A DNA stretch of 50,777 bases from an uncultured Candidatus Saccharibacteria bacterium (GTDB lineage Bacteria > Patescibacteriota > Saccharimonadia > Saccharimonadales > Saccharimonadaceae), in assembly GCA_947304395.1 (NCBI GenBank), contig CAMZBA010000008.1:1-50777 (forward strand), read 5' to 3'. Below the pieces are notes generated by a model, which saw only the letters and a list, made by a program, of their open reading frames with translations, was not told the DNA's origin and ran no database searches. Shown piece by piece: positions 1 through 50,777 of the stretch. A program made the position numbers and the translations under genes. How positions within the stretch are numbered: the stretch's first letter is position 1; each line of letters opens with the position of its first letter.

Positions 1-60
1 GAAAGGGCTATGCCCGCATAAGAAAAACCACCGGCTAGGCCGGTGGATGTTTATTCTTGT
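1..60. mobile_element. Possible IS200-like right-end remnant
   Basis: Positions 28-35 (CCACCGGC) and 39-46 (GCCGGTGG) form an 8-bp stem around a TAG loop. The hairpin is nearly identical to the two hairpins in front of the IS200-type tnpA at the other end of the window (50541-50563 and 50579-50601). IS200/IS605 elements carry subterminal hairpins, so this is probably the end of another copy whose transposase lies to the left. No transposase sequence can be confirmed in these few bases. Confidence 0.4.
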
Positions 61-89
61 CGAATGAATTTGCGCAGCATTTTATAATT

Positions 90-119
90 AAAAAAAGTTT
101 CAGAACGCACATCTGAAAC
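90..119 (-). terminator. Rho-independent terminator of tRNA-Met
   Basis: On the minus strand an 8-bp stem (GTTTCAGA/TCTGAAAC, 97-104 with 112-119) is followed by a run of seven T. It lies 40 nt beyond the 3' end of the tRNA. Confidence 0.8.
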
Positions 120-158
120 CGTCATACTATACTCTATATCCAAAAAAGTCTGAGTACT

Positions 159-235
159 TGGTAGCACCAACTGGGATCGAACCAGTGACCTTAGGCTTAT
201 GAGTCCTACGCTCTAACCAGCTGAGCTATGGTGCC
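159..235 (-). tRNA. tRNA-Met (CAU), probably elongator
   Basis: The cloverleaf reads on the minus strand with a 7-bp acceptor stem (GGCACCA/TGGTGCT), discriminator A, an encoded CCA and the anticodon loop CTCATAA. A CAU anticodon could also be the lysidine-modified Ile2 tRNA made by TilS, whose gene lies at 6888. The absence of a 1-72 C:A mismatch argues against initiator tRNA. An extended -10 (TGATATACT) lies upstream at about 266-274. Confidence 0.9.
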
Positions 236-285
236 ACTTATAAAAAGTACTCACCTCAAAAGTATATCATAAGATATTGAGCTTG

Positions 286-2292
286 TCATCTTTTCTTACG
301 GAAGACTACCGCCGAGCGACAGGGGAGATAAATTTCGAAGCCCAAGCCGCGCTTGTCGGAAACGGTAGAATAAACGTATTTTTTGTCTATCCTGTCTTGA
401 CCGCCAAAGTTAGCTTCATCGGTCGAGAAAATTGCCTTATATTCACCTTCGCCAGTTTTGTGCGCGTGCAAGAAGAAATTTGTCGCCGATTCGGTCGGGT
501 GGAAGTTGAATGCGTAAAGCAAATCTCCCCGCACAAAAGCTAGTATCTTTGTTTTTTCGTCAATCCAGAGATTTTCGACGACATCTTTCTTTAGAACCTT
601 GTTCTTTTTGGCAAAATCTATCATCGCCTCATCAAAGTTTAAGAGCCATTCATATTTCAAGAAACCATCATCCGCCAAAGACCATTGCCGACGTGCGTAT
701 TTAAAACTCCAACCATTCCCTTCGCGTGGAAAATCAATCCATTCTGGATGTCCAAATTCATTTCCCATAAAGTTGAGATACCCATCGCAAGCCATTGACA
801 GGGTAGCAAAGCGGATTAGTTTATGCATCTCGATAGCTCTGTCTATTACTGGCGAGTGATAGGCCTTATTCATACCCGCATACATTTCGGCATCTGCCAT
901 ACGGAAAATTAGCGTTTTATCTCCTACTAACGCTTGATCATGCGACTCGGCATAGCCAATATTCTTTTCGCCAGGGCGACGCGTAGTTAACTCGTGCCAC
1001 ATTTTGTGCATATCACGGTTCTCGTCTTTTTCTTTTTTTAGAGTTTTAATCCAATAATCCGGAATTCCCATCGCCAGTCGATAATCAAAACCTATCCCGC
1101 CATCTGCTATTGGGATACACATCCCCGGCATGCCGCTCATTTCCTCGGCAATCGTGATTGCATTGGGGTTTATTTCGTGGATTAGTGCGTTTGCGAGTTG
1201 CAAATAAGTGATAGCGTCAGTATTCGTAAACACATCAAAGTATTGTTTATAATTTGTAAAATCTACGCCCAAACCGTGATGGTGGTAGCACATGCTGGTC
1301 ACCCCATCGAAGCGAAAGCCGTCAAAATGGTACTCTTCCATCCAGTACTTCAAGTTTGAAAGTAGAAAATGCAGTACTTCGTGCTTTGCGTAGTTGAATA
1401 GCTTCGTCCCCCAAGCTGGATGATCGCCCGCATTGCCAGTCATAAAGAACTGGTTAAAGGTGCCATCAAACATATTAATGCCTTCGGCGGTATTTTTGAT
1501 GGCGTGAGAGTGTACCACGTCAAGCAACACTTTTAGCCCAAGTTTATGAGCTTTATTAATCAAGTATTTTAGGTCGTCGGGGTTGCCATACCAACTCGAT
1601 GCGGCATAGAAATTTGAAACTTGGTAACCAAACGATGCATAATATGGGTGCTCCTGAATCGCCATTAACTGAACAGCCGTATATCCCTCTTTCACGATTC
1701 GGGGCAGGGTGTTATCTGCGAATTCTCGATAAGTACCGATTTCCTCTTTCTCCTGCGCCATCCCTACATGCGCTTCATAAATCAACAAAGAATCAAGCTT
1801 CTTATCCTGCCACCCTGTATCGGTCCAACGAAATGGTTTTTCTGGCGACCAGACTTCGCCAACAAATCCACGCGTTAATTTGTCTTGTGTGACGCGGTTA
1901 ATATATAGGGGAATTCGGTCAAACTTGCGGCCGTTTCTAGTTACTTGAACCTTGATTTTTTGACCATGCTTTATCGTATCTCGCCCCTTGATTTTGACTT
2001 CCCAAATTCCAGTCTCAGTTCGATGCATCGGGTTCGCCAGGCGATCCCAGTTATTAAAATCCCCAATCAAATGCATATCGTCTGCGCCAGGAGCCCATTC
2101 GCGGTAAACCCAACCATTTTTCGTGCGCGCAAGGCCAAAGAACATATAGCCATTTGCAAAACTAGCTAAGTCGCCATCGCCAACGAGGGCATGGCGCGTG
2201 TCCCAATAATGTTGCATGCGCAAATCGATGTCGCTAGTAAAAGGCTCAAGCCACGGATCAAGTTCAATTAGTTTGTATTTTTTATTTGCCAT
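286..2292 (-). CDS. glgB: 1,4-alpha-glucan branching enzyme, GH13 eukaryotic-like type
   Basis: This enzyme makes alpha-1,6 branches in glycogen-like glucans in the cytoplasm. The protein has 668 residues: an N-terminal CBM48-like beta domain (about 60-150), a TIM barrel and a C-terminal beta domain. The GH13 catalytic residues are visible: nucleophile Asp329 in GFRFDGVTSM, acid/base Glu383 in TIAEEMSGMP, and Asp452 in AESHDQ. The EEMSGMP and AESHDQALVGDKT blocks resemble the GBE1/GH13_8 branch of eukaryotes and some bacteria more than E. coli GlgB. It stands alone, with no glgA, glgC or glgP in the window; galU at 33022 supplies a related sugar nucleotide. The start follows an extended -10 by only 13 nt. 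It stops at TGA. Confidence 0.93.
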   Translation of the reverse strand: MANKKYKLIELDPWLEPFTSDIDLRMQHYWDTRHALVGDGDLASFANGYMFFGLARTKNGWVYREWAPGADDMHLIGDFNNWDRLANPMHRTETGIWEVKIKGRDTIKHGQKIKVQVTRNGRKFDRIPLYINRVTQDKLTRGFVGEVWSPEKPFRWTDTGWQDKKLDSLLIYEAHVGMAQEKEEIGTYREFADNTLPRIVKEGYTAVQLMAIQEHPYYASFGYQVSNFYAASSWYGNPDDLKYLINKAHKLGLKVLLDVVHSHAIKNTAEGINMFDGTFNQFFMTGNAGDHPAWGTKLFNYAKHEVLHFLLSNLKYWMEEYHFDGFRFDGVTSMCYHHHGLGVDFTNYKQYFDVFTNTDAITYLQLANALIHEINPNAITIAEEMSGMPGMCIPIADGGIGFDYRLAMGIPDYWIKTLKKEKDENRDMHKMWHELTTRRPGEKNIGYAESHDQALVGDKTLIFRMADAEMYAGMNKAYHSPVIDRAIEMHKLIRFATLSMACDGYLNFMGNEFGHPEWIDFPREGNGWSFKYARRQWSLADDGFLKYEWLLNFDEAMIDFAKKNKVLKKDVVENLWIDEKTKILAFVRGDLLYAFNFHPTESATNFFLHAHKTGEGEYKAIFSTDEANFGGQDRIDKKYVYSTVSDKRGLGFEIYLPCRSAVVFRKKR

Positions 2293-2305
2293 AACTAGTA
2301 AATTA

Positions 2306-2314
2306 ATTTTAACA
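2306..2314 (-). promoter_or_regulatory. Extended -10 of glgB
   Basis: TGTTAAAAT reads on the minus strand 13 nt before the ATG. Transcription would start about 6 nt before the codon, leaving no room for a Shine-Dalgarno site. Confidence 0.6.
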
Positions 2315-2324
2315 TGCTGGGCAT

Positions 2325-2369
2325 AAAAAATAACCCACGCGGGCTATTTCCTGGCGGAAGGGGTGAGAT
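2325..2369. repeat. 45-bp direct repeat, copy 1 (tRNA-Ser 3' end plus terminator)
   Basis: This is a perfect copy of 2493-2537. It contains the last 17-18 nt of tRNA-Ser including CCA, and the downstream terminator hairpin (CCCGCG/CGCGGG core). Duplication of a tRNA 3' end is the usual signature of an attachment site for a tRNA-targeting integrase, but here the copies start only 168 bp apart. Confidence 0.9.
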
Positions 2370-2483
2370 AGCGGACTCTTCGAGTCCTTTCTTTTGAATC
2401 GTCGCCTCGCAAATAAAAATGCAAGCATTTTTGCTTGCCTCATCTCCTCTCAAAAGCGAACTACGTTCTCATCTCACCCCTTC
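2357..2483 (-). ncRNA. Highly structured tRNA-Ser-tail-containing segment, possible small RNA
   Basis: A perfect 13-bp inverted repeat (2357-2369 with 2471-2483) encloses further nested stems: CTTTTGA/TCAAAAG, GGACTC-TTC-GAGTCC, and GCAAGC/GCTTGC around an AT-rich loop. On the minus strand the 3' arm is the duplicated tRNA-Ser acceptor/T-arm end followed by CGCCA and a terminator. A transcript would be a closed, tRNA-tail-like RNA of about 130 nt. No promoter of its own was found between it and tRNA-Ser, so it might be made by read-through. I do not recognise the RNA family. It may instead be a mobile-element scar. Confidence 0.35.
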
Positions 2484-2492
2484 GGGGAAAAC

Positions 2493-2516
2493 AAAAAATA
2501 ACCCACGCGGGCTATT
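2493..2516 (-). terminator. Terminator of tRNA-Ser
   Basis: On the minus strand AATAGCCCGCGTGGGTTATT folds into a hairpin followed by TTTT. The same terminator is duplicated at 2325-2348. Confidence 0.75.
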
Positions 2517-2537
2517 TCCTGGCGGAAGGGGTGAGAT
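2493..2537. repeat. 45-bp direct repeat, copy 2 (native tRNA-Ser end)
   Basis: This is the partner of 2325-2369. It spans the native 3' end of tRNA-Ser and its terminator. Confidence 0.9.
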
Positions 2538-2608
2538 TCGAACTCACGGTGGCTATTAACCACGCCGGTTTTCAAGACCGGTGCCTTAAACCACTCGGCC
2601 ACCCTTCC
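2520..2608 (-). tRNA. tRNA-Ser (UGA)
   Basis: An 89-nt class II tRNA on the minus strand with acceptor GGAAGGG, anticodon TGA in the loop CTTGAAA, a long variable arm, T-arm GTTCGAATC and an encoded CCA. An extended -10 (TGATATAAT, 2619-2627) ends only 10 nt before the mature 5' end, so the precursor leader is about 3 nt. Confidence 0.95.
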
Positions 2609-2618
2609 ACTAGAAGAA

Positions 2619-2627
2619 ATTATATCA
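2619..2627 (-). promoter_or_regulatory. Extended -10 of tRNA-Ser
   Basis: TGATATAAT on the minus strand, 10 nt upstream of the tRNA. It is divergent from the dut promoter, whose -10 is at 2635-2640. Confidence 0.6.
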
Positions 2628-2634
2628 CATCTTA

Positions 2635-2640
2635 TATAAT
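2635..2640 (+). promoter_or_regulatory. -10 box of dut
   Basis: A perfect TATAAT lies 9 nt before the dut ATG with no Shine-Dalgarno site in between, which predicts a leaderless mRNA. Confidence 0.55.
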
Positions 2641-2649
2641 AATCTTAAT

Positions 2650-3084
2650 ATGAAGATGAAGTTTTTTAAGTTCTACGATGACGCCATCGTTCCGAGTTAT
2701 CAAACTGAAGGTGCGGCTGGTTTTGATTTTTACGTCTATCTCGACAAACCCTATGTTTTGAAGCCGGGAGAAATTAAAGATTTTGGTACTGGCATTGGCG
2801 TCGAGATCCCTAGTGGCTATGAACTTCGTCTTTCCTCGCGCAGCGGACTATCGTTTAAGAATCACGTTTCGCTCATGAATGGCATTGGCGTTATTGATTC
2901 GGATTTTCGCGACGAAATGCGCATTTTACTCATGAACTTTGGTGATAAAGATTTTATTGTCGAGCCGGGCATGCGCATTGCGCAGGGTGTCGTTACGAAA
3001 TACGAGCGTATAGAGTTTGAAGAAGTCTCAAATCTTTCTAAAACTGGCCGTTTGGGCGGTTTTGGCTCGACTGGCCTGAGGTAA
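2650..3084 (+). CDS. dut: dUTP diphosphatase (dUTPase)
   Basis: Hydrolyses dUTP to dUMP and pyrophosphate, keeping uracil out of DNA and feeding dTMP synthesis. At 144 residues it has the length of the trimeric all-beta family. All five motifs are present: AGFDFY (motif 1), LSSRSGL (2), GVIDSDFRDE (3, with the conserved Asp), GMRIAQ (4) and the glycine-rich C-terminal GGFGSTG arm (5). Motif 3 has Phe-Arg-Asp where Tyr-Arg-Gly is usual. The first ATG is preferred because a TATAAT box sits 9 nt upstream; a second Met at codon 3 is also possible. It is a single-gene unit convergent with yebC. Confidence 0.95.
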   Translation: MKMKFFKFYDDAIVPSYQTEGAAGFDFYVYLDKPYVLKPGEIKDFGTGIGVEIPSGYELRLSSRSGLSFKNHVSLMNGIGVIDSDFRDEMRILLMNFGDKDFIVEPGMRIAQGVVTKYERIEFEEVSNLSKTGRLGGFGSTGLR

Positions 3085-3090
3085 CAAGAA

Positions 3091-3110
3091 AGTCCCCTCG
3101 AAAGGGGACT
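3091..3110. terminator. Intergenic hairpin between convergent dut and yebC
   Basis: AGTCCCCT/AGGGGACT forms an 8-bp stem with a CGAA tetraloop. The flanks are only moderately T-rich, so termination in either direction is plausible but not certain. Confidence 0.6.
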
Positions 3111-3149
3111 ATCCTTCAATTATACCATACAATCCTTTATAAGTCAAGA

Positions 3150-3851
3150 TTACTCAGCGTTAGTGTGTACGGCTACTACGTCGTCGAGGTCGTCAATCGC
3201 GTCGAGAATTTTCTCTACTTTTGCTGAAGCTTCTTCGTCGACCGGAACGGTATTGTTTGGCACATATTGCAGCTCTGCCGAGTCAATTTCGTAACCAGCA
3301 TCAATTAGGCCACTACGTACCTTGGCAAGGTCGCCTGCGGCAGTATAGATGGTTGTCCCATCTTCTTCGTCAGCTACGTCTTCTGCGCCAGCATCTAGTG
3401 CGGCCATCATGACTTCGTCGCCTTTAGCTTTTATGAAAATAACTCCTTTACGCGTGAATTGGAACATGACTGAGCCAGGGTCCGCCATGCGACCGCCATT
3501 TTTTTCGAGCGTGTGGCGCACTTCTGGCATCGTACGGTTCTTATTGTCGGTAGCAACTTCGATGATGATTCCAACTCCGCCCGGACCGTAAGCTTCATAA
3601 GTTTCTTCAATCAAGGCGGCTGCGCTCTTGTCTGCTACACGTGCAATTGCGCGCTCGATATTTGCCTTCGGCATATTGGCGAGACGCGCCTTCTCGAGCA
3701 CCATCGCAAGTGATGGGTTCATAGCAGGATCGGTACCACTGCGCGCTGCAATTGCAATTTGGTTACCGATTTTCGTAAACAACGCACCGCGCTTGGCGTC
3801 TACGACGGCCTTTTGGCGTTTAGTGGTTGCCCATTTACTATGTCCGCTCAT
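3150..3851 (-). CDS. yebC: YebC/PmpR/TACO1 family protein
   Basis: The 233-residue protein begins with the family signature MSGHSKWATTKRQK and continues with GTDPAMNPSL, NMPKANIERAI and YGPGGVGIIIE blocks, covering all three domains. The family was first described as transcriptional regulators. More recent work links bacterial and mitochondrial members (TACO1) to translation of difficult sequences such as polyproline, which would suit the Pro-rich product of 24712-26820; that link is an inference. A Shine-Dalgarno-like AAGGGATAAG precedes the ATG, and a TGTTAAAAT box lies about 40 nt upstream. Confidence 0.93.
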   Translation of the reverse strand: MSGHSKWATTKRQKAVVDAKRGALFTKIGNQIAIAARSGTDPAMNPSLAMVLEKARLANMPKANIERAIARVADKSAAALIEETYEAYGPGGVGIIIEVATDNKNRTMPEVRHTLEKNGGRMADPGSVMFQFTRKGVIFIKAKGDEVMMAALDAGAEDVADEEDGTTIYTAAGDLAKVRSGLIDAGYEIDSAELQYVPNNTVPVDEEASAKVEKILDAIDDLDDVVAVHTNAE

Positions 3852-4022
3852 ATCTTATCCCTTACTTTCATAACTGTATTTTTCTATATTTTAACATATT
3901 TTAAACTATTTAAAACCGCGCCTTGTCAAAAACATTAAGCTGATGCTTTTTCGCCCTAGCTTTTGAATGGTATTTTTTATGCATGCTTTTAAACATTATA
4001 AGCTCTACCAGAAAGGAGAAAC

Positions 4023-4421
4023 ATGAAGTATATGAAGAAAAAAGATCTAAGTGCGAGCGAAGTTGCCCAAATAAGACGACGCTCCGACGGCTATATTTGG
4101 GCGGTTCTAGATGTGCATAATAACTCTATTGTTCTCGGAGATGAATACCTCGTCGAAATGCGTGACGACCTTATTTATAAATACCATAGCCGCCCAAAGA
4201 ATATTTTTGGCATCGGTTTAGATTTGCGTACTGGTGATATAAGCTATCCGCTCGTCGTCAATCGTTTAAATAGCGTATATCGCGACAATAAGGGTGTACC
4301 GAGCCAAATAAGGGATCGCATCGAAACCATGGTAGGGTATTATTTTGAAAGATTTGACCCTTTTTGTACGTCTAAAAATCGAGCTAATAAAGCGCATAAC
4401 TTGCAGGCGCCATCGTGCTAG
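4023..4421 (+). CDS. DUF5674-like protein of unknown function
   Basis: A 132-residue soluble protein behind a strong Shine-Dalgarno site (GAAAGGAG, 7 nt before the ATG) and a TATAAG -10-like box near 3996. The segment from about residue 25 to 115 follows the pattern I associate with DUF5674: a start like AVLDVHNNSIVLGDE, then FGIGLDLRTGDISYP, VNRLNS and a final helix. The family assignment is from memory and tentative, and no biochemical role is known. The C-terminal 20 residues are basic and look disordered. It lies upstream of recA on the same strand, separated by 52 bp. Confidence 0.6.
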   Translation: MKYMKKKDLSASEVAQIRRRSDGYIWAVLDVHNNSIVLGDEYLVEMRDDLIYKYHSRPKNIFGIGLDLRTGDISYPLVVNRLNSVYRDNKGVPSQIRDRIETMVGYYFERFDPFCTSKNRANKAHNLQAPSC

Positions 4422-4473
4422 ATTTTACCGAGATAATTAGTTAAAATAAAACTATAAAAACAGGAGGTTTCAA

Positions 4474-5550
4474 GTGGCTAAGAAGAGTCAGGATGCGGTG
4501 GACATGTCAGACAAAGACAAAAAGGATACGAAGAAAACAAAAGATACAACCCCGGCAATGGACGAGGGTAAAAAACAGGCTCTAAATCTAGCCTTATCGC
4601 AAATCACAAAGCAATTCGGCGATGGCTCCATTATGAAGCTAGGCGAACAGTCAAAGATTGACGTTGAGTTGTTTTCGACCGGCTCTCTTGCATTTGATCT
4701 TGCGCTCGGTGGCGGCTTTCCAAAGGGGCGTATTATTGAAATCTATGGACCAGAGTCTTCTGGTAAAACAACTCTTGCACTCCATGCAATCGCCGAAATC
4801 CAAAAACAGGGTGGACAGGCTGCTTTTATTGACGCAGAACACGCTCTTGACCCAGCCTATGCGCGTAAAATTGGCGTCAAAACGGATGACTTATTAATCT
4901 CGCAGCCAGATAACGGCGAACAGGCGCTAGAAATTTGCGAAACATTAGTACGCTCTGGTGCTGTGGATTTGATTATTGTTGATTCCGTGGCCGCGCTTGT
5001 TCCGCAGGCAGAAATCGATGGCGATATGGGAGATGCGCAAATGGGGCTTCAGGCGCGCCTCATGTCTCAAGCTATGCGCAAGCTTACGGGCATTATCAGC
5101 AAGACTAAGGCTACGGTTATCTTTATTAACCAGATTCGTATGAAAATCGGTGTTCTATTTGGAAATCCAGAGACCACCACTGGCGGTAATGCGTTAAAGT
5201 TTTATGCATCAGTGCGTGTAGATATTCGTCGTATTGGTCAGATTAAGGATGGCGACAATGTGGCCGGCAACCGTACAAAAATTAAAGTCGTCAAAAACAA
5301 AATTGCCGCCCCGTTCCGTACGGCAGAGTTTGACATTATGTACAACGAGGGTATTAGCAAAACTGGTGACGTATTAGATTTGGGCGTCCAATACGGTATC
5401 TTAGACAAGGCTGGCGCTTTCTTCAAATATAATGGCGATACGCTCGGTCAAGGGCGTGAGGCCGTAAAGCGACTCTTTAAAGAGAAACCGGAACTTATGG
5501 CCGAAATCGAAGCTAAAGTTCGTGAGGCCGCAAAGACTGATGAAGATTAA
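4474..5550 (+). CDS. recA: Recombinase RecA
   Basis: The ATP-dependent strand-exchange protein for homologous recombination and the SOS co-protease; it also acts on DNA brought in by natural competence. 358 residues. Walker A is GPESSGKTT at 92-100, followed by [12 protein letters not shown] (Walker B) and the loop-2 region [11 protein letters not shown]. The first 35 residues are a Lys/Asp-rich extension before the usual N-terminus. The start is GTG, chosen because AGGAGG lies 6 nt upstream. The stop overlaps the recX start by one base (TAATG), so the pair is translationally coupled. No LexA box was recognised. Confidence 0.98.
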
Positions 5551-6275
5551 TGCTTGAAACAATTACCATCTTTGACGATGATGGGGTTGCAGATAAAACT
5601 CAATCCCATCGCGTAACAGACATTAAAGAAGCGGTTCGCGACCGCAATCGGGTTAATGTATACATAGACGACAAATATTATTGTTCGTTAGATATTTCTC
5701 AGGTCGTTGATCTAGGCATCAAAATTGGCCGCAAGCTAAATTTCGAGCAGCTAGAAGACATAAAACGTGCTTCAGAGTTTGGCAAATTTTACGCCCGCGC
5801 ACTCGAATATGTCCTAATGCGACCGCATTCGACTAAAGAAATTAACGACTATTTAAGGCGTAAAACTCTCAGCAAAAAAATACGTACAAAAAATCCAAAG
5901 ACAGGCGAGTATAAGGATACGGTTCGGAGTGGCTATGATCCGAGCCTAATTCCGCTTGTTCTAGAGCGGCTAGACCAGCACGGACATTTGGACGATCGTC
6001 GTTTTGCGGAGTTATGGGTTGAGAACCGCGACGTCAAAAAAGGGACTAGCTTTAAAAAGCTCCGAGATGAGCTAGCGAGGAAGGGTATTAGTCAAAAAAT
6101 TATAGATGACGTATTGTGCAGTAATATGCGCAATGAGCGCGAAGAATTGCGTAAAGTTATTGCGCGCAAGTCCAACCGCTACGCTGACCGACAAAAACTA
6201 ATTCAATATTTAATACGCCAAGGCTTTACTTATTCCGATATTTTGGACGAGCTATCTTCATCCGAAGGTGCGTAG
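5550..6275 (+). CDS. recX: Regulatory protein RecX
   Basis: RecX binds RecA filaments and limits their activity. The 241-residue protein has a beta-rich N-terminal segment (about 30-70) and then three-helix RecX repeats; a typical first repeat starts ALEYVLMRPHSTKEINDYLRRK-like at about 90 and a second has LDDRRFAELWVENR near 150. It follows recA with a 1-nt overlap, the standard arrangement. Its last 46 bp overlap the convergent PRC-barrel gene tail to tail. Confidence 0.93.
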   Translation: MLETITIFDDDGVADKTQSHRVTDIKEAVRDRNRVNVYIDDKYYCSLDISQVVDLGIKIGRKLNFEQLEDIKRASEFGKFYARALEYVLMRPHSTKEINDYLRRKTLSKKIRTKNPKTGEYKDTVRSGYDPSLIPLVLERLDQHGHLDDRRFAELWVENRDVKKGTSFKKLRDELARKGISQKIIDDVLCSNMRNEREELRKVIARKSNRYADRQKLIQYLIRQGFTYSDILDELSSSEGA

Positions 6276-6850
6276 CCAGGTTTTCTAAAGGGATTAACAA
6301 AATTAGGGACAAACTCTTCTTGGGCGATTTCCTTTTTCTTTTTAACTTTAACCTTGGAATCACCGTGTTTAATTGTAATCTTAAAATCGTCAATTTCGAC
6401 AATCTGTGAACGGTTTATGGTCAATTGAGGATCAAAAAACGAAGACGTAATTGGTCGCTGTACGATTAGTTGATATATGATAAAACTACCAGAATCAACG
6501 GTATAATCGACAACTTTCCCGAGTTTTTTGCCTTTCTGGTCTACTACTTTCAAGCCGACTAGATTGAATTCCAGCGACATGATTTCGTCAAATTTTATTA
6601 CATCCTCACGCTTTGTAAAAACGTCGGCAGAGTTGACGATTAGGCCTTGGTCGCTGATTTCGCGCACATCGTTCATGTCGAGAATATTTCCAATCTCGTT
6701 ATCGTTATGAATTATTGCGCCATCAACTACGTAGGCAATGATTTTCAGATTATCTGGGTCAATGATTGCTCTAGTAGTACGGGCAATTTCGCCACCGATA
6801 TGGAGGCTTAAAACGGGAAAGTCAATCAAGTTTGAACCAACCATTAACAT
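6230..6850 (-). CDS. PRC-barrel domain protein
   Basis: A 206-residue cytoplasmic protein with two PRC-barrel-like halves: residues 1-80 (IDFPVLSLHIGGEIARTTRAIID pattern) and about 85-150 (GLKVVDQKGKKLGKVVDYTVD). PRC barrels occur in RimM and in photosystem H subunits as protein- or RNA-binding modules, and the specific partner here is unknown. The C-terminus is Lys-rich then acidic. A longer frame reaches back to 6952, but I chose the ATG at 6850 because GGAGAG precedes it and because the extended -10 TGCTACAAT at 6878-6886 would lie inside the longer version. Confidence 0.75.
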   Translation of the reverse strand: MLMVGSNLIDFPVLSLHIGGEIARTTRAIIDPDNLKIIAYVVDGAIIHNDNEIGNILDMNDVREISDQGLIVNSADVFTKREDVIKFDEIMSLEFNLVGLKVVDQKGKKLGKVVDYTVDSGSFIIYQLIVQRPITSSFFDPQLTINRSQIVEIDDFKITIKHGDSKVKVKKKKEIAQEEFVPNFVNPFRKPGYAPSDEDSSSKISE

Positions 6851-6870
6851 TTTCTTTTTCTCTCCGCTTA

Positions 6871-6886
6871 TGGAATAATTGTAGCA
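6871..6886. promoter_or_regulatory. Interlocked divergent -10 boxes for tilS (+) and the PRC-barrel gene (-)
   Basis: Plus strand TGGAATAAT (6871-6879) precedes the tilS ATG by 8 nt. Minus strand TGCTACAAT (6878-6886) serves the PRC gene. The two boxes overlap by 2 bp, so one RNA polymerase should exclude the other. Confidence 0.5.
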
Positions 6887-6887
6887 C

Positions 6888-7724
6888 ATGAAAAAGGTTT
6901 TAGCGGTCTCTGGCGGTATTGACTCGGTTGTGATGCTGCATATTTTTCGCAATGATTCAGAGGTGGTCGTAGCGCATTATAATCACGGCATTCGTCCCAA
7001 TTCGGCAGACGATCAGGCTTTCGTCAAGCGACTCGCTCAAAAATACAAGCTCCCATTTGAAACTACGGATGGAAACTTGGGGCCGAATACTTCAGAGGCG
7101 GCTGCTCGGGAGGCCCGATACCAGTTTTTTGAAGCAATCTGCAAAAAGCACGGAGGTCGTCTTCATGTTGCGCATCATCTCGATGACGTTTATGAATCGA
7201 TCGCAATCAATGTCTTAAGGGGGACAGGATGGCGTGGACTTGCACCATTACGTAATCCTAATGTGGAGCGACCCCTGTTAGGATGGCGAAAAAGCGATAT
7301 TTATCGCTACGCAACCGAACATCAACTTAACTTTCGCCAGGATCAAACTAATAATGAAGATATTTATTTGAGGAATCGAGTCCGCGTGGCTTTATTGCGT
7401 GCAAGTGATGTCCAAAAAGAACAGCTCCGTCAACTATATGAGCGTCAATGCCAAATATCGTCTGAGGTACAAAAAATTTTGGATTGTTTTGTCTCGGAGC
7501 AGGGGCGATCCATTTCGCGCGATATTTTTATAGATATTGATGAGCAATCTGGCGTTGAGCTGTTGCGCGAATTATTGTCAATAAACGGCATTTCGCAGAC
7601 GCGCCCGCAACTACATCGCGCGCTTTCGGCGATTAAGAACTATCTTCCCGGAAAGCAATTTCCGCTAAATAAAAACAAATATATCAGAGTATCTAAATAT
7701 CATTTTTCTATCAAAAGTAATTAA
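6888..7724 (+). CDS. tilS: tRNA(Ile)-lysidine synthase
   Basis: TilS adds lysine to C34 of tRNA-Ile(CAU), changing its amino-acid identity from Met to Ile and its decoding from AUG to AUA; it is essential in most bacteria. The PP-loop motif SGGIDS is at residues 8-13, followed by AHYNHGIRPNSADD and HHLDDVYESIAINVLRGTG, typical of the N-terminal catalytic domain. At 278 residues it is a short form that lacks most of the C-terminal tRNA-binding domain of the roughly 430-residue enzymes. There is no Shine-Dalgarno site; the ATG is 8 nt after an extended -10, so the mRNA is probably leaderless. Confidence 0.93.
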   Translation: MKKVLAVSGGIDSVVMLHIFRNDSEVVVAHYNHGIRPNSADDQAFVKRLAQKYKLPFETTDGNLGPNTSEAAAREARYQFFEAICKKHGGRLHVAHHLDDVYESIAINVLRGTGWRGLAPLRNPNVERPLLGWRKSDIYRYATEHQLNFRQDQTNNEDIYLRNRVRVALLRASDVQKEQLRQLYERQCQISSEVQKILDCFVSEQGRSISRDIFIDIDEQSGVELLRELLSINGISQTRPQLHRALSAIKNYLPGKQFPLNKNKYIRVSKYHFSIKSN

Positions 7725-7732
7725 GAGATATC

Positions 7733-7770
7733 TGTTAAAATTTGCCAGAATTACAAAGAAATGTTAAAAT
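7733..7770 (+). promoter_or_regulatory. Tandem extended -10 boxes before the YabE-like gene
   Basis: TGTTAAAAT occurs twice, at 7733-7741 and 7762-7770. The second ends 8 nt before the ATG at 7779 and predicts a leaderless transcript; the first would give a leader of about 30 nt. Confidence 0.55.
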
Positions 7771-7778
7771 TTAAGAGC

Positions 7779-8990
7779 ATGAAATTACGCAAGGTTATCG
7801 GGACATTCTCGATCCCGTCTTTAATGACCATCGGATTCCTCGCCTCTCTGCTTTTCTTTACTATTATTGCAAAGACTGGCGGCTTTTTCGCGAGCGCAAC
7901 TTCATCGGAGTCGGCAGATAAAGATGATCAAAGTTTTGTGACTATTTATGACGGTGGCGAAAAGACCACTCTTCGCTCGGCGGCGATTACGGTGCGCGAA
8001 CTTCTGGAGCGTGCCGGTATAGTTTACGACGAGTATGATACGGTTGAGCCGGGATTAGACGATGAAATCAACTCGGAAACATTTAATATTAATATCTACC
8101 GATCACGTCAGACGGTTGTAATTGACGATAATGTTAAAAAATATGTTCGCACTTCCGCCACTGAGCCCGAGCAAGTCGCCGAAGATGCTGGCTTGAAGCT
8201 TCTTGACCAAGATATTATCGAGGTAGTTGCGTATAATGGGTTGCTCGAGAGTGGTATGACTACTGCATATCAAATCACGCGCGCAAAGACTGTAAATTTC
8301 GAATTTTATGGCAAAGACATGGTTATTCGAACCCAGGCCGATACGGTTGGCGAATTCTTGGCCGAGCAGGGGATTACTGTAGACGCTAAGGAAACCTGGT
8401 CATCGTTGCAAGATGATGTTAAGTTGAAAGACGGGATTAGTCTTGCTGTCTTCCGCCAAGGAAAACAGACAAAAACGGTAGAAGAGGTTGTAAACTACAA
8501 CACGAAAATTACCTACGACTATTCACTTAATTATGGTGTCAGAAAAGTAACAACGGCCGGGCAAAAAGGCAAAAAGACTGTGACTTATGAGATAAATATG
8601 CGTAACGGCAAAGAAATCTCACGCAAAGTCCTCTCTTCTATTGTGACGCAAAAGCCAATTGATGAGCAGGTAAAGGTTGGCATGAAAGTAGACTTACCGG
8701 CCGGCACACACAATGACTGGATGGCACAAGCGGGGATTTCTCCAAGTGACTATGGTTATGTAAACTATATCATACAGCGCGAGTCGCACTGGAATCCGCT
8801 GGCAAAGAACGTGTATAGTGGCGCAACGGGTCTGTGTCAGGCCCTTCCGGGTAGCAAGATGGCTAGCGCAGGTAGCGACTGGGCGACTAATCCAATCACT
8901 CAGCTACGCTGGTGTAACGGTTACGCTATCGGAAGATATGGTAGCTGGGCAAAAGCGTATCAATTCTGGACCGTAAATCATTGGTGGTAA
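7779..8990 (+). CDS. YabE/Rpf-like cell-wall protein (DUF348-G5-lysozyme-like)
   Basis: A secreted or membrane-anchored 403-residue protein that probably cleaves or remodels peptidoglycan. It has an N-terminal hydrophobic segment (about 12-35), two or three DUF348 ubiquitin-like repeats (about 48-210), a G5 domain (about 220-300) and a lysozyme/transglycosylase-like C-terminus with YIIQRESHWNP, containing the probable catalytic Glu, and GATGLCQALPGSKM. This architecture matches Bacillus YabE and actinobacterial resuscitation-promoting factors. The neighbouring rsmA, 1 bp downstream, reproduces the yabE-ksgA neighbourhood of Firmicutes. An upstream in-frame ATG at 7761 overlaps the promoter box, so 7779 is preferred. 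Confidence 0.85.
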   Translation: MKLRKVIGTFSIPSLMTIGFLASLLFFTIIAKTGGFFASATSSESADKDDQSFVTIYDGGEKTTLRSAAITVRELLERAGIVYDEYDTVEPGLDDEINSETFNINIYRSRQTVVIDDNVKKYVRTSATEPEQVAEDAGLKLLDQDIIEVVAYNGLLESGMTTAYQITRAKTVNFEFYGKDMVIRTQADTVGEFLAEQGITVDAKETWSSLQDDVKLKDGISLAVFRQGKQTKTVEEVVNYNTKITYDYSLNYGVRKVTTAGQKGKKTVTYEINMRNGKEISRKVLSSIVTQKPIDEQVKVGMKVDLPAGTHNDWMAQAGISPSDYGYVNYIIQRESHWNPLAKNVYSGATGLCQALPGSKMASAGSDWATNPITQLRWCNGYAIGRYGSWAKAYQFWTVNHWW

Positions 8991-8991
8991 A

Positions 8992-9756
8992 ATGAAGAAC
9001 CGAAAGTCTCTTGGCCAGCATTGGCTTAAAGATCGAGATATTTTGTTAGACATATCGGATATGGCGGCTACGGATGGCTGTGGCGTAGTGGTCGAAATCG
9101 GCCCAGGCCTCGGCACACTTACTTCGGCACTTTTTAAGAACTTTGAAAAAGTTGTCGCCATCGAGCTAGATAATCGTCTTGCCGAAAACTTACCAAAGTC
9201 GTTTCCTGGGAAAAAACTAGAAGTTCACAATCAGGATATTCTGTCACTTGAATTAGAGAGCTTAAATCTCCCAGAAGAATATGTCGTAGCTGGAAATATC
9301 CCATATTACATTACCTCTCCGATTATTCAAAAATTCCTGCACGCCAATCATCGGCCGCAAAAGATAGTACTACTTATACAAAAAGAAGTGGCCGAGCGTC
9401 TTGCCGCTGAGCCAGGCGACTATTCCATACTTGGCCTATCGGCGCAAATATATGCCAAAGTTTCTTTAGGACCAGTTGTTGGGCGTGATTTTTTTACGCC
9501 GCCACCAAAGGTAGACAGCCAAATCGTAGTTCTTGAACCGCTCGACCAGCCACTGGCAACGGAATCTACCATCGCGCTTATAAAATTAGGGTTTATAGCA
9601 CCACGCAAAAAGTTGCTAACTAATTTAGCGGTCGGCACCCACCTGCCAAAAGAGAAACTTGCTGAAATATTCACTAAGAACGAGCTGAGTCTCGACGCGC
9701 GTCCTGCTGATTTGTCAATAACGGACTGGGTTCGACTTGAAAAAAATATTCATTAG
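8992..9756 (+). CDS. rsmA: 16S rRNA (adenine1518-N6/adenine1519-N6)-dimethyltransferase
   Basis: Methylates the two adjacent adenosines in helix 45 of 16S rRNA late in 30S assembly. 254 residues with the Rossmann SAM-binding motif EIGPGLGTLT, the acidic loop IELDNRL, the catalytic NIPYYITSPI motif (N-[IL]-P-[YF]) and a C-terminal helical domain. The N-terminal SLGQHWLKD is the usual family start. The ATG follows the stop of the YabE-like gene by one base, so the two are co-transcribed. Confidence 0.95.
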   Translation: MKNRKSLGQHWLKDRDILLDISDMAATDGCGVVVEIGPGLGTLTSALFKNFEKVVAIELDNRLAENLPKSFPGKKLEVHNQDILSLELESLNLPEEYVVAGNIPYYITSPIIQKFLHANHRPQKIVLLIQKEVAERLAAEPGDYSILGLSAQIYAKVSLGPVVGRDFFTPPPKVDSQIVVLEPLDQPLATESTIALIKLGFIAPRKKLLTNLAVGTHLPKEKLAEIFTKNELSLDARPADLSITDWVRLEKNIH

Positions 9757-9805
9757 CATTATGATATTATTAAGATAACGGCTAATTTTAATGGAGGCTA
9801 ATCCG

Positions 9806-10666
9806 GTGGATTTAGACAACCAGAACCCTGCAACAACTAACACAAACACGGATTCGGCCGCACCTGATTTTGGCGGACCAATTAGCGAAGAAAAACTTAA
9901 CGCCCAGCCAGACTTCGATATGGACGTTATTGATCAAGCCGTAATGGCCGCTGGCGACACTCCAAAAGTTCAGAATACCTTTGATGTTAACGATATTAGC
10001 CTAGACGACGTTCCAACGTCGCAGCATGAACTAGATCAGCGTATGACGGACGACCCAAATCTTAACTTGGCTGGCGGTAGCGATTCCGCAGAGTCTGTCA
10101 GCTCTGATGGCTCTATTTCCAGCGACAACGCGGGTAGCACTAACGCTACTGATGATTCTTCCACCGTTTCTCTATCTATACAATCGGCAAACTCGGAAAC
10201 CATTGCCCTCGATAATGGTATTAGCGATCCCGCAATTGCGCCGTCCGAATCAGCCGCCCCAAAGGCGGAGCCGGCAGCTTCTTTTGTGGCCGGTGATATT
10301 ATTGATGAACCTGATAGCTCATCAGATAAAACGTCCGAATCGGATGCTAAGGCTAAAGAAGAACTAGACCATATGGAGGCTTCATTTGGCCAAATTAACG
10401 TTGATCCAATTGCTGCCGAAGAGAATGAAAAATCCGGCGCAAAGGTGACTGACCAACTAGGAGCTCCCAGTTCCCCGACAGAAACTACGGCAAAAGCAGA
10501 TGGTGCTGATAATGCAGCTACCCCAGCTGGTGAACCAGCACATATTGCCAATACTATTACTTCCCCAGAACAAAAAAAGAGTAAAGCCCCATTATTTATC
10601 GGCATTGGTATAGGTGTAGCGGTAATTATTATCGCAATTGTAGTTCTGCTTGTAGTTATTAAGTAG
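9806..10666 (+). CDS. Acidic tail-anchored membrane protein, unknown function
   Basis: No family recognised. Most of the 286 residues are low-complexity and rich in Asp, Ser, Ala and Thr, so probably disordered. The only hydrophobic segment is a single C-terminal helix (about 262-285; IGIGIGVAVIIIAIVVLLVV) ending in Lys, so the protein would be anchored by its tail with a long acidic region on one side. An ATG exists at 9791, but GGAGG lies inside that reading and sits 8 nt before a GTG at 9806, so the GTG is the better start. It lies between rsmA and metG with no clear terminator on either side. Confidence 0.7.
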   Translation: MDLDNQNPATTNTNTDSAAPDFGGPISEEKLNAQPDFDMDVIDQAVMAAGDTPKVQNTFDVNDISLDDVPTSQHELDQRMTDDPNLNLAGGSDSAESVSSDGSISSDNAGSTNATDDSSTVSLSIQSANSETIALDNGISDPAIAPSESAAPKAEPAASFVAGDIIDEPDSSSDKTSESDAKAKEELDHMEASFGQINVDPIAAEENEKSGAKVTDQLGAPSSPTETTAKADGADNAATPAGEPAHIANTITSPEQKKSKAPLFIGIGIGVAVIIIAIVVLLVVIK

Positions 10667-10692
10667 ACACATTCGCCTTTCTCTATAAAAGA

Positions 10693-10701
10693 TGTTAAAA
10701 T
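10693..10701 (+). promoter_or_regulatory. Extended -10 of metG
   Basis: TGTTAAAAT ends 7 nt before the metG ATG; no Shine-Dalgarno site is present, so the message is probably leaderless. Confidence 0.6.
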
Positions 10702-10708
10702 ATGATTC

Positions 10709-12118
10709 ATGAAAGAATCATATATCACTACAGCTATTCCATACGTCAACGGTAATCCGCACCTTGGCCATGCTATGGACTATCTTCTTGCGGATACACT
10801 CCGTCGGTATATGATGTATAACGGCCAAAAGGTTCGCTTGCAGGCTGGTACTGATGAACACGGCAATAAGAACTTTAAGAAAGCTGCCGAACAAGGTGTT
10901 ACTGTGCAGGAATTTGTCGATCAAAATTCTCAAAAATTCCAAGATTTCATCCATTCGCTTGGGGTAGAGTATACAGACTTCATTCGCACGACCGATCCGG
11001 ACCATGAACGTCGCTGTCAAGAAATATGGACTAAACTTTCAAATCATATTTACAAAGATAAATATACTGGTTGGTACTGCGAAGGATGTGAGGCTTTTGT
11101 GACAGATAAGGAGCGCGACGACAACCACGGCGAATGCCCCGACCACAAAAAGCCGTACGTCAAACTTAGTGAAGAGAATTATTATTTGCGCATTTCTGAT
11201 TTTAAAGATAAAATCCGTAATGCCATCGAGTCTGACAGATTAAAAATTACCCCAGCTTTCCGCAAGAAAGAGTTCCTGAATTTACTTAAAAACATGCCAG
11301 ACGTATCTATTTCGCGCCCAAAGGAACAGGTTGAATGGGGGATTCCAGTGCCTGGCGACGATAGTCAAGTGATGTATGTTTGGATTGATGCACTTTCGAA
11401 CTATATCACCGTTCTTGGCTACCCAGACAAAGACATTTCGGGCTATTGGCCAGCCCATACGCAAATCGTCGGCAAGGATATTTTGCGCTTCCATGCTGGT
11501 ATTTGGCCGGCAATGTTGCTAGGTTTAGGGCTTCCACTGGCGCACAACTTGTTAGCGCACGGTTTTATTACGGCTAATGGCGAAAAAATGTCTAAATCCA
11601 TCGGCAACGTCATCGATCCGCAAGATATTCTTGCAAAACACGGCCTAACTCCGTTTCGCTATTACTTCTTGCGCCATGCGTCTACGACGGACGACGTGGA
11701 CTTTACCTGGGAAAAATATGAAGCATCCTATAATGAACTAGCTAATGATTTGGGTAACCTTGTTCAACGACTTGCTACGCTTTGTAAAAAGAATGAGATA
11801 TCAGGGCAAAAAGTTAAAAAACGCGAAAACCCCGACTTCGATTCCCGTATGCAAAAATACGAATTCAATTTTGCGTTTGATATTCTTTGGGATGGTATCT
11901 CAGAACTAAACAAACGTATCGATGCGGAAAAGCCGTGGGTTCTCGTTAAAACTAATCCAGACAAGGCTAAAGAGGTTCTTCGGAAACTCGTGGTTGACCT
12001 ATTGGCCATAAATGATCGTCTCGCAATTTTCCTTCCAGATACAGCAGGGCAAATTGAAGAAATCTTTACAGCTAAACAAATTCAACCACCGGCAACTCCA
12101 CTGTTCCCAAAGAATTAA
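10709..12118 (+). CDS. metG: Methionine--tRNA ligase
   Basis: Charges tRNA-Met with methionine. 469 residues, class I synthetase: the HIGH motif is HLGH at 18-21 and KMSKS is at 293-297. The connective zinc-knuckle region carries CEGC and a second half reduced to ECPDHKK, so zinc binding may involve Cys/His. The anticodon-binding helical domain is short and there is no C-terminal tRNA-binding EMAP/OB domain. It is followed by a strong terminator shared with the convergent LTA-synthase-like gene. Confidence 0.96.
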   Translation: MKESYITTAIPYVNGNPHLGHAMDYLLADTLRRYMMYNGQKVRLQAGTDEHGNKNFKKAAEQGVTVQEFVDQNSQKFQDFIHSLGVEYTDFIRTTDPDHERRCQEIWTKLSNHIYKDKYTGWYCEGCEAFVTDKERDDNHGECPDHKKPYVKLSEENYYLRISDFKDKIRNAIESDRLKITPAFRKKEFLNLLKNMPDVSISRPKEQVEWGIPVPGDDSQVMYVWIDALSNYITVLGYPDKDISGYWPAHTQIVGKDILRFHAGIWPAMLLGLGLPLAHNLLAHGFITANGEKMSKSIGNVIDPQDILAKHGLTPFRYYFLRHASTTDDVDFTWEKYEASYNELANDLGNLVQRLATLCKKNEISGQKVKKRENPDFDSRMQKYEFNFAFDILWDGISELNKRIDAEKPWVLVKTNPDKAKEVLRKLVVDLLAINDRLAIFLPDTAGQIEEIFTAKQIQPPATPLFPKN

Positions 12119-12120
12119 AA

Positions 12121-12146
12121 AGGCTCCCCGCGGGGAGCCTTTTTTT
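12121..12146. terminator. Bidirectional terminator between metG and the LTA-synthase-like gene
   Basis: AGGCTCCCCG/CGGGGAGCCT is a perfect 20-bp palindrome followed by seven T on the plus strand, with an A-run on the other side that serves the minus strand. Confidence 0.9.
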
Positions 12147-12151
12147 GTGGG

Positions 12152-14047
12152 TTATTTCATCCAATACTTCTTGCCGCCTAGAATGTCGTAAGTTATTAGC
12201 TCATAGTCATCCATGACGGATGCCATATTGATTTGGCGACCCTCTAGGTAACTCGATGTTAGAATTGGTTCATTTGCGCAAACGTCATCTACGAGGTAGT
12301 ATAATGAATCTTTTTTCCAGTTCAGGCCATTTAGCATAGTGTTGACCATGCAGTTTGGAGTCGTGGTTGGTAGCTTTTTCTCACCTTGAAAACCCGATGC
12401 GTAGTTTGAATAAATAAAGTATGGGGTCACGCGCGACAAATCACGCACGGCCTTTTCCTCATGCGAATTAACAATGTCGAATAGACCCGCTGAGTGATCG
12501 CCAAAGAATAATACGACAACTTTTTTATCTAGCTTGTCCAACTCGTCAATGAATTCGCCAAGATACTTATCCGAATTATGCAATGTCTGATAATAAATTG
12601 CTATGTCTGACTTTTTCTGCTCGTCAATTTCGTCGCCCACTATTTCGAAATCCGTTTTCTCGTAAATATCTGCATTATACGGTGTATGATTTTGCATTGT
12701 TATTAAACCAATCATTTGCGGTCCCTCATTTTCTTTCAGGACTTTTAGTGTCTGCAGATAGGCTGAGCGATCATTGATATATTCCGAGTTGCCTTCATGC
12801 TCTTTAAAATCTAGTTCATTTTCGGTAATAAAGGTATCAAAATCCTCGTTTGCTAGCGAGATATTGCGCTTATACATGCCACCGTTAAATGGGTGAATCG
12901 CCGTAGTCGTGTACCCGCTTTTCTTCAGCATCCGTGCGATGGAAGGGATTTTTCCAGCTTTCGGAACTAGGGCAGTATACGGGACGGTATTTGTCCAATA
13001 ATTCGTCAGACTAGTCAATGTCTCAAATTCGATATTCGCCGTGCCGCCACCATAGTCCAATGAATACATTAGCCCGCTTGGGTATTTACTTTGGATTTTA
13101 TGAATATTCGGCAGAATTTCTCCACCTGCGTGTTCGTAATAATCTTCAAATTTTTCACCATTAAATTCGACACTCGGGTCATAAAATGATTCATTTAATA
13201 TGACTATCACGCTCGCTTTCTCTTCTTTTGAACTTTTGCGATTCATGTTTTCTTCTTCAGCGATTGCATCGTACTTGTTTTTTATGCCAGCGATCTTTTC
13301 GCGCGAATAAATCCCCGGTTCGTCTAGTTTAAGCTTCTGGAAGTTATATAAGAACCCCAGAATGAAACCGTTATCGTCGTAGTTGCGGTTTTGATTCCAG
13401 GCTGTAAAATGTGTGCCTAAAACGGGAATATCCTCATAGCGTGTTCCGTCGTGGTGTCTAATGAAGTCCGTAGAAACGAAGAATAATCCTCCCGCCAACA
13501 TGACTATTATCAGTCGCATTCCTACTGCATGTTTTTGCGTTAAGCTGTGCGTTTTCCAATTTCTAACTAGATTAAATCTTCTCGCCATATATTTTGAAAA
13601 TAGGGCGGTTAACCAAATGACTAGCAACACGGCAATGACTGTTCGTGCAATACTTCCGAAGTTTACGAATTTAGTAAGAGAACTGGCCTCGCTAGCGAGC
13701 TGAAAATCCTCCGGCAGTAAAGGAGTTTGGCGCGAATAGTATTTATATATATGTACATAAGTCAAAATGATTATCGAAATCCAACTAACGCCAGCGGCAA
13801 TAACCGGCGACCCTAGAAGCCCCCAAATAAAAACAAGCATCAGCCACATTAGAAATACATTAAATAGGTAAACCAGTGGGCTTCCGATTACGAAACTCCA
13901 AACTCGAAACATGTCATTCAGGAAATAACGATATTCTAAGAACCAAGTTAACAAAAGCGCGGCTATGAATAAAAAAATTAACGACGAAGCAATATATCGT
14001 TGCTTCTTGGTCATTTTCTTCTGTATTTTTTCAAGTTTTTTCCTCAC
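12152..14047 (-). CDS. LTA synthase family sulfatase-fold membrane protein
   Basis: Predicted to transfer phosphoglycerol or a similar group to a surface polymer. 631 residues: about five transmembrane helices in the first 200, then an extracellular alkaline-phosphatase/sulfatase domain (about 255-600). Visible active-site elements are LNESFYDPS (metal ligand Glu), YGGGTANIEFETLTS (candidate nucleophile Thr) and FFGDHSAG (metal ligands Asp-His). A longer frame begins at 14077, but the extended -10 TGTTATACT lies inside it, 6 nt before a GTG at 14047; I take that GTG as a leaderless start. It is divergent from comEC. Substrate unknown; it could be a teichoic-acid-like or glycan phosphotransferase. 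Confidence 0.85.
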   Translation of the reverse strand: MRKKLEKIQKKMTKKQRYIASSLIFLFIAALLLTWFLEYRYFLNDMFRVWSFVIGSPLVYLFNVFLMWLMLVFIWGLLGSPVIAAGVSWISIIILTYVHIYKYYSRQTPLLPEDFQLASEASSLTKFVNFGSIARTVIAVLLVIWLTALFSKYMARRFNLVRNWKTHSLTQKHAVGMRLIIVMLAGGLFFVSTDFIRHHDGTRYEDIPVLGTHFTAWNQNRNYDDNGFILGFLYNFQKLKLDEPGIYSREKIAGIKNKYDAIAEEENMNRKSSKEEKASVIVILNESFYDPSVEFNGEKFEDYYEHAGGEILPNIHKIQSKYPSGLMYSLDYGGGTANIEFETLTSLTNYWTNTVPYTALVPKAGKIPSIARMLKKSGYTTTAIHPFNGGMYKRNISLANEDFDTFITENELDFKEHEGNSEYINDRSAYLQTLKVLKENEGPQMIGLITMQNHTPYNADIYEKTDFEIVGDEIDEQKKSDIAIYYQTLHNSDKYLGEFIDELDKLDKKVVVLFFGDHSAGLFDIVNSHEEKAVRDLSRVTPYFIYSNYASGFQGEKKLPTTTPNCMVNTMLNGLNWKKDSLYYLVDDVCANEPILTSSYLEGRQINMASVMDDYELITYDILGGKKYWMK

Positions 14048-14053
14048 GTAAAT

Positions 14054-14062
14054 AGTATAACA
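14054..14062 (-). promoter_or_regulatory. Extended -10 of the LTA-synthase-like gene
   Basis: TGTTATACT on the minus strand ends 6 nt before the proposed GTG start. Confidence 0.55.
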
Positions 14063-14113
14063 GATAATCGAGCTCATGTTTGAATGCTGAATCGTTAATA
14101 TTTAAACTAAGAC

Positions 14114-15580
14114 ATGGGTTTGCTTAAGAAGAATACTGTTCATATATCCGTGGTGCCATTATCTTTTTCTGTCGGCATTGTTATTAGCGGTATTCTTTCG
14201 GTGCTATTTAATTGAACTATAGTTTTTAATTTGGTTTCTTTTGCGGGTCTGCTTATTTTTGCTTCGCTAGTAATTTCCAGTCAACTCCGGATTATATTAG
14301 CGCTAGTAGCCGGTTGCCTGCTTGGGCTATATCATTCGGGATTAAGTATTAGCAATCAAAAAATCGCCACCACGTACATTGGTCGCGAAGTAATTATTGT
14401 GGCTACTGTTCAAGATTGGCCGGAGGTCAAAAATAACCAAACCAGACTTCATTTGGGAAGTCCACACTTTAATTATAGCACAAGCGCATTAAATTGTCAA
14501 ATATATGCAACTATGTCAGGGGTATATGATGACATAGCGCGTTCGGATCAAATTACCCTTCGCGCAATGGTCAGTGAGGGCTTCGGTGATTATGCTGTCT
14601 CGATTTATCGTCCCACTTTAATCTCGATAAGCAAGCCAGATCCGCCAGACTACTTCGTAACAATTCGCAACATTTTTACGAAACGTATTCGCCAAGCCAT
14701 GGGCGATTCAGAAGAGGCGAATTTAGCGTTGGGCTTTTTAATTGGCGAGAAAGCGCTATCTGAAGATTTTAAAGCTAAACTTAGAGCCGTAGGCTTATCC
14801 CATATTGTAGTAGCGTCTGGCTTTTGCTTAGCTGCACTTTCGATTTTTGCACAGAAAAGCATGAGGAAAGTTTCTCGATTTGCGAGCTATGCCTTTGCTG
14901 GCATTTTGATTCTGTCTTTTATCATGGCGGCAGGACTTAGTCCAAGTCTTTTGCGCGCCGGGCTAGTAACGGGCTCAACATTAACGGCAGGGTACTTTGG
15001 CAGAAAATTCCACCCTGGCCGTTTATTAATATATATTGTTGCGATTTCAATTTTAATAAACCCACTCATAATTAAAAGTTTGGCATGACAGCTGTCGCTT
15101 GCGTCATATGGCGGAATTGTGTTATTGATGCCCGTGTTGAAGGAATATTTTTATGGTAATGCTACTAGTTATGTCGGCGAAATGGTTATTATCGCATTTT
15201 CGGCGCAGCTATTTTGTTTGCCTATAACTATTTATTCTTTTGGAGCTTTCTCGATCATCGGCATATTAGCGAATATTATCGTTACTCCAATAATTCCAGC
15301 AATAATGGCATTAACCTTTCTTATTGGAATTACGCCAGGCTTTGTGCCAGTAGTCCTTATCTGCAAAATAATGTTGGCGTTTCAGATTGCGGTAATTGAT
15401 GCATTGAGTAAGGCAAAATGGGCTACGGTATCAATCGGGAGTGGAAGCCCGCTAATTCTTATGATGTATATCCCCATCGTTTTGCTTATGCTATTTCTAA
15501 AATCTCGCACGAAGTATAGTTTCCGCCCCAGGTACGTACTGGATAAAATTCCAGAATATGGTAAAATATATACATGTTAA
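14114..15580 (+). pseudogene. comEC: ComEC/Rec2 competence channel, one frame with two in-frame TGA codons
   Basis: ComEC forms the inner-membrane channel for transforming DNA. One reading frame of 489 codons runs from ATG 14114 to TAA 15580, broken only by TGA at 14213-14215 and 15086-15088. The homology continues straight through both. Conserved features are the DUF4131/OB-like region (about 70-150), GLSHIVVASGF and GLSPSLLRAGLV. After the second TGA comes QLSLASYGG, matching the family's FQLSF-type motif. Both stops could be TGG (Trp) changed by one base; for the second, the context strongly suggests it. No frameshift is present. The C-terminal metallo-beta-lactamase domain of larger ComEC proteins is absent, as in short family members. 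Either this is a recent pseudogene or UGA is read through. The 3' end overlaps tsaE by 7 bp. Confidence 0.75.
15559..15567 (+). promoter_or_regulatory. Extended -10 of tsaE, inside comEC
   Basis: TGGTAAAAT ends 6 nt before the tsaE ATG, within the last codons of comEC. tsaE therefore has its own leaderless promoter and does not depend on comEC translation. Confidence 0.6.
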
Positions 15581-15978
15581 TTCATTCCGAAAAGGAAATG
15601 CTTGAATACGGCAAGAGTCTTGGCGAAACCTTACGCGCTCCACAAGTGCTTGAGTTGCTAGGCGATGTTGGTGCCGGCAAAACCACTTTAACGCGTGGTA
15701 TTGCGGAGGGGCTTGGCGTTGTCGATAGTGTCACTTCTCCCTCATTTACGCTTTCGAAAGAGTATTACGGTTCAAACTATCGTTTAATTCATTATGATTT
15801 CTATCGACTCTCCGACCCAGGTATTATGGCTGAGGATCTTGCTGAAGCGATTAGTGACCCGAAAGCCATTGTAATTGTAGAGTGGGGGCAAAGCATTCAA
15901 GATGTGCTTCCAAAAAACAGAAAAGTCATTGAAATTCGGTATATCGATGAAAAAACGAGGGAGATAAAAACAAAATGA
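15574..15978 (+). CDS. tsaE: tRNA threonylcarbamoyladenosine biosynthesis ATPase TsaE
   Basis: TsaE is the ATPase that works with TsaB-TsaD to make t6A37 in ANN-decoding tRNAs. 134 residues; Walker A GDVGAGKTT at 30-38, followed by TSPSFTLSKEYYG and HYDFYRLSDP, both hallmarks of the family, and VIVEWGQ. It ends at TGA in an ATGA overlap with tsaB, so the two are co-translated. tsaD and tsaC are not in the window. Confidence 0.95.
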   Translation: MLIHSEKEMLEYGKSLGETLRAPQVLELLGDVGAGKTTLTRGIAEGLGVVDSVTSPSFTLSKEYYGSNYRLIHYDFYRLSDPGIMAEDLAEAISDPKAIVIVEWGQSIQDVLPKNRKVIEIRYIDEKTREIKTK

Positions 15979-16307
15979 AACTATATCTAGACACGTCGCA
16001 GCCGCTCACTATTATGAAGCTCGATAATAAAACATACGAATGGGATTCTGGCCGCAATCTTGCCAAAAATCTTCTTAAATTTATTCACGACAAACTCGCA
16101 GAGAACAGGAAAGATTGGCAAGATATAACCGAAATCAGTTTTATGTCTGGCCCAGGCAGTTTTACTGGCCTACGAATTGGCGCTACAGTTGTGAACACTC
16201 TTGCTAGCCAGCTTAAAATTCCTCTATATAATCATCGTGGAGAAAAAGTAAAACTCATTATGCCAGAATATGGTCGACCTGCAAATATTACTCCCCCAAA
16301 GAAGTAA
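15975..16307 (+). CDS. tsaB: Minimal TsaB-like protein
   Basis: TsaB is the ASKHA-fold scaffold partner of TsaD in t6A synthesis. The motif SGPGSFTGLRIGATV (about 56-70) is the clear family signature. At 110 residues the protein holds only the first lobe; usual TsaB is about 220-230 residues with a second lobe. No leftover coding sequence follows in any frame in the next 130 bp, so it looks like a shortened form and not a frameshift. Its position directly after tsaE supports the call. Confidence 0.85.
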   Translation: MKLYLDTSQPLTIMKLDNKTYEWDSGRNLAKNLLKFIHDKLAENRKDWQDITEISFMSGPGSFTGLRIGATVVNTLASQLKIPLYNHRGEKVKLIMPEYGRPANITPPKK

Positions 16308-16435
16308 TCCCGTGTTACAATAACAACAGGTAAGAAGTTACCATTTCAATTTTAATGATATTTATTTAATTTATTGATATACGCACCTTCTTTTAGTTTT
16401 TGCTAGTTTAGTGTGTATATAAGAAAGAGGAAAAT

Positions 16436-17953
16436 ATGGAGATAGGTTTGCTTATCGCCGGGTTAGTCCTAGGAGCTGGGGCTGGCGTGGGCGGTTTTTA
16501 TGCCGTAAGTAAAAATAAAGAAAAAGGCGCCAAGAATAAGGCAGACGAGCTAATCCGCAAGGCGAAACATGAAGCCTCGGAGATTGTTTTGAATGCAAAA
16601 AAGGAAGCGTCAAATATAAACGACAAGACGCAACGTGAAGAAAATGAGCATCGTAAAGAATGGAAAAAGACCGAGAACCGACTTGTTGAGCGCGAGACCT
16701 TGCTCGATAAGAAGCTAGACCAACTCGATAAACGTTCCGAAAATTTACGCAAGCAAGAAGGCGAAATCGAAGAATTGAAGGAAGAGGTACGCGCCATTCG
16801 CACGAAAGCTCAAGAGAAACTCGAAAAAATCGCCGGTCTTAGCAAGGCGGACGCCAAAGAGAAGTTGATGTCTATGACCGAGCGTGATATTAAGGGGGAT
16901 CTCGCAGAGCTAATCGTAAAAGAGCAAAAAGCTTACAATGATCACATTGATGAGACGGCTGAGGCTATGCTTCTGTCTGCGATGGAGCGGATGTCGTCAG
17001 AGGTAACGGCTGATCGTACGGTTACTAGTTTGAAGTTGCCGGATGATGATATGAAAGGACGCATCATTGGCAAGGAAGGCCGCAATATACAAGCGCTTCA
17101 GCACGCCACTGGCGTAGATGTTTTAGTCGACGACACTCCAGGTATGGTTGTCTTAAGTAGCTTTGACCCTATTCGTCGCCAGGTTGCTCGTTATGCACTA
17201 GAGCGTTTGATGAAAGATGGCCGCATTAACCCATCGAGCATCGAGGACGCAGTCGCTAAAGCGGAACGCGAGATTGAGAAAGAAGTTGTTCGTGCTGGCG
17301 AAGATGCTGCACGCGAAGTTGGCGTTATCGGTATTCCATCCGAGATTCTTCATCTGCTTGGCGAACTCAAGTTCCGTACTAGCTACGGCCAAAATGTTCT
17401 CCTACACTCTATCGAAATGGCGCATATTGCTGGCATGATAGCTGAGGAAATTGGCGCCGATATTAATGTCGCTAAGACCGCTACACTTCTGCACGATATC
17501 GGCAAGGCCGTCACTCATAAAATCGAGGGTAAGCATGCAGATATTGGCGCAGAGCTAGCAAAGAAATTCGGCATGAAGGATGAAATAGTTCATGCTATTG
17601 CCGCCCATCACGAGGACATTGAACCATCTACTCCAGAAGCTATCATTGTCAAGATTGTTGACTCTATCTCAGCCGCCCGTCCAGGCGCGCGCAATATCTC
17701 AGCGGAAAACTTTGCCGAGCGCATGAAGGCTCTAGAGAATGTCGCTACTGGCTTCCCTGGCATCGACAAGGCTTATGCGATTTCTGCTGGCCGCGAAATT
17801 CGTGTTATTGTCGAGCCAAAGCAAATCGACGATTTGTCAGCGCTGAAATTGGCGCGCGATATTGCCGACAAGATTGAAGCTACGATGCAATATCCTGGCG
17901 TTATTAAAGTGAACGTTATTCGCGAAACACGCGCAATTGAATACGCTAAATAA
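16436..17953 (+). CDS. rny: Ribonuclease Y
   Basis: A membrane-anchored endoribonuclease that starts mRNA decay. 505 residues: N-terminal transmembrane helix (1-25), long charged coiled coil (about 27-150), KH domain with the GxxG loop GKEGRN (about 200-265), and an HD phosphohydrolase domain with LLHDIGKAV and later AIAAHHEDIEP metal ligands. The start is fixed by AAGAAAGAGGAAAAT directly upstream, with a TGTATAT-like box near 16413. It is a single-gene unit. Confidence 0.97.
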   Translation: MEIGLLIAGLVLGAGAGVGGFYAVSKNKEKGAKNKADELIRKAKHEASEIVLNAKKEASNINDKTQREENEHRKEWKKTENRLVERETLLDKKLDQLDKRSENLRKQEGEIEELKEEVRAIRTKAQEKLEKIAGLSKADAKEKLMSMTERDIKGDLAELIVKEQKAYNDHIDETAEAMLLSAMERMSSEVTADRTVTSLKLPDDDMKGRIIGKEGRNIQALQHATGVDVLVDDTPGMVVLSSFDPIRRQVARYALERLMKDGRINPSSIEDAVAKAEREIEKEVVRAGEDAAREVGVIGIPSEILHLLGELKFRTSYGQNVLLHSIEMAHIAGMIAEEIGADINVAKTATLLHDIGKAVTHKIEGKHADIGAELAKKFGMKDEIVHAIAAHHEDIEPSTPEAIIVKIVDSISAARPGARNISAENFAERMKALENVATGFPGIDKAYAISAGREIRVIVEPKQIDDLSALKLARDIADKIEATMQYPGVIKVNVIRETRAIEYAK

Positions 17954-18054
17954 TATTCTAATGTGACATTATAAGAACGTTATTCTTTATACTTTTTGAT
18001 TGTCGTAAAACGTTTTCTAAAAACAAAAAATCCCATTTTTTGCCAATGATAATG

Positions 18055-18060
18055 TATAAT
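18055..18060 (+). promoter_or_regulatory. -10 box of the minor pilin operon
   Basis: A perfect TATAAT ends 6 nt before the ATG at 18067 and lies within a longer potential frame, so it favours 18067 as a leaderless start. Confidence 0.55.
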
Positions 18061-18066
18061 ATGCTT

Positions 18067-19107
18067 ATGGATAAAAATAAGGGAGCATTTCTTAGGGGCT
18101 TCACTATTATTGAAGTTATGCTTTTTCTGGCGCTAAGCGGCGTTTTGCTAGCGGGCATATTGGGTGGCCTTGGAGGGAATATAGCAAGACAACGTTATAA
18201 TGATGCCGTCCAGGATATAGCCAACATGATGCGTGATCAGTATTCATTCGTATCCGATACGCAGATTGCACAACGCAACAAGGAAGATTCATATTGTTAT
18301 GGTTTAGTTCAAAGTGATGTTAATAGCGATGACGCCAAGTCGTACTTTAGGTCACTTAATAGTTCTAGCGCAGATAATAAAATCGCATATCGCGGTCGCA
18401 CCAACTGCGTAATCTATGGAGCGGTCGTGTCTATTACGGAAAAATATATAGAGACAACGGAGCTAATTGGCCGCGATTATAAAACCATAGTTAAACAACG
18501 CGAGGGTACGGATAATCCAGTTAGAAGCGATTTGTCGGATATAGAGATTTTGAAAGATGTCGTTAGCGCAAACAATGTAGCACTCCATTGCAATCTCGAC
18601 GATTCAGAAGACTGCTATGTGCGCTCTGCGGATAATTCCCGTACGCAAAACACGAAATGGGGTACGAGACTACTTGATCCAGAAGGTGAACCGATTCGTA
18701 AGACTTTAATGATTATCCGCTCGCCTCGTGATGGCTCAATTCGCACTTATGTATGGAATGATGGAATTAAGGGTGGCTTGACTGGTCTAGAATACGTTCG
18801 TTACGAGGAGCTAAACGCAATGAATGGTGGTAAAGGTCAAAAATTTAACGTAGGGCATCCGTTAGATAGCTACGGCATCAATCGCCACCTGACGGACGCT
18901 AATTTCAAAATTCAAGCACTTGATATTTGTGTCGATTCCGGCGACTCACAAACTTATAGCAATGCGCGCCGACTCATTAAAATCAAAAAAGCCGGTATGG
19001 GGCAAAGTGCTGTAGAATTGATGAATCTAGATGCCGAAAGGGAAATAAGCGAAGGTGGCGTCGATTATAGTAGCGATGCTACGTTGGGGGTAGCCGAATG
19101 TCAATAA
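18067..19107 (+). CDS. Type IV pilus minor pilin, GspH/FimU-like position
   Basis: 346 residues. A class III prepilin signal is clear: a short basic leader ending in Gly11, then FTIIEVMLFLALSG with Glu at +5, followed by the hydrophobic stalk helix. The remainder is a large, polar, Cys-containing globular head with no recognised domain. It is the first gene of a four-pilin operon. An alternative start at TTG 18040 would place the promoter inside the gene and give an overlong leader. The prepilin peptidase and assembly ATPase must lie elsewhere. Confidence 0.85.
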   Translation: MDKNKGAFLRGFTIIEVMLFLALSGVLLAGILGGLGGNIARQRYNDAVQDIANMMRDQYSFVSDTQIAQRNKEDSYCYGLVQSDVNSDDAKSYFRSLNSSSADNKIAYRGRTNCVIYGAVVSITEKYIETTELIGRDYKTIVKQREGTDNPVRSDLSDIEILKDVVSANNVALHCNLDDSEDCYVRSADNSRTQNTKWGTRLLDPEGEPIRKTLMIIRSPRDGSIRTYVWNDGIKGGLTGLEYVRYEELNAMNGGKGQKFNVGHPLDSYGINRHLTDANFKIQALDICVDSGDSQTYSNARRLIKIKKAGMGQSAVELMNLDAEREISEGGVDYSSDATLGVAECQ

Positions 19108-19931
19108 AAAAGCATGGCGATACTATTATTGAAGTTATGATGGCCTTGGCAGTATTTGCTGTTTTGGCAATTATTACGGTAAATCTCATGAACAGTGGCA
19201 TTAATAATGCTCAACGTACTCTAGAGTATACTATGGCGCGCAACGAGATCGACTCGCAGGCCGAAGCACTTCGCTACATTCACCAGAGTTATGTTGCGGA
19301 ACGCCAGTTGGATAGAAGCAACAGCCAATTTAGAAGATTGTGGGATGCGCTGCGCAGGGTTGCAATTAAATCAAGGAACCTTGAAGACCACGCTAATAAT
19401 AACACTGAGGTAAAATTCGATATCAACAATATCGAAACTTGCGGGGAAGCGTACCAAACGAACGGCATGGTTGAGTTCTATAATGCTTTTGCGCTAAATA
19501 CGCGCATGATTCTGCCAGACTCTGGCAACAATGCTACATATGGCGGCGACACTTATGCCAATCTTATTCCAGAAATTATCGTTGGTATAGATTCTCTTGA
19601 TATCAACAGTAGGAGGGTTCTTACCGCTCCGGTCGTGTATCCGCGTATTGTGTACAAAAAGGCTAAAGATACCGTTTCGGGCACGCGTGGCGTAGATGCG
19701 GGCGCCAGCGAAAATAATGATGAAGGCGCTCTCGCTGAGAAGCAAATATATAATCGCATAGCTCGCGCTGAAGGCGTCTTTGTGATAGCCGTAGGAGATA
19801 ACGACAAAGACCCAATGCGCTCAAACTACTTCGATTTCTATATACGCACCTGTTGGCATAGTGTTGGCTCAATTGCGCCGAGTACGATTACTACAATTGT
19901 ACGCTTATACAACCCGGAGGTATTGGAATAA
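19098..19931 (+). CDS. Type IV pilus minor pilin, GspI/PilV-like position
   Basis: 277 residues. The leader MSIKKHG precedes DTIIEVMMALAVFAVLAIITV, giving Glu at +5; the +1 residue is Asp and not the usual Phe or Met. The start overlaps the previous pilin by 10 bp. The head domain is unrecognised and has two Cys that could form a disulfide. Together with its neighbours it probably forms the tip or priming complex of the pilus. Confidence 0.82.
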   Translation: MSIKKHGDTIIEVMMALAVFAVLAIITVNLMNSGINNAQRTLEYTMARNEIDSQAEALRYIHQSYVAERQLDRSNSQFRRLWDALRRVAIKSRNLEDHANNNTEVKFDINNIETCGEAYQTNGMVEFYNAFALNTRMILPDSGNNATYGGDTYANLIPEIIVGIDSLDINSRRVLTAPVVYPRIVYKKAKDTVSGTRGVDAGASENNDEGALAEKQIYNRIARAEGVFVIAVGDNDKDPMRSNYFDFYIRTCWHSVGSIAPSTITTIVRLYNPEVLE

Positions 19932-20797
19932 TGAAAAAGCATAAGAAAGCCTTCACTGTTATTGAATTCTTGCTTGCAATGACGGTATTGTCGGTAATGT
20001 TGATGGGTATTGTCACGTTAACGATGCGAATCTTGGAAATCTATCGTAAAGGTCTTGCTCTTCGTGCCATTAATGCTACTGGGCGAGACATCTTAAATGA
20101 CCTTTCGCGTTCTGTTGGCGGATCTCCAATCGTCGAGAATATTAACCCAGTTCCATCATCTGGCAGTAACGATATCCGTTGGTATGATATCAAGAAAGTT
20201 TATCGCAATTACTACAATGAAAAGATATCGTCTTCCGGCGTAACCAACAATAAGAAAGTCCAAATCGGTGGCGTCTTCTGTACAGGGTCATATTCATATG
20301 TTTGGAATACCGCCCCAGCTATCGAACAATACCGCAAAAACCCGGACAATAAAAACAACCTGTTTACTATTGAGGGTAAAGTGTACAAACTTGCGCGTTT
20401 CCCAGATACTGATCGTGTAGCTTGTGAGCGCATCGATGCGAATAGTGATGATCTTAAAACTACGCACATTACAAATGATATCGATAGTAGAGATGTAGTA
20501 AGCCTGATTTCCGACGACGAATCCGACCTGGCGCTTTACGACTTTGTAGTGTTGCCTGCTACACAAAACGCGAAAACTGGTCAAATATTTTACTCCGGAT
20601 CGTTTATTCTGGCGACCATGCGTGGCGGTGTTAATGTTTTGACGAATGGAGATTATTGCACTGGTACGGAACAAATGTATAACTCCGAGGTAGAAGCGGT
20701 TGATCAAGATTTTAATTATTGTGCAGTTAATAAATTTAATTTTGCGGTACGCGCCACGGGGGAGACGAGTAACGTGGACCAATATGGAGAGAGGTAA
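19931..20797 (+). CDS. Type IV pilus minor pilin, GspJ/PilW-like position
   Basis: 288 residues. MKKHKKA followed by FTVIEFLLAMTVLSVMLMGI is a prepilin signal with Ala instead of Gly at -1 and Glu at +5. PilW/GspJ proteins often occupy this third position. Its ATG follows GGAGGT and overlaps the previous stop by one base (TAATG). Head function unknown; it contains several Cys. Confidence 0.82.
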   Translation: MKKHKKAFTVIEFLLAMTVLSVMLMGIVTLTMRILEIYRKGLALRAINATGRDILNDLSRSVGGSPIVENINPVPSSGSNDIRWYDIKKVYRNYYNEKISSSGVTNNKKVQIGGVFCTGSYSYVWNTAPAIEQYRKNPDNKNNLFTIEGKVYKLARFPDTDRVACERIDANSDDLKTTHITNDIDSRDVVSLISDDESDLALYDFVVLPATQNAKTGQIFYSGSFILATMRGGVNVLTNGDYCTGTEQMYNSEVEAVDQDFNYCAVNKFNFAVRATGETSNVDQYGER

Positions 20798-20798
20798 C

Positions 20799-22313
20799 AT
20801 GTCGAATATTCAAAACAAAACTAAAAAAGGCGCTGCCGCGATCTATGTCGTCATTTTTACGGCAACTCTTTTGAGCATTATTGCACTTAGCTTTATTCGA
20901 TTGATGCTATCTGAGAGTGGGCGTACAACCAACTATAGTCTTTCTCAGTCAGCCTACAACTCCGCACTAGCTGGCATCGAGGATGCAAAGATTGTTCTGC
21001 TTCGTTATCAAAACTGCGTCAACAACGGTGGCAATTCGCTTGTAGTGAATGGCGCATCTATTGACTGTACAAAGTATGTTGAAGCTTTTACTAATAATGC
21101 CGAAGAAACCTCTCAAGATTGTGACATTATTAGCAAGGTTCTTGGCTATAACACAGAAAACCACGAAACGCTAATTCAGACAAAGAGTGACAGTAATAAC
21201 GTTACTGGCTCCGCAAGAGAATTTGACCAGGCATATACCTGCGTCAAAATATCCCAGAAGAGCAGGAATTATATCACTACTCTAACGAAGAATTATCCAA
21301 CCAAGATGGTACCGATTCGTACCGAATCGGCAGAGGCTACTAACAGCGTAAATCGCATTGTGTTGAGCTGGTTTAGCCGCAAGGATCTTACTACTGCAAG
21401 CAATAACTCTGGTGACATTAAGCCCGAATTTCATCCATTTAATAGCGATCCGGAGATGAAAGGCGCTCTAAAGACAAACAATAGTTTCCTGAGTAATATT
21501 CCAGATTATCAAAACACTTTCACGAATAAGCCATCAGTGCCGTCAACGATTCAGGCTACCTTGATCCAAACGGCGACGAGCTTTAAACTGAGTCAGTTCT
21601 ATTCTGCCGAGAAAGATGGTAGTATCTATCGTTCTAATAGGGGCTCAATCACGCTTCGTCCGACTACTCAAAATCTTTATGGTATCACAAAAGAACAATA
21701 CTCCAACCACATTGGCACAACTTCAACCTCTGTCTTTGCGACATCGGCCCTAAAGTCACAGAACACCCCGCTTGATGTGCATTGTATTCTTCGAGATAAT
21801 GTAGATGTCGCAAGTGGATATGCTTGTAATGCGGATATTCCAATCCCACGTCCTCGCAAATCGGTTGTCGCTGGTGAGGGTGACGCGCGTAACTACACGA
21901 CTTTCTTCTTAGTTTTAAATCTGCCGTATGGTGAGCCAGAAACTGAAGTTAATGTCGAGCTACGTAACTGTATAAGAGATTCTGATACGATATATGTAGA
22001 CAGGAAGGACACCGATGATTCCGGCTGTAAAGCAGTAGAGTTTGCTTACGTGCAGCCAACTGTGGACGCTACTGGTCGCGCAAACGACTTATTCCGTCGC
22101 ATAGAAGCTCGCATTGAGCTAGTCGATACCTACTTCCCAATTGCTAACTATGCCTTAGCGGTGAATGATCCTGATAATAACGAAGACTACGTGAAGAAAG
22201 ATTTCTATGTGACTCGCAGCTGCCTCCGCAGCGAGACTACCTGGGATAGCACTACGCAAGCTGTTACCTATACGAATGGAGCGTCTTGCAGAAACGCCGC
22301 TGATCGCTCATAA
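20799..22313 (+). CDS. PilX/GspK-like minor pilin
   Basis: 504 residues, the largest of the four. The N-terminus has a basic leader (KTKKG) and then AAAIYVVIFTATLLSIIALSF, which lacks the Glu at +5. GspK-type tip pilins also lack this Glu, and they also come fourth in the H-I-J-K order. The rest is a Ser/Thr/Asn-rich extracellular region with scattered Cys. A longer frame begins at 20700 inside the preceding gene; ATG 20799 is chosen for the GAGAGAGG site before it and because the leader then fits. A terminator follows directly. Confidence 0.78.
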   Translation: MSNIQNKTKKGAAAIYVVIFTATLLSIIALSFIRLMLSESGRTTNYSLSQSAYNSALAGIEDAKIVLLRYQNCVNNGGNSLVVNGASIDCTKYVEAFTNNAEETSQDCDIISKVLGYNTENHETLIQTKSDSNNVTGSAREFDQAYTCVKISQKSRNYITTLTKNYPTKMVPIRTESAEATNSVNRIVLSWFSRKDLTTASNNSGDIKPEFHPFNSDPEMKGALKTNNSFLSNIPDYQNTFTNKPSVPSTIQATLIQTATSFKLSQFYSAEKDGSIYRSNRGSITLRPTTQNLYGITKEQYSNHIGTTSTSVFATSALKSQNTPLDVHCILRDNVDVASGYACNADIPIPRPRKSVVAGEGDARNYTTFFLVLNLPYGEPETEVNVELRNCIRDSDTIYVDRKDTDDSGCKAVEFAYVQPTVDATGRANDLFRRIEARIELVDTYFPIANYALAVNDPDNNEDYVKKDFYVTRSCLRSETTWDSTTQAVTYTNGASCRNAADRS

Positions 22314-22316
22314 CCA

Positions 22317-22347
22317 AAAACTCACCTCCAAAAGAGGTGAGTTTTTT
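22317..22347. terminator. Bidirectional terminator after the pilin operon and after tRNA-Leu
   Basis: AAAACTCACCTC/GAGGTGAGTTTT is a 12-bp stem with a 5-nt loop, with T-runs on both strands. Confidence 0.9.
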
Positions 22348-22360
22348 AAGCCGAATCACA

Positions 22361-22447
22361 TGGTGCCCGCGACTGGAGTTGAACCAGCACGCCCGTGAGG
22401 GCACTAGCACCTGAAGCTAGCGCGTCTGCCAATTCCGCCACGCGGGC
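22361..22447 (-). tRNA. tRNA-Leu (CAG)
   Basis: An 87-nt class II tRNA on the minus strand: acceptor GCCCGCG/CGCGGGC, discriminator A, encoded CCA, anticodon loop TTCAGGT (CAG) and a long variable arm. The upstream promoter has TTGACG, a 16-bp spacer and TAAAAT in a TGn context (22456-22464). Predicted initiation is at or within 1-2 nt of the mature 5' end. Confidence 0.95.
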
Positions 22448-22455
22448 ATGGCTAT

Positions 22456-22464
22456 ATTTTATCA
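22456..22464 (-). promoter_or_regulatory. Extended -10 of tRNA-Leu
   Basis: TGATAAAAT on the minus strand, with TTGACG 16 bp upstream of TAAAAT. It lies 8 nt from the mature tRNA. Confidence 0.65.
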
Positions 22465-22497
22465 CTAATCAGGGGCGCGTCAAAATTGTATTGTATG

Positions 22498-22524
22498 GAA
22501 AAAGCCGCAGCATGTGCTGCGGCG
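22498..22524 (-). terminator. Terminator of the orphan membrane protein gene
   Basis: On the minus strand GCCGCAGCA/TGCTGCGGC is a 9-bp stem with almost no loop, followed by TTTTTCC. Confidence 0.8.
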
Positions 22525-22562
22525 GTGTATTTTTTGTATGGATTCAGCGCATTTATATTCGA

Positions 22563-22976
22563 TTACTCGGTCGGTCCATCCTCCATCTGGCCTGACGGGC
22601 AGATGAGAACGGCTCTGCCTACGCAGCTGCTTACTACGCTGACGTTAGCATCTTCGGAGTACGCGGATGCGTCTCCTGTGTGCGGAGTCTTTTCCAGGTC
22701 ATACTTCTTCGTCGTACCGTTTTCTGCGTCGATTACTACAATCGTGTCATCTTTGGAGAAGACGACTTTGTAATTGTTTGTAGTATTAGGCAGAAGCTGC
22801 GGCGCGATCATTAAATCGATCGCCACGAGAAGCATCAGACCGAAGGCCACGCATCTGAAGGTGTTAGCCTGCTTCGGCACCTCTTTCAGCTTGAAGCTGT
22901 AGGCGAATGCGGCGCAAGCCACTAAACTTAAAGCAATCGGCGCAACCCATACTAAAATCATTGAAATAGCGCTCAT
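22563..22976 (-). CDS. Orphan two-helix membrane protein, GC-rich
   Basis: No family recognised. 137 residues with two hydrophobic helices (about 5-28 and 43-64) and a polar C-terminal domain of about 70 residues holding two Cys. The base composition is visibly GC-richer than neighbours, with many GCG, CTG and GGC codons, as in the genes at 43919 and 49837. It has a strong Shine-Dalgarno site (GGGAGG, 8 nt before the ATG), a structured leader (22989-23027) and its own terminator, so it is an autonomous unit, possibly acquired. Confidence 0.7.
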   Translation of the reverse strand: MSAISMILVWVAPIALSLVACAAFAYSFKLKEVPKQANTFRCVAFGLMLLVAIDLMIAPQLLPNTTNNYKVVFSKDDTIVVIDAENGTTKKYDLEKTPHTGDASAYSEDANVSVVSSCVGRAVLICPSGQMEDGPTE

Positions 22977-23109
22977 ACATTTTCCTCCCTGAGCGTTTGC
23001 ATTGGCTGTCTTTCACGCTATGCTCAGACTAATCCAACAAGCATATACTAACATCGATTTTTGCAAGAGTCAAGTATCTTTTATAAAATATTTTCACCGA
23101 GATGAACTG

Positions 23110-23118
23110 TGGTAAAAT
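23110..23118 (+). promoter_or_regulatory. Extended -10 of rnhA
   Basis: TGGTAAAAT ends 8 nt before the rnhA ATG; no Shine-Dalgarno site, so a leaderless start is predicted. Confidence 0.6.
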
Positions 23119-23126
23119 AAAGGCAT

Positions 23127-23543
23127 ATGGCACACTATTATACAGATGGTAGCGCAAGTCCGAATCCAGGCCCTGGCGGCTATGCTGTTATTCTTGATGG
23201 TCAACCCGTCGCTCTTGGTCGGGAAAGGGATTCCACTAACATTCGTATGGAGGCTCAAGCTCTCATCGCTGCCTATAAAATTGCCAAACCGGGCGACACT
23301 ATATCAACCGATAGCGAATTTTGGGTTAATGTAGTTACGAAATGGGCACCCAGCTGGCAGAAAAACGGGTGGAAAAAGAAAACAGGCGAGATTAAAAATC
23401 TCGAGCTCGTTCAAGAACTATATGCTTTATATCTTGACAATCCCGACGTAGTCCTAGAATGGACTCGTGGTCATGTCGGGACAAAAGGAAATGAAAGCGC
23501 AGACGAATGGGCAAACAAAGCCCGCGAAGGAGCAACTCTATGA
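23127..23543 (+). CDS. rnhA: Ribonuclease HI
   Basis: Cleaves the RNA strand of RNA-DNA hybrids. 138 residues with the complete active site: Asp7 (YTDGSASPNPGPGG), Glu42 (RMEAQAL), Asp62 (STDSEFW), His116 (RGHVGTKGN) and Asp126 (ESADEWAN). It ends at TGA in an ATGA overlap with the CYTH gene, so the two are translationally coupled. Confidence 0.96.
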   Translation: MAHYYTDGSASPNPGPGGYAVILDGQPVALGRERDSTNIRMEAQALIAAYKIAKPGDTISTDSEFWVNVVTKWAPSWQKNGWKKKTGEIKNLELVQELYALYLDNPDVVLEWTRGHVGTKGNESADEWANKAREGATL

Positions 23544-24103
23544 AAAAATCTATCGTAAAAATGAAGCTACAGAGCCGTGCCGACTTTATACAGACGCTTG
23601 AAGAAATAAATTTTAAGTTTTCGGAAGCGTATTGGCAGCACGATCGTGTTTTTGTTCCGAAAAACTACGCTCGTGATAAATCTATGCCACGCCTATCGCT
23701 GAGAACTATCGTAAAAGCGCCAGACAAAACTATTTATGCGCTTGTATTGCGCCGTCATTTCGAAGATAAGCACCTAGATATCGTTAATTCTACGGTAGTA
23801 AAAGATTATACGGAAGCCGCCCATATTGTTTATCAGCTAGGATATGAGCTCAAGTACGAAGTTAGCCGCCGTAGGGAAGAGCTAAATATGGGTGACACTA
23901 TTAGTATGTATATCGACAAAATTGACGGGCTGCCAGGTTATTATGGTCGCATAGAATCGAACCTCAGTGACAGCGATGATCCAGAAGAAGCATTTGATGA
24001 CCTAGTTGAAACTTTCCGAGTTCTAAAGGTGAAAGGTAAGCCAATCGAGCAAAGCTACGGCGAATTACTCGAGTCATCGGAACACGATACAATTGCAGGA
24101 TAA
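23540..24103 (+). CDS. CYTH-domain (CyaB/ThTPase-like) protein with altered N-terminal motif
   Basis: 187 residues fitting the CYTH tunnel fold: an N-terminal strand and helix (QSRADFIQTLEEINFKFSEAY), HDRVFVP, LSLRTIVKAPDKTIYALVLRRHF, LGYELKYEVSRRREEL, then the domain end SMYIDKIDGLPGYYGRIES. CYTH enzymes act on triphosphates or as class IV adenylate cyclases. The hallmark ExExK at the N-terminus appears to be replaced by VKMKLQ, so activity is doubtful. It starts in an ATGA overlap with rnhA; a longer frame from 23507 lies within rnhA and is less likely. Confidence 0.7.
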   Translation: MKKSIVKMKLQSRADFIQTLEEINFKFSEAYWQHDRVFVPKNYARDKSMPRLSLRTIVKAPDKTIYALVLRRHFEDKHLDIVNSTVVKDYTEAAHIVYQLGYELKYEVSRRREELNMGDTISMYIDKIDGLPGYYGRIESNLSDSDDPEEAFDDLVETFRVLKVKGKPIEQSYGELLESSEHDTIAG

Positions 24104-24132
24104 AAAATCTCCGTCAATAAGACGGAGATTTT
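24104..24132. terminator. Bidirectional terminator between the CYTH gene and rpsT
   Basis: AAAATCTCCGTC/GACGGAGATTTT is a 12-bp stem with a 5-nt loop, with T-runs on either strand. Confidence 0.9.
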
Positions 24133-24148
24133 TAAGGCTTAAGTATTT

Positions 24149-24553
24149 TTATTTTTCGGCCACTTTCTTTGTAGTAGTTTTCTTTGCGGTTGCTTTTTTG
24201 GCTGGAGCCTTTTTTGCGACAGTTTTCTTGGTAGCGGTCTTAGCGGCTGGTTTTTCGGCTACTTTTGTCTCTGCTTTTGGCGCGGTAGCCTTTTTGCTGG
24301 CAGCTATCTTTACATTGTGCTCTTTTGCCCATTTTGCAAGGTTTGCCTTGCGGCGGCTAGCAGTATTTTTCTTCATCAAGCCTTTTTTAACGGCTTTGTC
24401 ATACTCCGATTGGACGATTGCCATTTTCTCGGCGGTTGGTTTATTGCGGAAATCCTTCAATGCATTACGGATAACCTTTTTGGTCGCTTGATTGTTGTTG
24501 CGACGCTTAACAGCTTGGCGCGCAGCCTTCTTCGCGGATTTGATAATCGGCAT
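24149..24553 (-). CDS. rpsT: 30S ribosomal protein S20 with Lys/Ala-rich tail
   Basis: S20 binds the 5' domain of 16S rRNA. Residues 1-85 match the family: IIKSAKKAARQAVKRRNNN, KKVIRNALKDF, EYDKAVKKGLMKKNTASRRKANLAKW. The remaining roughly 48 residues are almost entirely Lys, Ala, Thr, Val and Pro (KKTVAKKAPAKKATAKK), like a histone H1 tail, making it 134 residues against about 88 normally. AAGGAAAAAGA precedes the start. It is a single-gene unit divergent from 24712. Confidence 0.94.
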   Translation of the reverse strand: MPIIKSAKKAARQAVKRRNNNQATKKVIRNALKDFRNKPTAEKMAIVQSEYDKAVKKGLMKKNTASRRKANLAKWAKEHNVKIAASKKATAPKAETKVAEKPAAKTATKKTVAKKAPAKKATAKKTTTKKVAEK

Positions 24554-24644
24554 TTAATTCTTTTTCCTTAAAATTATTATTTCGATTAATGTATATTATA
24601 TTCTAAAATTTGCAAATTGTAAAGTGTAGATATGATTTAATACT

Positions 24645-24672
24645 TGCAATTAGAAAAAGTTTATGCTAAACT
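24645..24672 (+). promoter_or_regulatory. Probable promoter of the DHH-like gene
   Basis: TTGCAA, a 17-bp spacer and TAAACT in a TGC context. The resulting leader would be about 35-40 nt, A-rich and without an evident Shine-Dalgarno site near the ATG. Confidence 0.45.
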
Positions 24673-24711
24673 GAATCTGATAAAGGTCAAAAATAAACAG
24701 AAAAAACAAAA

Positions 24712-26820
24712 ATGCCAAATACTAATACTCAGCCAAAAGCGAGCGGTAGCATCATATCTCAAGTGGCGGAACGCATCCGTACGAGTGACAATGTGCTAGT
24801 TGCTCTCTCCAAGGATCCGAGCGTCGACGAACTGTCCGCCGCCCTTGGGCTTACGTTCATATTAGATAAAATCGGAAAGCATGCGACTGCAATCTTTTCG
24901 GGTTCCGTGCCGAATGCAATAGAGTTCCTTGAGCCAGAAAAAACTTTTGAGACAAATACTAATAGCTTACAAGATTTTATTATCGCTCTAGATAAAGAGA
25001 AGGCTGACCATTTACGATATAAGATTGATGGCGATTATGTAAAGGTATTTATTACTCCTTATAAGACCACGATTGACGAAAAAGACATGGAGTTTAGCCA
25101 TGGCGACTATAATGTTGACCTTGTTATAGCCTTAAATGTGGCAAGTTCTGACGATTTAGATTCGGCTTTGACTGAGTATGGCCGAATTATGCACGATGCC
25201 AGTTCTATTAATATCTCTGCAAATGTGCCCGGAAAATTTGGCGATATAGAATGGGGTGATCCAGCCGCATCGTCCGTATCTGAAATGATATATAGTCTTT
25301 CGCAAGAAATTAAAGAAAAAGACAAAGATATCATTGATAAATCCACCGCCACCGCATTATTGGCTGGTATTGTTGCTGCTACAAATCGTTTCTCAAACGA
25401 GCGCACGTCGCCAGATACGATGACGGCTGCCAGCAAGCTAATGATGGCCGGTGCCGACCAGCAACTGATTTCGTCAAGTATCCCTGTTGATATTCTAACT
25501 ACGGATGTCGTAGACGCGTCGGAGGATGCGAAGGAAGAGGCAGATTCATCTGATCGAACGAGCGAGGATGCTACGAAGGAAGAAGAGTCGACCGAGCCTG
25601 CTGATCCAACTAACTTCAGCATAAAGCACGGAGAGCCAGTAGATAAACCGACAGAAGTCGAGCGACCTGCGCCGACAGTCAAAGCTACGCCAAAAAATGA
25701 AGCCGCACCAAAGGTTAAAGCCGAATTACGAACTAAGGCGGAACCAAAAGAAGAGATTGAGAAAGAACAGGGACCTATCGAAGAACCAACCCCTGTAGCG
25801 GAAGAAGCCGCCAGAGAGCCGGCGAAGGTCGACTCTGAACCAGAATCAGAAGATAATAAATCTGTCGACATAGAACCGGCACCAATAGATTCTCAAATTC
25901 CCGATTTAGAGCCTGTGACCTCGCCAGCTAAACCATCGCCAGAGCCAATTCCGGAACCAATAGAAATGCCAATCCCAGCCCCAGCCCCACAACCAGAGCC
26001 TGAACCGGAACCAGTCGAACAATCCGTTGAGCCTCCAGTTACCCCAATAGCGCCAGCAGAGCCAGAACCACAAATCACGCTCGCCGCGGATACGCCAATA
26101 GTAACCCCAGAAGAGCAAGCTAAGGCTACTGCCGAGCTTGAGCAGTTAGTTTCGGAGCCAAAGATGTCTGGAGCTGTTGATGAATCTGTGATGGCAGAGC
26201 TTCAATCTGCTCACACTAAGAAAAATATAACACCACCAGGTGAAGTAATTGAACCACCGGAGACGCCTAAAGACTACGCCTCGTTGATGGAGACGGAACT
26301 GTCGAAGGAATCATTGCCGCCTGCGCCAATTTCTGCCACTCTCGATGAGGGCGAACCATTAGTTGCCCCAATACCAAATGGCGTACTATCGTCAGACGAG
26401 CCTACTAAACGAGATGAACCTGCAAACGACGAAGAATCGGCGATTAAAGAGCCGTCAGTTTCGGAGGAAACGGTGAATAATGAATATGTTGATCCTCTTC
26501 CGATGCCAAATGCAGATTCTATATTACCGCCACCGCCGGCCCCATTTGACCTAAATGCCGCCCCGCTAGATGCCGCCGATGCGCCGATGCCAAGCGCGCA
26601 AGAATATGCCAATCAAATTCAAAATGAATTAGGTGGCGGTACTGCTGACGAATCGGCGAATCTAGCTGCCCCGATTACTTCTATGCCGGCCGTAGACGAG
26701 CAGGCTGCCGGTAATCCTAGTGGTGCTGCACAAAACGATGTTGCCACCCGTAGTATTGGCGTAATGCCAGACCAGGTCTATCCTGCCGACCCAAGCGCCT
26801 TTAGAATTCCAGGCATGTAG
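24712..26820 (+). CDS. Large protein: degenerate DHH/NrnA-like head with Pro/Glu-rich tail
   Basis: 702 residues. Residues about 12-265 resemble the DHH/RecJ-NrnA phosphoesterase fold (SDNVLVALSKDPSVDELSAALGLTFIL, then DLVIALNVASSDDLDS, then a region like TATALLAGIVAATNRFSN). The catalytic signatures are lost: KDPSVDE stands where HxNPDGD is expected, and no DHH is seen. Residues about 270-700 are low-complexity, rich in Pro, Glu, Ala and Ser, with PEPEPEP-like runs and no membrane segment. A binding or scaffold role is more likely than catalysis, but the function is unknown. It is a single-gene unit with a clear terminator. YebC-family proteins or EF-P would be expected to help translate the proline runs. 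Confidence 0.6.
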   Translation: MPNTNTQPKASGSIISQVAERIRTSDNVLVALSKDPSVDELSAALGLTFILDKIGKHATAIFSGSVPNAIEFLEPEKTFETNTNSLQDFIIALDKEKADHLRYKIDGDYVKVFITPYKTTIDEKDMEFSHGDYNVDLVIALNVASSDDLDSALTEYGRIMHDASSINISANVPGKFGDIEWGDPAASSVSEMIYSLSQEIKEKDKDIIDKSTATALLAGIVAATNRFSNERTSPDTMTAASKLMMAGADQQLISSSIPVDILTTDVVDASEDAKEEADSSDRTSEDATKEEESTEPADPTNFSIKHGEPVDKPTEVERPAPTVKATPKNEAAPKVKAELRTKAEPKEEIEKEQGPIEEPTPVAEEAAREPAKVDSEPESEDNKSVDIEPAPIDSQIPDLEPVTSPAKPSPEPIPEPIEMPIPAPAPQPEPEPEPVEQSVEPPVTPIAPAEPEPQITLAADTPIVTPEEQAKATAELEQLVSEPKMSGAVDESVMAELQSAHTKKNITPPGEVIEPPETPKDYASLMETELSKESLPPAPISATLDEGEPLVAPIPNGVLSSDEPTKRDEPANDEESAIKEPSVSEETVNNEYVDPLPMPNADSILPPPPAPFDLNAAPLDAADAPMPSAQEYANQIQNELGGGTADESANLAAPITSMPAVDEQAAGNPSGAAQNDVATRSIGVMPDQVYPADPSAFRIPGM

Positions 26821-26835
26821 CAAGCTTGCCACTTC

Positions 26836-26865
26836 AAAAAAGAGACTACGCGCGTAGTCTCTTTT
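26836..26865. terminator. Bidirectional terminator after 24712-26820 and tRNA-Pro(CGG)
   Basis: AGAGACTACG/CGTAGTCTCT forms the stem, with A-runs and T-runs on either side. Confidence 0.9.
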
Positions 26866-26883
26866 TGCTATAAATACATTTCC

Positions 26884-26959
26884 TGGTCGGGGCGACCTGA
26901 CTCGAACAGGCGACCTCGCAGTCCCGAACCGCGCGCGCTACCAACTGCGCCACGCCCCG
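26884..26959 (-). tRNA. tRNA-Pro (CGG)
   Basis: A 76-nt tRNA on the minus strand: acceptor CGGGGCG/CGCCCCG, discriminator A, encoded CCA, and anticodon loop TTCGGGA (CGG). A TATAAT box about 12 nt upstream lies inside the 3' end of the glycosyltransferase gene, whose stop is only 3 bp away. Confidence 0.95.
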
Positions 26960-26962
26960 ACT

Positions 26963-28531
26963 CTAGTCGTTATTATAAACCTCATCTCTGGTAATTTTCA
27001 AGATTTGGTATTCATCGCTATAATCATTAAACTTCATCGACGAGACCTCTGCCACTCGCCAACCATCACGCGGAAAGACCAAGTATGGCTCCTCGGAGCC
27101 TTCTTCAGGAGCGGTACCCACATACCAAAAAGATTCATGCTCTTCTAGCCATTTATCTAAATTGTCAATTCGCCCAAAATAACTTTGCTTCAGCGGCTCC
27201 ATTGAACCGTAGCGATAATCCGTCTGCTCATTAATGAAAAGAATTGGGTTTTCTTCGGAAGTATAGGCGGACAAATCATAGTATAGCCAAGCAGAGTTTA
27301 CTATTGTAGGTAATCCTTCGCCGTTATCCAGGTCGATTATTGCATTGTAAAGATCTTTGCTGGCGGACTTTGTATTCGTATATATATTATAGTTTCCTTT
27401 TGCATATACGGTTGCAATTCCAACGATCGAGCTAGAGACTAAAATTGCCATAAATGAAAAACCGATTAATGTTGAATTTTGCAATAAATGCAACTTCTTT
27501 CGCTTTTTCATCGATAGCTCATTTATCAACATGACTAATCCGACTCCAGCAATCAGCGGAATCGCTAACATTGCGTACATTATGTATCGCGGAATGAAAA
27601 CCGGGTTGAGCGGAGGTAGAGATAGCAGCACCAGCAATACTAATGGCACGAGCGCTAAAGATAACAGCATATTAAACGTCTTACGATGGTGTACTGCTAA
27701 AAATAGAACAACAATCACGGTGGCTGTAGCGAGCACGAGTAGCCAGTTCTGAATTTCTTCGGCCTTCATGTAGAACAGGCCTTCCGCAAAATAATTTGCC
27801 ATCACTGACACGCTCACTGGCCCAATCCAAAATCCGTTCGATTCGACATTTCCAACCTGCGCAACTAGGCTAGGTGTCCATGGTAAAAATAGCACGACCG
27901 CTAGTAAGTATGGTGCCCATATTTTATGCCTAAAGAAGCCTTTTACTCCATATGTAATGAGTAAATAGACTAGATGTGCACACCAAGCAAAAGCCGCAAA
28001 ATAGTGCGTCCACATACCTGCCGCAACCAAAACTGCATAAATAATCCACCAAATCTTTTTGCCGTTATCGATGGCAAGTTGTAAGAAGTATGTTGCTGCG
28101 AACACTATTGCTAGAACCATAGTATACATCCGCATTTCTTGTCCATATCGGACGAAGACTGGTGAGATGCTTAATAAGAAGCTAGCCACTATCGCCGCTT
28201 TGAGACCATACTTATATTTTAGCCACAAGAAAGCGAATAGAATTGCTACTGCACCAAAGACTGTCGACATCATGCGCATAGCAAAATCAATATGACCAAA
28301 CGCATGCGCCCAAATCTTTAGCAGAAAATAATATAGTGGCGGATGAACATCTGCTGCCGTAAGGTTCCAAATCTTCCCAAAATCAAAACGTGTTAAATAT
28401 GAGCTGAATGATTCATCGAACCAAATAGACTGGCGCAGGTTAAATATGCATAATGCCATATACAATACGCCCAAAAAGGCCGGCGTCAAAATCAGAAAGA
28501 CGCGTTTGCGTTTTATAAGGAATTCTTTCAT
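26963..28531 (-). CDS. GT39-like (PMT/ArnT-type) membrane glycosyltransferase
   Basis: 522 residues with about 11-12 transmembrane helices. The first extracytoplasmic loop has WFDESFSSYL with the conserved acidic pair (Asp-Glu), followed by DVHPPLYYFLLKIW; both are characteristic of the polyprenyl-phosphate-sugar-using GT-C family. The C-terminal roughly 100 residues form a soluble extracytoplasmic domain. It probably transfers a sugar from a lipid carrier to a surface protein or glycan; acceptor unknown. It is flanked on both sides by tRNA-Pro genes. The extended -10 TGATAAAAT lies 6 nt before the ATG. Confidence 0.85.
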   Translation of the reverse strand: MKEFLIKRKRVFLILTPAFLGVLYMALCIFNLRQSIWFDESFSSYLTRFDFGKIWNLTAADVHPPLYYFLLKIWAHAFGHIDFAMRMMSTVFGAVAILFAFLWLKYKYGLKAAIVASFLLSISPVFVRYGQEMRMYTMVLAIVFAATYFLQLAIDNGKKIWWIIYAVLVAAGMWTHYFAAFAWCAHLVYLLITYGVKGFFRHKIWAPYLLAVVLFLPWTPSLVAQVGNVESNGFWIGPVSVSVMANYFAEGLFYMKAEEIQNWLLVLATATVIVVLFLAVHHRKTFNMLLSLALVPLVLLVLLSLPPLNPVFIPRYIMYAMLAIPLIAGVGLVMLINELSMKKRKKLHLLQNSTLIGFSFMAILVSSSIVGIATVYAKGNYNIYTNTKSASKDLYNAIIDLDNGEGLPTIVNSAWLYYDLSAYTSEENPILFINEQTDYRYGSMEPLKQSYFGRIDNLDKWLEEHESFWYVGTAPEEGSEEPYLVFPRDGWRVAEVSSMKFNDYSDEYQILKITRDEVYNND

Positions 28532-28537
28532 GTTTCA

Positions 28538-28561
28538 ATTTTATCACAATTATGATATAAT
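28538..28561. promoter_or_regulatory. Divergent extended -10 boxes of the GT39-like gene (-) and tRNA-Pro (+)
   Basis: Minus strand TGATAAAAT at 28538-28546 serves the glycosyltransferase. Plus strand TGATATAAT at 28553-28561 serves tRNA-Pro. Only 40 bp separate the ATG from the tRNA. Confidence 0.6.
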
Positions 28562-28571
28562 TGCTCTTGAC

Positions 28572-28647
28572 CGGGGTTTGGCGCAGTTGGTAGCGCGCGC
28601 GCTTTGGGAGCGCGAGGTCAGCAGTTCGAGCCTGCTAACCCCGACCA
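28572..28647 (+). tRNA. tRNA-Pro (UGG)
   Basis: A 76-nt tRNA: acceptor CGGGGTT/AACCCCG, anticodon loop TTTGGGA (UGG), T-arm GTTCGAGCC and encoded CCA. The -10 box ends 10 nt before it. A terminator (AAGCC-GCA-GGCTT-like hairpin plus T7) follows at about 28654-28674. Confidence 0.95.
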
Positions 28648-28653
28648 CAAGTA

Positions 28654-28674
28654 AGAAGCCGCAAGGCTTTTTTT
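28654..28674 (+). terminator. Terminator of tRNA-Pro(UGG)
   Basis: A GAAGCCGCAAGGCTTTTTTT hairpin with a T-run directly follows the tRNA. Confidence 0.75.
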
Positions 28675-28718
28675 GATTCGTGTTTTATTTCCCAAGTATG
28701 TTGAAAGGGCGTGTTCTT

Positions 28719-28758
28719 TGCTATAATTAATAGATGATAAGTGCGAGTGTGGTCGCAC
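28719..28758 (+). promoter_or_regulatory. ftsH promoter and leader hairpin
   Basis: The extended -10 TGCTATAAT is at 28719-28727. Soon after the expected start, GTGCGA-GTGTGG-TCGCAC (28741-28758) forms a perfect 6-bp hairpin in the leader, 10 nt ahead of the Shine-Dalgarno site TAGGAG. Confidence 0.5.
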
Positions 28759-28776
28759 GTTAATTTAGGAGTTTTA

Positions 28777-30675
28777 ATGTCGGAATACAAAAAGAGCGTA
28801 CAGGGAAAACGCCCTCAGAAAAAACCAAACAAATTTCTCAATACTATTCGCCTATTCATGTTTTGGATGATCATAATCGCCATCGGCATGGCCGTAGTCA
28901 ATAGTTTAAATCCGAACGCGACTCTCAAAACCGAAGAGCGCACCCTGACGGAAATTCTCAGTTACGCCAAAGATGATAAACTTGAAAAGATTGAAGTGAA
29001 GGGGAATGAGCTCAATGTCACGACTAAAGACGGCTCTGACCTCCCTAAGAATCTCACGTCTCGCAAAGACGGCTCCGGCACTCTCCAAGAGCAAGGTTTT
29101 GCAGAGGTTATAGAAGAGGGCAAAGTTGCGGTCGACATCAAAGAAAACGTCGACGCTCTCGGCATGGTACTCGATATTGCGCTTATTGTGCTACCAATAA
29201 TTATTATTGTCGGTTTTCTCATTTACATGATGCGCCAAGCGCAGAACATGAATAATCAATCTATGGGCTTCGGTAAAGCTAAGGCGCGCCTGTACGGTAA
29301 TGAAAAAAAGAAAGTAACCTTCGATGATGTAGCGGGCAATGAGGCGGCTAAACAAGATTTATCTGAAATTGTCGACTTTCTTAAAAATCCTAAAAAGTAT
29401 GAGCGCCTTGGCGCTAAAATTCCGCGCGGTGTACTTCTTGCTGGCGAGCCCGGTACGGGCAAAACCCTCATGGCGCGCGCCGTTGCGGGCGAAGCAGGCG
29501 TTCCATTCTTCTCGATTTCTGGCTCTGAATTTGCGGAAATGTTTGTCGGCGTTGGCGCTTCTCGTGTACGAGACTTATTTGGCAAAGCTAAAAAGAATTC
29601 CCCTAGTATCATTTTCATCGATGAGATTGACGCGGTAGCTCACAAGCGCGATGCTCGCGGTGGTGCAGGGCGCGAAGATGAGCAGACGCTCAATCAAATC
29701 CTAGTCGAAATGGATGGCTTCGATAATGACACGGGCGTAATAGTAATTGCCGCCACCAACCGAGTCGATATGTTAGACAAAGCACTCCTGCGTCCAGGTC
29801 GCTTTGATCGGCACGTGAACGTTACTTTACCAGAGCGTAAAGACCGCGTAGAGATTCTTAGAGTTCATTTCAAAAATAAGCCAGTTGCGGAAGATGTGAA
29901 TATTGACGCTCTAGCCGCTAAGACGGCTGGGAGTTCTGGCGCAGACTTAGCGAACATTGCTAATGAGGCTGCAATCACGGCCGCCCGCTTAAATCATAAA
30001 GAAATCACCAATGCCGACATAACCGAAGCCTTTGAGCGTGTAGCTATCGGACCGGAGCGAAAGTCGAAAGTCATGAATGACCAAGAGCGTCGCATTACGG
30101 CTTATCATGAGGCTGGTCATGCTATTGTTGGCCACGTATTGCCAGATTCCGATCCTGTCCATAAAGTTACGATTATTCCGCGCGGCCGTACTGGTGGCGT
30201 AACCTGGTTCCTTCCTCCTGAAGACCGTAGTTACAAGAACATTTACGAGCTCAAGGACGTACTTGCGCGCGCTATGGGCGGACGTGTAGCGGAACGCATG
30301 ATTCTTGGCAAAGACGGCATCACTACTGGCGCGAGTTCAGACTTGCAACATGTCGCCGAGTTGTCTCGCGAGATGGTCTCGCAAGAGGGCATGGGCTCTA
30401 GATTACGTGACCAAGTATTTAATACTGAGGAAGTCAACTTCTTTGGCGATCGCGCAAAGAACTACTCTGAAAAAACGTCTGAAATAATCGATGCTGAAAT
30501 AGAGGCCCTCAATAAAGAAGCTGGCCAACGTGCAGAGGCTGTTTTGAAAGCGAATAAGAAGTATCTCGATGAACTTGCAACTGCACTTCTTGAAAAAGAA
30601 ACACTTGAAGAGGGGGAAGTTTCTGAAATTCTGAAAGGCACAACGATGCCAGAAAGTGCAAAATTGCACGATTGA
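28777..30675 (+). CDS. ftsH: ATP-dependent zinc metalloprotease FtsH
   Basis: A membrane-bound AAA+ protease for quality control of membrane and soluble proteins. 632 residues: a transmembrane helix at about 24-45, a periplasmic-type domain, a second helix near 135-155, an AAA module with Walker A GEPGTGKT at 226-233, [10 protein letters not shown] (Walker B), RPGRFDRHV (second region of homology), and the M41 protease domain with zinc motif HEAGH at 444-448. The ATG at 28777 follows TAGGAG; an upstream in-frame GTG at 28741 lies within the leader hairpin. It is followed by murJ 7 bp downstream. Confidence 0.97.
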
Positions 30676-30682
30676 AAAAAGT

Positions 30683-32323
30683 ATGAAAGAGCGCAAAAAC
30701 CATTTTCGATCGGTCGTGTCTTTAGTAAATACTAAGCTATCGGTAAAAACCGCCGCTATTGTTATAGCCAGTTCTACACTTATCTCGGCGTTGCTCGGCA
30801 TATTTCGTGATCGCTGGCTAAATTCTATGTATTACGACACTTATCCGGCAGGTCTCGATGCCTACACTGCGGCCTTTACGGTTCCTGATTTTCTATTCTT
30901 CATTATTACGTCCGGCGCGCTTGCGGTAACTTTTATCCCTGTCTTCAACCAGCGCTTGGTAGCGGGGAATAAAAAATCCGCATGGGAGCTTAGTGGCAGT
31001 ATTTTAAATTTTTTGGCAATTCTTTGTTTAGTGGCATCGATCTTTATTATGATCTTTGCGGATCCATTAGTACGTTACATAGTTGCGCCAGGCTTAAATG
31101 AGTCCGCAATGGCGTTGGCCATTAACATGATGCGAGTTATTGCGATTAATCCGTTTCTCTTCGCGATTGCTACGGTGTTATCGAGTATGCAACAGGCTGT
31201 TGGGCGTTTTGTATTCTATGCTATTGCGCCAGCACTTTATAATGTCGGAATTATAATCGGCATTCTGGTATTCACGAATGGAATTAATATTTTTGGCATT
31301 CAACTATTCGAAGGCGGCATCATGGGAGTAGCTCTCGGCGTAGTACTGGGCGCTATCTTGCAGTTAGTCACAAGCGTCATTGGTTTAGTTGGTCTTGGAT
31401 TTGAATATGAATTCAAAATTCATTGGAAAAACCAAGGTTTTTGTTCTATTCTTAAAGTTTTGCCGCTTCGTTCGGTTGACCAGGGAATAGACTACGTCAC
31501 TAGTATTATGAATACTAATCTCGCATCGCGCATGGGCGAGCAGTCTATTCGTGCATTTCAGCAGGCCTCGTCGTTGCACTCTATGCCGATCAACTTAATT
31601 GGTGTCGCAATTTCTACGGCGTTCTTCCCGAAACTTAGCGAAGAGGCTGGCCTAAAACAAGAAGAACAATATCGAGACACGCTCCGTTCTGCGTATCGAA
31701 CAATCATTTGGATATCGTTGCCAGTCGCCATTGTGGCCTTCTTTATACGTGGGTACGTCGTGAACTTCATAAAGAATGGTGGTGATCCAAAAATTGCTAG
31801 CGTTCTTGCGGCCTTTGTCATCTCGATCTTTTGTCAATCGTTATACCATATCGTAGCGCGCGGATATTATGCTCGCCAGAATACGCGTACGCCGTTGATT
31901 ATCTCGATCTTAGCTTTTATTGTGCAGGTTATTTTTGCGGTTAGTTTAAGCGTACTAAATTTTGGTCCAGAAGGTCTTGCGTATGCAGCCTCCGTTAGCG
32001 CGATATTTGAAGTTGGCGTACTGGCAATTTGCCAAAATCGTGATATGGGGCGCAAGCTATTTGATGTAGATTTTTGGGTTGTAGTTGGTAAGATCATATT
32101 AGCCTCCACCTTTACTGGCCTAATCGCTTACCTTATGACTAAATTATTGCCACTTCGCGCCGTAGATAATTCCTTCCTTGCAACCTTCCCGAAGTTTCTT
32201 GCCATAACCGCGGTTACTGGAATCTTCTATTTGGCAATTTGTTCAGCCTTGCGTATTGAAGAAGTAAAGCCAGTTATACAAAAAATCAACGACGCACTCT
32301 TCAAAAATATTAAGCGCCAATAA
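30683..32323 (+). CDS. murJ: Lipid II flippase MurJ
   Basis: Moves the peptidoglycan precursor lipid II across the membrane. 546 residues with about 14 transmembrane helices of the MVF/MATE-like MOP fold. Family features are SALLGIFRDRW near the N-terminus, DAYTAAFTVPDF, and the central MPINLIGVAISTAFFPKLSE motif. It is co-transcribed with ftsH. An earlier ATG (30656) overlaps ftsH; 30683 is preferred, although only a weak GAAAAAAG precedes it. It ends at a strong terminator. Confidence 0.93.
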   Translation: MKERKNHFRSVVSLVNTKLSVKTAAIVIASSTLISALLGIFRDRWLNSMYYDTYPAGLDAYTAAFTVPDFLFFIITSGALAVTFIPVFNQRLVAGNKKSAWELSGSILNFLAILCLVASIFIMIFADPLVRYIVAPGLNESAMALAINMMRVIAINPFLFAIATVLSSMQQAVGRFVFYAIAPALYNVGIIIGILVFTNGINIFGIQLFEGGIMGVALGVVLGAILQLVTSVIGLVGLGFEYEFKIHWKNQGFCSILKVLPLRSVDQGIDYVTSIMNTNLASRMGEQSIRAFQQASSLHSMPINLIGVAISTAFFPKLSEEAGLKQEEQYRDTLRSAYRTIIWISLPVAIVAFFIRGYVVNFIKNGGDPKIASVLAAFVISIFCQSLYHIVARGYYARQNTRTPLIISILAFIVQVIFAVSLSVLNFGPEGLAYAASVSAIFEVGVLAICQNRDMGRKLFDVDFWVVVGKIILASTFTGLIAYLMTKLLPLRAVDNSFLATFPKFLAITAVTGIFYLAICSALRIEEVKPVIQKINDALFKNIKRQ

Positions 32324-32351
32324 AAATACCCCACGAGTGTGGGGTATTTTT
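32322..32351. terminator. Bidirectional terminator between murJ and ytxH
   Basis: AAAAATACCCCAC/GTGGGGTATTTTT is a 13-bp stem with a GAGT loop, working on both strands. Confidence 0.92.
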
Positions 32352-32354
32352 TAA

Positions 32355-32723
32355 TTATTCGGACTTCTTTGCGGGGCTCTTTTTAATTATTTTCTTTTTA
32401 GCCTTTGGGGATTCTTCCTCGACTTCATCCTCGTCGGACTCTGCTATAACTTCTTCTTCGTCCAACTCCTCGTCTTCGCCATCGACTTCGTCCTCGACTT
32501 CATCCTCGTCGGGCTCGCTTGGCTTCTTAAACTTTTCAATAAGTTTACTTCCAGCCTCCTTGCCTTCTTTTACAGCCTTGTCGCCAAGTTCTTTAATGTC
32601 TTTACGGGTTTCTTCGCCGCTCTTTGGCGCCATTACAATACCAGCCACTGCTCCTGCAATTGCTCCGAGCGCAGCTCCGATAAAGAACTTGCCACTCCCG
32701 CACTTCTTATTTTCGTTGCTCAT
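32355..32723 (-). CDS. YtxH-domain protein
   Basis: 122 residues: a glycine/alanine-rich hydrophobic segment (GAALGAIAGAVAGIVMAPKSGEETRKDIKE) that is the YtxH signature, an amphipathic helix, then a very acidic Glu/Asp stretch and a Lys-rich end. YtxH proteins are small stress-associated membrane proteins without known biochemistry. It is the last gene of the gat-galU operon and overlaps the preceding gene by 17 bp. Confidence 0.8.
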   Translation of the reverse strand: MSNENKKCGSGKFFIGAALGAIAGAVAGIVMAPKSGEETRKDIKELGDKAVKEGKEAGSKLIEKFKKPSEPDEDEVEDEVDGEDEELDEEEVIAESDEDEVEEESPKAKKKIIKKSPAKKSE

Positions 32724-33018
32724 CTTCTTTTTCCTCCTCGTTATTTACGATTTTCGCTTTCTTCGCCTTCTTCTTCCTAGCGCTCTCGCCAGTATAGTTA
32801 TCAACGAAGTATCTAACTAAACCGCCCACGGTCGTCATATCGCGTACATTGCCGGCAATATCATCGGCCTTTTCGGCAATACCTTGACCTTGTATCATTA
32901 TCTTTTTCGCCTCTTTTGTGACGCCTATCAGTTTTATTAATAAGATAATGAATAACAATAAGAATAGAAAGAGCATCCCTGAAAGAATAAATACTAGTAT
33001 CCAAGCGGGAGTTTCCAT
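32707..33018 (-). CDS. Small single-pass membrane protein, DUF948-like
   Basis: 103 residues with one strong N-terminal helix (about 6-32) and then a helical, charged cytoplasmic part with EKADDIAGNVRDMTTVGGLVRYFVDNY. In other bacteria DUF948 proteins precede YtxH proteins, and that pairing is reproduced here. GGAGAT inside the end of galU serves as its ribosome site. Confidence 0.7.
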   Translation of the reverse strand: METPAWILVFILSGMLFLFLLLFIILLIKLIGVTKEAKKIMIQGQGIAEKADDIAGNVRDMTTVGGLVRYFVDNYTGESARKKKAKKAKIVNNEEEKEDEQRK

Positions 33019-33021
33019 ATT

Positions 33022-33864
33022 TTATATCTCCATTTTATTAAATTCTTCGTAAGCTTTGTAATAGTTCTTTGGATCTCCAGTTGTGAGCCATTTGCCCTTG
33101 CTCTTTACGACTAGTACATCGCCGGATTTGGCGAGTTTAGTAATAGCATCGACAGTCCAAAGTTCGTCGTCTAGCCCAGTGTTCTTTGGTACTAAATGCG
33201 CGAAAACTTCAGGAGTTAGTAAATAGCGACCATATGAAGTTAGGTTTGATGGCGAGAGGTCTGGTGTAGCTGGCTTTTCGACAATGTGGCTGAGAGTCTG
33301 CTTTTTCTTGTTCTTCATAGCAATCATGCCGTATTTGCACCAAACTTCCTCTGGCATTTCCTGAGCTGCAATAATTGCTTTTGCTTCCGGATTCTTTTTA
33401 TACGCTTCAACTAGTGTTTCTACATCGCCCTTGCCAAAGATTAAATCATCGCTATAGAGTGCCAAGAAGGCTTCATCGTCGTTCAGGTATGGTTTTGCGG
33501 AGGCAATTGGTGATCCGTTGCCGTAAGGGAAACTTGGATCCTGTTCGATAACTGTGATATTCGCAATAGAAAGCACTTCGCGCACAGACTCGAAACGGTC
33601 AAGCTTGTTCTGCGATTCTAGTTGCTTATAAATCTTTTCGCAAGGGTTTGTGAAGTAATCTTCGTAAATCGGTTTGCCCTCATGCGTTGCCACAATGATA
33701 ATATCTTTAATTCCGCCCGCAACACACTCTTCAACGACATATTGCATGATAGGCTTTGGGCCAAGTGGAATCATTGCTTTTGGAATAGTCTTAGTAATTG
33801 GTAAAAAGCGGCTCGCAAAACCCGCATCGGTAATTACTGCTTTGGTTGGTGTTTTATATGCCAT
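33022..33864 (-). CDS. galU: UTP--glucose-1-phosphate uridylyltransferase
   Basis: Makes UDP-glucose for surface glycans and glycolipids. 280 residues. The nucleotide-binding start DAGFASRFLPITKTIPKAMIPLG matches the family with Ala-Ser where Leu-Gly-Thr is usual; EECVAGGIKDIIIV, FLALYSDDLIFG and GRYLLTPEVF follow. A strong Shine-Dalgarno site (AAAGGAG) precedes the ATG. It lies fifth in the gatC-gatA-orf-gatB operon. Confidence 0.95.
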   Translation of the reverse strand: MAYKTPTKAVITDAGFASRFLPITKTIPKAMIPLGPKPIMQYVVEECVAGGIKDIIIVATHEGKPIYEDYFTNPCEKIYKQLESQNKLDRFESVREVLSIANITVIEQDPSFPYGNGSPIASAKPYLNDDEAFLALYSDDLIFGKGDVETLVEAYKKNPEAKAIIAAQEMPEEVWCKYGMIAMKNKKKQTLSHIVEKPATPDLSPSNLTSYGRYLLTPEVFAHLVPKNTGLDDELWTVDAITKLAKSGDVLVVKSKGKWLTTGDPKNYYKAYEEFNKMEI

Positions 33865-33885
33865 TTTAGTTACTCCTTTCTGGTT

Positions 33886-35316
33886 CTATGACAATTTCTT
33901 TTTAATTAATTCGTTAACGGTAGCTGGGTTGGCTTTTCCTTTCGATTTCTTCATCACTTGCCCAACTAGGAATCCAATTGCTTTCATTTCGCCATTGCGA
34001 ACATCTTCGGCCGCCTTGGCGCATTCTGGCGCAGTCAATACTTCATCGATGATTGCCCCTAGTGCATCCTCATCGTTTTCCTGCAATAGATTCATTTCTT
34101 TCGCGAGTTGATGTGGGGTTTTCTGCGTATTCTTTCTATCATACATCTCCATTAGTATAGCTTTTGCTCCAGTTGACGAAAGCTCTTTTTTCTCGACCAT
34201 CTCGGACAATTCGGTCAATTCGTTAGCGGTTGCAAGCGTGAAATCCTTATCAAGGTTTTCTTCTGCGAGCAATACGCCAGAGAACCAGTGTGCTACGCGC
34301 GGAGCAAGTTGTACGCCGCCTTTGTCTAGTACTTCATTTAAACGCTTCGCTAGAATCGGATAATTCAAAATTGCTTCTCGTTCGCTATTGTCAAGATTAA
34401 GCACGCCAAACTTCGAGCGATACTCGTCTGGCATCATCGGCATGTTCGCCTCAACTTTATCAACGTAACTCTGTTCTAGGACAACTGGCGGGACGTCTGG
34501 CTCAGGCATATAGCGGTAATCTTGCGCATTCTCCTTATCGCGTTGCGCAGTGGTTTTCCCTGTAGCATCATTCCAGCCGCGTGTCTCTTGAATAATCTCT
34601 CCTCCTTTTTCGAGTACGGAGATTTGGCGAGCAGATTCATATTCAATCATGCGTTCTACGCTACGGAAGGAGTTAAGATTTTTTGTTTCCGTGCGCGTGC
34701 CAAGCTTGTCTGTCTTTGAAACCGAGACATTTACGTCAAAGCGCATATTTCCTTGGTAAAGGTCGCCATTTGTTACGCCCGCATAAATCATTAAACGATG
34801 CAATTCCTCGCAATACAGTCTTGCCTGTGCGGCGGAACTCATTCCTGGCAGATCTGTGACAATTTCTAGAAGTGGCGTACCAACGCGATTTAGATCTACT
34901 AGGGAATAGTTCCCGAAATGCGTCAGTTTGGCCGCATCTTCTTCTAGGTGAGCGTGGTCAATTTTAACGCTGGACCCATCCGGCAAATGAACCTCACCAG
35001 CGCCAATGATCGGCTGATACATCTGTGAAATTTGATACCCTTTTGGTAGGTCAGGGTAGTAATAATGCTTGCGGTCAAAACGACTTACGAGATTTATTTT
35101 ACAATTCATCGCCAGGCCTGCACGGACGCACTTTTCAATTGCGGCCTTATTAAGTACTGGCAGCATGCCAGGTAAGGCGTAATCAATAGGGCTTACGCAG
35201 GAATTTGGCTCTTTATCTACAGCGTCATTATTGGCGGCGCTAAACAACTTTGTTTTGGTATTGAGCTGTACATGGCACTCAATACCAATTGTTATTTTGT
35301 AATCACTCTTGCTCAT
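33886..35316 (-). CDS. gatB: Asp-tRNA(Asn)/Glu-tRNA(Gln) amidotransferase subunit B
   Basis: The kinase and tRNA-binding subunit of GatCAB, which converts misacylated Glu-tRNA(Gln) and Asp-tRNA(Asn). 476 residues: GIECHVQLNTKTKLFSAANN, PNSCVSPIDYALPGMLPVLN, RFDRKHYYYPDLPKGYQISQ, and the C-terminal YqeY-like domain ending in VGQVMKKSKGKANPATVNELIKK. It starts immediately after the stop of the small gene at 35317. Confidence 0.97.
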   Translation of the reverse strand: MSKSDYKITIGIECHVQLNTKTKLFSAANNDAVDKEPNSCVSPIDYALPGMLPVLNKAAIEKCVRAGLAMNCKINLVSRFDRKHYYYPDLPKGYQISQMYQPIIGAGEVHLPDGSSVKIDHAHLEEDAAKLTHFGNYSLVDLNRVGTPLLEIVTDLPGMSSAAQARLYCEELHRLMIYAGVTNGDLYQGNMRFDVNVSVSKTDKLGTRTETKNLNSFRSVERMIEYESARQISVLEKGGEIIQETRGWNDATGKTTAQRDKENAQDYRYMPEPDVPPVVLEQSYVDKVEANMPMMPDEYRSKFGVLNLDNSEREAILNYPILAKRLNEVLDKGGVQLAPRVAHWFSGVLLAEENLDKDFTLATANELTELSEMVEKKELSSTGAKAILMEMYDRKNTQKTPHQLAKEMNLLQENDEDALGAIIDEVLTAPECAKAAEDVRNGEMKAIGFLVGQVMKKSKGKANPATVNELIKKKLS

Positions 35317-35742
35317 TTATATTGCTCCCAAATCTTTTAAAGCCTGTCGGTAGGTCGCTAGGGCGTGCTGCGCTTGGCGATACTCAGGATGAAAATCACT
35401 TTCGTGCGCAATTTGATTACGCAACTTATGCGCATGCCAAACTGCGTTTAACTGAGTCAATCTCTCTTTTCCTATTTTTTTCAGACGATCCCCCATCGTG
35501 CGCCCCTGTACGCCCATCTCGCAGAGTGCCTTGTCGAGCAACTTGTCGCCTTCGATAATTGCCATCGCATAAGTTGCATCATTGCCTTGCTGCAGAGAGT
35601 TTTCTATTCGCATCAAATCAATCTGATAATTTTCCTTATCAAAAGCATGTGCCCTTTTTTTGGTCATCGATATCGCAAGAAGAAGCAGAAAACCAACAAC
35701 CAATATGGCTACTAAAAATACTATCGGCGAGCCATCGTTCAT
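35317..35742 (-). CDS. Small membrane protein within the gat operon
   Basis: No family recognised. 141 residues: one N-terminal helix (about 6-27), then a soluble helical domain with MRIENSLQQGNDATYAMAIIEGDKLLDKALCEMGVQGRTMGDRL and HKLRNQIAHESDF. The RNxxAH element resembles HEPN-type motifs (Rx4-6H), so an RNA-related helical bundle is possible but speculative. It is tightly coupled to gatA (TAATG overlap) and gatB (no gap). Confidence 0.65.
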   Translation of the reverse strand: MNDGSPIVFLVAILVVGFLLLLAISMTKKRAHAFDKENYQIDLMRIENSLQQGNDATYAMAIIEGDKLLDKALCEMGVQGRTMGDRLKKIGKERLTQLNAVWHAHKLRNQIAHESDFHPEYRQAQHALATYRQALKDLGAI

Positions 35743-37130
35743 TAAGCATTCTCCTCTACGTTTTTAGCGATATTGAGCAGAACTTGGTCGCTCTTGCGCG
35801 GACCAATTAACTGCACGCCAATAGGTAAGCCGGACTTCGATTCACCTGCTGGTATTGCTACAGCTGGTAATCCCGCGAGGTTTGCCAAGACGCTCATCAT
35901 ATCTTCCATATACATCTGTAGTGGATCATCAGTTTTTTCGCCAAGCTTGAATGCTGGAGCTGGTGCTACCGCGCAGAGAAGGGCGTCATATTTTTCGAAT
36001 GCTTCATTATATGCGTTAATTAACAGCGTACGCGCCTTTTGCGCCTTCAAATAATAAGCATCAAAGAAACCGGAGCTGAGCACGAAGTTTCCGACCATAA
36101 TGCGACGTTTATTTTCTGGCATAAAACCTTCGTCGCGCGTTTTGCCATAAATACTATCCAAATCAGTTATTTCAGCAGCGCGATGTCCGTAGCGAATACC
36201 ATCATAACGACTTAGGTTTGACGCTACCTCGGCCGGTTGAATAATGTAATAAATCGCTAGGCCATATTTCATAATAGGCATGCTGATTTCTTCGACTTCG
36301 TAACCGGCCTTTTTCATTTTATTGGCATAGCTCAAGACAGTTTTGCTAACTTCTGGATCAACGCCATCTTTTAAGAAGTCCTTAATAATACCAATCTTTT
36401 TCTTCTTTGGTTTTGCGTCGTCGAGGTCGCGATTCCAAAAATCGTCTAGAGTAGTGGAATCTTTTGGATCCTTGCCGGCAATAATACCCATAATGAGATC
36501 AACGTCTTCGGCATTATTTGCGATACATCCCATTGTGTCGAGCGATGAGGCCATTGCGACCACGCCGTAGCGGCTTACGGTTCCATAGGTTGGTTTCATG
36601 CCCCAAACACCGTTATAGCTAGCTGGCTGGCGAATTGATCCGCCAGTATCTGACCCTAGTGCGAATGGGACGATGCCTAAAGCAACCGCCGCCGCTGATC
36701 CGCCACTAGACCCTCCAGCGACGCGCTCCTTGTCGCGAGCATTAAGTGTTGGTCCAAAATATGAGTTCTCTGTGCTAGAGCCATGTGCGTAGGAATCAAG
36801 GTTGGCGCGGCCAATCATGATTGCGCCTTCTGCCTCAAGCTTCGCAACCGCAGTCGCGGTGATTGGCGAAGGGAAATTATCAAGCATACGCGAAGCGGCC
36901 GTTGTAACGCCTTCTGGACTTAAGTAGTTGTCCTTAATTGCGTACGGTACTCCCGCTAAACGACCGACTTTTTCGCCTTTTGCGATTCTTTCATCGATTT
37001 CGCGTGCGCGGTCTAGTGCGCGCGCTTCGTTCATTGAGATGAAGCAATGATAGTCCTCATATTCTTTTGCTTTGTCGAGCGCCGCGCGGACTAAGTCTAC
37101 GGCTTTAGTATTTTTGTCTGCAATAATCAT
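35742..37130 (-). CDS. gatA: Asp-tRNA(Asn)/Glu-tRNA(Gln) amidotransferase subunit A
   Basis: The glutaminase subunit of GatCAB, releasing ammonia for transamidation. 462 residues with the amidase signature: catalytic Lys in YAIKDNYL, the Ser-rich VAGGSSGGSAAAVALG and the nucleophile region GSDTGGSIRQPA. It overlaps gatC by ATGA and the next gene by TAATG. Confidence 0.97.
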   Translation of the reverse strand: MIIADKNTKAVDLVRAALDKAKEYEDYHCFISMNEARALDRAREIDERIAKGEKVGRLAGVPYAIKDNYLSPEGVTTAASRMLDNFPSPITATAVAKLEAEGAIMIGRANLDSYAHGSSTENSYFGPTLNARDKERVAGGSSGGSAAAVALGIVPFALGSDTGGSIRQPASYNGVWGMKPTYGTVSRYGVVAMASSLDTMGCIANNAEDVDLIMGIIAGKDPKDSTTLDDFWNRDLDDAKPKKKKIGIIKDFLKDGVDPEVSKTVLSYANKMKKAGYEVEEISMPIMKYGLAIYYIIQPAEVASNLSRYDGIRYGHRAAEITDLDSIYGKTRDEGFMPENKRRIMVGNFVLSSGFFDAYYLKAQKARTLLINAYNEAFEKYDALLCAVAPAPAFKLGEKTDDPLQMYMEDMMSVLANLAGLPAVAIPAGESKSGLPIGVQLIGPRKSDQVLLNIAKNVEENA

Positions 37131-37414
37131 AATACTTTCGGCACCTTTATCTGATGATCTTCACTTTCGACCGTAAGGTTTAGCAAGTCTTCGCGATTTG
37201 CTTCAAATTCTTCAATTACGTCTTCGCGCCAAACATTCTGCATGTCGAAACACTGATAAGTAGGCTCGACGCCATCGGTATCCAACTCGTCGAGCTGGGA
37301 AATATAACCGACGATATTGTCGAGATCTTTTATTAGTGGCTCAATCTGATCTTCGCTTAGACGCAGATTTGACAATTCTGCCAAATGCAAGACATCTTTT
37401 CTAGTAATAGCCAT
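37127..37414 (-). CDS. gatC: Asp-tRNA(Asn)/Glu-tRNA(Gln) amidotransferase subunit C
   Basis: 95 residues; the small stabilising subunit that wraps between GatA and GatB. VLHLAELSNLRLSEDQIEPL, LDNIVGYISQLDELDTDGVEPTY and WREDV are family hallmarks. It heads the gat operon. The extended -10 TGTTATAAT (37421-37429) lies 6 nt before its ATG, so the operon message is probably leaderless. Confidence 0.95.
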   Translation of the reverse strand: MAITRKDVLHLAELSNLRLSEDQIEPLIKDLDNIVGYISQLDELDTDGVEPTYQCFDMQNVWREDVIEEFEANREDLLNLTVESEDHQIKVPKVL

Positions 37415-37420
37415 ACGGTA

Positions 37421-37429
37421 ATTATAACA
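37421..37429 (-). promoter_or_regulatory. Extended -10 of the gat operon
   Basis: TGTTATAAT on the minus strand, 6 nt before the gatC ATG, inside the 35-bp gap after murA. Confidence 0.65.
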
Positions 37430-37449
37430 GATAACAGGGAACTAACAAA

Positions 37450-38991
37450 CTAGATGTCAGACAGCGGCTCTATATTTGCGCCCAACTTGCGCAAACGATT
37501 CGCGAAATCCTCGTAGCCACGCGCAATTGAATATACGTTGCGTAAAATTGAAGTGCCAGGTGCGGCAAGCATTGCTAACATAATTACTACCGCAGGGCGA
37601 AGCGCTGGCGGAGCCATCATCTCTGCAGGGCGCCAATTGGTTGGACCATTCACGAAGATACGATGCGCATCTAAAAGCTCAACTTTTGCATTTAGGTTAG
37701 ACAATTCCGTTGAATAAATCGCGCGGTTTTCGAACACCCAGTCATGTATTAATGTCCTACCTTCTGCCGTTGCAGCAATTAAAGAGAAAAATGGCAAGCT
37801 ATCGATATTCAGGCCCGGGAAGGGCATTGGATGAATTTTGTCTATTGGCGCTTTAAGGTTGGACTTCTTTAGCTTTACGTCGACTAGGCGCGTCCTTCCG
37901 TTTTCGGCCAAGTATTCATCACTAATACGCATTTTCTGACCCATGCTACGCAATACTTCCAATTCGATCTCTAGGAACTCAATTGGCACTCGCTTAATCT
38001 CTATTTCAGACTTAGTTGCGATTCCTGCCGCAATGAAACTCATCGCTTCGATTGGATCTTCGCCGGGCGCATAGTCTATCTGTTTACTTATTTTCTTTAC
38101 GCCATGTATTGTAAGGTTTGTTGTACCGACTCCGTCGATTTGTATGCCTAACTTTTGCAGGAAGAAACATACGTCCTGGACCATATAGTTTGGGCTAGCT
38201 CCTACGATAGTAGTCTTGCCCGGATATAATGCCGCCGCCATGACGGCGTTTTCGGTAACTGTATCGCCACGCTCTGTGAGTACGATTTTCTTGTCTTCAA
38301 TTTTTATGTTGCGAACGGTAGCTTCATAAAATCCTGGGTTAACTTTAGCGTCAACGTCTAACCCAAAATTCTTTAAAGCATGCAAATGTGGCTCAACGGT
38401 TCTAGACCCGAGAGAGCAGCCCCCGGCGTATGGCAAGCGAAATTCCTTAAAACGATGCAATAGTGGCCCCATAAACATAATCACGGTACGAGTGCGCCGT
38501 GCGGCTTCTATGTCAAGATTCCCTAGGTCAAGCTTTTTTGGCGGAATTATCTCTAAGTCGCGCCCATTGTTAATCCATTCTGTTCGCACTCCAATTGACT
38601 CGAGCACCTCTATAATACGATAAACCTCCTCGATGTGAGCTAAATGAACTAGCGTTGTCTTCTGCTCGTTTAAAAGTGCCGCGCAGAGCAATCCCACGGC
38701 GGCATTCTTAGATGTATTTATCTCGATTGAACCATGCAACTCCTTACCACCTTTTATCTGATAGCTCTTCGAAGCAGTATCGTTGACGGTAACGATTTGT
38801 GTGCGCAGGGCATGGCTAATTTTGCTAATTATTTCAAGCGAGGCGTTCTGTTTTCCATGCTCAATTCTATTAATTGCAGACTGGCTTGTTCCGATTTTCT
38901 CGGCCAATTCAGCCTGAGTCATATTTTGGCGGGTACGAGCAGTTGCAATAATTGCTCCTATCTCAACCATATAGTCAGCTTGCCTTTTCAT
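37450..38991 (-). CDS. murA: XRE helix-turn-helix fused to UDP-GlcNAc enolpyruvyltransferase (MurA)
   Basis: MurA catalyses the first committed step of peptidoglycan synthesis. 513 residues. Residues about 8-65 are a Cro/CI-type HTH_3 domain (ATARTRQNMTQAELAEKIG, SQSAINRIEHGK). MurA follows from about 76: substrate Lys95 in NTSKNAAV, and the catalytic Cys192 in YAGGCSLGSRT. The domain is complete. The fusion suggests that the enzyme also binds DNA, perhaps its own promoter, but this is inference. The extended -10 TGATATACT lies 6 nt before the ATG. It is upstream of gatC on the same strand. Confidence 0.93.
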   Translation of the reverse strand: MKRQADYMVEIGAIIATARTRQNMTQAELAEKIGTSQSAINRIEHGKQNASLEIISKISHALRTQIVTVNDTASKSYQIKGGKELHGSIEINTSKNAAVGLLCAALLNEQKTTLVHLAHIEEVYRIIEVLESIGVRTEWINNGRDLEIIPPKKLDLGNLDIEAARRTRTVIMFMGPLLHRFKEFRLPYAGGCSLGSRTVEPHLHALKNFGLDVDAKVNPGFYEATVRNIKIEDKKIVLTERGDTVTENAVMAAALYPGKTTIVGASPNYMVQDVCFFLQKLGIQIDGVGTTNLTIHGVKKISKQIDYAPGEDPIEAMSFIAAGIATKSEIEIKRVPIEFLEIELEVLRSMGQKMRISDEYLAENGRTRLVDVKLKKSNLKAPIDKIHPMPFPGLNIDSLPFFSLIAATAEGRTLIHDWVFENRAIYSTELSNLNAKVELLDAHRIFVNGPTNWRPAEMMAPPALRPAVVIMLAMLAAPGTSILRNVYSIARGYEDFANRLRKLGANIEPLSDI

Positions 38992-38997
38992 ACAGAT

Positions 38998-39006
38998 AGT
39001 ATATCA
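38998..39006 (-). promoter_or_regulatory. Extended -10 of HTH-murA
   Basis: TGATATACT on the minus strand ends 6 nt before the ATG. Confidence 0.6.
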
Positions 39007-39094
39007 CGGGACGCATAATAGCGGTAATATTCACTTTCTTGCCAGTAAAATGTTGTAAAAATGACCAAAAATAGTGTCCCATTCTACTCGTGAA

Positions 39095-39110
39095 ACACTA
39101 TATATAGCGT
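39095..39110 (+). promoter_or_regulatory. NrdR box 1
   Basis: ACACTATATATAGCGT, a 16-bp near-palindrome close to the NrdR consensus. It lies 75 bp upstream of box 2 on the same helical face (about seven turns). Confidence 0.8.
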
Positions 39111-39169
39111 GTAGGCGGCAAAAAACTGAATCTGTTAGCGTTGTATTATTTACATTTTCTATTGCAAAA

Positions 39170-39185
39170 ACGCTACATATAGCGT
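39170..39185 (+). promoter_or_regulatory. NrdR box 2
   Basis: ACGCTACATATAGCGT, a near-perfect palindrome. It starts 33 bp before box 3, the usual three-turn spacing of NrdR box pairs. Confidence 0.85.
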
Positions 39186-39202
39186 TACCATTATCTCAAC
39201 AA

Positions 39203-39218
39203 ACGCTAAATATGGTGT
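39203..39218 (+). promoter_or_regulatory. NrdR box 3
   Basis: ACGCTAAATATGGTGT, a third NrdR-like site 48 bp before the nrdD ATG. A TATTAT -10-like box lies between boxes 1 and 2 (about 39144). Confidence 0.8.
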
Positions 39219-39266
39219 TTCGGGACAGACAAAATTCACAATTGATTCAGAACTACGGAGGTAAAA

Positions 39267-41615
39267 ATGTTCAAATCAATCCGAAAGCGCGACGGAAAGG
39301 TGGCCGCTTTCAAACCAGAAAAAATTACAGAAGCTATCGCAAAAGCAGGCAGCGCTACTGGCGAATTTGGCCATGATCGTGCTCAGAATATTGCCGAAAA
39401 AGTTCTTCGCGTAGCGCAAGAAGAAATCAAAAGTCGCATTCCGACAGTTGAACAAATTCAAGATATAGTTGAAAGAGTATTGATGGAGTCGGCCTTTAAG
39501 CGCACCGCAAAGGCCTATATCGAATATCGTGCTGAGCGAACAAGAATTCGCGCCGCAAAAAGCAAGCTTATGCAAACTTATGGCGTTATTTCGGTCATTG
39601 ATTCCTCCGAGGATTCATCCGTAAAGCGCGAGAATGGCAACATCGATGGCGACTGCGCAATGGGTAAAATGCTTCGCTTTGGTTCTGAGGGCTCAAAGGA
39701 ATATGCAAAGTTGTTACTTCTAAAACCAGAATTTGCTGCCGCTCATGACAATGGCGATATTCATATTCACGATCTAGACTTCATGGCGACCGGAACATTG
39801 ACTTGCTGCCAGACCGACCCTCTAAAATTCTTCGAACGCGGCTTCAATACTGGTCATGGCTACCTTCGTACGCCGCAATCAATCGGTACAGCCGCTGCGT
39901 TAGCTGCGATCATTCTTCAGGCGAACCAAAACGAGCAGCACGGCGGACAGTCGATCCCGAACTTTGACTACGCTTTGGCGCCAAGTGTCAATAAGACGTT
40001 CCGCAAAAGTCTCAAAGCTAACCTTGAAAAATACAACGATTTCACTGGCAAGAACCTAAATATTGAGATAAAAGACACTATCACCCTTGGCGACGACAAG
40101 AAACTCAGAAAGCTTAAAGTCCCAGAAAAAGTTATCGAAGATGCACATAAAGATACTGAGCATCAAACTCTACAAGCTATGGAAGGCTTCGTCCATAATC
40201 TTAACACTATGCATAGTCGCGCCGGAGCACAGGTACCATTTACTTCAATTAATTTCGGCACCGACACTAGTCCAGAAGGTCGCCTAGTCTCCAAGATGCT
40301 GCTAGAAGCCACTATGAATGGTCTCGGCCATCATGAAACACCAATTTTCCCAATTTCTATTTTCAAGGTTAAGGAGGGTGTCAACTATAATCCAGAGGAT
40401 CCAAATTACGATCTCTTCAAGCGCGCGATGGAAGTCTCCGCGAAGCGCCTCTTCCCGAACTTTACCTTCATTGACGCACCATTTAATCTCCAGTACTACA
40501 AGCCGGGCGATCCAGATACCGAGATTGCGACTATGGGTTGCCGCACGCGTGTATTTGGCTCTTGCTTCCCTGAGACTGATGGCCATGTTTCTGGCCGCGG
40601 CAACCTTTCCTTTACATCGCTAAATCTCGTACGCATTGGCATCAAGCACGGCATTTGCCTAGGTGAGCGCAAAGAGGCAGATTGGGATGGTTTCTACAAA
40701 GAGCTAGACGAAAAGCTTCAACTCTGTGCCGATCAGCTTTACCAACGCTTCGAATTCCAGGGCAATCAAAAGGTTAAAAACTTCCCATTCCTAATGGGGC
40801 AGGGCAACTGGGTTGGTAGCGACAAACTCAAGCCGAACGATAAGCTTCGTGACGTCATCAAGCATGGTACCTTGTCCATTGGCTTCATAGGACTAGCGGA
40901 AACATTGGTCGCAATGATCGGTAAGCATCACGGCGAAAGCGCCGAAGCTCAGGAAATAGGCCTAGACATCGTGGGTCATATGCGTGAGTTCTGCGATGAA
41001 ATGACCAAAAAGCGCCATTTGAATTACTCGCTTCTTGCCACCCCAGCCGAAGGTCTTGCTGGACGCTTCACTCGCATGGACCGTAAAGAGTATGGCAAAA
41101 TTAAAGGTGTGACTGATCGTGAATTCTATACTAATTCCTTCCATGTGCCAGTCTATTATCCAATCTCAGCTTTCGATAAGATTGATATTGAAGCTCCATA
41201 TCATAATCTCTGCAATGCTGGTCATATTACCTATATCGAGATGGATGGCGACCCTTCAGACAATATTGAAGCTTTCGAAGCAGTTATTCGCCATATGAAA
41301 GAAGCTGGCATTGGCTATGGTTCCGTAAACCACCCAGTCGACCGCGACCCAGTATGTGGCTTCTCCGGAATCATTGAAGGCGATGTGTGCCCAAGTTGTG
41401 GCCGTCGCGAAACCGATGGCGAGTTTGGCTTTGAGCGCCTCCGCCGCATTACTGGCTACCTAGTGGGCTCACTCGAGCGTTGGAATGATGGCAAAAAGGC
41501 CGAAGAAGCCGCCCGCGTGAAACATAACGTGTCGGTGGGGCAATACGATCAGGCCACTAAGGTAAAACGCGAAGCCGAAAAAGCTGAATTAAAAGCTGCT
41601 CTCGGTAAAGAATAA
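39267..41615 (+). CDS. nrdD: Anaerobic ribonucleoside-triphosphate reductase (class III)
   Basis: Makes dNTPs from NTPs with a glycyl radical. 782 residues: N-terminal ATP cone (about 1-95, IRKRDGKVAAFKPEKITEAI), the 10-stranded barrel, and the glycyl-radical tail RRITGYLVGSLERWN with Gly730. The C-terminal zinc site normally has two CxxC pairs; the second is present (CPSCG) but the first reads DPVC, with Asp694 in place of Cys. ACGGAGG gives a strong ribosome site. It is preceded by three NrdR boxes and followed by nrdG. Confidence 0.96.
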   Translation: MFKSIRKRDGKVAAFKPEKITEAIAKAGSATGEFGHDRAQNIAEKVLRVAQEEIKSRIPTVEQIQDIVERVLMESAFKRTAKAYIEYRAERTRIRAAKSKLMQTYGVISVIDSSEDSSVKRENGNIDGDCAMGKMLRFGSEGSKEYAKLLLLKPEFAAAHDNGDIHIHDLDFMATGTLTCCQTDPLKFFERGFNTGHGYLRTPQSIGTAAALAAIILQANQNEQHGGQSIPNFDYALAPSVNKTFRKSLKANLEKYNDFTGKNLNIEIKDTITLGDDKKLRKLKVPEKVIEDAHKDTEHQTLQAMEGFVHNLNTMHSRAGAQVPFTSINFGTDTSPEGRLVSKMLLEATMNGLGHHETPIFPISIFKVKEGVNYNPEDPNYDLFKRAMEVSAKRLFPNFTFIDAPFNLQYYKPGDPDTEIATMGCRTRVFGSCFPETDGHVSGRGNLSFTSLNLVRIGIKHGICLGERKEADWDGFYKELDEKLQLCADQLYQRFEFQGNQKVKNFPFLMGQGNWVGSDKLKPNDKLRDVIKHGTLSIGFIGLAETLVAMIGKHHGESAEAQEIGLDIVGHMREFCDEMTKKRHLNYSLLATPAEGLAGRFTRMDRKEYGKIKGVTDREFYTNSFHVPVYYPISAFDKIDIEAPYHNLCNAGHITYIEMDGDPSDNIEAFEAVIRHMKEAGIGYGSVNHPVDRDPVCGFSGIIEGDVCPSCGRRETDGEFGFERLRRITGYLVGSLERWNDGKKAEEAARVKHNVSVGQYDQATKVKREAEKAELKAALGKE

Positions 41616-41678
41616 AAGCAAATCCCCCAATTGCCGCGCCCAAAAACGCGGCATTTTGGGCTAAAATGAGGAAGTATT

Positions 41679-42221
41679 ATGGTAACAAAAAAGAAGACTA
41701 ATATTCTTTGCGAACCGCAAATGGACGTGCCGGATGGTTGCATCGTTCTTTCTGGCGACCTCGAGCATGACTCAATCGTGAACGGTCCAGGCCTTCGCGC
41801 CGTTTTGTGGACGCAAGGATGTCGCCAACATTGCCCTGGTTGCCAAAATCCAGAAACATGGGCCGAAAAAGATGTTGGTGCAGTTGTGAAAATCGAAAAA
41901 GTTAAGGACGAACTTCGCAAACTAAAGGGGCAGAGCGGTATTACTTTTTGCGGTGGTGAACCGCTTTTGCAAGCCAAAGCGTGTCTAGAAATTGCTAAGT
42001 TCTGCAAAGAAGAACTTGGCTGGAACGTCTGGTCTTTTACTGGTCTCGTCTACGAACAAATACCGCGCGATTCTGTCGCCTGGAAGTTCGTCGAAGAGCT
42101 TGACGCGCTCATTGATGGGCCTTTTATTCAATCGCAACGTGATCTTACGCTAAAGTTTCGCGGTAGCAAAAATCAACGCATTCTGCATCTCGACCGCGGC
42201 AAAATCATTAGTCAAGAATAA
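41679..42221 (+). CDS. nrdG: Anaerobic RNR-activating radical-SAM protein
   Basis: Generates the glycyl radical on NrdD. 180 residues; the [4Fe-4S] motif CRQHCPGC (Cys48, Cys52, Cys55; Cx3Cx2C) follows GPGLRAVLWTQG, and FCGGEPLLQ is the SAM-contacting segment. It lies 63 bp after nrdD, with GAGGAAG before its ATG, and abuts the convergent GT2 gene without a gap. Confidence 0.95.
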   Translation: MVTKKKTNILCEPQMDVPDGCIVLSGDLEHDSIVNGPGLRAVLWTQGCRQHCPGCQNPETWAEKDVGAVVKIEKVKDELRKLKGQSGITFCGGEPLLQAKACLEIAKFCKEELGWNVWSFTGLVYEQIPRDSVAWKFVEELDALIDGPFIQSQRDLTLKFRGSKNQRILHLDRGKIISQE

Positions 42222-43265
42222 TTAGTTAAAACCAACAATTTTGCGGGCTGTCTTGTATCCTACTTTAGTAATCATGCGCCCGCTTTTTCCTGGCAAGTTC
42301 GTAGCCATGCCTAGTGGAGTTTTGCGCAGCCTGTAAAATAATTTCGCGTCATGACTTTTGACATAACGCCAAAAAGCCTTCTTCTTTCGGACGGCCTCTT
42401 TTGAGCCATCTAATGAGAGGAGTGCTGATGTAGCAGTCGTTACCTTATCGAGATATATAATCATATATTTCCGAAGACGCGGATTCTTGTTGCTAAAATC
42501 CTGATTTGCCATTATATCGACCATAATCTTATTTACCTTAATCTGCTGATCGATTCTTCCGAGCATTATCTCTTCATTTACGGACTGGTCCGAGCGGCCA
42601 ATAAAATAGTGATATAAATCAACGTCTACATAATACATTTTTTCTACCGACAGCAAAGGCTGAAAGGCAAAAATATTGTCTACATAAAAAGTATGTCGAG
42701 GCAACTTGAGCCCACAGTCGCGCAATAGTTGCGTTCGAAAGTAAATATTATGCATTAGCATGTATTGAGTCTGAGTCATATGGCCCATCTCATTCCAGCC
42801 AAAAATGGTGTTTTTGGGGAATACGCGATTGAAACGCATAGTCTTTTTATGCTTTTCGCCGACTTTGTCGTAGATAAAATTCGCAATTATCATATCGACT
42901 GGCGTATTGTTTTCTTCAAGTTCTTTAATACTTTTAAGCAGCTTCGCCAAAGCATCCGGATTAACCCAGTCGTCGCTATCGACCACTTTAAAATAAATCC
43001 CAGTGGCTTTACGGATGCCAGTATTAACCGCGGCACCGTGTCCGCCATTTTTTTGGTGAATTGCCCGAACTATTCCAGGGTATTTATGCATAAAATCATC
43101 GGCGATTTTTGGCGTATCATCACTTGAGCCGTCATCGATAATTAAAATCTCAATTTCGTCGCCGGCGGGGAGTAAGGAGTGGATACACTTCTTCATGTAT
43201 TCCTGCGAGTTGTAGCAGGGCACAGCTATGGACAGTAATTTTGGAGTCTTATTGGTTACTTTCAC
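42222..43265 (-). CDS. Family 2 glycosyltransferase
   Basis: A GT-A fold transferase of 347 residues, probably adding a sugar to a lipid-linked or surface glycan. The nucleotide-binding start SIAVPCYNSQEYM, LIIDDGSSDDT and the DxD-type FKVVDSDDW are clear. The C-terminal third is helical with basic residues and lacks obvious membrane helices. The start is GTG, read as Met, with AAGGTG overlapping; a GAT-rich leader precedes it. Sugar specificity cannot be read from the sequence. Confidence 0.88.
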   Translation of the reverse strand: MKVTNKTPKLLSIAVPCYNSQEYMKKCIHSLLPAGDEIEILIIDDGSSDDTPKIADDFMHKYPGIVRAIHQKNGGHGAAVNTGIRKATGIYFKVVDSDDWVNPDALAKLLKSIKELEENNTPVDMIIANFIYDKVGEKHKKTMRFNRVFPKNTIFGWNEMGHMTQTQYMLMHNIYFRTQLLRDCGLKLPRHTFYVDNIFAFQPLLSVEKMYYVDVDLYHYFIGRSDQSVNEEIMLGRIDQQIKVNKIMVDIMANQDFSNKNPRLRKYMIIYLDKVTTATSALLSLDGSKEAVRKKKAFWRYVKSHDAKLFYRLRKTPLGMATNLPGKSGRMITKVGYKTARKIVGFN

Positions 43266-43338
43266 CTTATTATCTCACTATTTATCTTAAATAATATCAC
43301 AATTGCTATAGATGCTGAAAAGGAATAACCGATTATCG

Positions 43339-43812
43339 TCAGAACAGCAAGTCCAATACGCCGAAGGATATTGCCAGCATGATAAGCCCGGCTAGAAGAG
43401 TGCCGCAACCTACCGCTATCATGGATTTCTTGAAATCTAAGTTTAAGAAAGTTGCCGCCAGAGTGCCAGTCCAAGCTCCTGTTCCAGGAAGTGGGATACC
43501 TACAAAAAGAAGTAGGGCAATATAAATACTATCTTTAGTTTTTGCTAAAAGTTTTTTGCTACCATTATTGCCCTTTTTGATGCACCATTTGCAGAAATTG
43601 CGAATAGGCTCATATTTAGCTTTCGCACCTTTCTCTAGTAACTCGCGCCCAAAAGTAAAGATAAATGGCATGGGAATCATATTTCCGAGCATTGCGGCAA
43701 GCAAGGAAAGAAAAACTGGCAAATTCATACCTGCTGCAATTGGTATTGCGCCACGTAATTCAACAAGTGGGAACATCGCCACTAATGTAACTAAGAATAA
43801 TTTCAGCAACAT
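43339..43812 (-). CDS. Putative small multidrug export (Sm_multidrug_ex) family membrane protein
   Basis: 157 residues with about four to five hydrophobic helices. Family features: FPLVELRGAIPIAAGMNLP near the start, NMIPMPFIFTFGRELLEKGAKAKY, and GIPLPGTGAWTGTLAATFLNL. The export function implied by the family name is weakly supported. GAGGTGAG precedes the ATG. It lies 73 bp upstream of the GT2 gene on the same strand. Confidence 0.8.
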   Translation of the reverse strand: MLLKLFLVTLVAMFPLVELRGAIPIAAGMNLPVFLSLLAAMLGNMIPMPFIFTFGRELLEKGAKAKYEPIRNFCKWCIKKGNNGSKKLLAKTKDSIYIALLLFVGIPLPGTGAWTGTLAATFLNLDFKKSMIAVGCGTLLAGLIMLAISFGVLDLLF

Positions 43813-43918
43813 AGCTCACCTCATTAAATATATGATAACATTTTATTAACTAGAAACGGAGGAGCAGCGCTCGGAGAGTCGTTGTTTTATTTGTAGAGTT
43901 CATTAAAAGGAGGATGTG

Positions 43919-44773
43919 ATGCCTAAAAAAGCAAAAAACTTCAAAGGGTTCCCAGCTAATATACCGCAGAAAACTATAGACAGTATCGGCGGCAAATACC
44001 GGGACATCGACGAAATGATATGGAGGGCGCGTTGTGCGGCTTTCGCCATCATCGAGGGAGCAACATCAATTGATAAAGTAACTTCTGAAACGGTTAGGAT
44101 AATGTATGGTCAGGACATGATCAGAAGAGATCTTGATCCCGCGGCCTTTTTGGTCAACCGCCTTTACGTAGCATTGTATGGCGAAAGGAAGGATCTGATT
44201 GTTCCGATTCGCGTACAGGATTTCTATTCAGAAGACGACGGCGCGGAGCGCTATCGCAGGGCGAACGAAAGATATGAGGCATTTGAGGCTGCGACCGAAA
44301 TGCGGAGAGAAGTGGTCACAAGTTCTATTAATATTGTTATTAAACAATTGGTCCCTAAGGAAGAACAGTCTATGCTCTACAATGCTATGGACCGGCGCTT
44401 CGGGTTCGATCCTAAGCGGACAAAGGGTTACACGTACAAGCAGATCGCGAAGTCCCTTCACATTTCGGAGCCAAAGGCAAAAAAGACTATTCAGCGGGGC
44501 CTGGACATCATTCGCGAGTCCGGCCTGGCGGCTAGCCTTGAGCCGAGCGGCCTTTTTGCAGTTACGCCTCTGTGCTTGACGGAGGAATCTGCTATCGAGA
44601 ACCTGTGCCTGACCGCTCCGGTTTATCGTAACTTTAAACGGCGCGGGATTAAAACCATCGGAGGTGCTCTTGAGGCACTGAAGGGTCGCGAAAGCGTTTG
44701 GGGCATCAGGGATAACTCGCTTCCTAAGGTCAAGCAAGAACTTGCCCGTTGGGGCTTTAGTGTAGATCAATAA
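43919..44773 (+). CDS. Chimeric transcription factor: sigma region-4-like HTH plus RNAP alpha-CTD-like domain
   Basis: 284 residues, no named family recognised. Residues about 143-203 align with sigma-70 region 4: VPKEEQSMLYNAMDRRFGF, then GYTYKQIAKSLHISEPKAKK and IQRGLDIIRES. Residues about 224-282 align with the alpha-subunit C-terminal domain: IENLCLTAPVYRNFKRRGIK, TIGGALEAL, NSLPKVKQELARWGFSV. The N-terminal 140 residues are helical and unassigned; no region-2 -10-recognition motif is evident. Such a protein could bind DNA through both modules or occupy RNA polymerase sites. The DNA is visibly GC-richer than its surroundings. ATG 43919 is chosen 5 nt after AAAAGGAGG. Confidence 0.75.
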   Translation: MPKKAKNFKGFPANIPQKTIDSIGGKYRDIDEMIWRARCAAFAIIEGATSIDKVTSETVRIMYGQDMIRRDLDPAAFLVNRLYVALYGERKDLIVPIRVQDFYSEDDGAERYRRANERYEAFEAATEMRREVVTSSINIVIKQLVPKEEQSMLYNAMDRRFGFDPKRTKGYTYKQIAKSLHISEPKAKKTIQRGLDIIRESGLAASLEPSGLFAVTPLCLTEESAIENLCLTAPVYRNFKRRGIKTIGGALEALKGRESVWGIRDNSLPKVKQELARWGFSVDQ

Positions 44774-44808
44774 TACGCGCCCCTCCTCCTACTAATCGCT
44801 AATGCTAT

Positions 44809-44840
44809 GCTCCCGACAGTCATGTTGGGAGCTCTTTTTT
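44809..44840 (+). terminator. Terminator of the sigma4/alpha-CTD gene
   Basis: A 10-bp stem GCTCCCGACA/TGTTGGGAGC (one G-T pair) with a 4-nt loop, followed by T7. Confidence 0.9.
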
Positions 44841-44938
44841 TGTGGGGCACATAAGTAAATGCTGAGTCGCGCCTAGATATGTTATATTATGTCATAATAA
44901 AACACGGAAGAAGTTATATATTGCAAGAGAGGAGTATT

Positions 44939-45424
44939 ATGGTAAAAGAATTTTTTGGAACAGGCAATTCGGCAATTCGCCCAGATAAAAAGATGACAGA
45001 CCGGCAAGTGGTGATAGTATTAACGGAGCATCCCACCGAGAAGAAATGCCTATGCGTCAACAATAAAAAGTTTGGTTGGGTGGATTTTGTGATGGGCGGG
45101 ATTGAAGGCGAGGAAACTCCAGCCGAAGCTGCTCGACGAGAGGTTCTAGAAGAGACTGGCTACAGTGATTTCGAAGTTGTCGCAGAATTGCCAGAAGTCT
45201 TTTATGACAACTTTTATGCAGCCCACAAAGACGTTAATCGCCATATTACTTGCCATATTGTCCATGGCAGACTCAAAAGTCTAGCTCAAACCGAGAGGGA
45301 TGAGAAAGAAAAAGAAATCGCGGACGTTTTGTGGATTAAGAATGCTGAGTTGCCCAAAAAACTTACGACGGAATCACATAAATATGTGTTAGAAAAAGTA
45401 TTGGGCGCCGACGCGTCAAATTAG
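44939..45424 (+). CDS. Nudix hydrolase
   Basis: 161 residues. The Nudix box GGIEGEETPAEAARREVL continues with EETG, fitting Gx5Ex7REUxEExGU exactly (about residues 58-80). The flanks (RPDKKMTDRQVVIV, CLCVNNKKFGWVDFVMGG, YDNFYAAHKDVNRH) recall the Nudix-type insertion seen in leucyl-tRNA synthetases of Patescibacteria; this similarity is from memory and untested. Substrate unknown. ATG 44939 is preferred over an upstream in-frame ATG because GAGAGGAG precedes it by 6 nt. Confidence 0.85.
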   Translation: MVKEFFGTGNSAIRPDKKMTDRQVVIVLTEHPTEKKCLCVNNKKFGWVDFVMGGIEGEETPAEAARREVLEETGYSDFEVVAELPEVFYDNFYAAHKDVNRHITCHIVHGRLKSLAQTERDEKEKEIADVLWIKNAELPKKLTTESHKYVLEKVLGADASN

Positions 45425-45562
45425 CGCTGGGTTAGCCAGCTCGGCTCTTTCATGCGCATCAAACACTTCCATAATAATCTTTGATCCTCGATGAATTAGC
45501 ACAATCGGCAGTCCTCGCTCCCAGCGGGCGATCCATTGATCTAAAATGCGATGTTTATGGAT
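45416..45562 (-). pseudogene. Possible 3' remnant of a minus-strand gene
   Basis: An open stretch of 48 codons on the minus strand ends in TGA and is closed upstream by TAG, with no start codon. It reads like protein (DQWIARWERGLPIVLIHRGS, then MEVFDAHERAEL). The pattern G-P-I-V-L-x-H-R-G-S-K-I-x-M-E-V recalls the core of Phd/YefM antitoxins, but this is weak. It overlaps the 3' end of the Nudix gene by 9 bp. The rest of the 45425-45793 gap holds only a terminator-like hairpin and the pilus promoter. Confidence 0.3.
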
Positions 45563-45631
45563 CTATCGTCGGATGCTCTATGTAGGACGCGACGAGTTTT
45601 TTCTTTAAATCAATCTAAAAAAACACAACTA

Positions 45632-45667
45632 ACCCCGGTAGCCATATGGCAAAGCCGGGGTCTTTTT
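45632..45667 (+). terminator. Hairpin terminator ahead of the pilus operon
   Basis: ACCCCGG (45632-45638) pairs with CCGGGGT (45655-45661) around GCCATATGGC and is followed by CTTTTTATTTTT. It insulates the pilus operon from read-through. Confidence 0.75.
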
Positions 45668-45733
45668 ATTTTTGCGCCGATTACTGTGAAAATGGTAATT
45701 ATAAACATGCTTTACACGCGCCACAAAGTCCTG

Positions 45734-45741
45734 TAAAATTA
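45734..45741 (+). promoter_or_regulatory. Probable -10 of the pilus operon
   Basis: TGTAAAAT lies about 52 nt before the adhesin ATG, leaving a leader of about 45 nt with the ribosome site TTGGGAG. Confidence 0.4.
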
Positions 45742-45793
45742 ATCATAAGTGGTTTGTGAGAGTTACTGAGTTTAACTAATTTTTGGGAGCAAT

Positions 45794-47314
45794 ATGGTTT
45801 TCGCGAGAGCAGTGATAACCGCAATAAAGAAGAAACTCACAAGCCTATTCTTTGTTTCCGCAATCATCCTTGCGGCAACGGCTTTTAACTTTAATGCGGT
45901 TTTTGCACGTACGGGTATGGATATATCCGTGGAGGTGAATTGGACCGATCAAAGCGTTAGTACTCGTCCAGCAAGCGTAACTTTACGCCTAAAGAGAGAT
46001 AGTTGTAGTGGCACAGAAACTGCAAATATTACGCTTACATCGGCAGATGTGGACCCATCAGATAACAACAAATGGGTTGGTGTTTTTGTGAATGTACCTC
46101 GTTATGTTAATTATTATGTTTGCCAGGATAACGTAACTGGGTACAACACCGAAACAGACCACGCCGTCGACTACTATCTTGAACCAGAGTTGATAGGTCA
46201 AGTTCATACCGGTACCGTGAGTTATAGTACGCAGACTCTTGGCGAGTATAATTTTATCCTTATTAGAAATAATAATAATTATTACCTGTGGACATATGAA
46301 TTCATCAATTCATCAACAAGTCGTAACCAAATAATCGCCTTGCTTAGACAAGCGTTGGGAAATAATAACATTTCAATCGGCAGTAACAAGGATAATTATT
46401 CGTACGGCTTACCGACAAGTACAACTTTAAGCAATACTACTATTTCTGGCTCAGAAACGAACGTCACATTTAGGGGCTCCAATATTACTGGCTTTTGGTA
46501 TGGAAATATAGCAAGATCGAGGGCTGATTTAGTATCACTCGCTAATACTTTAAATGCTACTACGTATAATGTTTCTTATTCTTTCACTGGTGCTGTGCAG
46601 CCGCCGAATGCAAGTTCACTTTTACCGTCAACTGCCAGCTATACGCCTGGCGCAACTGTAACGGTCGCTCAAGAACCAACCGCTACGGGCTATCGTTTCT
46701 TGGGGTGGACCATGAACGGTTCAAGCATAAGCGGGACCTTTACGATGCCATCAAATGATGTTACCATAAGCGGTAGTTGGGAGCAGTTCAACGGGTATTT
46801 TGCACCGAGCATTTCAAAGCAAATTACGAATCCGCAAAATGTGTATCGTTACGGTGATACGGTAGAATTTTTGGTTGTCGTCAGCAATCCCGAATCCTAT
46901 CCAATTACTAACGTTGAAGTGACGGAAAATCTAGTCGGAACTAGATTTTTGCCCGCCTCAGGTTATACGGTTTCAGGCACCGGCGATGTGGCAACTATTG
47001 CTACGATTCCGGCTAATGGCATAGTAGTGCTTTATGCGGAATATGATATCGCTCAAGACGTCACGCAAACTCTCACTAATACCGCCGAGATTACGGCGGC
47101 TAGTGCAAGTAATTTTTATTATCTCGATACATCTCAAAGTTATATCGCCAGCGCTCAGTTTGCGACCCAAAGCTGGCAAGACGTCCCGGTCTTGACCGGG
47201 GTAAACACCAATAGCACAATACTCTATTCTATCTTAATGCTCTTCGGAGCAATAGGCATAGGAGGCGGGAGTATTGTGACTTATAAGCAAAAAATAAAAG
47301 AAAGGGAGAAATGA
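45794..47314 (+). CDS. Secreted, sortase-anchored adhesin-like surface protein (SHIRT and DUF11-like domains)
   Basis: 506 residues. A signal peptide (1-38, ending in NAVFA) is followed by beta-rich domains. About 255-330 matches a SHIRT/InlB-B-type repeat (YSFTGAVQPP, GYRFLGWTMNGS, FTMPSNDVTISGSW). About 335-430 resembles a DUF11-like domain (SKQITNPQNVYRYGDTVEF, ITNVEVTENL). The C-terminus has the layout of a cell-wall sorting signal: PVLTG at 465-469, a hydrophobic helix (about 474-496) and a basic tail KQKIKEREK. It leads the pilin-SipA-sortase operon and overlaps the pilin start by ATGA, which suits a pilus tip adhesin or ancillary protein. Confidence 0.8.
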   Translation: MVFARAVITAIKKKLTSLFFVSAIILAATAFNFNAVFARTGMDISVEVNWTDQSVSTRPASVTLRLKRDSCSGTETANITLTSADVDPSDNNKWVGVFVNVPRYVNYYVCQDNVTGYNTETDHAVDYYLEPELIGQVHTGTVSYSTQTLGEYNFILIRNNNNYYLWTYEFINSSTSRNQIIALLRQALGNNNISIGSNKDNYSYGLPTSTTLSNTTISGSETNVTFRGSNITGFWYGNIARSRADLVSLANTLNATTYNVSYSFTGAVQPPNASSLLPSTASYTPGATVTVAQEPTATGYRFLGWTMNGSSISGTFTMPSNDVTISGSWEQFNGYFAPSISKQITNPQNVYRYGDTVEFLVVVSNPESYPITNVEVTENLVGTRFLPASGYTVSGTGDVATIATIPANGIVVLYAEYDIAQDVTQTLTNTAEITAASASNFYYLDTSQSYIASAQFATQSWQDVPVLTGVNTNSTILYSILMLFGAIGIGGGSIVTYKQKIKEREK

Positions 47315-48387
47315 AAAAACTTTCATTCACCGCTGGCGTAGCTGCTATCGCTCTAGCAGTTGCGAGCATCTTTCCAGCGGCTGGCGTATTTGCCAACACA
47401 GTAGCAACAACGGATTACGAAGGTAACCCAATTGTCCTGCGCAGGACAATCAATAATGTTTCAGGTAATGTGACCAATACCTTTGGTTACACTGTCTCAA
47501 ACACGGCGGTACCAAGTGGCGGTAGCGTTAGCGGTGCGCCAACTTCGGCCAGCATTGTTTTCAGTAATGCCGCACCAACAAGTGGTTCCGTCACACAAAC
47601 GCAAAACTTGGGCTTCTCATCTGCCAACTATTCAAAGGTAGGTGATTACGAATTCACTATTACTGAGACCAGTTCTAGTGATTCAGCCAACTATCCAGTT
47701 GATAGCACTCATAGCTACACTGCTGTCGTGCAAGTTCGCTATCCAGTTGATGGCAACAACGTGCCAGACAACAGTAAGTTTATCGCTACTATCACCGTAT
47801 GGAATGGCGATACTAAGGTAACTGAAGCTACTTGGACTAGCGCTTCAACTTACACCTATATTCAGGCAACTGAAAAGACTACCGGTAACATGGCTGATGC
47901 CTCACTATGTTTCGCCTACACTATTGATATTCCAAATAGTGGCGTTACTGCCGGCGGTACTTATGCTATCGATATCAACCCAACCTCTGGTGCATGTTCT
48001 GGTAGCGCAACCAGCGTTGCTGCCGGTGCTCCAGCCACGGTTTACCTCAAGAACGGTGATACTGTCCGCGTAGGTTACAACAGCGGTGCATATCAGCTTC
48101 CAGTTGGTGCCCAATATACTATTACAAAGACAAATCACAGCGACGATTATATCGAAAAATTTGACGGTTCAAGTGCTACCGATACAACTAAAACTACAGT
48201 AGCGATTGGTGATGACGATTTCGATACCGATAACAAAACCGCTCTTGAAAACAACTTAGATGAGGGCCTCTTAACTGGTATCGTAACCAACTTCTGGTTC
48301 TACATCATGCTTCTAGTTGCCGGCTTAATTGGCTTCTTCATTGTTAGCCGCCGCAAACAAGACGACGAAGAACAGCAACAAGCTTAA
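47311..48387 (+). CDS. FctA/Spy0128-like isopeptide pilin, probable major shaft subunit
   Basis: 358 residues. A signal peptide (1-28, ending in GVFA) is followed by two beta-sandwich domains. The first has FGYTVSN, GDYEFTITETSSS, YPVDSTHSYTAVVQVRYPVD, the strand order and GxYxFTITE motif of the FctA pilin isopeptide family. The second (about 190-300) has CFAYTIDIP and GAQYTITKTN, with a candidate Cys pair. The sorting-like C-terminus is LLTG at 320-323, a helix, then SRRKQ. Known FctA pilins form internal Lys-Asn bonds and are polymerised by a class B sortase; the bond partners here need a model. GAAAGGGAG gives a good ribosome site. Confidence 0.82.
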   Translation: MKKLSFTAGVAAIALAVASIFPAAGVFANTVATTDYEGNPIVLRRTINNVSGNVTNTFGYTVSNTAVPSGGSVSGAPTSASIVFSNAAPTSGSVTQTQNLGFSSANYSKVGDYEFTITETSSSDSANYPVDSTHSYTAVVQVRYPVDGNNVPDNSKFIATITVWNGDTKVTEATWTSASTYTYIQATEKTTGNMADASLCFAYTIDIPNSGVTAGGTYAIDINPTSGACSGSATSVAAGAPATVYLKNGDTVRVGYNSGAYQLPVGAQYTITKTNHSDDYIEKFDGSSATDTTKTTVAIGDDDFDTDNKTALENNLDEGLLTGIVTNFWFYIMLLVAGLIGFFIVSRRKQDDEEQQQA

Positions 48388-48400
48388 ATAACAATCAAAA

Positions 48401-48916
48401 ATGAATAAAACGAAAGCTTTTCTTAAGAAACACCATAAATGGATTCGACTATTTGTGAAGATAGCCGTTATGGTCGCATTCCTGTGGTTTCTATTTGGGG
48501 TACTGATTGGCTTTCGACGGGTAGAAGGCGTATCTATGTCTCATCGTGTAGAAGACGGTGATCTCGTCCTATTCTCCCGGACGGATAAGACATATTATCC
48601 AGACGATGTCGTGTTGTACGAGCGCGAAGGTAAAACACGCGTCTCGTCGATACTTGCCTCCCCGGGTGACATTATCACCCTAGACGAAGTCGGGCGCCTG
48701 TATGTCAATGGCGCACGGGTGTCCGATACTGCCGTCTATAACATAGATCAAGGCGAAACGCCAACGATTACTTTTCCGGCACGCGTACCGGATGGGGGTT
48801 ACTTCTTACTAAACGAAAATCTCGAAGATTTGGATGATTCGCGCAGCTTCGGGGCAATTTTCGCAGAACAAATCAAAGGAAAAATTGTGAGTATTTTCCG
48901 CACAAGGTCAATCTAA
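48401..48916 (+). CDS. SipA-like signal-peptidase-fold protein, catalytic Lys missing
   Basis: 171 residues with an N-terminal transmembrane helix (about 15-38) and a signal peptidase I fold: VEGVSMSHRVEDGD with Ser45 at the nucleophile position, ASPGD (86-90), and LNENLEDLDDSRSFG matching the LepB box E. The general-base Lys, eight residues before the ASPGD Asp, is Ser82. Streptococcal SipA, required for FctA pilus polymerisation, also lacks the catalytic dyad, so this is probably a pilus assembly chaperone and not a leader peptidase. It sits between pilin and sortase, as SipA does. Confidence 0.8.
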   Translation: MNKTKAFLKKHHKWIRLFVKIAVMVAFLWFLFGVLIGFRRVEGVSMSHRVEDGDLVLFSRTDKTYYPDDVVLYEREGKTRVSSILASPGDIITLDEVGRLYVNGARVSDTAVYNIDQGETPTITFPARVPDGGYFLLNENLEDLDDSRSFGAIFAEQIKGKIVSIFRTRSI

Positions 48917-48917
48917 A

Positions 48918-49655
48918 ATGAAAAAAACTGCAGACAAAATAAGGGAATATATAGAGAACGTCGTCAATATGCTCTCAGCGGCGCTCTTCCTGCTTCTCTT
49001 CGTGATTGGCCTCTACGCTCTCTTAGATATCCACGCCGTAACCGTTAGCGCCAGAATGGACGAAGAAATGCAAAATATGGCACCTGATGATGTCCAAGAG
49101 GTAGATATCGCAGAATTAAAGAAAGTCAATCCAGAAATCATTGCCTGGATTCATATTAATAACACAAAAATCAATTACCCAGTCGTACAGGCCAAGAATA
49201 ATACGAAGTACCTTACTCGAAACTATCGTGGTGAATACGCTACTGCCGGAAGCATCTTTTTGGACTATCGCAACAACAGCTTCAATGACGACTTCTCGCT
49301 AGTCTACGGGCACCGTATGGATGGCTTCGATATGTTTGGTGGCATATCGTTATTTGAGGAAAAGGACTATTTCGATCAGCACCCAGCTGGTAAGCTCTAT
49401 ACCGAAGAGGGTATTTATGATTTGGAAATATCAGATTTCTCAGTCATAGATATCAATCGTGCTTCAATCTATAATCACGACGATAACCGCAATGGCCAAA
49501 ATGATAAAGTTATCAGTGAAGTGCGCCTATTCTCAAAACAAAACCGCGACATAGAAATGGATAAAAATAGCAAAATAATCGTTCTTTCTACTTGCGACAA
49601 AGACTCGCGTCACTATCGCAATGTTCTACTCGCCAAAATGACTAAACGCGATTAA
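48918..49655 (+). CDS. Class B sortase, probable pilin polymerase
   Basis: 245 residues. One N-terminal transmembrane helix (about 18-40) and the sortase barrel with NPEIIAWIHINNTKINYPVV and GSIFLDYRNN, typical of class B. Catalytic residues: His132 (YGHRMDG), Cys226 (VLSTCDKD) and Arg234 (HYRNVLL). Class B pilin sortases polymerise FctA-type pilins in streptococci. Two sorting-signal proteins in the same operon are the natural substrates. It follows the SipA-like gene by 1 bp and ends the operon. Confidence 0.9.
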   Translation: MKKTADKIREYIENVVNMLSAALFLLLFVIGLYALLDIHAVTVSARMDEEMQNMAPDDVQEVDIAELKKVNPEIIAWIHINNTKINYPVVQAKNNTKYLTRNYRGEYATAGSIFLDYRNNSFNDDFSLVYGHRMDGFDMFGGISLFEEKDYFDQHPAGKLYTEEGIYDLEISDFSVIDINRASIYNHDDNRNGQNDKVISEVRLFSKQNRDIEMDKNSKIIVLSTCDKDSRHYRNVLLAKMTKRD

Positions 49656-49758
49656 GATATCAAATCTTTGACGTGCGCCTTTGTCGTATTGCGACTTTTT
49701 ACTAAACGAATTTATTCCAGCGTGCAATGTAATTAGCCAAACGCAGCCCTCTCTGCAC

Positions 49759-49787
49759 TTGACAAAACATAACGCTTGTGCTATAAT
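49759..49787 (+). promoter_or_regulatory. Consensus sigma-70 promoter
   Basis: A perfect TTGACA, a 17-bp spacer and a perfect TATAAT, the strongest promoter seen in the window. Initiation near 49794 gives a leader of about 43 nt with AAGGAGGGG. Confidence 0.85.
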
Positions 49788-49836
49788 AAGAATATTATGC
49801 GCAAACAATAATGCATCTTACAAAAAGGAGGGGCAT

Positions 49837-50472
49837 ATGAGTAAGAAGATACTGTCGTTAATCGTAGCTGTTGCCATTCTGGCCGTTATTACTTTGGCGG
49901 TTTCAGTGTACGGGACTGCATTGCCATACGAAAACGTGGCAGCCGAGGCGCTCTCGGACTTCGACTTCAAGGAGCTGGAGGCCGATTACGTACACGTCGG
50001 CGTCTATTATGAGGCCACCGATGGGTTCGTAGCGGGGACCTCGATGAGCACTTATGACGAAGTCGACTTTCAGGAGTGGTCCAGAGATGAATGGGGGCGC
50101 TGGATCGGGAGCAAGGCACAAGCCAGCGTCGGCGACCGCCGCGAGGTCGCTCGAGTCCGATCGGTCTACGTCTTCTTCTCAATCGGCGGCATTTGCGGCG
50201 AGTCGTACAAGGTAGAGGTAGTCGACGTCAAAAACGGCGGCGACTTCGATCGTCTAATTAGATACCAGCCGAACTTGGCTGAAGCTAGACTCAGCCACGA
50301 GCAGGCGGAACGGATCAGCGGCACGGCGACTACCGTCCAGTTAGCTAAGCAGATTCCTGAGAAGAGCTACTCGGCGGTGAGGTCCGATCTTTCCGAATGT
50401 ATCGACCATGGGGGCGTTATAACATTCATGGTTAATGGGTGCCCCATACAGTTTCGGCTGCAGTGTCCTTAA
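49837..50472 (+). CDS. Orphan secreted or membrane-anchored protein, GC-rich, strong promoter
   Basis: No family recognised. 211 residues with an N-terminal signal or anchor helix (about 4-26, ILSLIVAVAILAVITLAVSV) and a polar exported domain with three or four Cys (GICGESY, LSECIDHGG, NGCPIQF, QCP at the end), compatible with disulfides. It has a perfect promoter, a near-perfect ribosome site (AAGGAGGGG) and a strong terminator, so expression should be high. Codon use is much GC-richer than the pilus genes just upstream, suggesting acquisition. The start at 49837 is fixed by the ribosome site. Confidence 0.75.
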   Translation: MSKKILSLIVAVAILAVITLAVSVYGTALPYENVAAEALSDFDFKELEADYVHVGVYYEATDGFVAGTSMSTYDEVDFQEWSRDEWGRWIGSKAQASVGDRREVARVRSVYVFFSIGGICGESYKVEVVDVKNGGDFDRLIRYQPNLAEARLSHEQAERISGTATTVQLAKQIPEKSYSAVRSDLSECIDHGGVITFMVNGCPIQFRLQCP

Positions 50473-50489
50473 TATGGCGCATGATCATT

Positions 50490-50531
50490 CCCCGGCCAAC
50501 CACGCCTCTGCGTGGAAGGCCGGGGCTTTTT
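50490..50531 (+). terminator. Terminator of the GC-rich orphan gene
   Basis: CCCCGGCC/GGCCGGGG encloses a second stem (CCACG/CGTGG) and is followed by CTTTTT. Confidence 0.88.
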
Positions 50532-50607
50532 GTAGCGTAAAACCACCAGCTAGGCTGGTGGTTCTGTTTGTAGCGTAAAACCACCAGCTAGGCTGGTGGT
50601 TCTGTTT
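50532..50607 (+). repeat. Two tandem 38-bp units, each with an IS200-type hairpin
   Basis: Units 50532-50569 and 50570-50607 are identical. Each has AACCACCAGC-TAG-GCTGGTGGTT, a 10-bp stem with a 3-nt loop. This is the probable left-end hairpin of the IS200 element, duplicated. Confidence 0.85.
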
Positions 50608-50626
50608 AGGTTTACCGATGAGTCAG

Positions 50627-50692
50627 AAAACTCCTTTTTGTTATGCTTTTCGTATAGCCTGTCAGCTAGATAAACATACAAAAAGGAGTTTT
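50627..50692 (+). promoter_or_regulatory. Ribosome-site-sequestering hairpin of tnpA
   Basis: AAAACTCCTTTTTGT (50627-50641) is the perfect complement of ACAAAAAGGAGTTTT (50678-50692), a 15-bp stem whose 3' arm contains the AAGGAG ribosome site directly before the ATG. IS200 tnpA is known to be translationally repressed by such a leader hairpin. Confidence 0.8.
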
Positions 50693-50777
50693 ATGTCCGT
50701 TAACGATATAAATAGTTTAAGTCATACGAAGTGGAATTGTAAATATCACCTAGTTTTTGCGCCGAAATATCGGCGCC
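50693..50777 (+). CDS. tnpA: IS200/IS605-family Y1 transposase TnpA, 5' part
   Basis: Only the first 28 codons lie in the window. HTKWNCKYHLVFAPKYRR near the N-terminus is the diagnostic start of IS200-type TnpA (Y1 HUH single-strand transposases, about 150 residues). The HUH and Tyr motifs are outside the window. The ATG directly follows the sequestering hairpin. Confidence 0.92.
   Translation, partial: MSVNDINSLSHTKWNCKYHLVFAPKYRR

What the first reader, a model, noticed from the sequence alone, without database searches (positions are those of the whole stretch)
45794..49655. Compact FCT-like sortase-assembled pilus operon in a Patescibacterium
Four tightly packed genes encode a signal-peptide adhesin with SHIRT/DUF11-like domains, an FctA-like isopeptide pilin, a SipA-like protein and a class B sortase. 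Content and order match streptococcal FCT pilus islands (ancillary protein, FctA, SipA, class B sortase). All four gene types and the operon architecture are visible in sequence; assembly into a covalent pilus is inferred. In a TM7-like epibiont this could be the device that holds or recognises the host cell, alongside the type IV pili encoded at 18067-22313. I do not know of a described Saccharibacterial version.
Basis: partly seen in the sequence, partly recalled or inferred. Interest (0 to 1): 0.85.

Follow-up and report, generated by a model that had tools for sequence, protein, structure and literature searches.

The report
Sortase-built pilus operon in rumen Saccharibacteria
A tiny, probably host-dependent rumen bacterium carries a compact set of genes that matches, part by part, the machinery streptococci use to build chemically welded surface hairs; it may help the cell hold on to its host, and I found no earlier report of such a set in this group.

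Summary
Four tight genes at 45794-49655 encode a surface adhesin, a two-domain shaft pilin, a SipA-like pseudo-signal-peptidase and a class B sortase. The pilin model matches the group A streptococcal major pilin FctA (Z 13.5 over 235 residues), and its Lys169 is invariant in 46 of 46 relatives, aligned with the FctA linking lysine. SipA-like relatives lost the catalytic lysine in every full-length case. So this is very likely a class B sortase/SipA (FCT-2/3/4, PI-2) type pilus. The genome is a rumen Saccharibacterium; 35 of 37 sampled congeners carry class B sortases, none of 24 other families of the order, and few other Patescibacteria. Host attachment is a guess. In passing: a second, core pilus locus in the same genus carries an in-frame UGA in both its pilin and its sortase. 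In the sortase these sit at tryptophan positions and arose several times, with purifying selection on the frame; this suggests UGA read-through and is the strangest thing seen. Known kind, new variant.

The parts
45711..45739 (+). promoter-like site upstream of the operon (10 of 12 consensus bases)
   Evidence: consensus scan only, near chance frequency
45794..47314 (+). surface adhesin, 506 aa: signal peptide, Cna_B-like domain, InlB B-repeat, DUF11-like domain, C-terminal sorting signal
   Evidence: 61% identical to the gene in the same place in L039; structure model too poor to use
47189..47203 (+). adhesin sorting motif VLTGV followed by a membrane helix and basic tail
   Evidence: sequence; invariant in L039
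47311..48387 (+). shaft pilin, 358 aa, FctA/PitB fold, two domains
   Evidence: DUF7601; predicted structure and PDB matches
47815..47817 (+). Lys169, predicted acceptor lysine for sortase linkage
   Evidence: 46 of 46 pilins, aligned with the FctA-type lysine
47908..47997 (+). stretch from the Cys200 codon to the Cys229 codon, predicted disulfide of the second domain in place of the isopeptide bond
   Evidence: bond itself inferred
48268..48279 (+). pilin sorting motif LLTG before the C-terminal membrane helix
48401..48916 (+). SipA-like pseudo-signal-peptidase, 171 aa; Ser45 kept, general-base Lys replaced by Ser82
48918..49655 (+). class B sortase, 245 aa; His132, Cys226, Arg234
49683..49695 (+). 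small terminator-like hairpin with T run after the sortase gene
   Evidence: consensus scan only

Best explanation
This is an operon for a covalent, sortase-assembled pilus of the SipA-dependent class B type, in a rumen Saccharibacterium. Both surface proteins are exported by Sec and held in the membrane by their C-terminal helix. The class B sortase (Cys226) cuts each at the LTG motif and joins the pilin threonine to Lys169 of the next pilin, building a shaft with the adhesin at the tip. The SipA-like protein has lost peptidase chemistry and, as in streptococci, is probably needed to present pilins. The shaft is stabilised by a disulfide in the second domain rather than by Lys-Asn isopeptide bonds. 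The orphan class B sortase found in nearly every congener may do the anchoring. Shown: genes, family membership, fold, invariant lysine, loss of catalytic lysine, loss of isopeptide triads, distribution. Inferred: polymerisation, tip position, disulfide, anchoring, and use in holding or recognising a host cell.
For: Families and residues. Pilin model (N-domain pLDDT about 85) matches GAS major pilin 3gle/3b2m at Z 13.5, rmsd 3.5 over 235 residues, then other T-antigens and pneumococcal/oral PitB of pilus islet 2. Lys169 in 46 of 46 pilins, aligned with the lysine that lies 7 residues before the isopeptide Asn in T13, the spacing of Lys161 and Asn168 in Spy0128 (PMC3019223; PMC7900414). SipA-like: none of the aligned relatives has Lys at the general-base site; streptococcal SipA is likewise dead and essential for polymerisation (PMC4049620). 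Order adhesin-pilin-SipA-sortase recurs in seven other genomes. Pilus sortases form groups apart from the orphan sortases.
Against: No experiment; no image of a pilus. Sorting motif is LTG with a hydrophobic residue before it, not the (E/Q/V)(V/P)PTG of streptococci. No basal pilin in the operon. Adhesin domain structure could not be modelled. The second pilin domain is modelled at only moderate confidence. No VKOR was found to reoxidise a disulfide catalyst, though three thioredoxin_4 (DsbA/MdbA-type) proteins are present.
Confidence: 0.85

Rival explanations
1. The sortase anchors the two proteins singly to the cell wall, as classical SrtB does, and no polymer is made.
For: Other solved class B sortases that score nearly as well as the pilus sortase are wall-anchoring enzymes. 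The orphan sortases of the same genus group with those.
Against: A lysine at the acceptor position is invariant in 46 pilins that are otherwise very divergent, alongside a dead SipA, a feature of polymerising class B systems (PMC7900414). The pilin fold is that of shaft pilins.
Confidence: 0.1
2. The SipA-like protein is an active signal peptidase with Ser45 as nucleophile and an unusual base, and processes the pilin leader. This could be true alongside a covalent pilus.
For: Ser45 is kept in the window's clade; the NCBI signal peptidase I model hits at E=4e-26.
Against: The general-base Lys is replaced by Ser82 in the window and by other residues in every full-length relative; Ser45 itself is lost in many relatives. 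Best solved relative is the inactive SipA.
Confidence: 0.1
3. The operon is a decaying horizontal acquisition without function.
For: Patchy: absent from most Patescibacteria; a transposase fragment lies at the contig end.
Against: All four frames are open, catalytic residues are kept, the order recurs in several species, and 35 of 37 sampled congeners carry class B sortases, many in several copies.
Confidence: 0.03

Closest known systems
Group A streptococcal FCT-2/3/4 pilus (Cpa, FctA, SipA/LepA, class B sortase SrtC1/Spy0129)
   Same: Class B pilus sortase, inactive SipA, two-domain FctA-fold shaft pilin with acceptor Lys near the end of the N-terminal domain, adhesin in the same operon
   Different: No FctB basal pilin, no regulator, no intramolecular isopeptide triad in the pilin, Cys pair instead, LTG motif without Pro, Ser kept and Lys lost in the SipA-like protein (streptococcal: Asp and Gly), adhesin unlike Cpa; carrier is a Saccharibacterium
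Pneumococcal/oral streptococcal pilus islet 2 (PitA, SipA, PitB, SrtG; gene content from own knowledge)
   Same: Two surface proteins, SipA and sortase in a short operon; PitB is the next fold match after FctA
   Different: Same differences in motif and isopeptide bonds; single sortase here
Core pilin-sortase locus of the same genus (next to a conserved 540-aa membrane protein)
   Same: Related pilin and sortase, same invariant lysine
   Different: Only a short SipA remnant at best; in-frame UGA codons in many species

Membership tests
SipA-dependent class B sortase pilus (FCT-2/3/4, PI-2) | Class B sortase with His-Cys-Arg | tested here: met
   TIGR03064 178 bits over cut-off; His132, Cys226, Arg234
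SipA-dependent class B sortase pilus (FCT-2/3/4, PI-2) | Signal-peptidase-like protein without the Ser-Lys dyad | tested here: met
   Best solved relative SipA 4n31; Lys replaced by Ser82, no full-length relative has Lys there. Only half of the dyad is lost in the window's clade: Ser45 remains.
SipA-dependent class B sortase pilus (FCT-2/3/4, PI-2) | Shaft pilin of the FctA/PitB fold | tested here: met
   Z 13.5, rmsd 3.5, 235 residues to 3gle_B; second domain only moderate confidence
SipA-dependent class B sortase pilus (FCT-2/3/4, PI-2) | Acceptor lysine near the end of the N-terminal domain (FctA Lys161) | tested here: met
   Lys169, 46 of 46, aligned with the T13 lysine
SipA-dependent class B sortase pilus (FCT-2/3/4, PI-2) | C-terminal sorting motif, membrane helix, charged tail on pilin and adhesin | tested here: met
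   LLTG and VLTG motifs; motif differs from streptococcal xPTG
SipA-dependent class B sortase pilus (FCT-2/3/4, PI-2) | Covalent polymer on the cell surface | not testable with these tools
   needs protein chemistry or microscopy
Isopeptide-bonded (FctA-type) pilin domain | Lys-Glu-Asn triad in each domain | tested here: not met
   N-domain Arg45/Glu119/Ser177; C-domain Glu188/Lys273/Asn314. 12 of 46 relatives keep a C-domain triad, none an N-domain one.
Cpa-type thioester tip adhesin | Thioester domain | tested here: inconclusive
   No such Pfam hit in the adhesin; model too poor
Type I signal peptidase | Ser-Lys dyad | tested here: not met
   Lys position is Ser82

The most novel reading that the evidence does not exclude
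Rumen Saccharibacteria depend on covalent class B sortase pili as a lineage-wide surface device, with swappable accessory operons like the window's, and with a core copy whose pilin and sortase are both gated by one in-frame UGA read as an amino acid (tryptophan in the sortase) in genomes that otherwise use UGA as a stop.
Probability: 0.35. Interest if true: 0.82.

Novelty: new variant of a known kind. Interest (0 to 1): 0.66.

Why it matters
How Saccharibacteria recognise and hold their hosts is a main open question, and the known surface device is the type IV pilus. A covalent pilus system, expanded to several copies in genomes of about 1 Mb, gives a concrete, testable candidate, with fast-changing adhesins as candidate host-range factors. 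The pilin family also contains isopeptide and cysteine versions of one domain, useful for asking how covalent stabilisation is swapped in evolution. The UGA codons in the sister locus, if decoded, would be a case of gene-specific recoding.

Tried and rejected
Adhesin structure: pLDDT 42, not used. Only window and the search for related loci sequences were folded, as the folding tool asks, so the pilin alignment had four rows. VKOR as partner for the supposed disulfide: not found in this genome. tRNA-Sec: hits score at the level of ordinary tRNA-Ser (the best G000 hit is the tRNA-Ser at window 2520-2608), so no evidence for selenocysteine. Suppressor tRNA: among the tRNAs found, no anticodon UCA; both tRNA-Trp are CCA with a normal D-stem. 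A first whole-set scan for UGA opposite Trp was swamped by antisense frames and was repeated on selected genes. A 540-aa neighbour of the core locus was first called a glycosyltransferase; the Pfam match is below cut-off, so that name is dropped. Literature search for sortase pili in Saccharibacteria found only general mentions of CPR sortases; the library is not complete.

Full report
Observation. The four genes exist as described: adhesin 45794-47314, pilin 47311-48387, SipA-like 48401-48916, class B sortase 48918-49655. An overlap of 4 bases and gaps of 13 and 1 bases make one transcription unit likely. The next gene (49837-50472) has its own perfect sigma-70-type promoter and looks unrelated.

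Organism. The closest records are rumen 'Candidatus Saccharibacteria' genomes (yak and sheep rumen); a sortase 95% identical is in isolate RGIG10081. The window is a contig of a 1.02 Mb, 96% complete genome.

Sortase. TIGR03064 E=1.4e-52. His132, Cys226 and Arg234 line up with solved class B sortases; the second best solved relative is 3psq, the streptococcal pilus sortase Spy0129 (PMC3019223). The genome has five sortases, four of them class B.

SipA-like protein. The best solved relative is SipA. In an alignment of the relatives with the active SpsB, none has Lys at the general-base position; the window's clade has Ser there and keeps the nucleophile Ser45, while others have Ala, Val, Gly or Asn in place of that Ser. 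About a dozen short (about 100 aa) proteins of the core locus were also drawn in by the iterated profile; they lack the region and align poorly, so they are remnants at best. Streptococcal SipA has Asp and Gly at these sites, is inactive, and is essential for polymerisation (PMC4049620).

Pilin. A model from four sequences has a confident N-terminal domain and a moderate C-terminal one. Its best matches in the PDB are the group A streptococcal major pilin (Z 13.5, rmsd 3.5, 235 residues), its T-antigen variants, PitB of pilus islet 2 and FctB. Other Ig-like folds follow at Z about 6 or less. In 46 pilins of the genus Lys169 is invariant and aligns with the lysine of T13 that stands 7 residues before the isopeptide Asn, as Lys161 does before Asn168 in Spy0128, where Lys161 forms the link between subunits (PMC3019223, PMC7900414).

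Isopeptide bonds. The N-domain triad Lys-Glu-Asn is Arg45-Glu119-Ser177 in the window and complete in none of 46. The C-domain triad is Glu188-Lys273-Asn314 in the window, but complete in 12 relatives; whenever the Lys is present the Glu and Asn are too. Thirteen pilins, the window's among them, have Cys at both positions 200 and 229; none of these has the triad. On raw counts an overlap of zero has p about 0.009, but the sequences are related, so this is only suggestive. A disulfide in place of the isopeptide bond is my inference. Disulfide catalysts of the MdbA type are enriched in CPR bacteria (PMC6744442), and three thioredoxin_4 proteins are in this genome, without VKOR.

Adhesin. Cna_B (44-121) and InlB B-repeat (279-331) are over cut-off; DUF11 (340-437) is not. 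It ends in VPVLTGV plus a membrane helix. The L039 copy differs by a large insertion in the middle but is near identical in the C-terminal part, as expected of a fast-changing binding region on a conserved stalk.

Distribution. Class B sortases occur in 35 of 37 sampled genomes of the genus and in none of 24 genomes from other families of the order. In 393 genomes of the class, 41 had a match, all but one weak fragment in three genera of one family. In 380 genomes across the phylum only 7 had a match, of which one strong match lay outside this family. Reading the neighbourhoods gives three kinds of locus: an orphan sortase, about one per genome; a core locus of a 540-aa membrane protein, pilin, short protein and sortase; and accessory operons like the window's. 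The full order adhesin-pilin-SipA-sortase is found in the window and seven other genomes. On a tree of 101 sortases the orphan group is well separated; the window's operon falls with other accessory operons; the place of the deeper branches and of the streptococcal enzyme is not resolved.

Off the track: UGA in the core locus. In the core locus, the sortases of G000, G031, G005, G001, G020, G021 and G007 each have one in-frame UGA, and their pilins one at codon about 39, just after the signal peptide (in G001 the locus is split over two contigs). In the sortase the UGA stands at one of two Trp sites: the near-invariant IAW Trp (in relatives compared with L047: W 39 times, UGA 4 times) or the Trp of DWxIY, which is Trp in L047 and L049 but other residues in most remoter relatives. 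Further single cases are G015, G016, G017 and G018. On the tree these fall into at least five places; single cases could in principle be sequencing errors, the seven-genome case can hardly be. No TAA or TAG interrupts these frames. Downstream of the pilin UGA, dN/dS is 0.06-0.24 where it can be estimated. Among 886 genes compared, I saw no other family with UGA opposite conserved Trp in a convincing sense frame; the remaining rows were mostly antisense frames, upstream regions or short shadow frames, judged by eye. The genome has RF2 and uses UGA as a stop: 8 of 47 ORFs in the window end in UGA. No UCA-anticodon tRNA or credible tRNA-Sec was found. The best guess is leaky read-through by tRNA-Trp that keeps pilus output low or conditional; conserved in-frame stops under purifying selection are known in bacteria and have been proposed to lower expression (PMC7918605). 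The pilin site is not Trp in relatives without UGA, so its residue is unknown. The window's own four genes have no in-frame UGA.

Verdict. It is best filed as a new variant of the SipA-dependent class B sortase pilus: same parts and residues for polymerisation, changed stabilisation of the pilin, changed sorting motif, new carrier lineage. A role in holding the host cell is plausible and untested.

Noticed in passing
L041 (G000:C5:38000-54000) 5622-7697; also L044-L049, L169: Core pilin and sortase genes of seven genomes each carry one in-frame UGA; in the sortase at Trp sites, in the pilin just after the signal peptide, with purifying selection downstream.
   Followed up: partly
L050 (G016), L051 (G017), L052 (G015), L167 (G018): Further core-locus sortases with UGA at Trp positions, apparently separate events; L050, L150 and L153 also share a UGA at about codon 10.
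   Followed up: partly
window 49837-50472 +: 211-aa predicted exported protein with a perfect -35/-10 promoter (TTGACA-17-TATAAT at 49759) and no Pfam match over cut-off.
   Followed up: no
window 50525-50777 +: Two copies of a hairpin repeat (AACCACCAGCTAGGCTGGTGGTT) followed by the start of an IS200-like transposase frame (KYHLVFAPKYRR) cut by the contig end.
   Followed up: no
L067 (G000:C16) and L068 (G000:C21): Two tRNA-Trp (CCA) genes differing by one base, in a genome where most tRNAs are single; most congeners show one.
   Followed up: partly
L041 7700-12388 -; L039 10608-15305 -: Surface proteins of about 1,560 aa near the pilus loci; the L041 one has VWA, SHIRT, DUF11 and DUF285 repeats, the L039 one was not scanned but ends in a membrane helix. 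Possible further sortase substrates.
   Followed up: no
window 18040-20794 +: Three consecutive prepilin-like proteins with weak N-methylation motifs, near RNase Y; minor pilins or pseudopilins rather than a full type IV pilus locus.
   Followed up: partly
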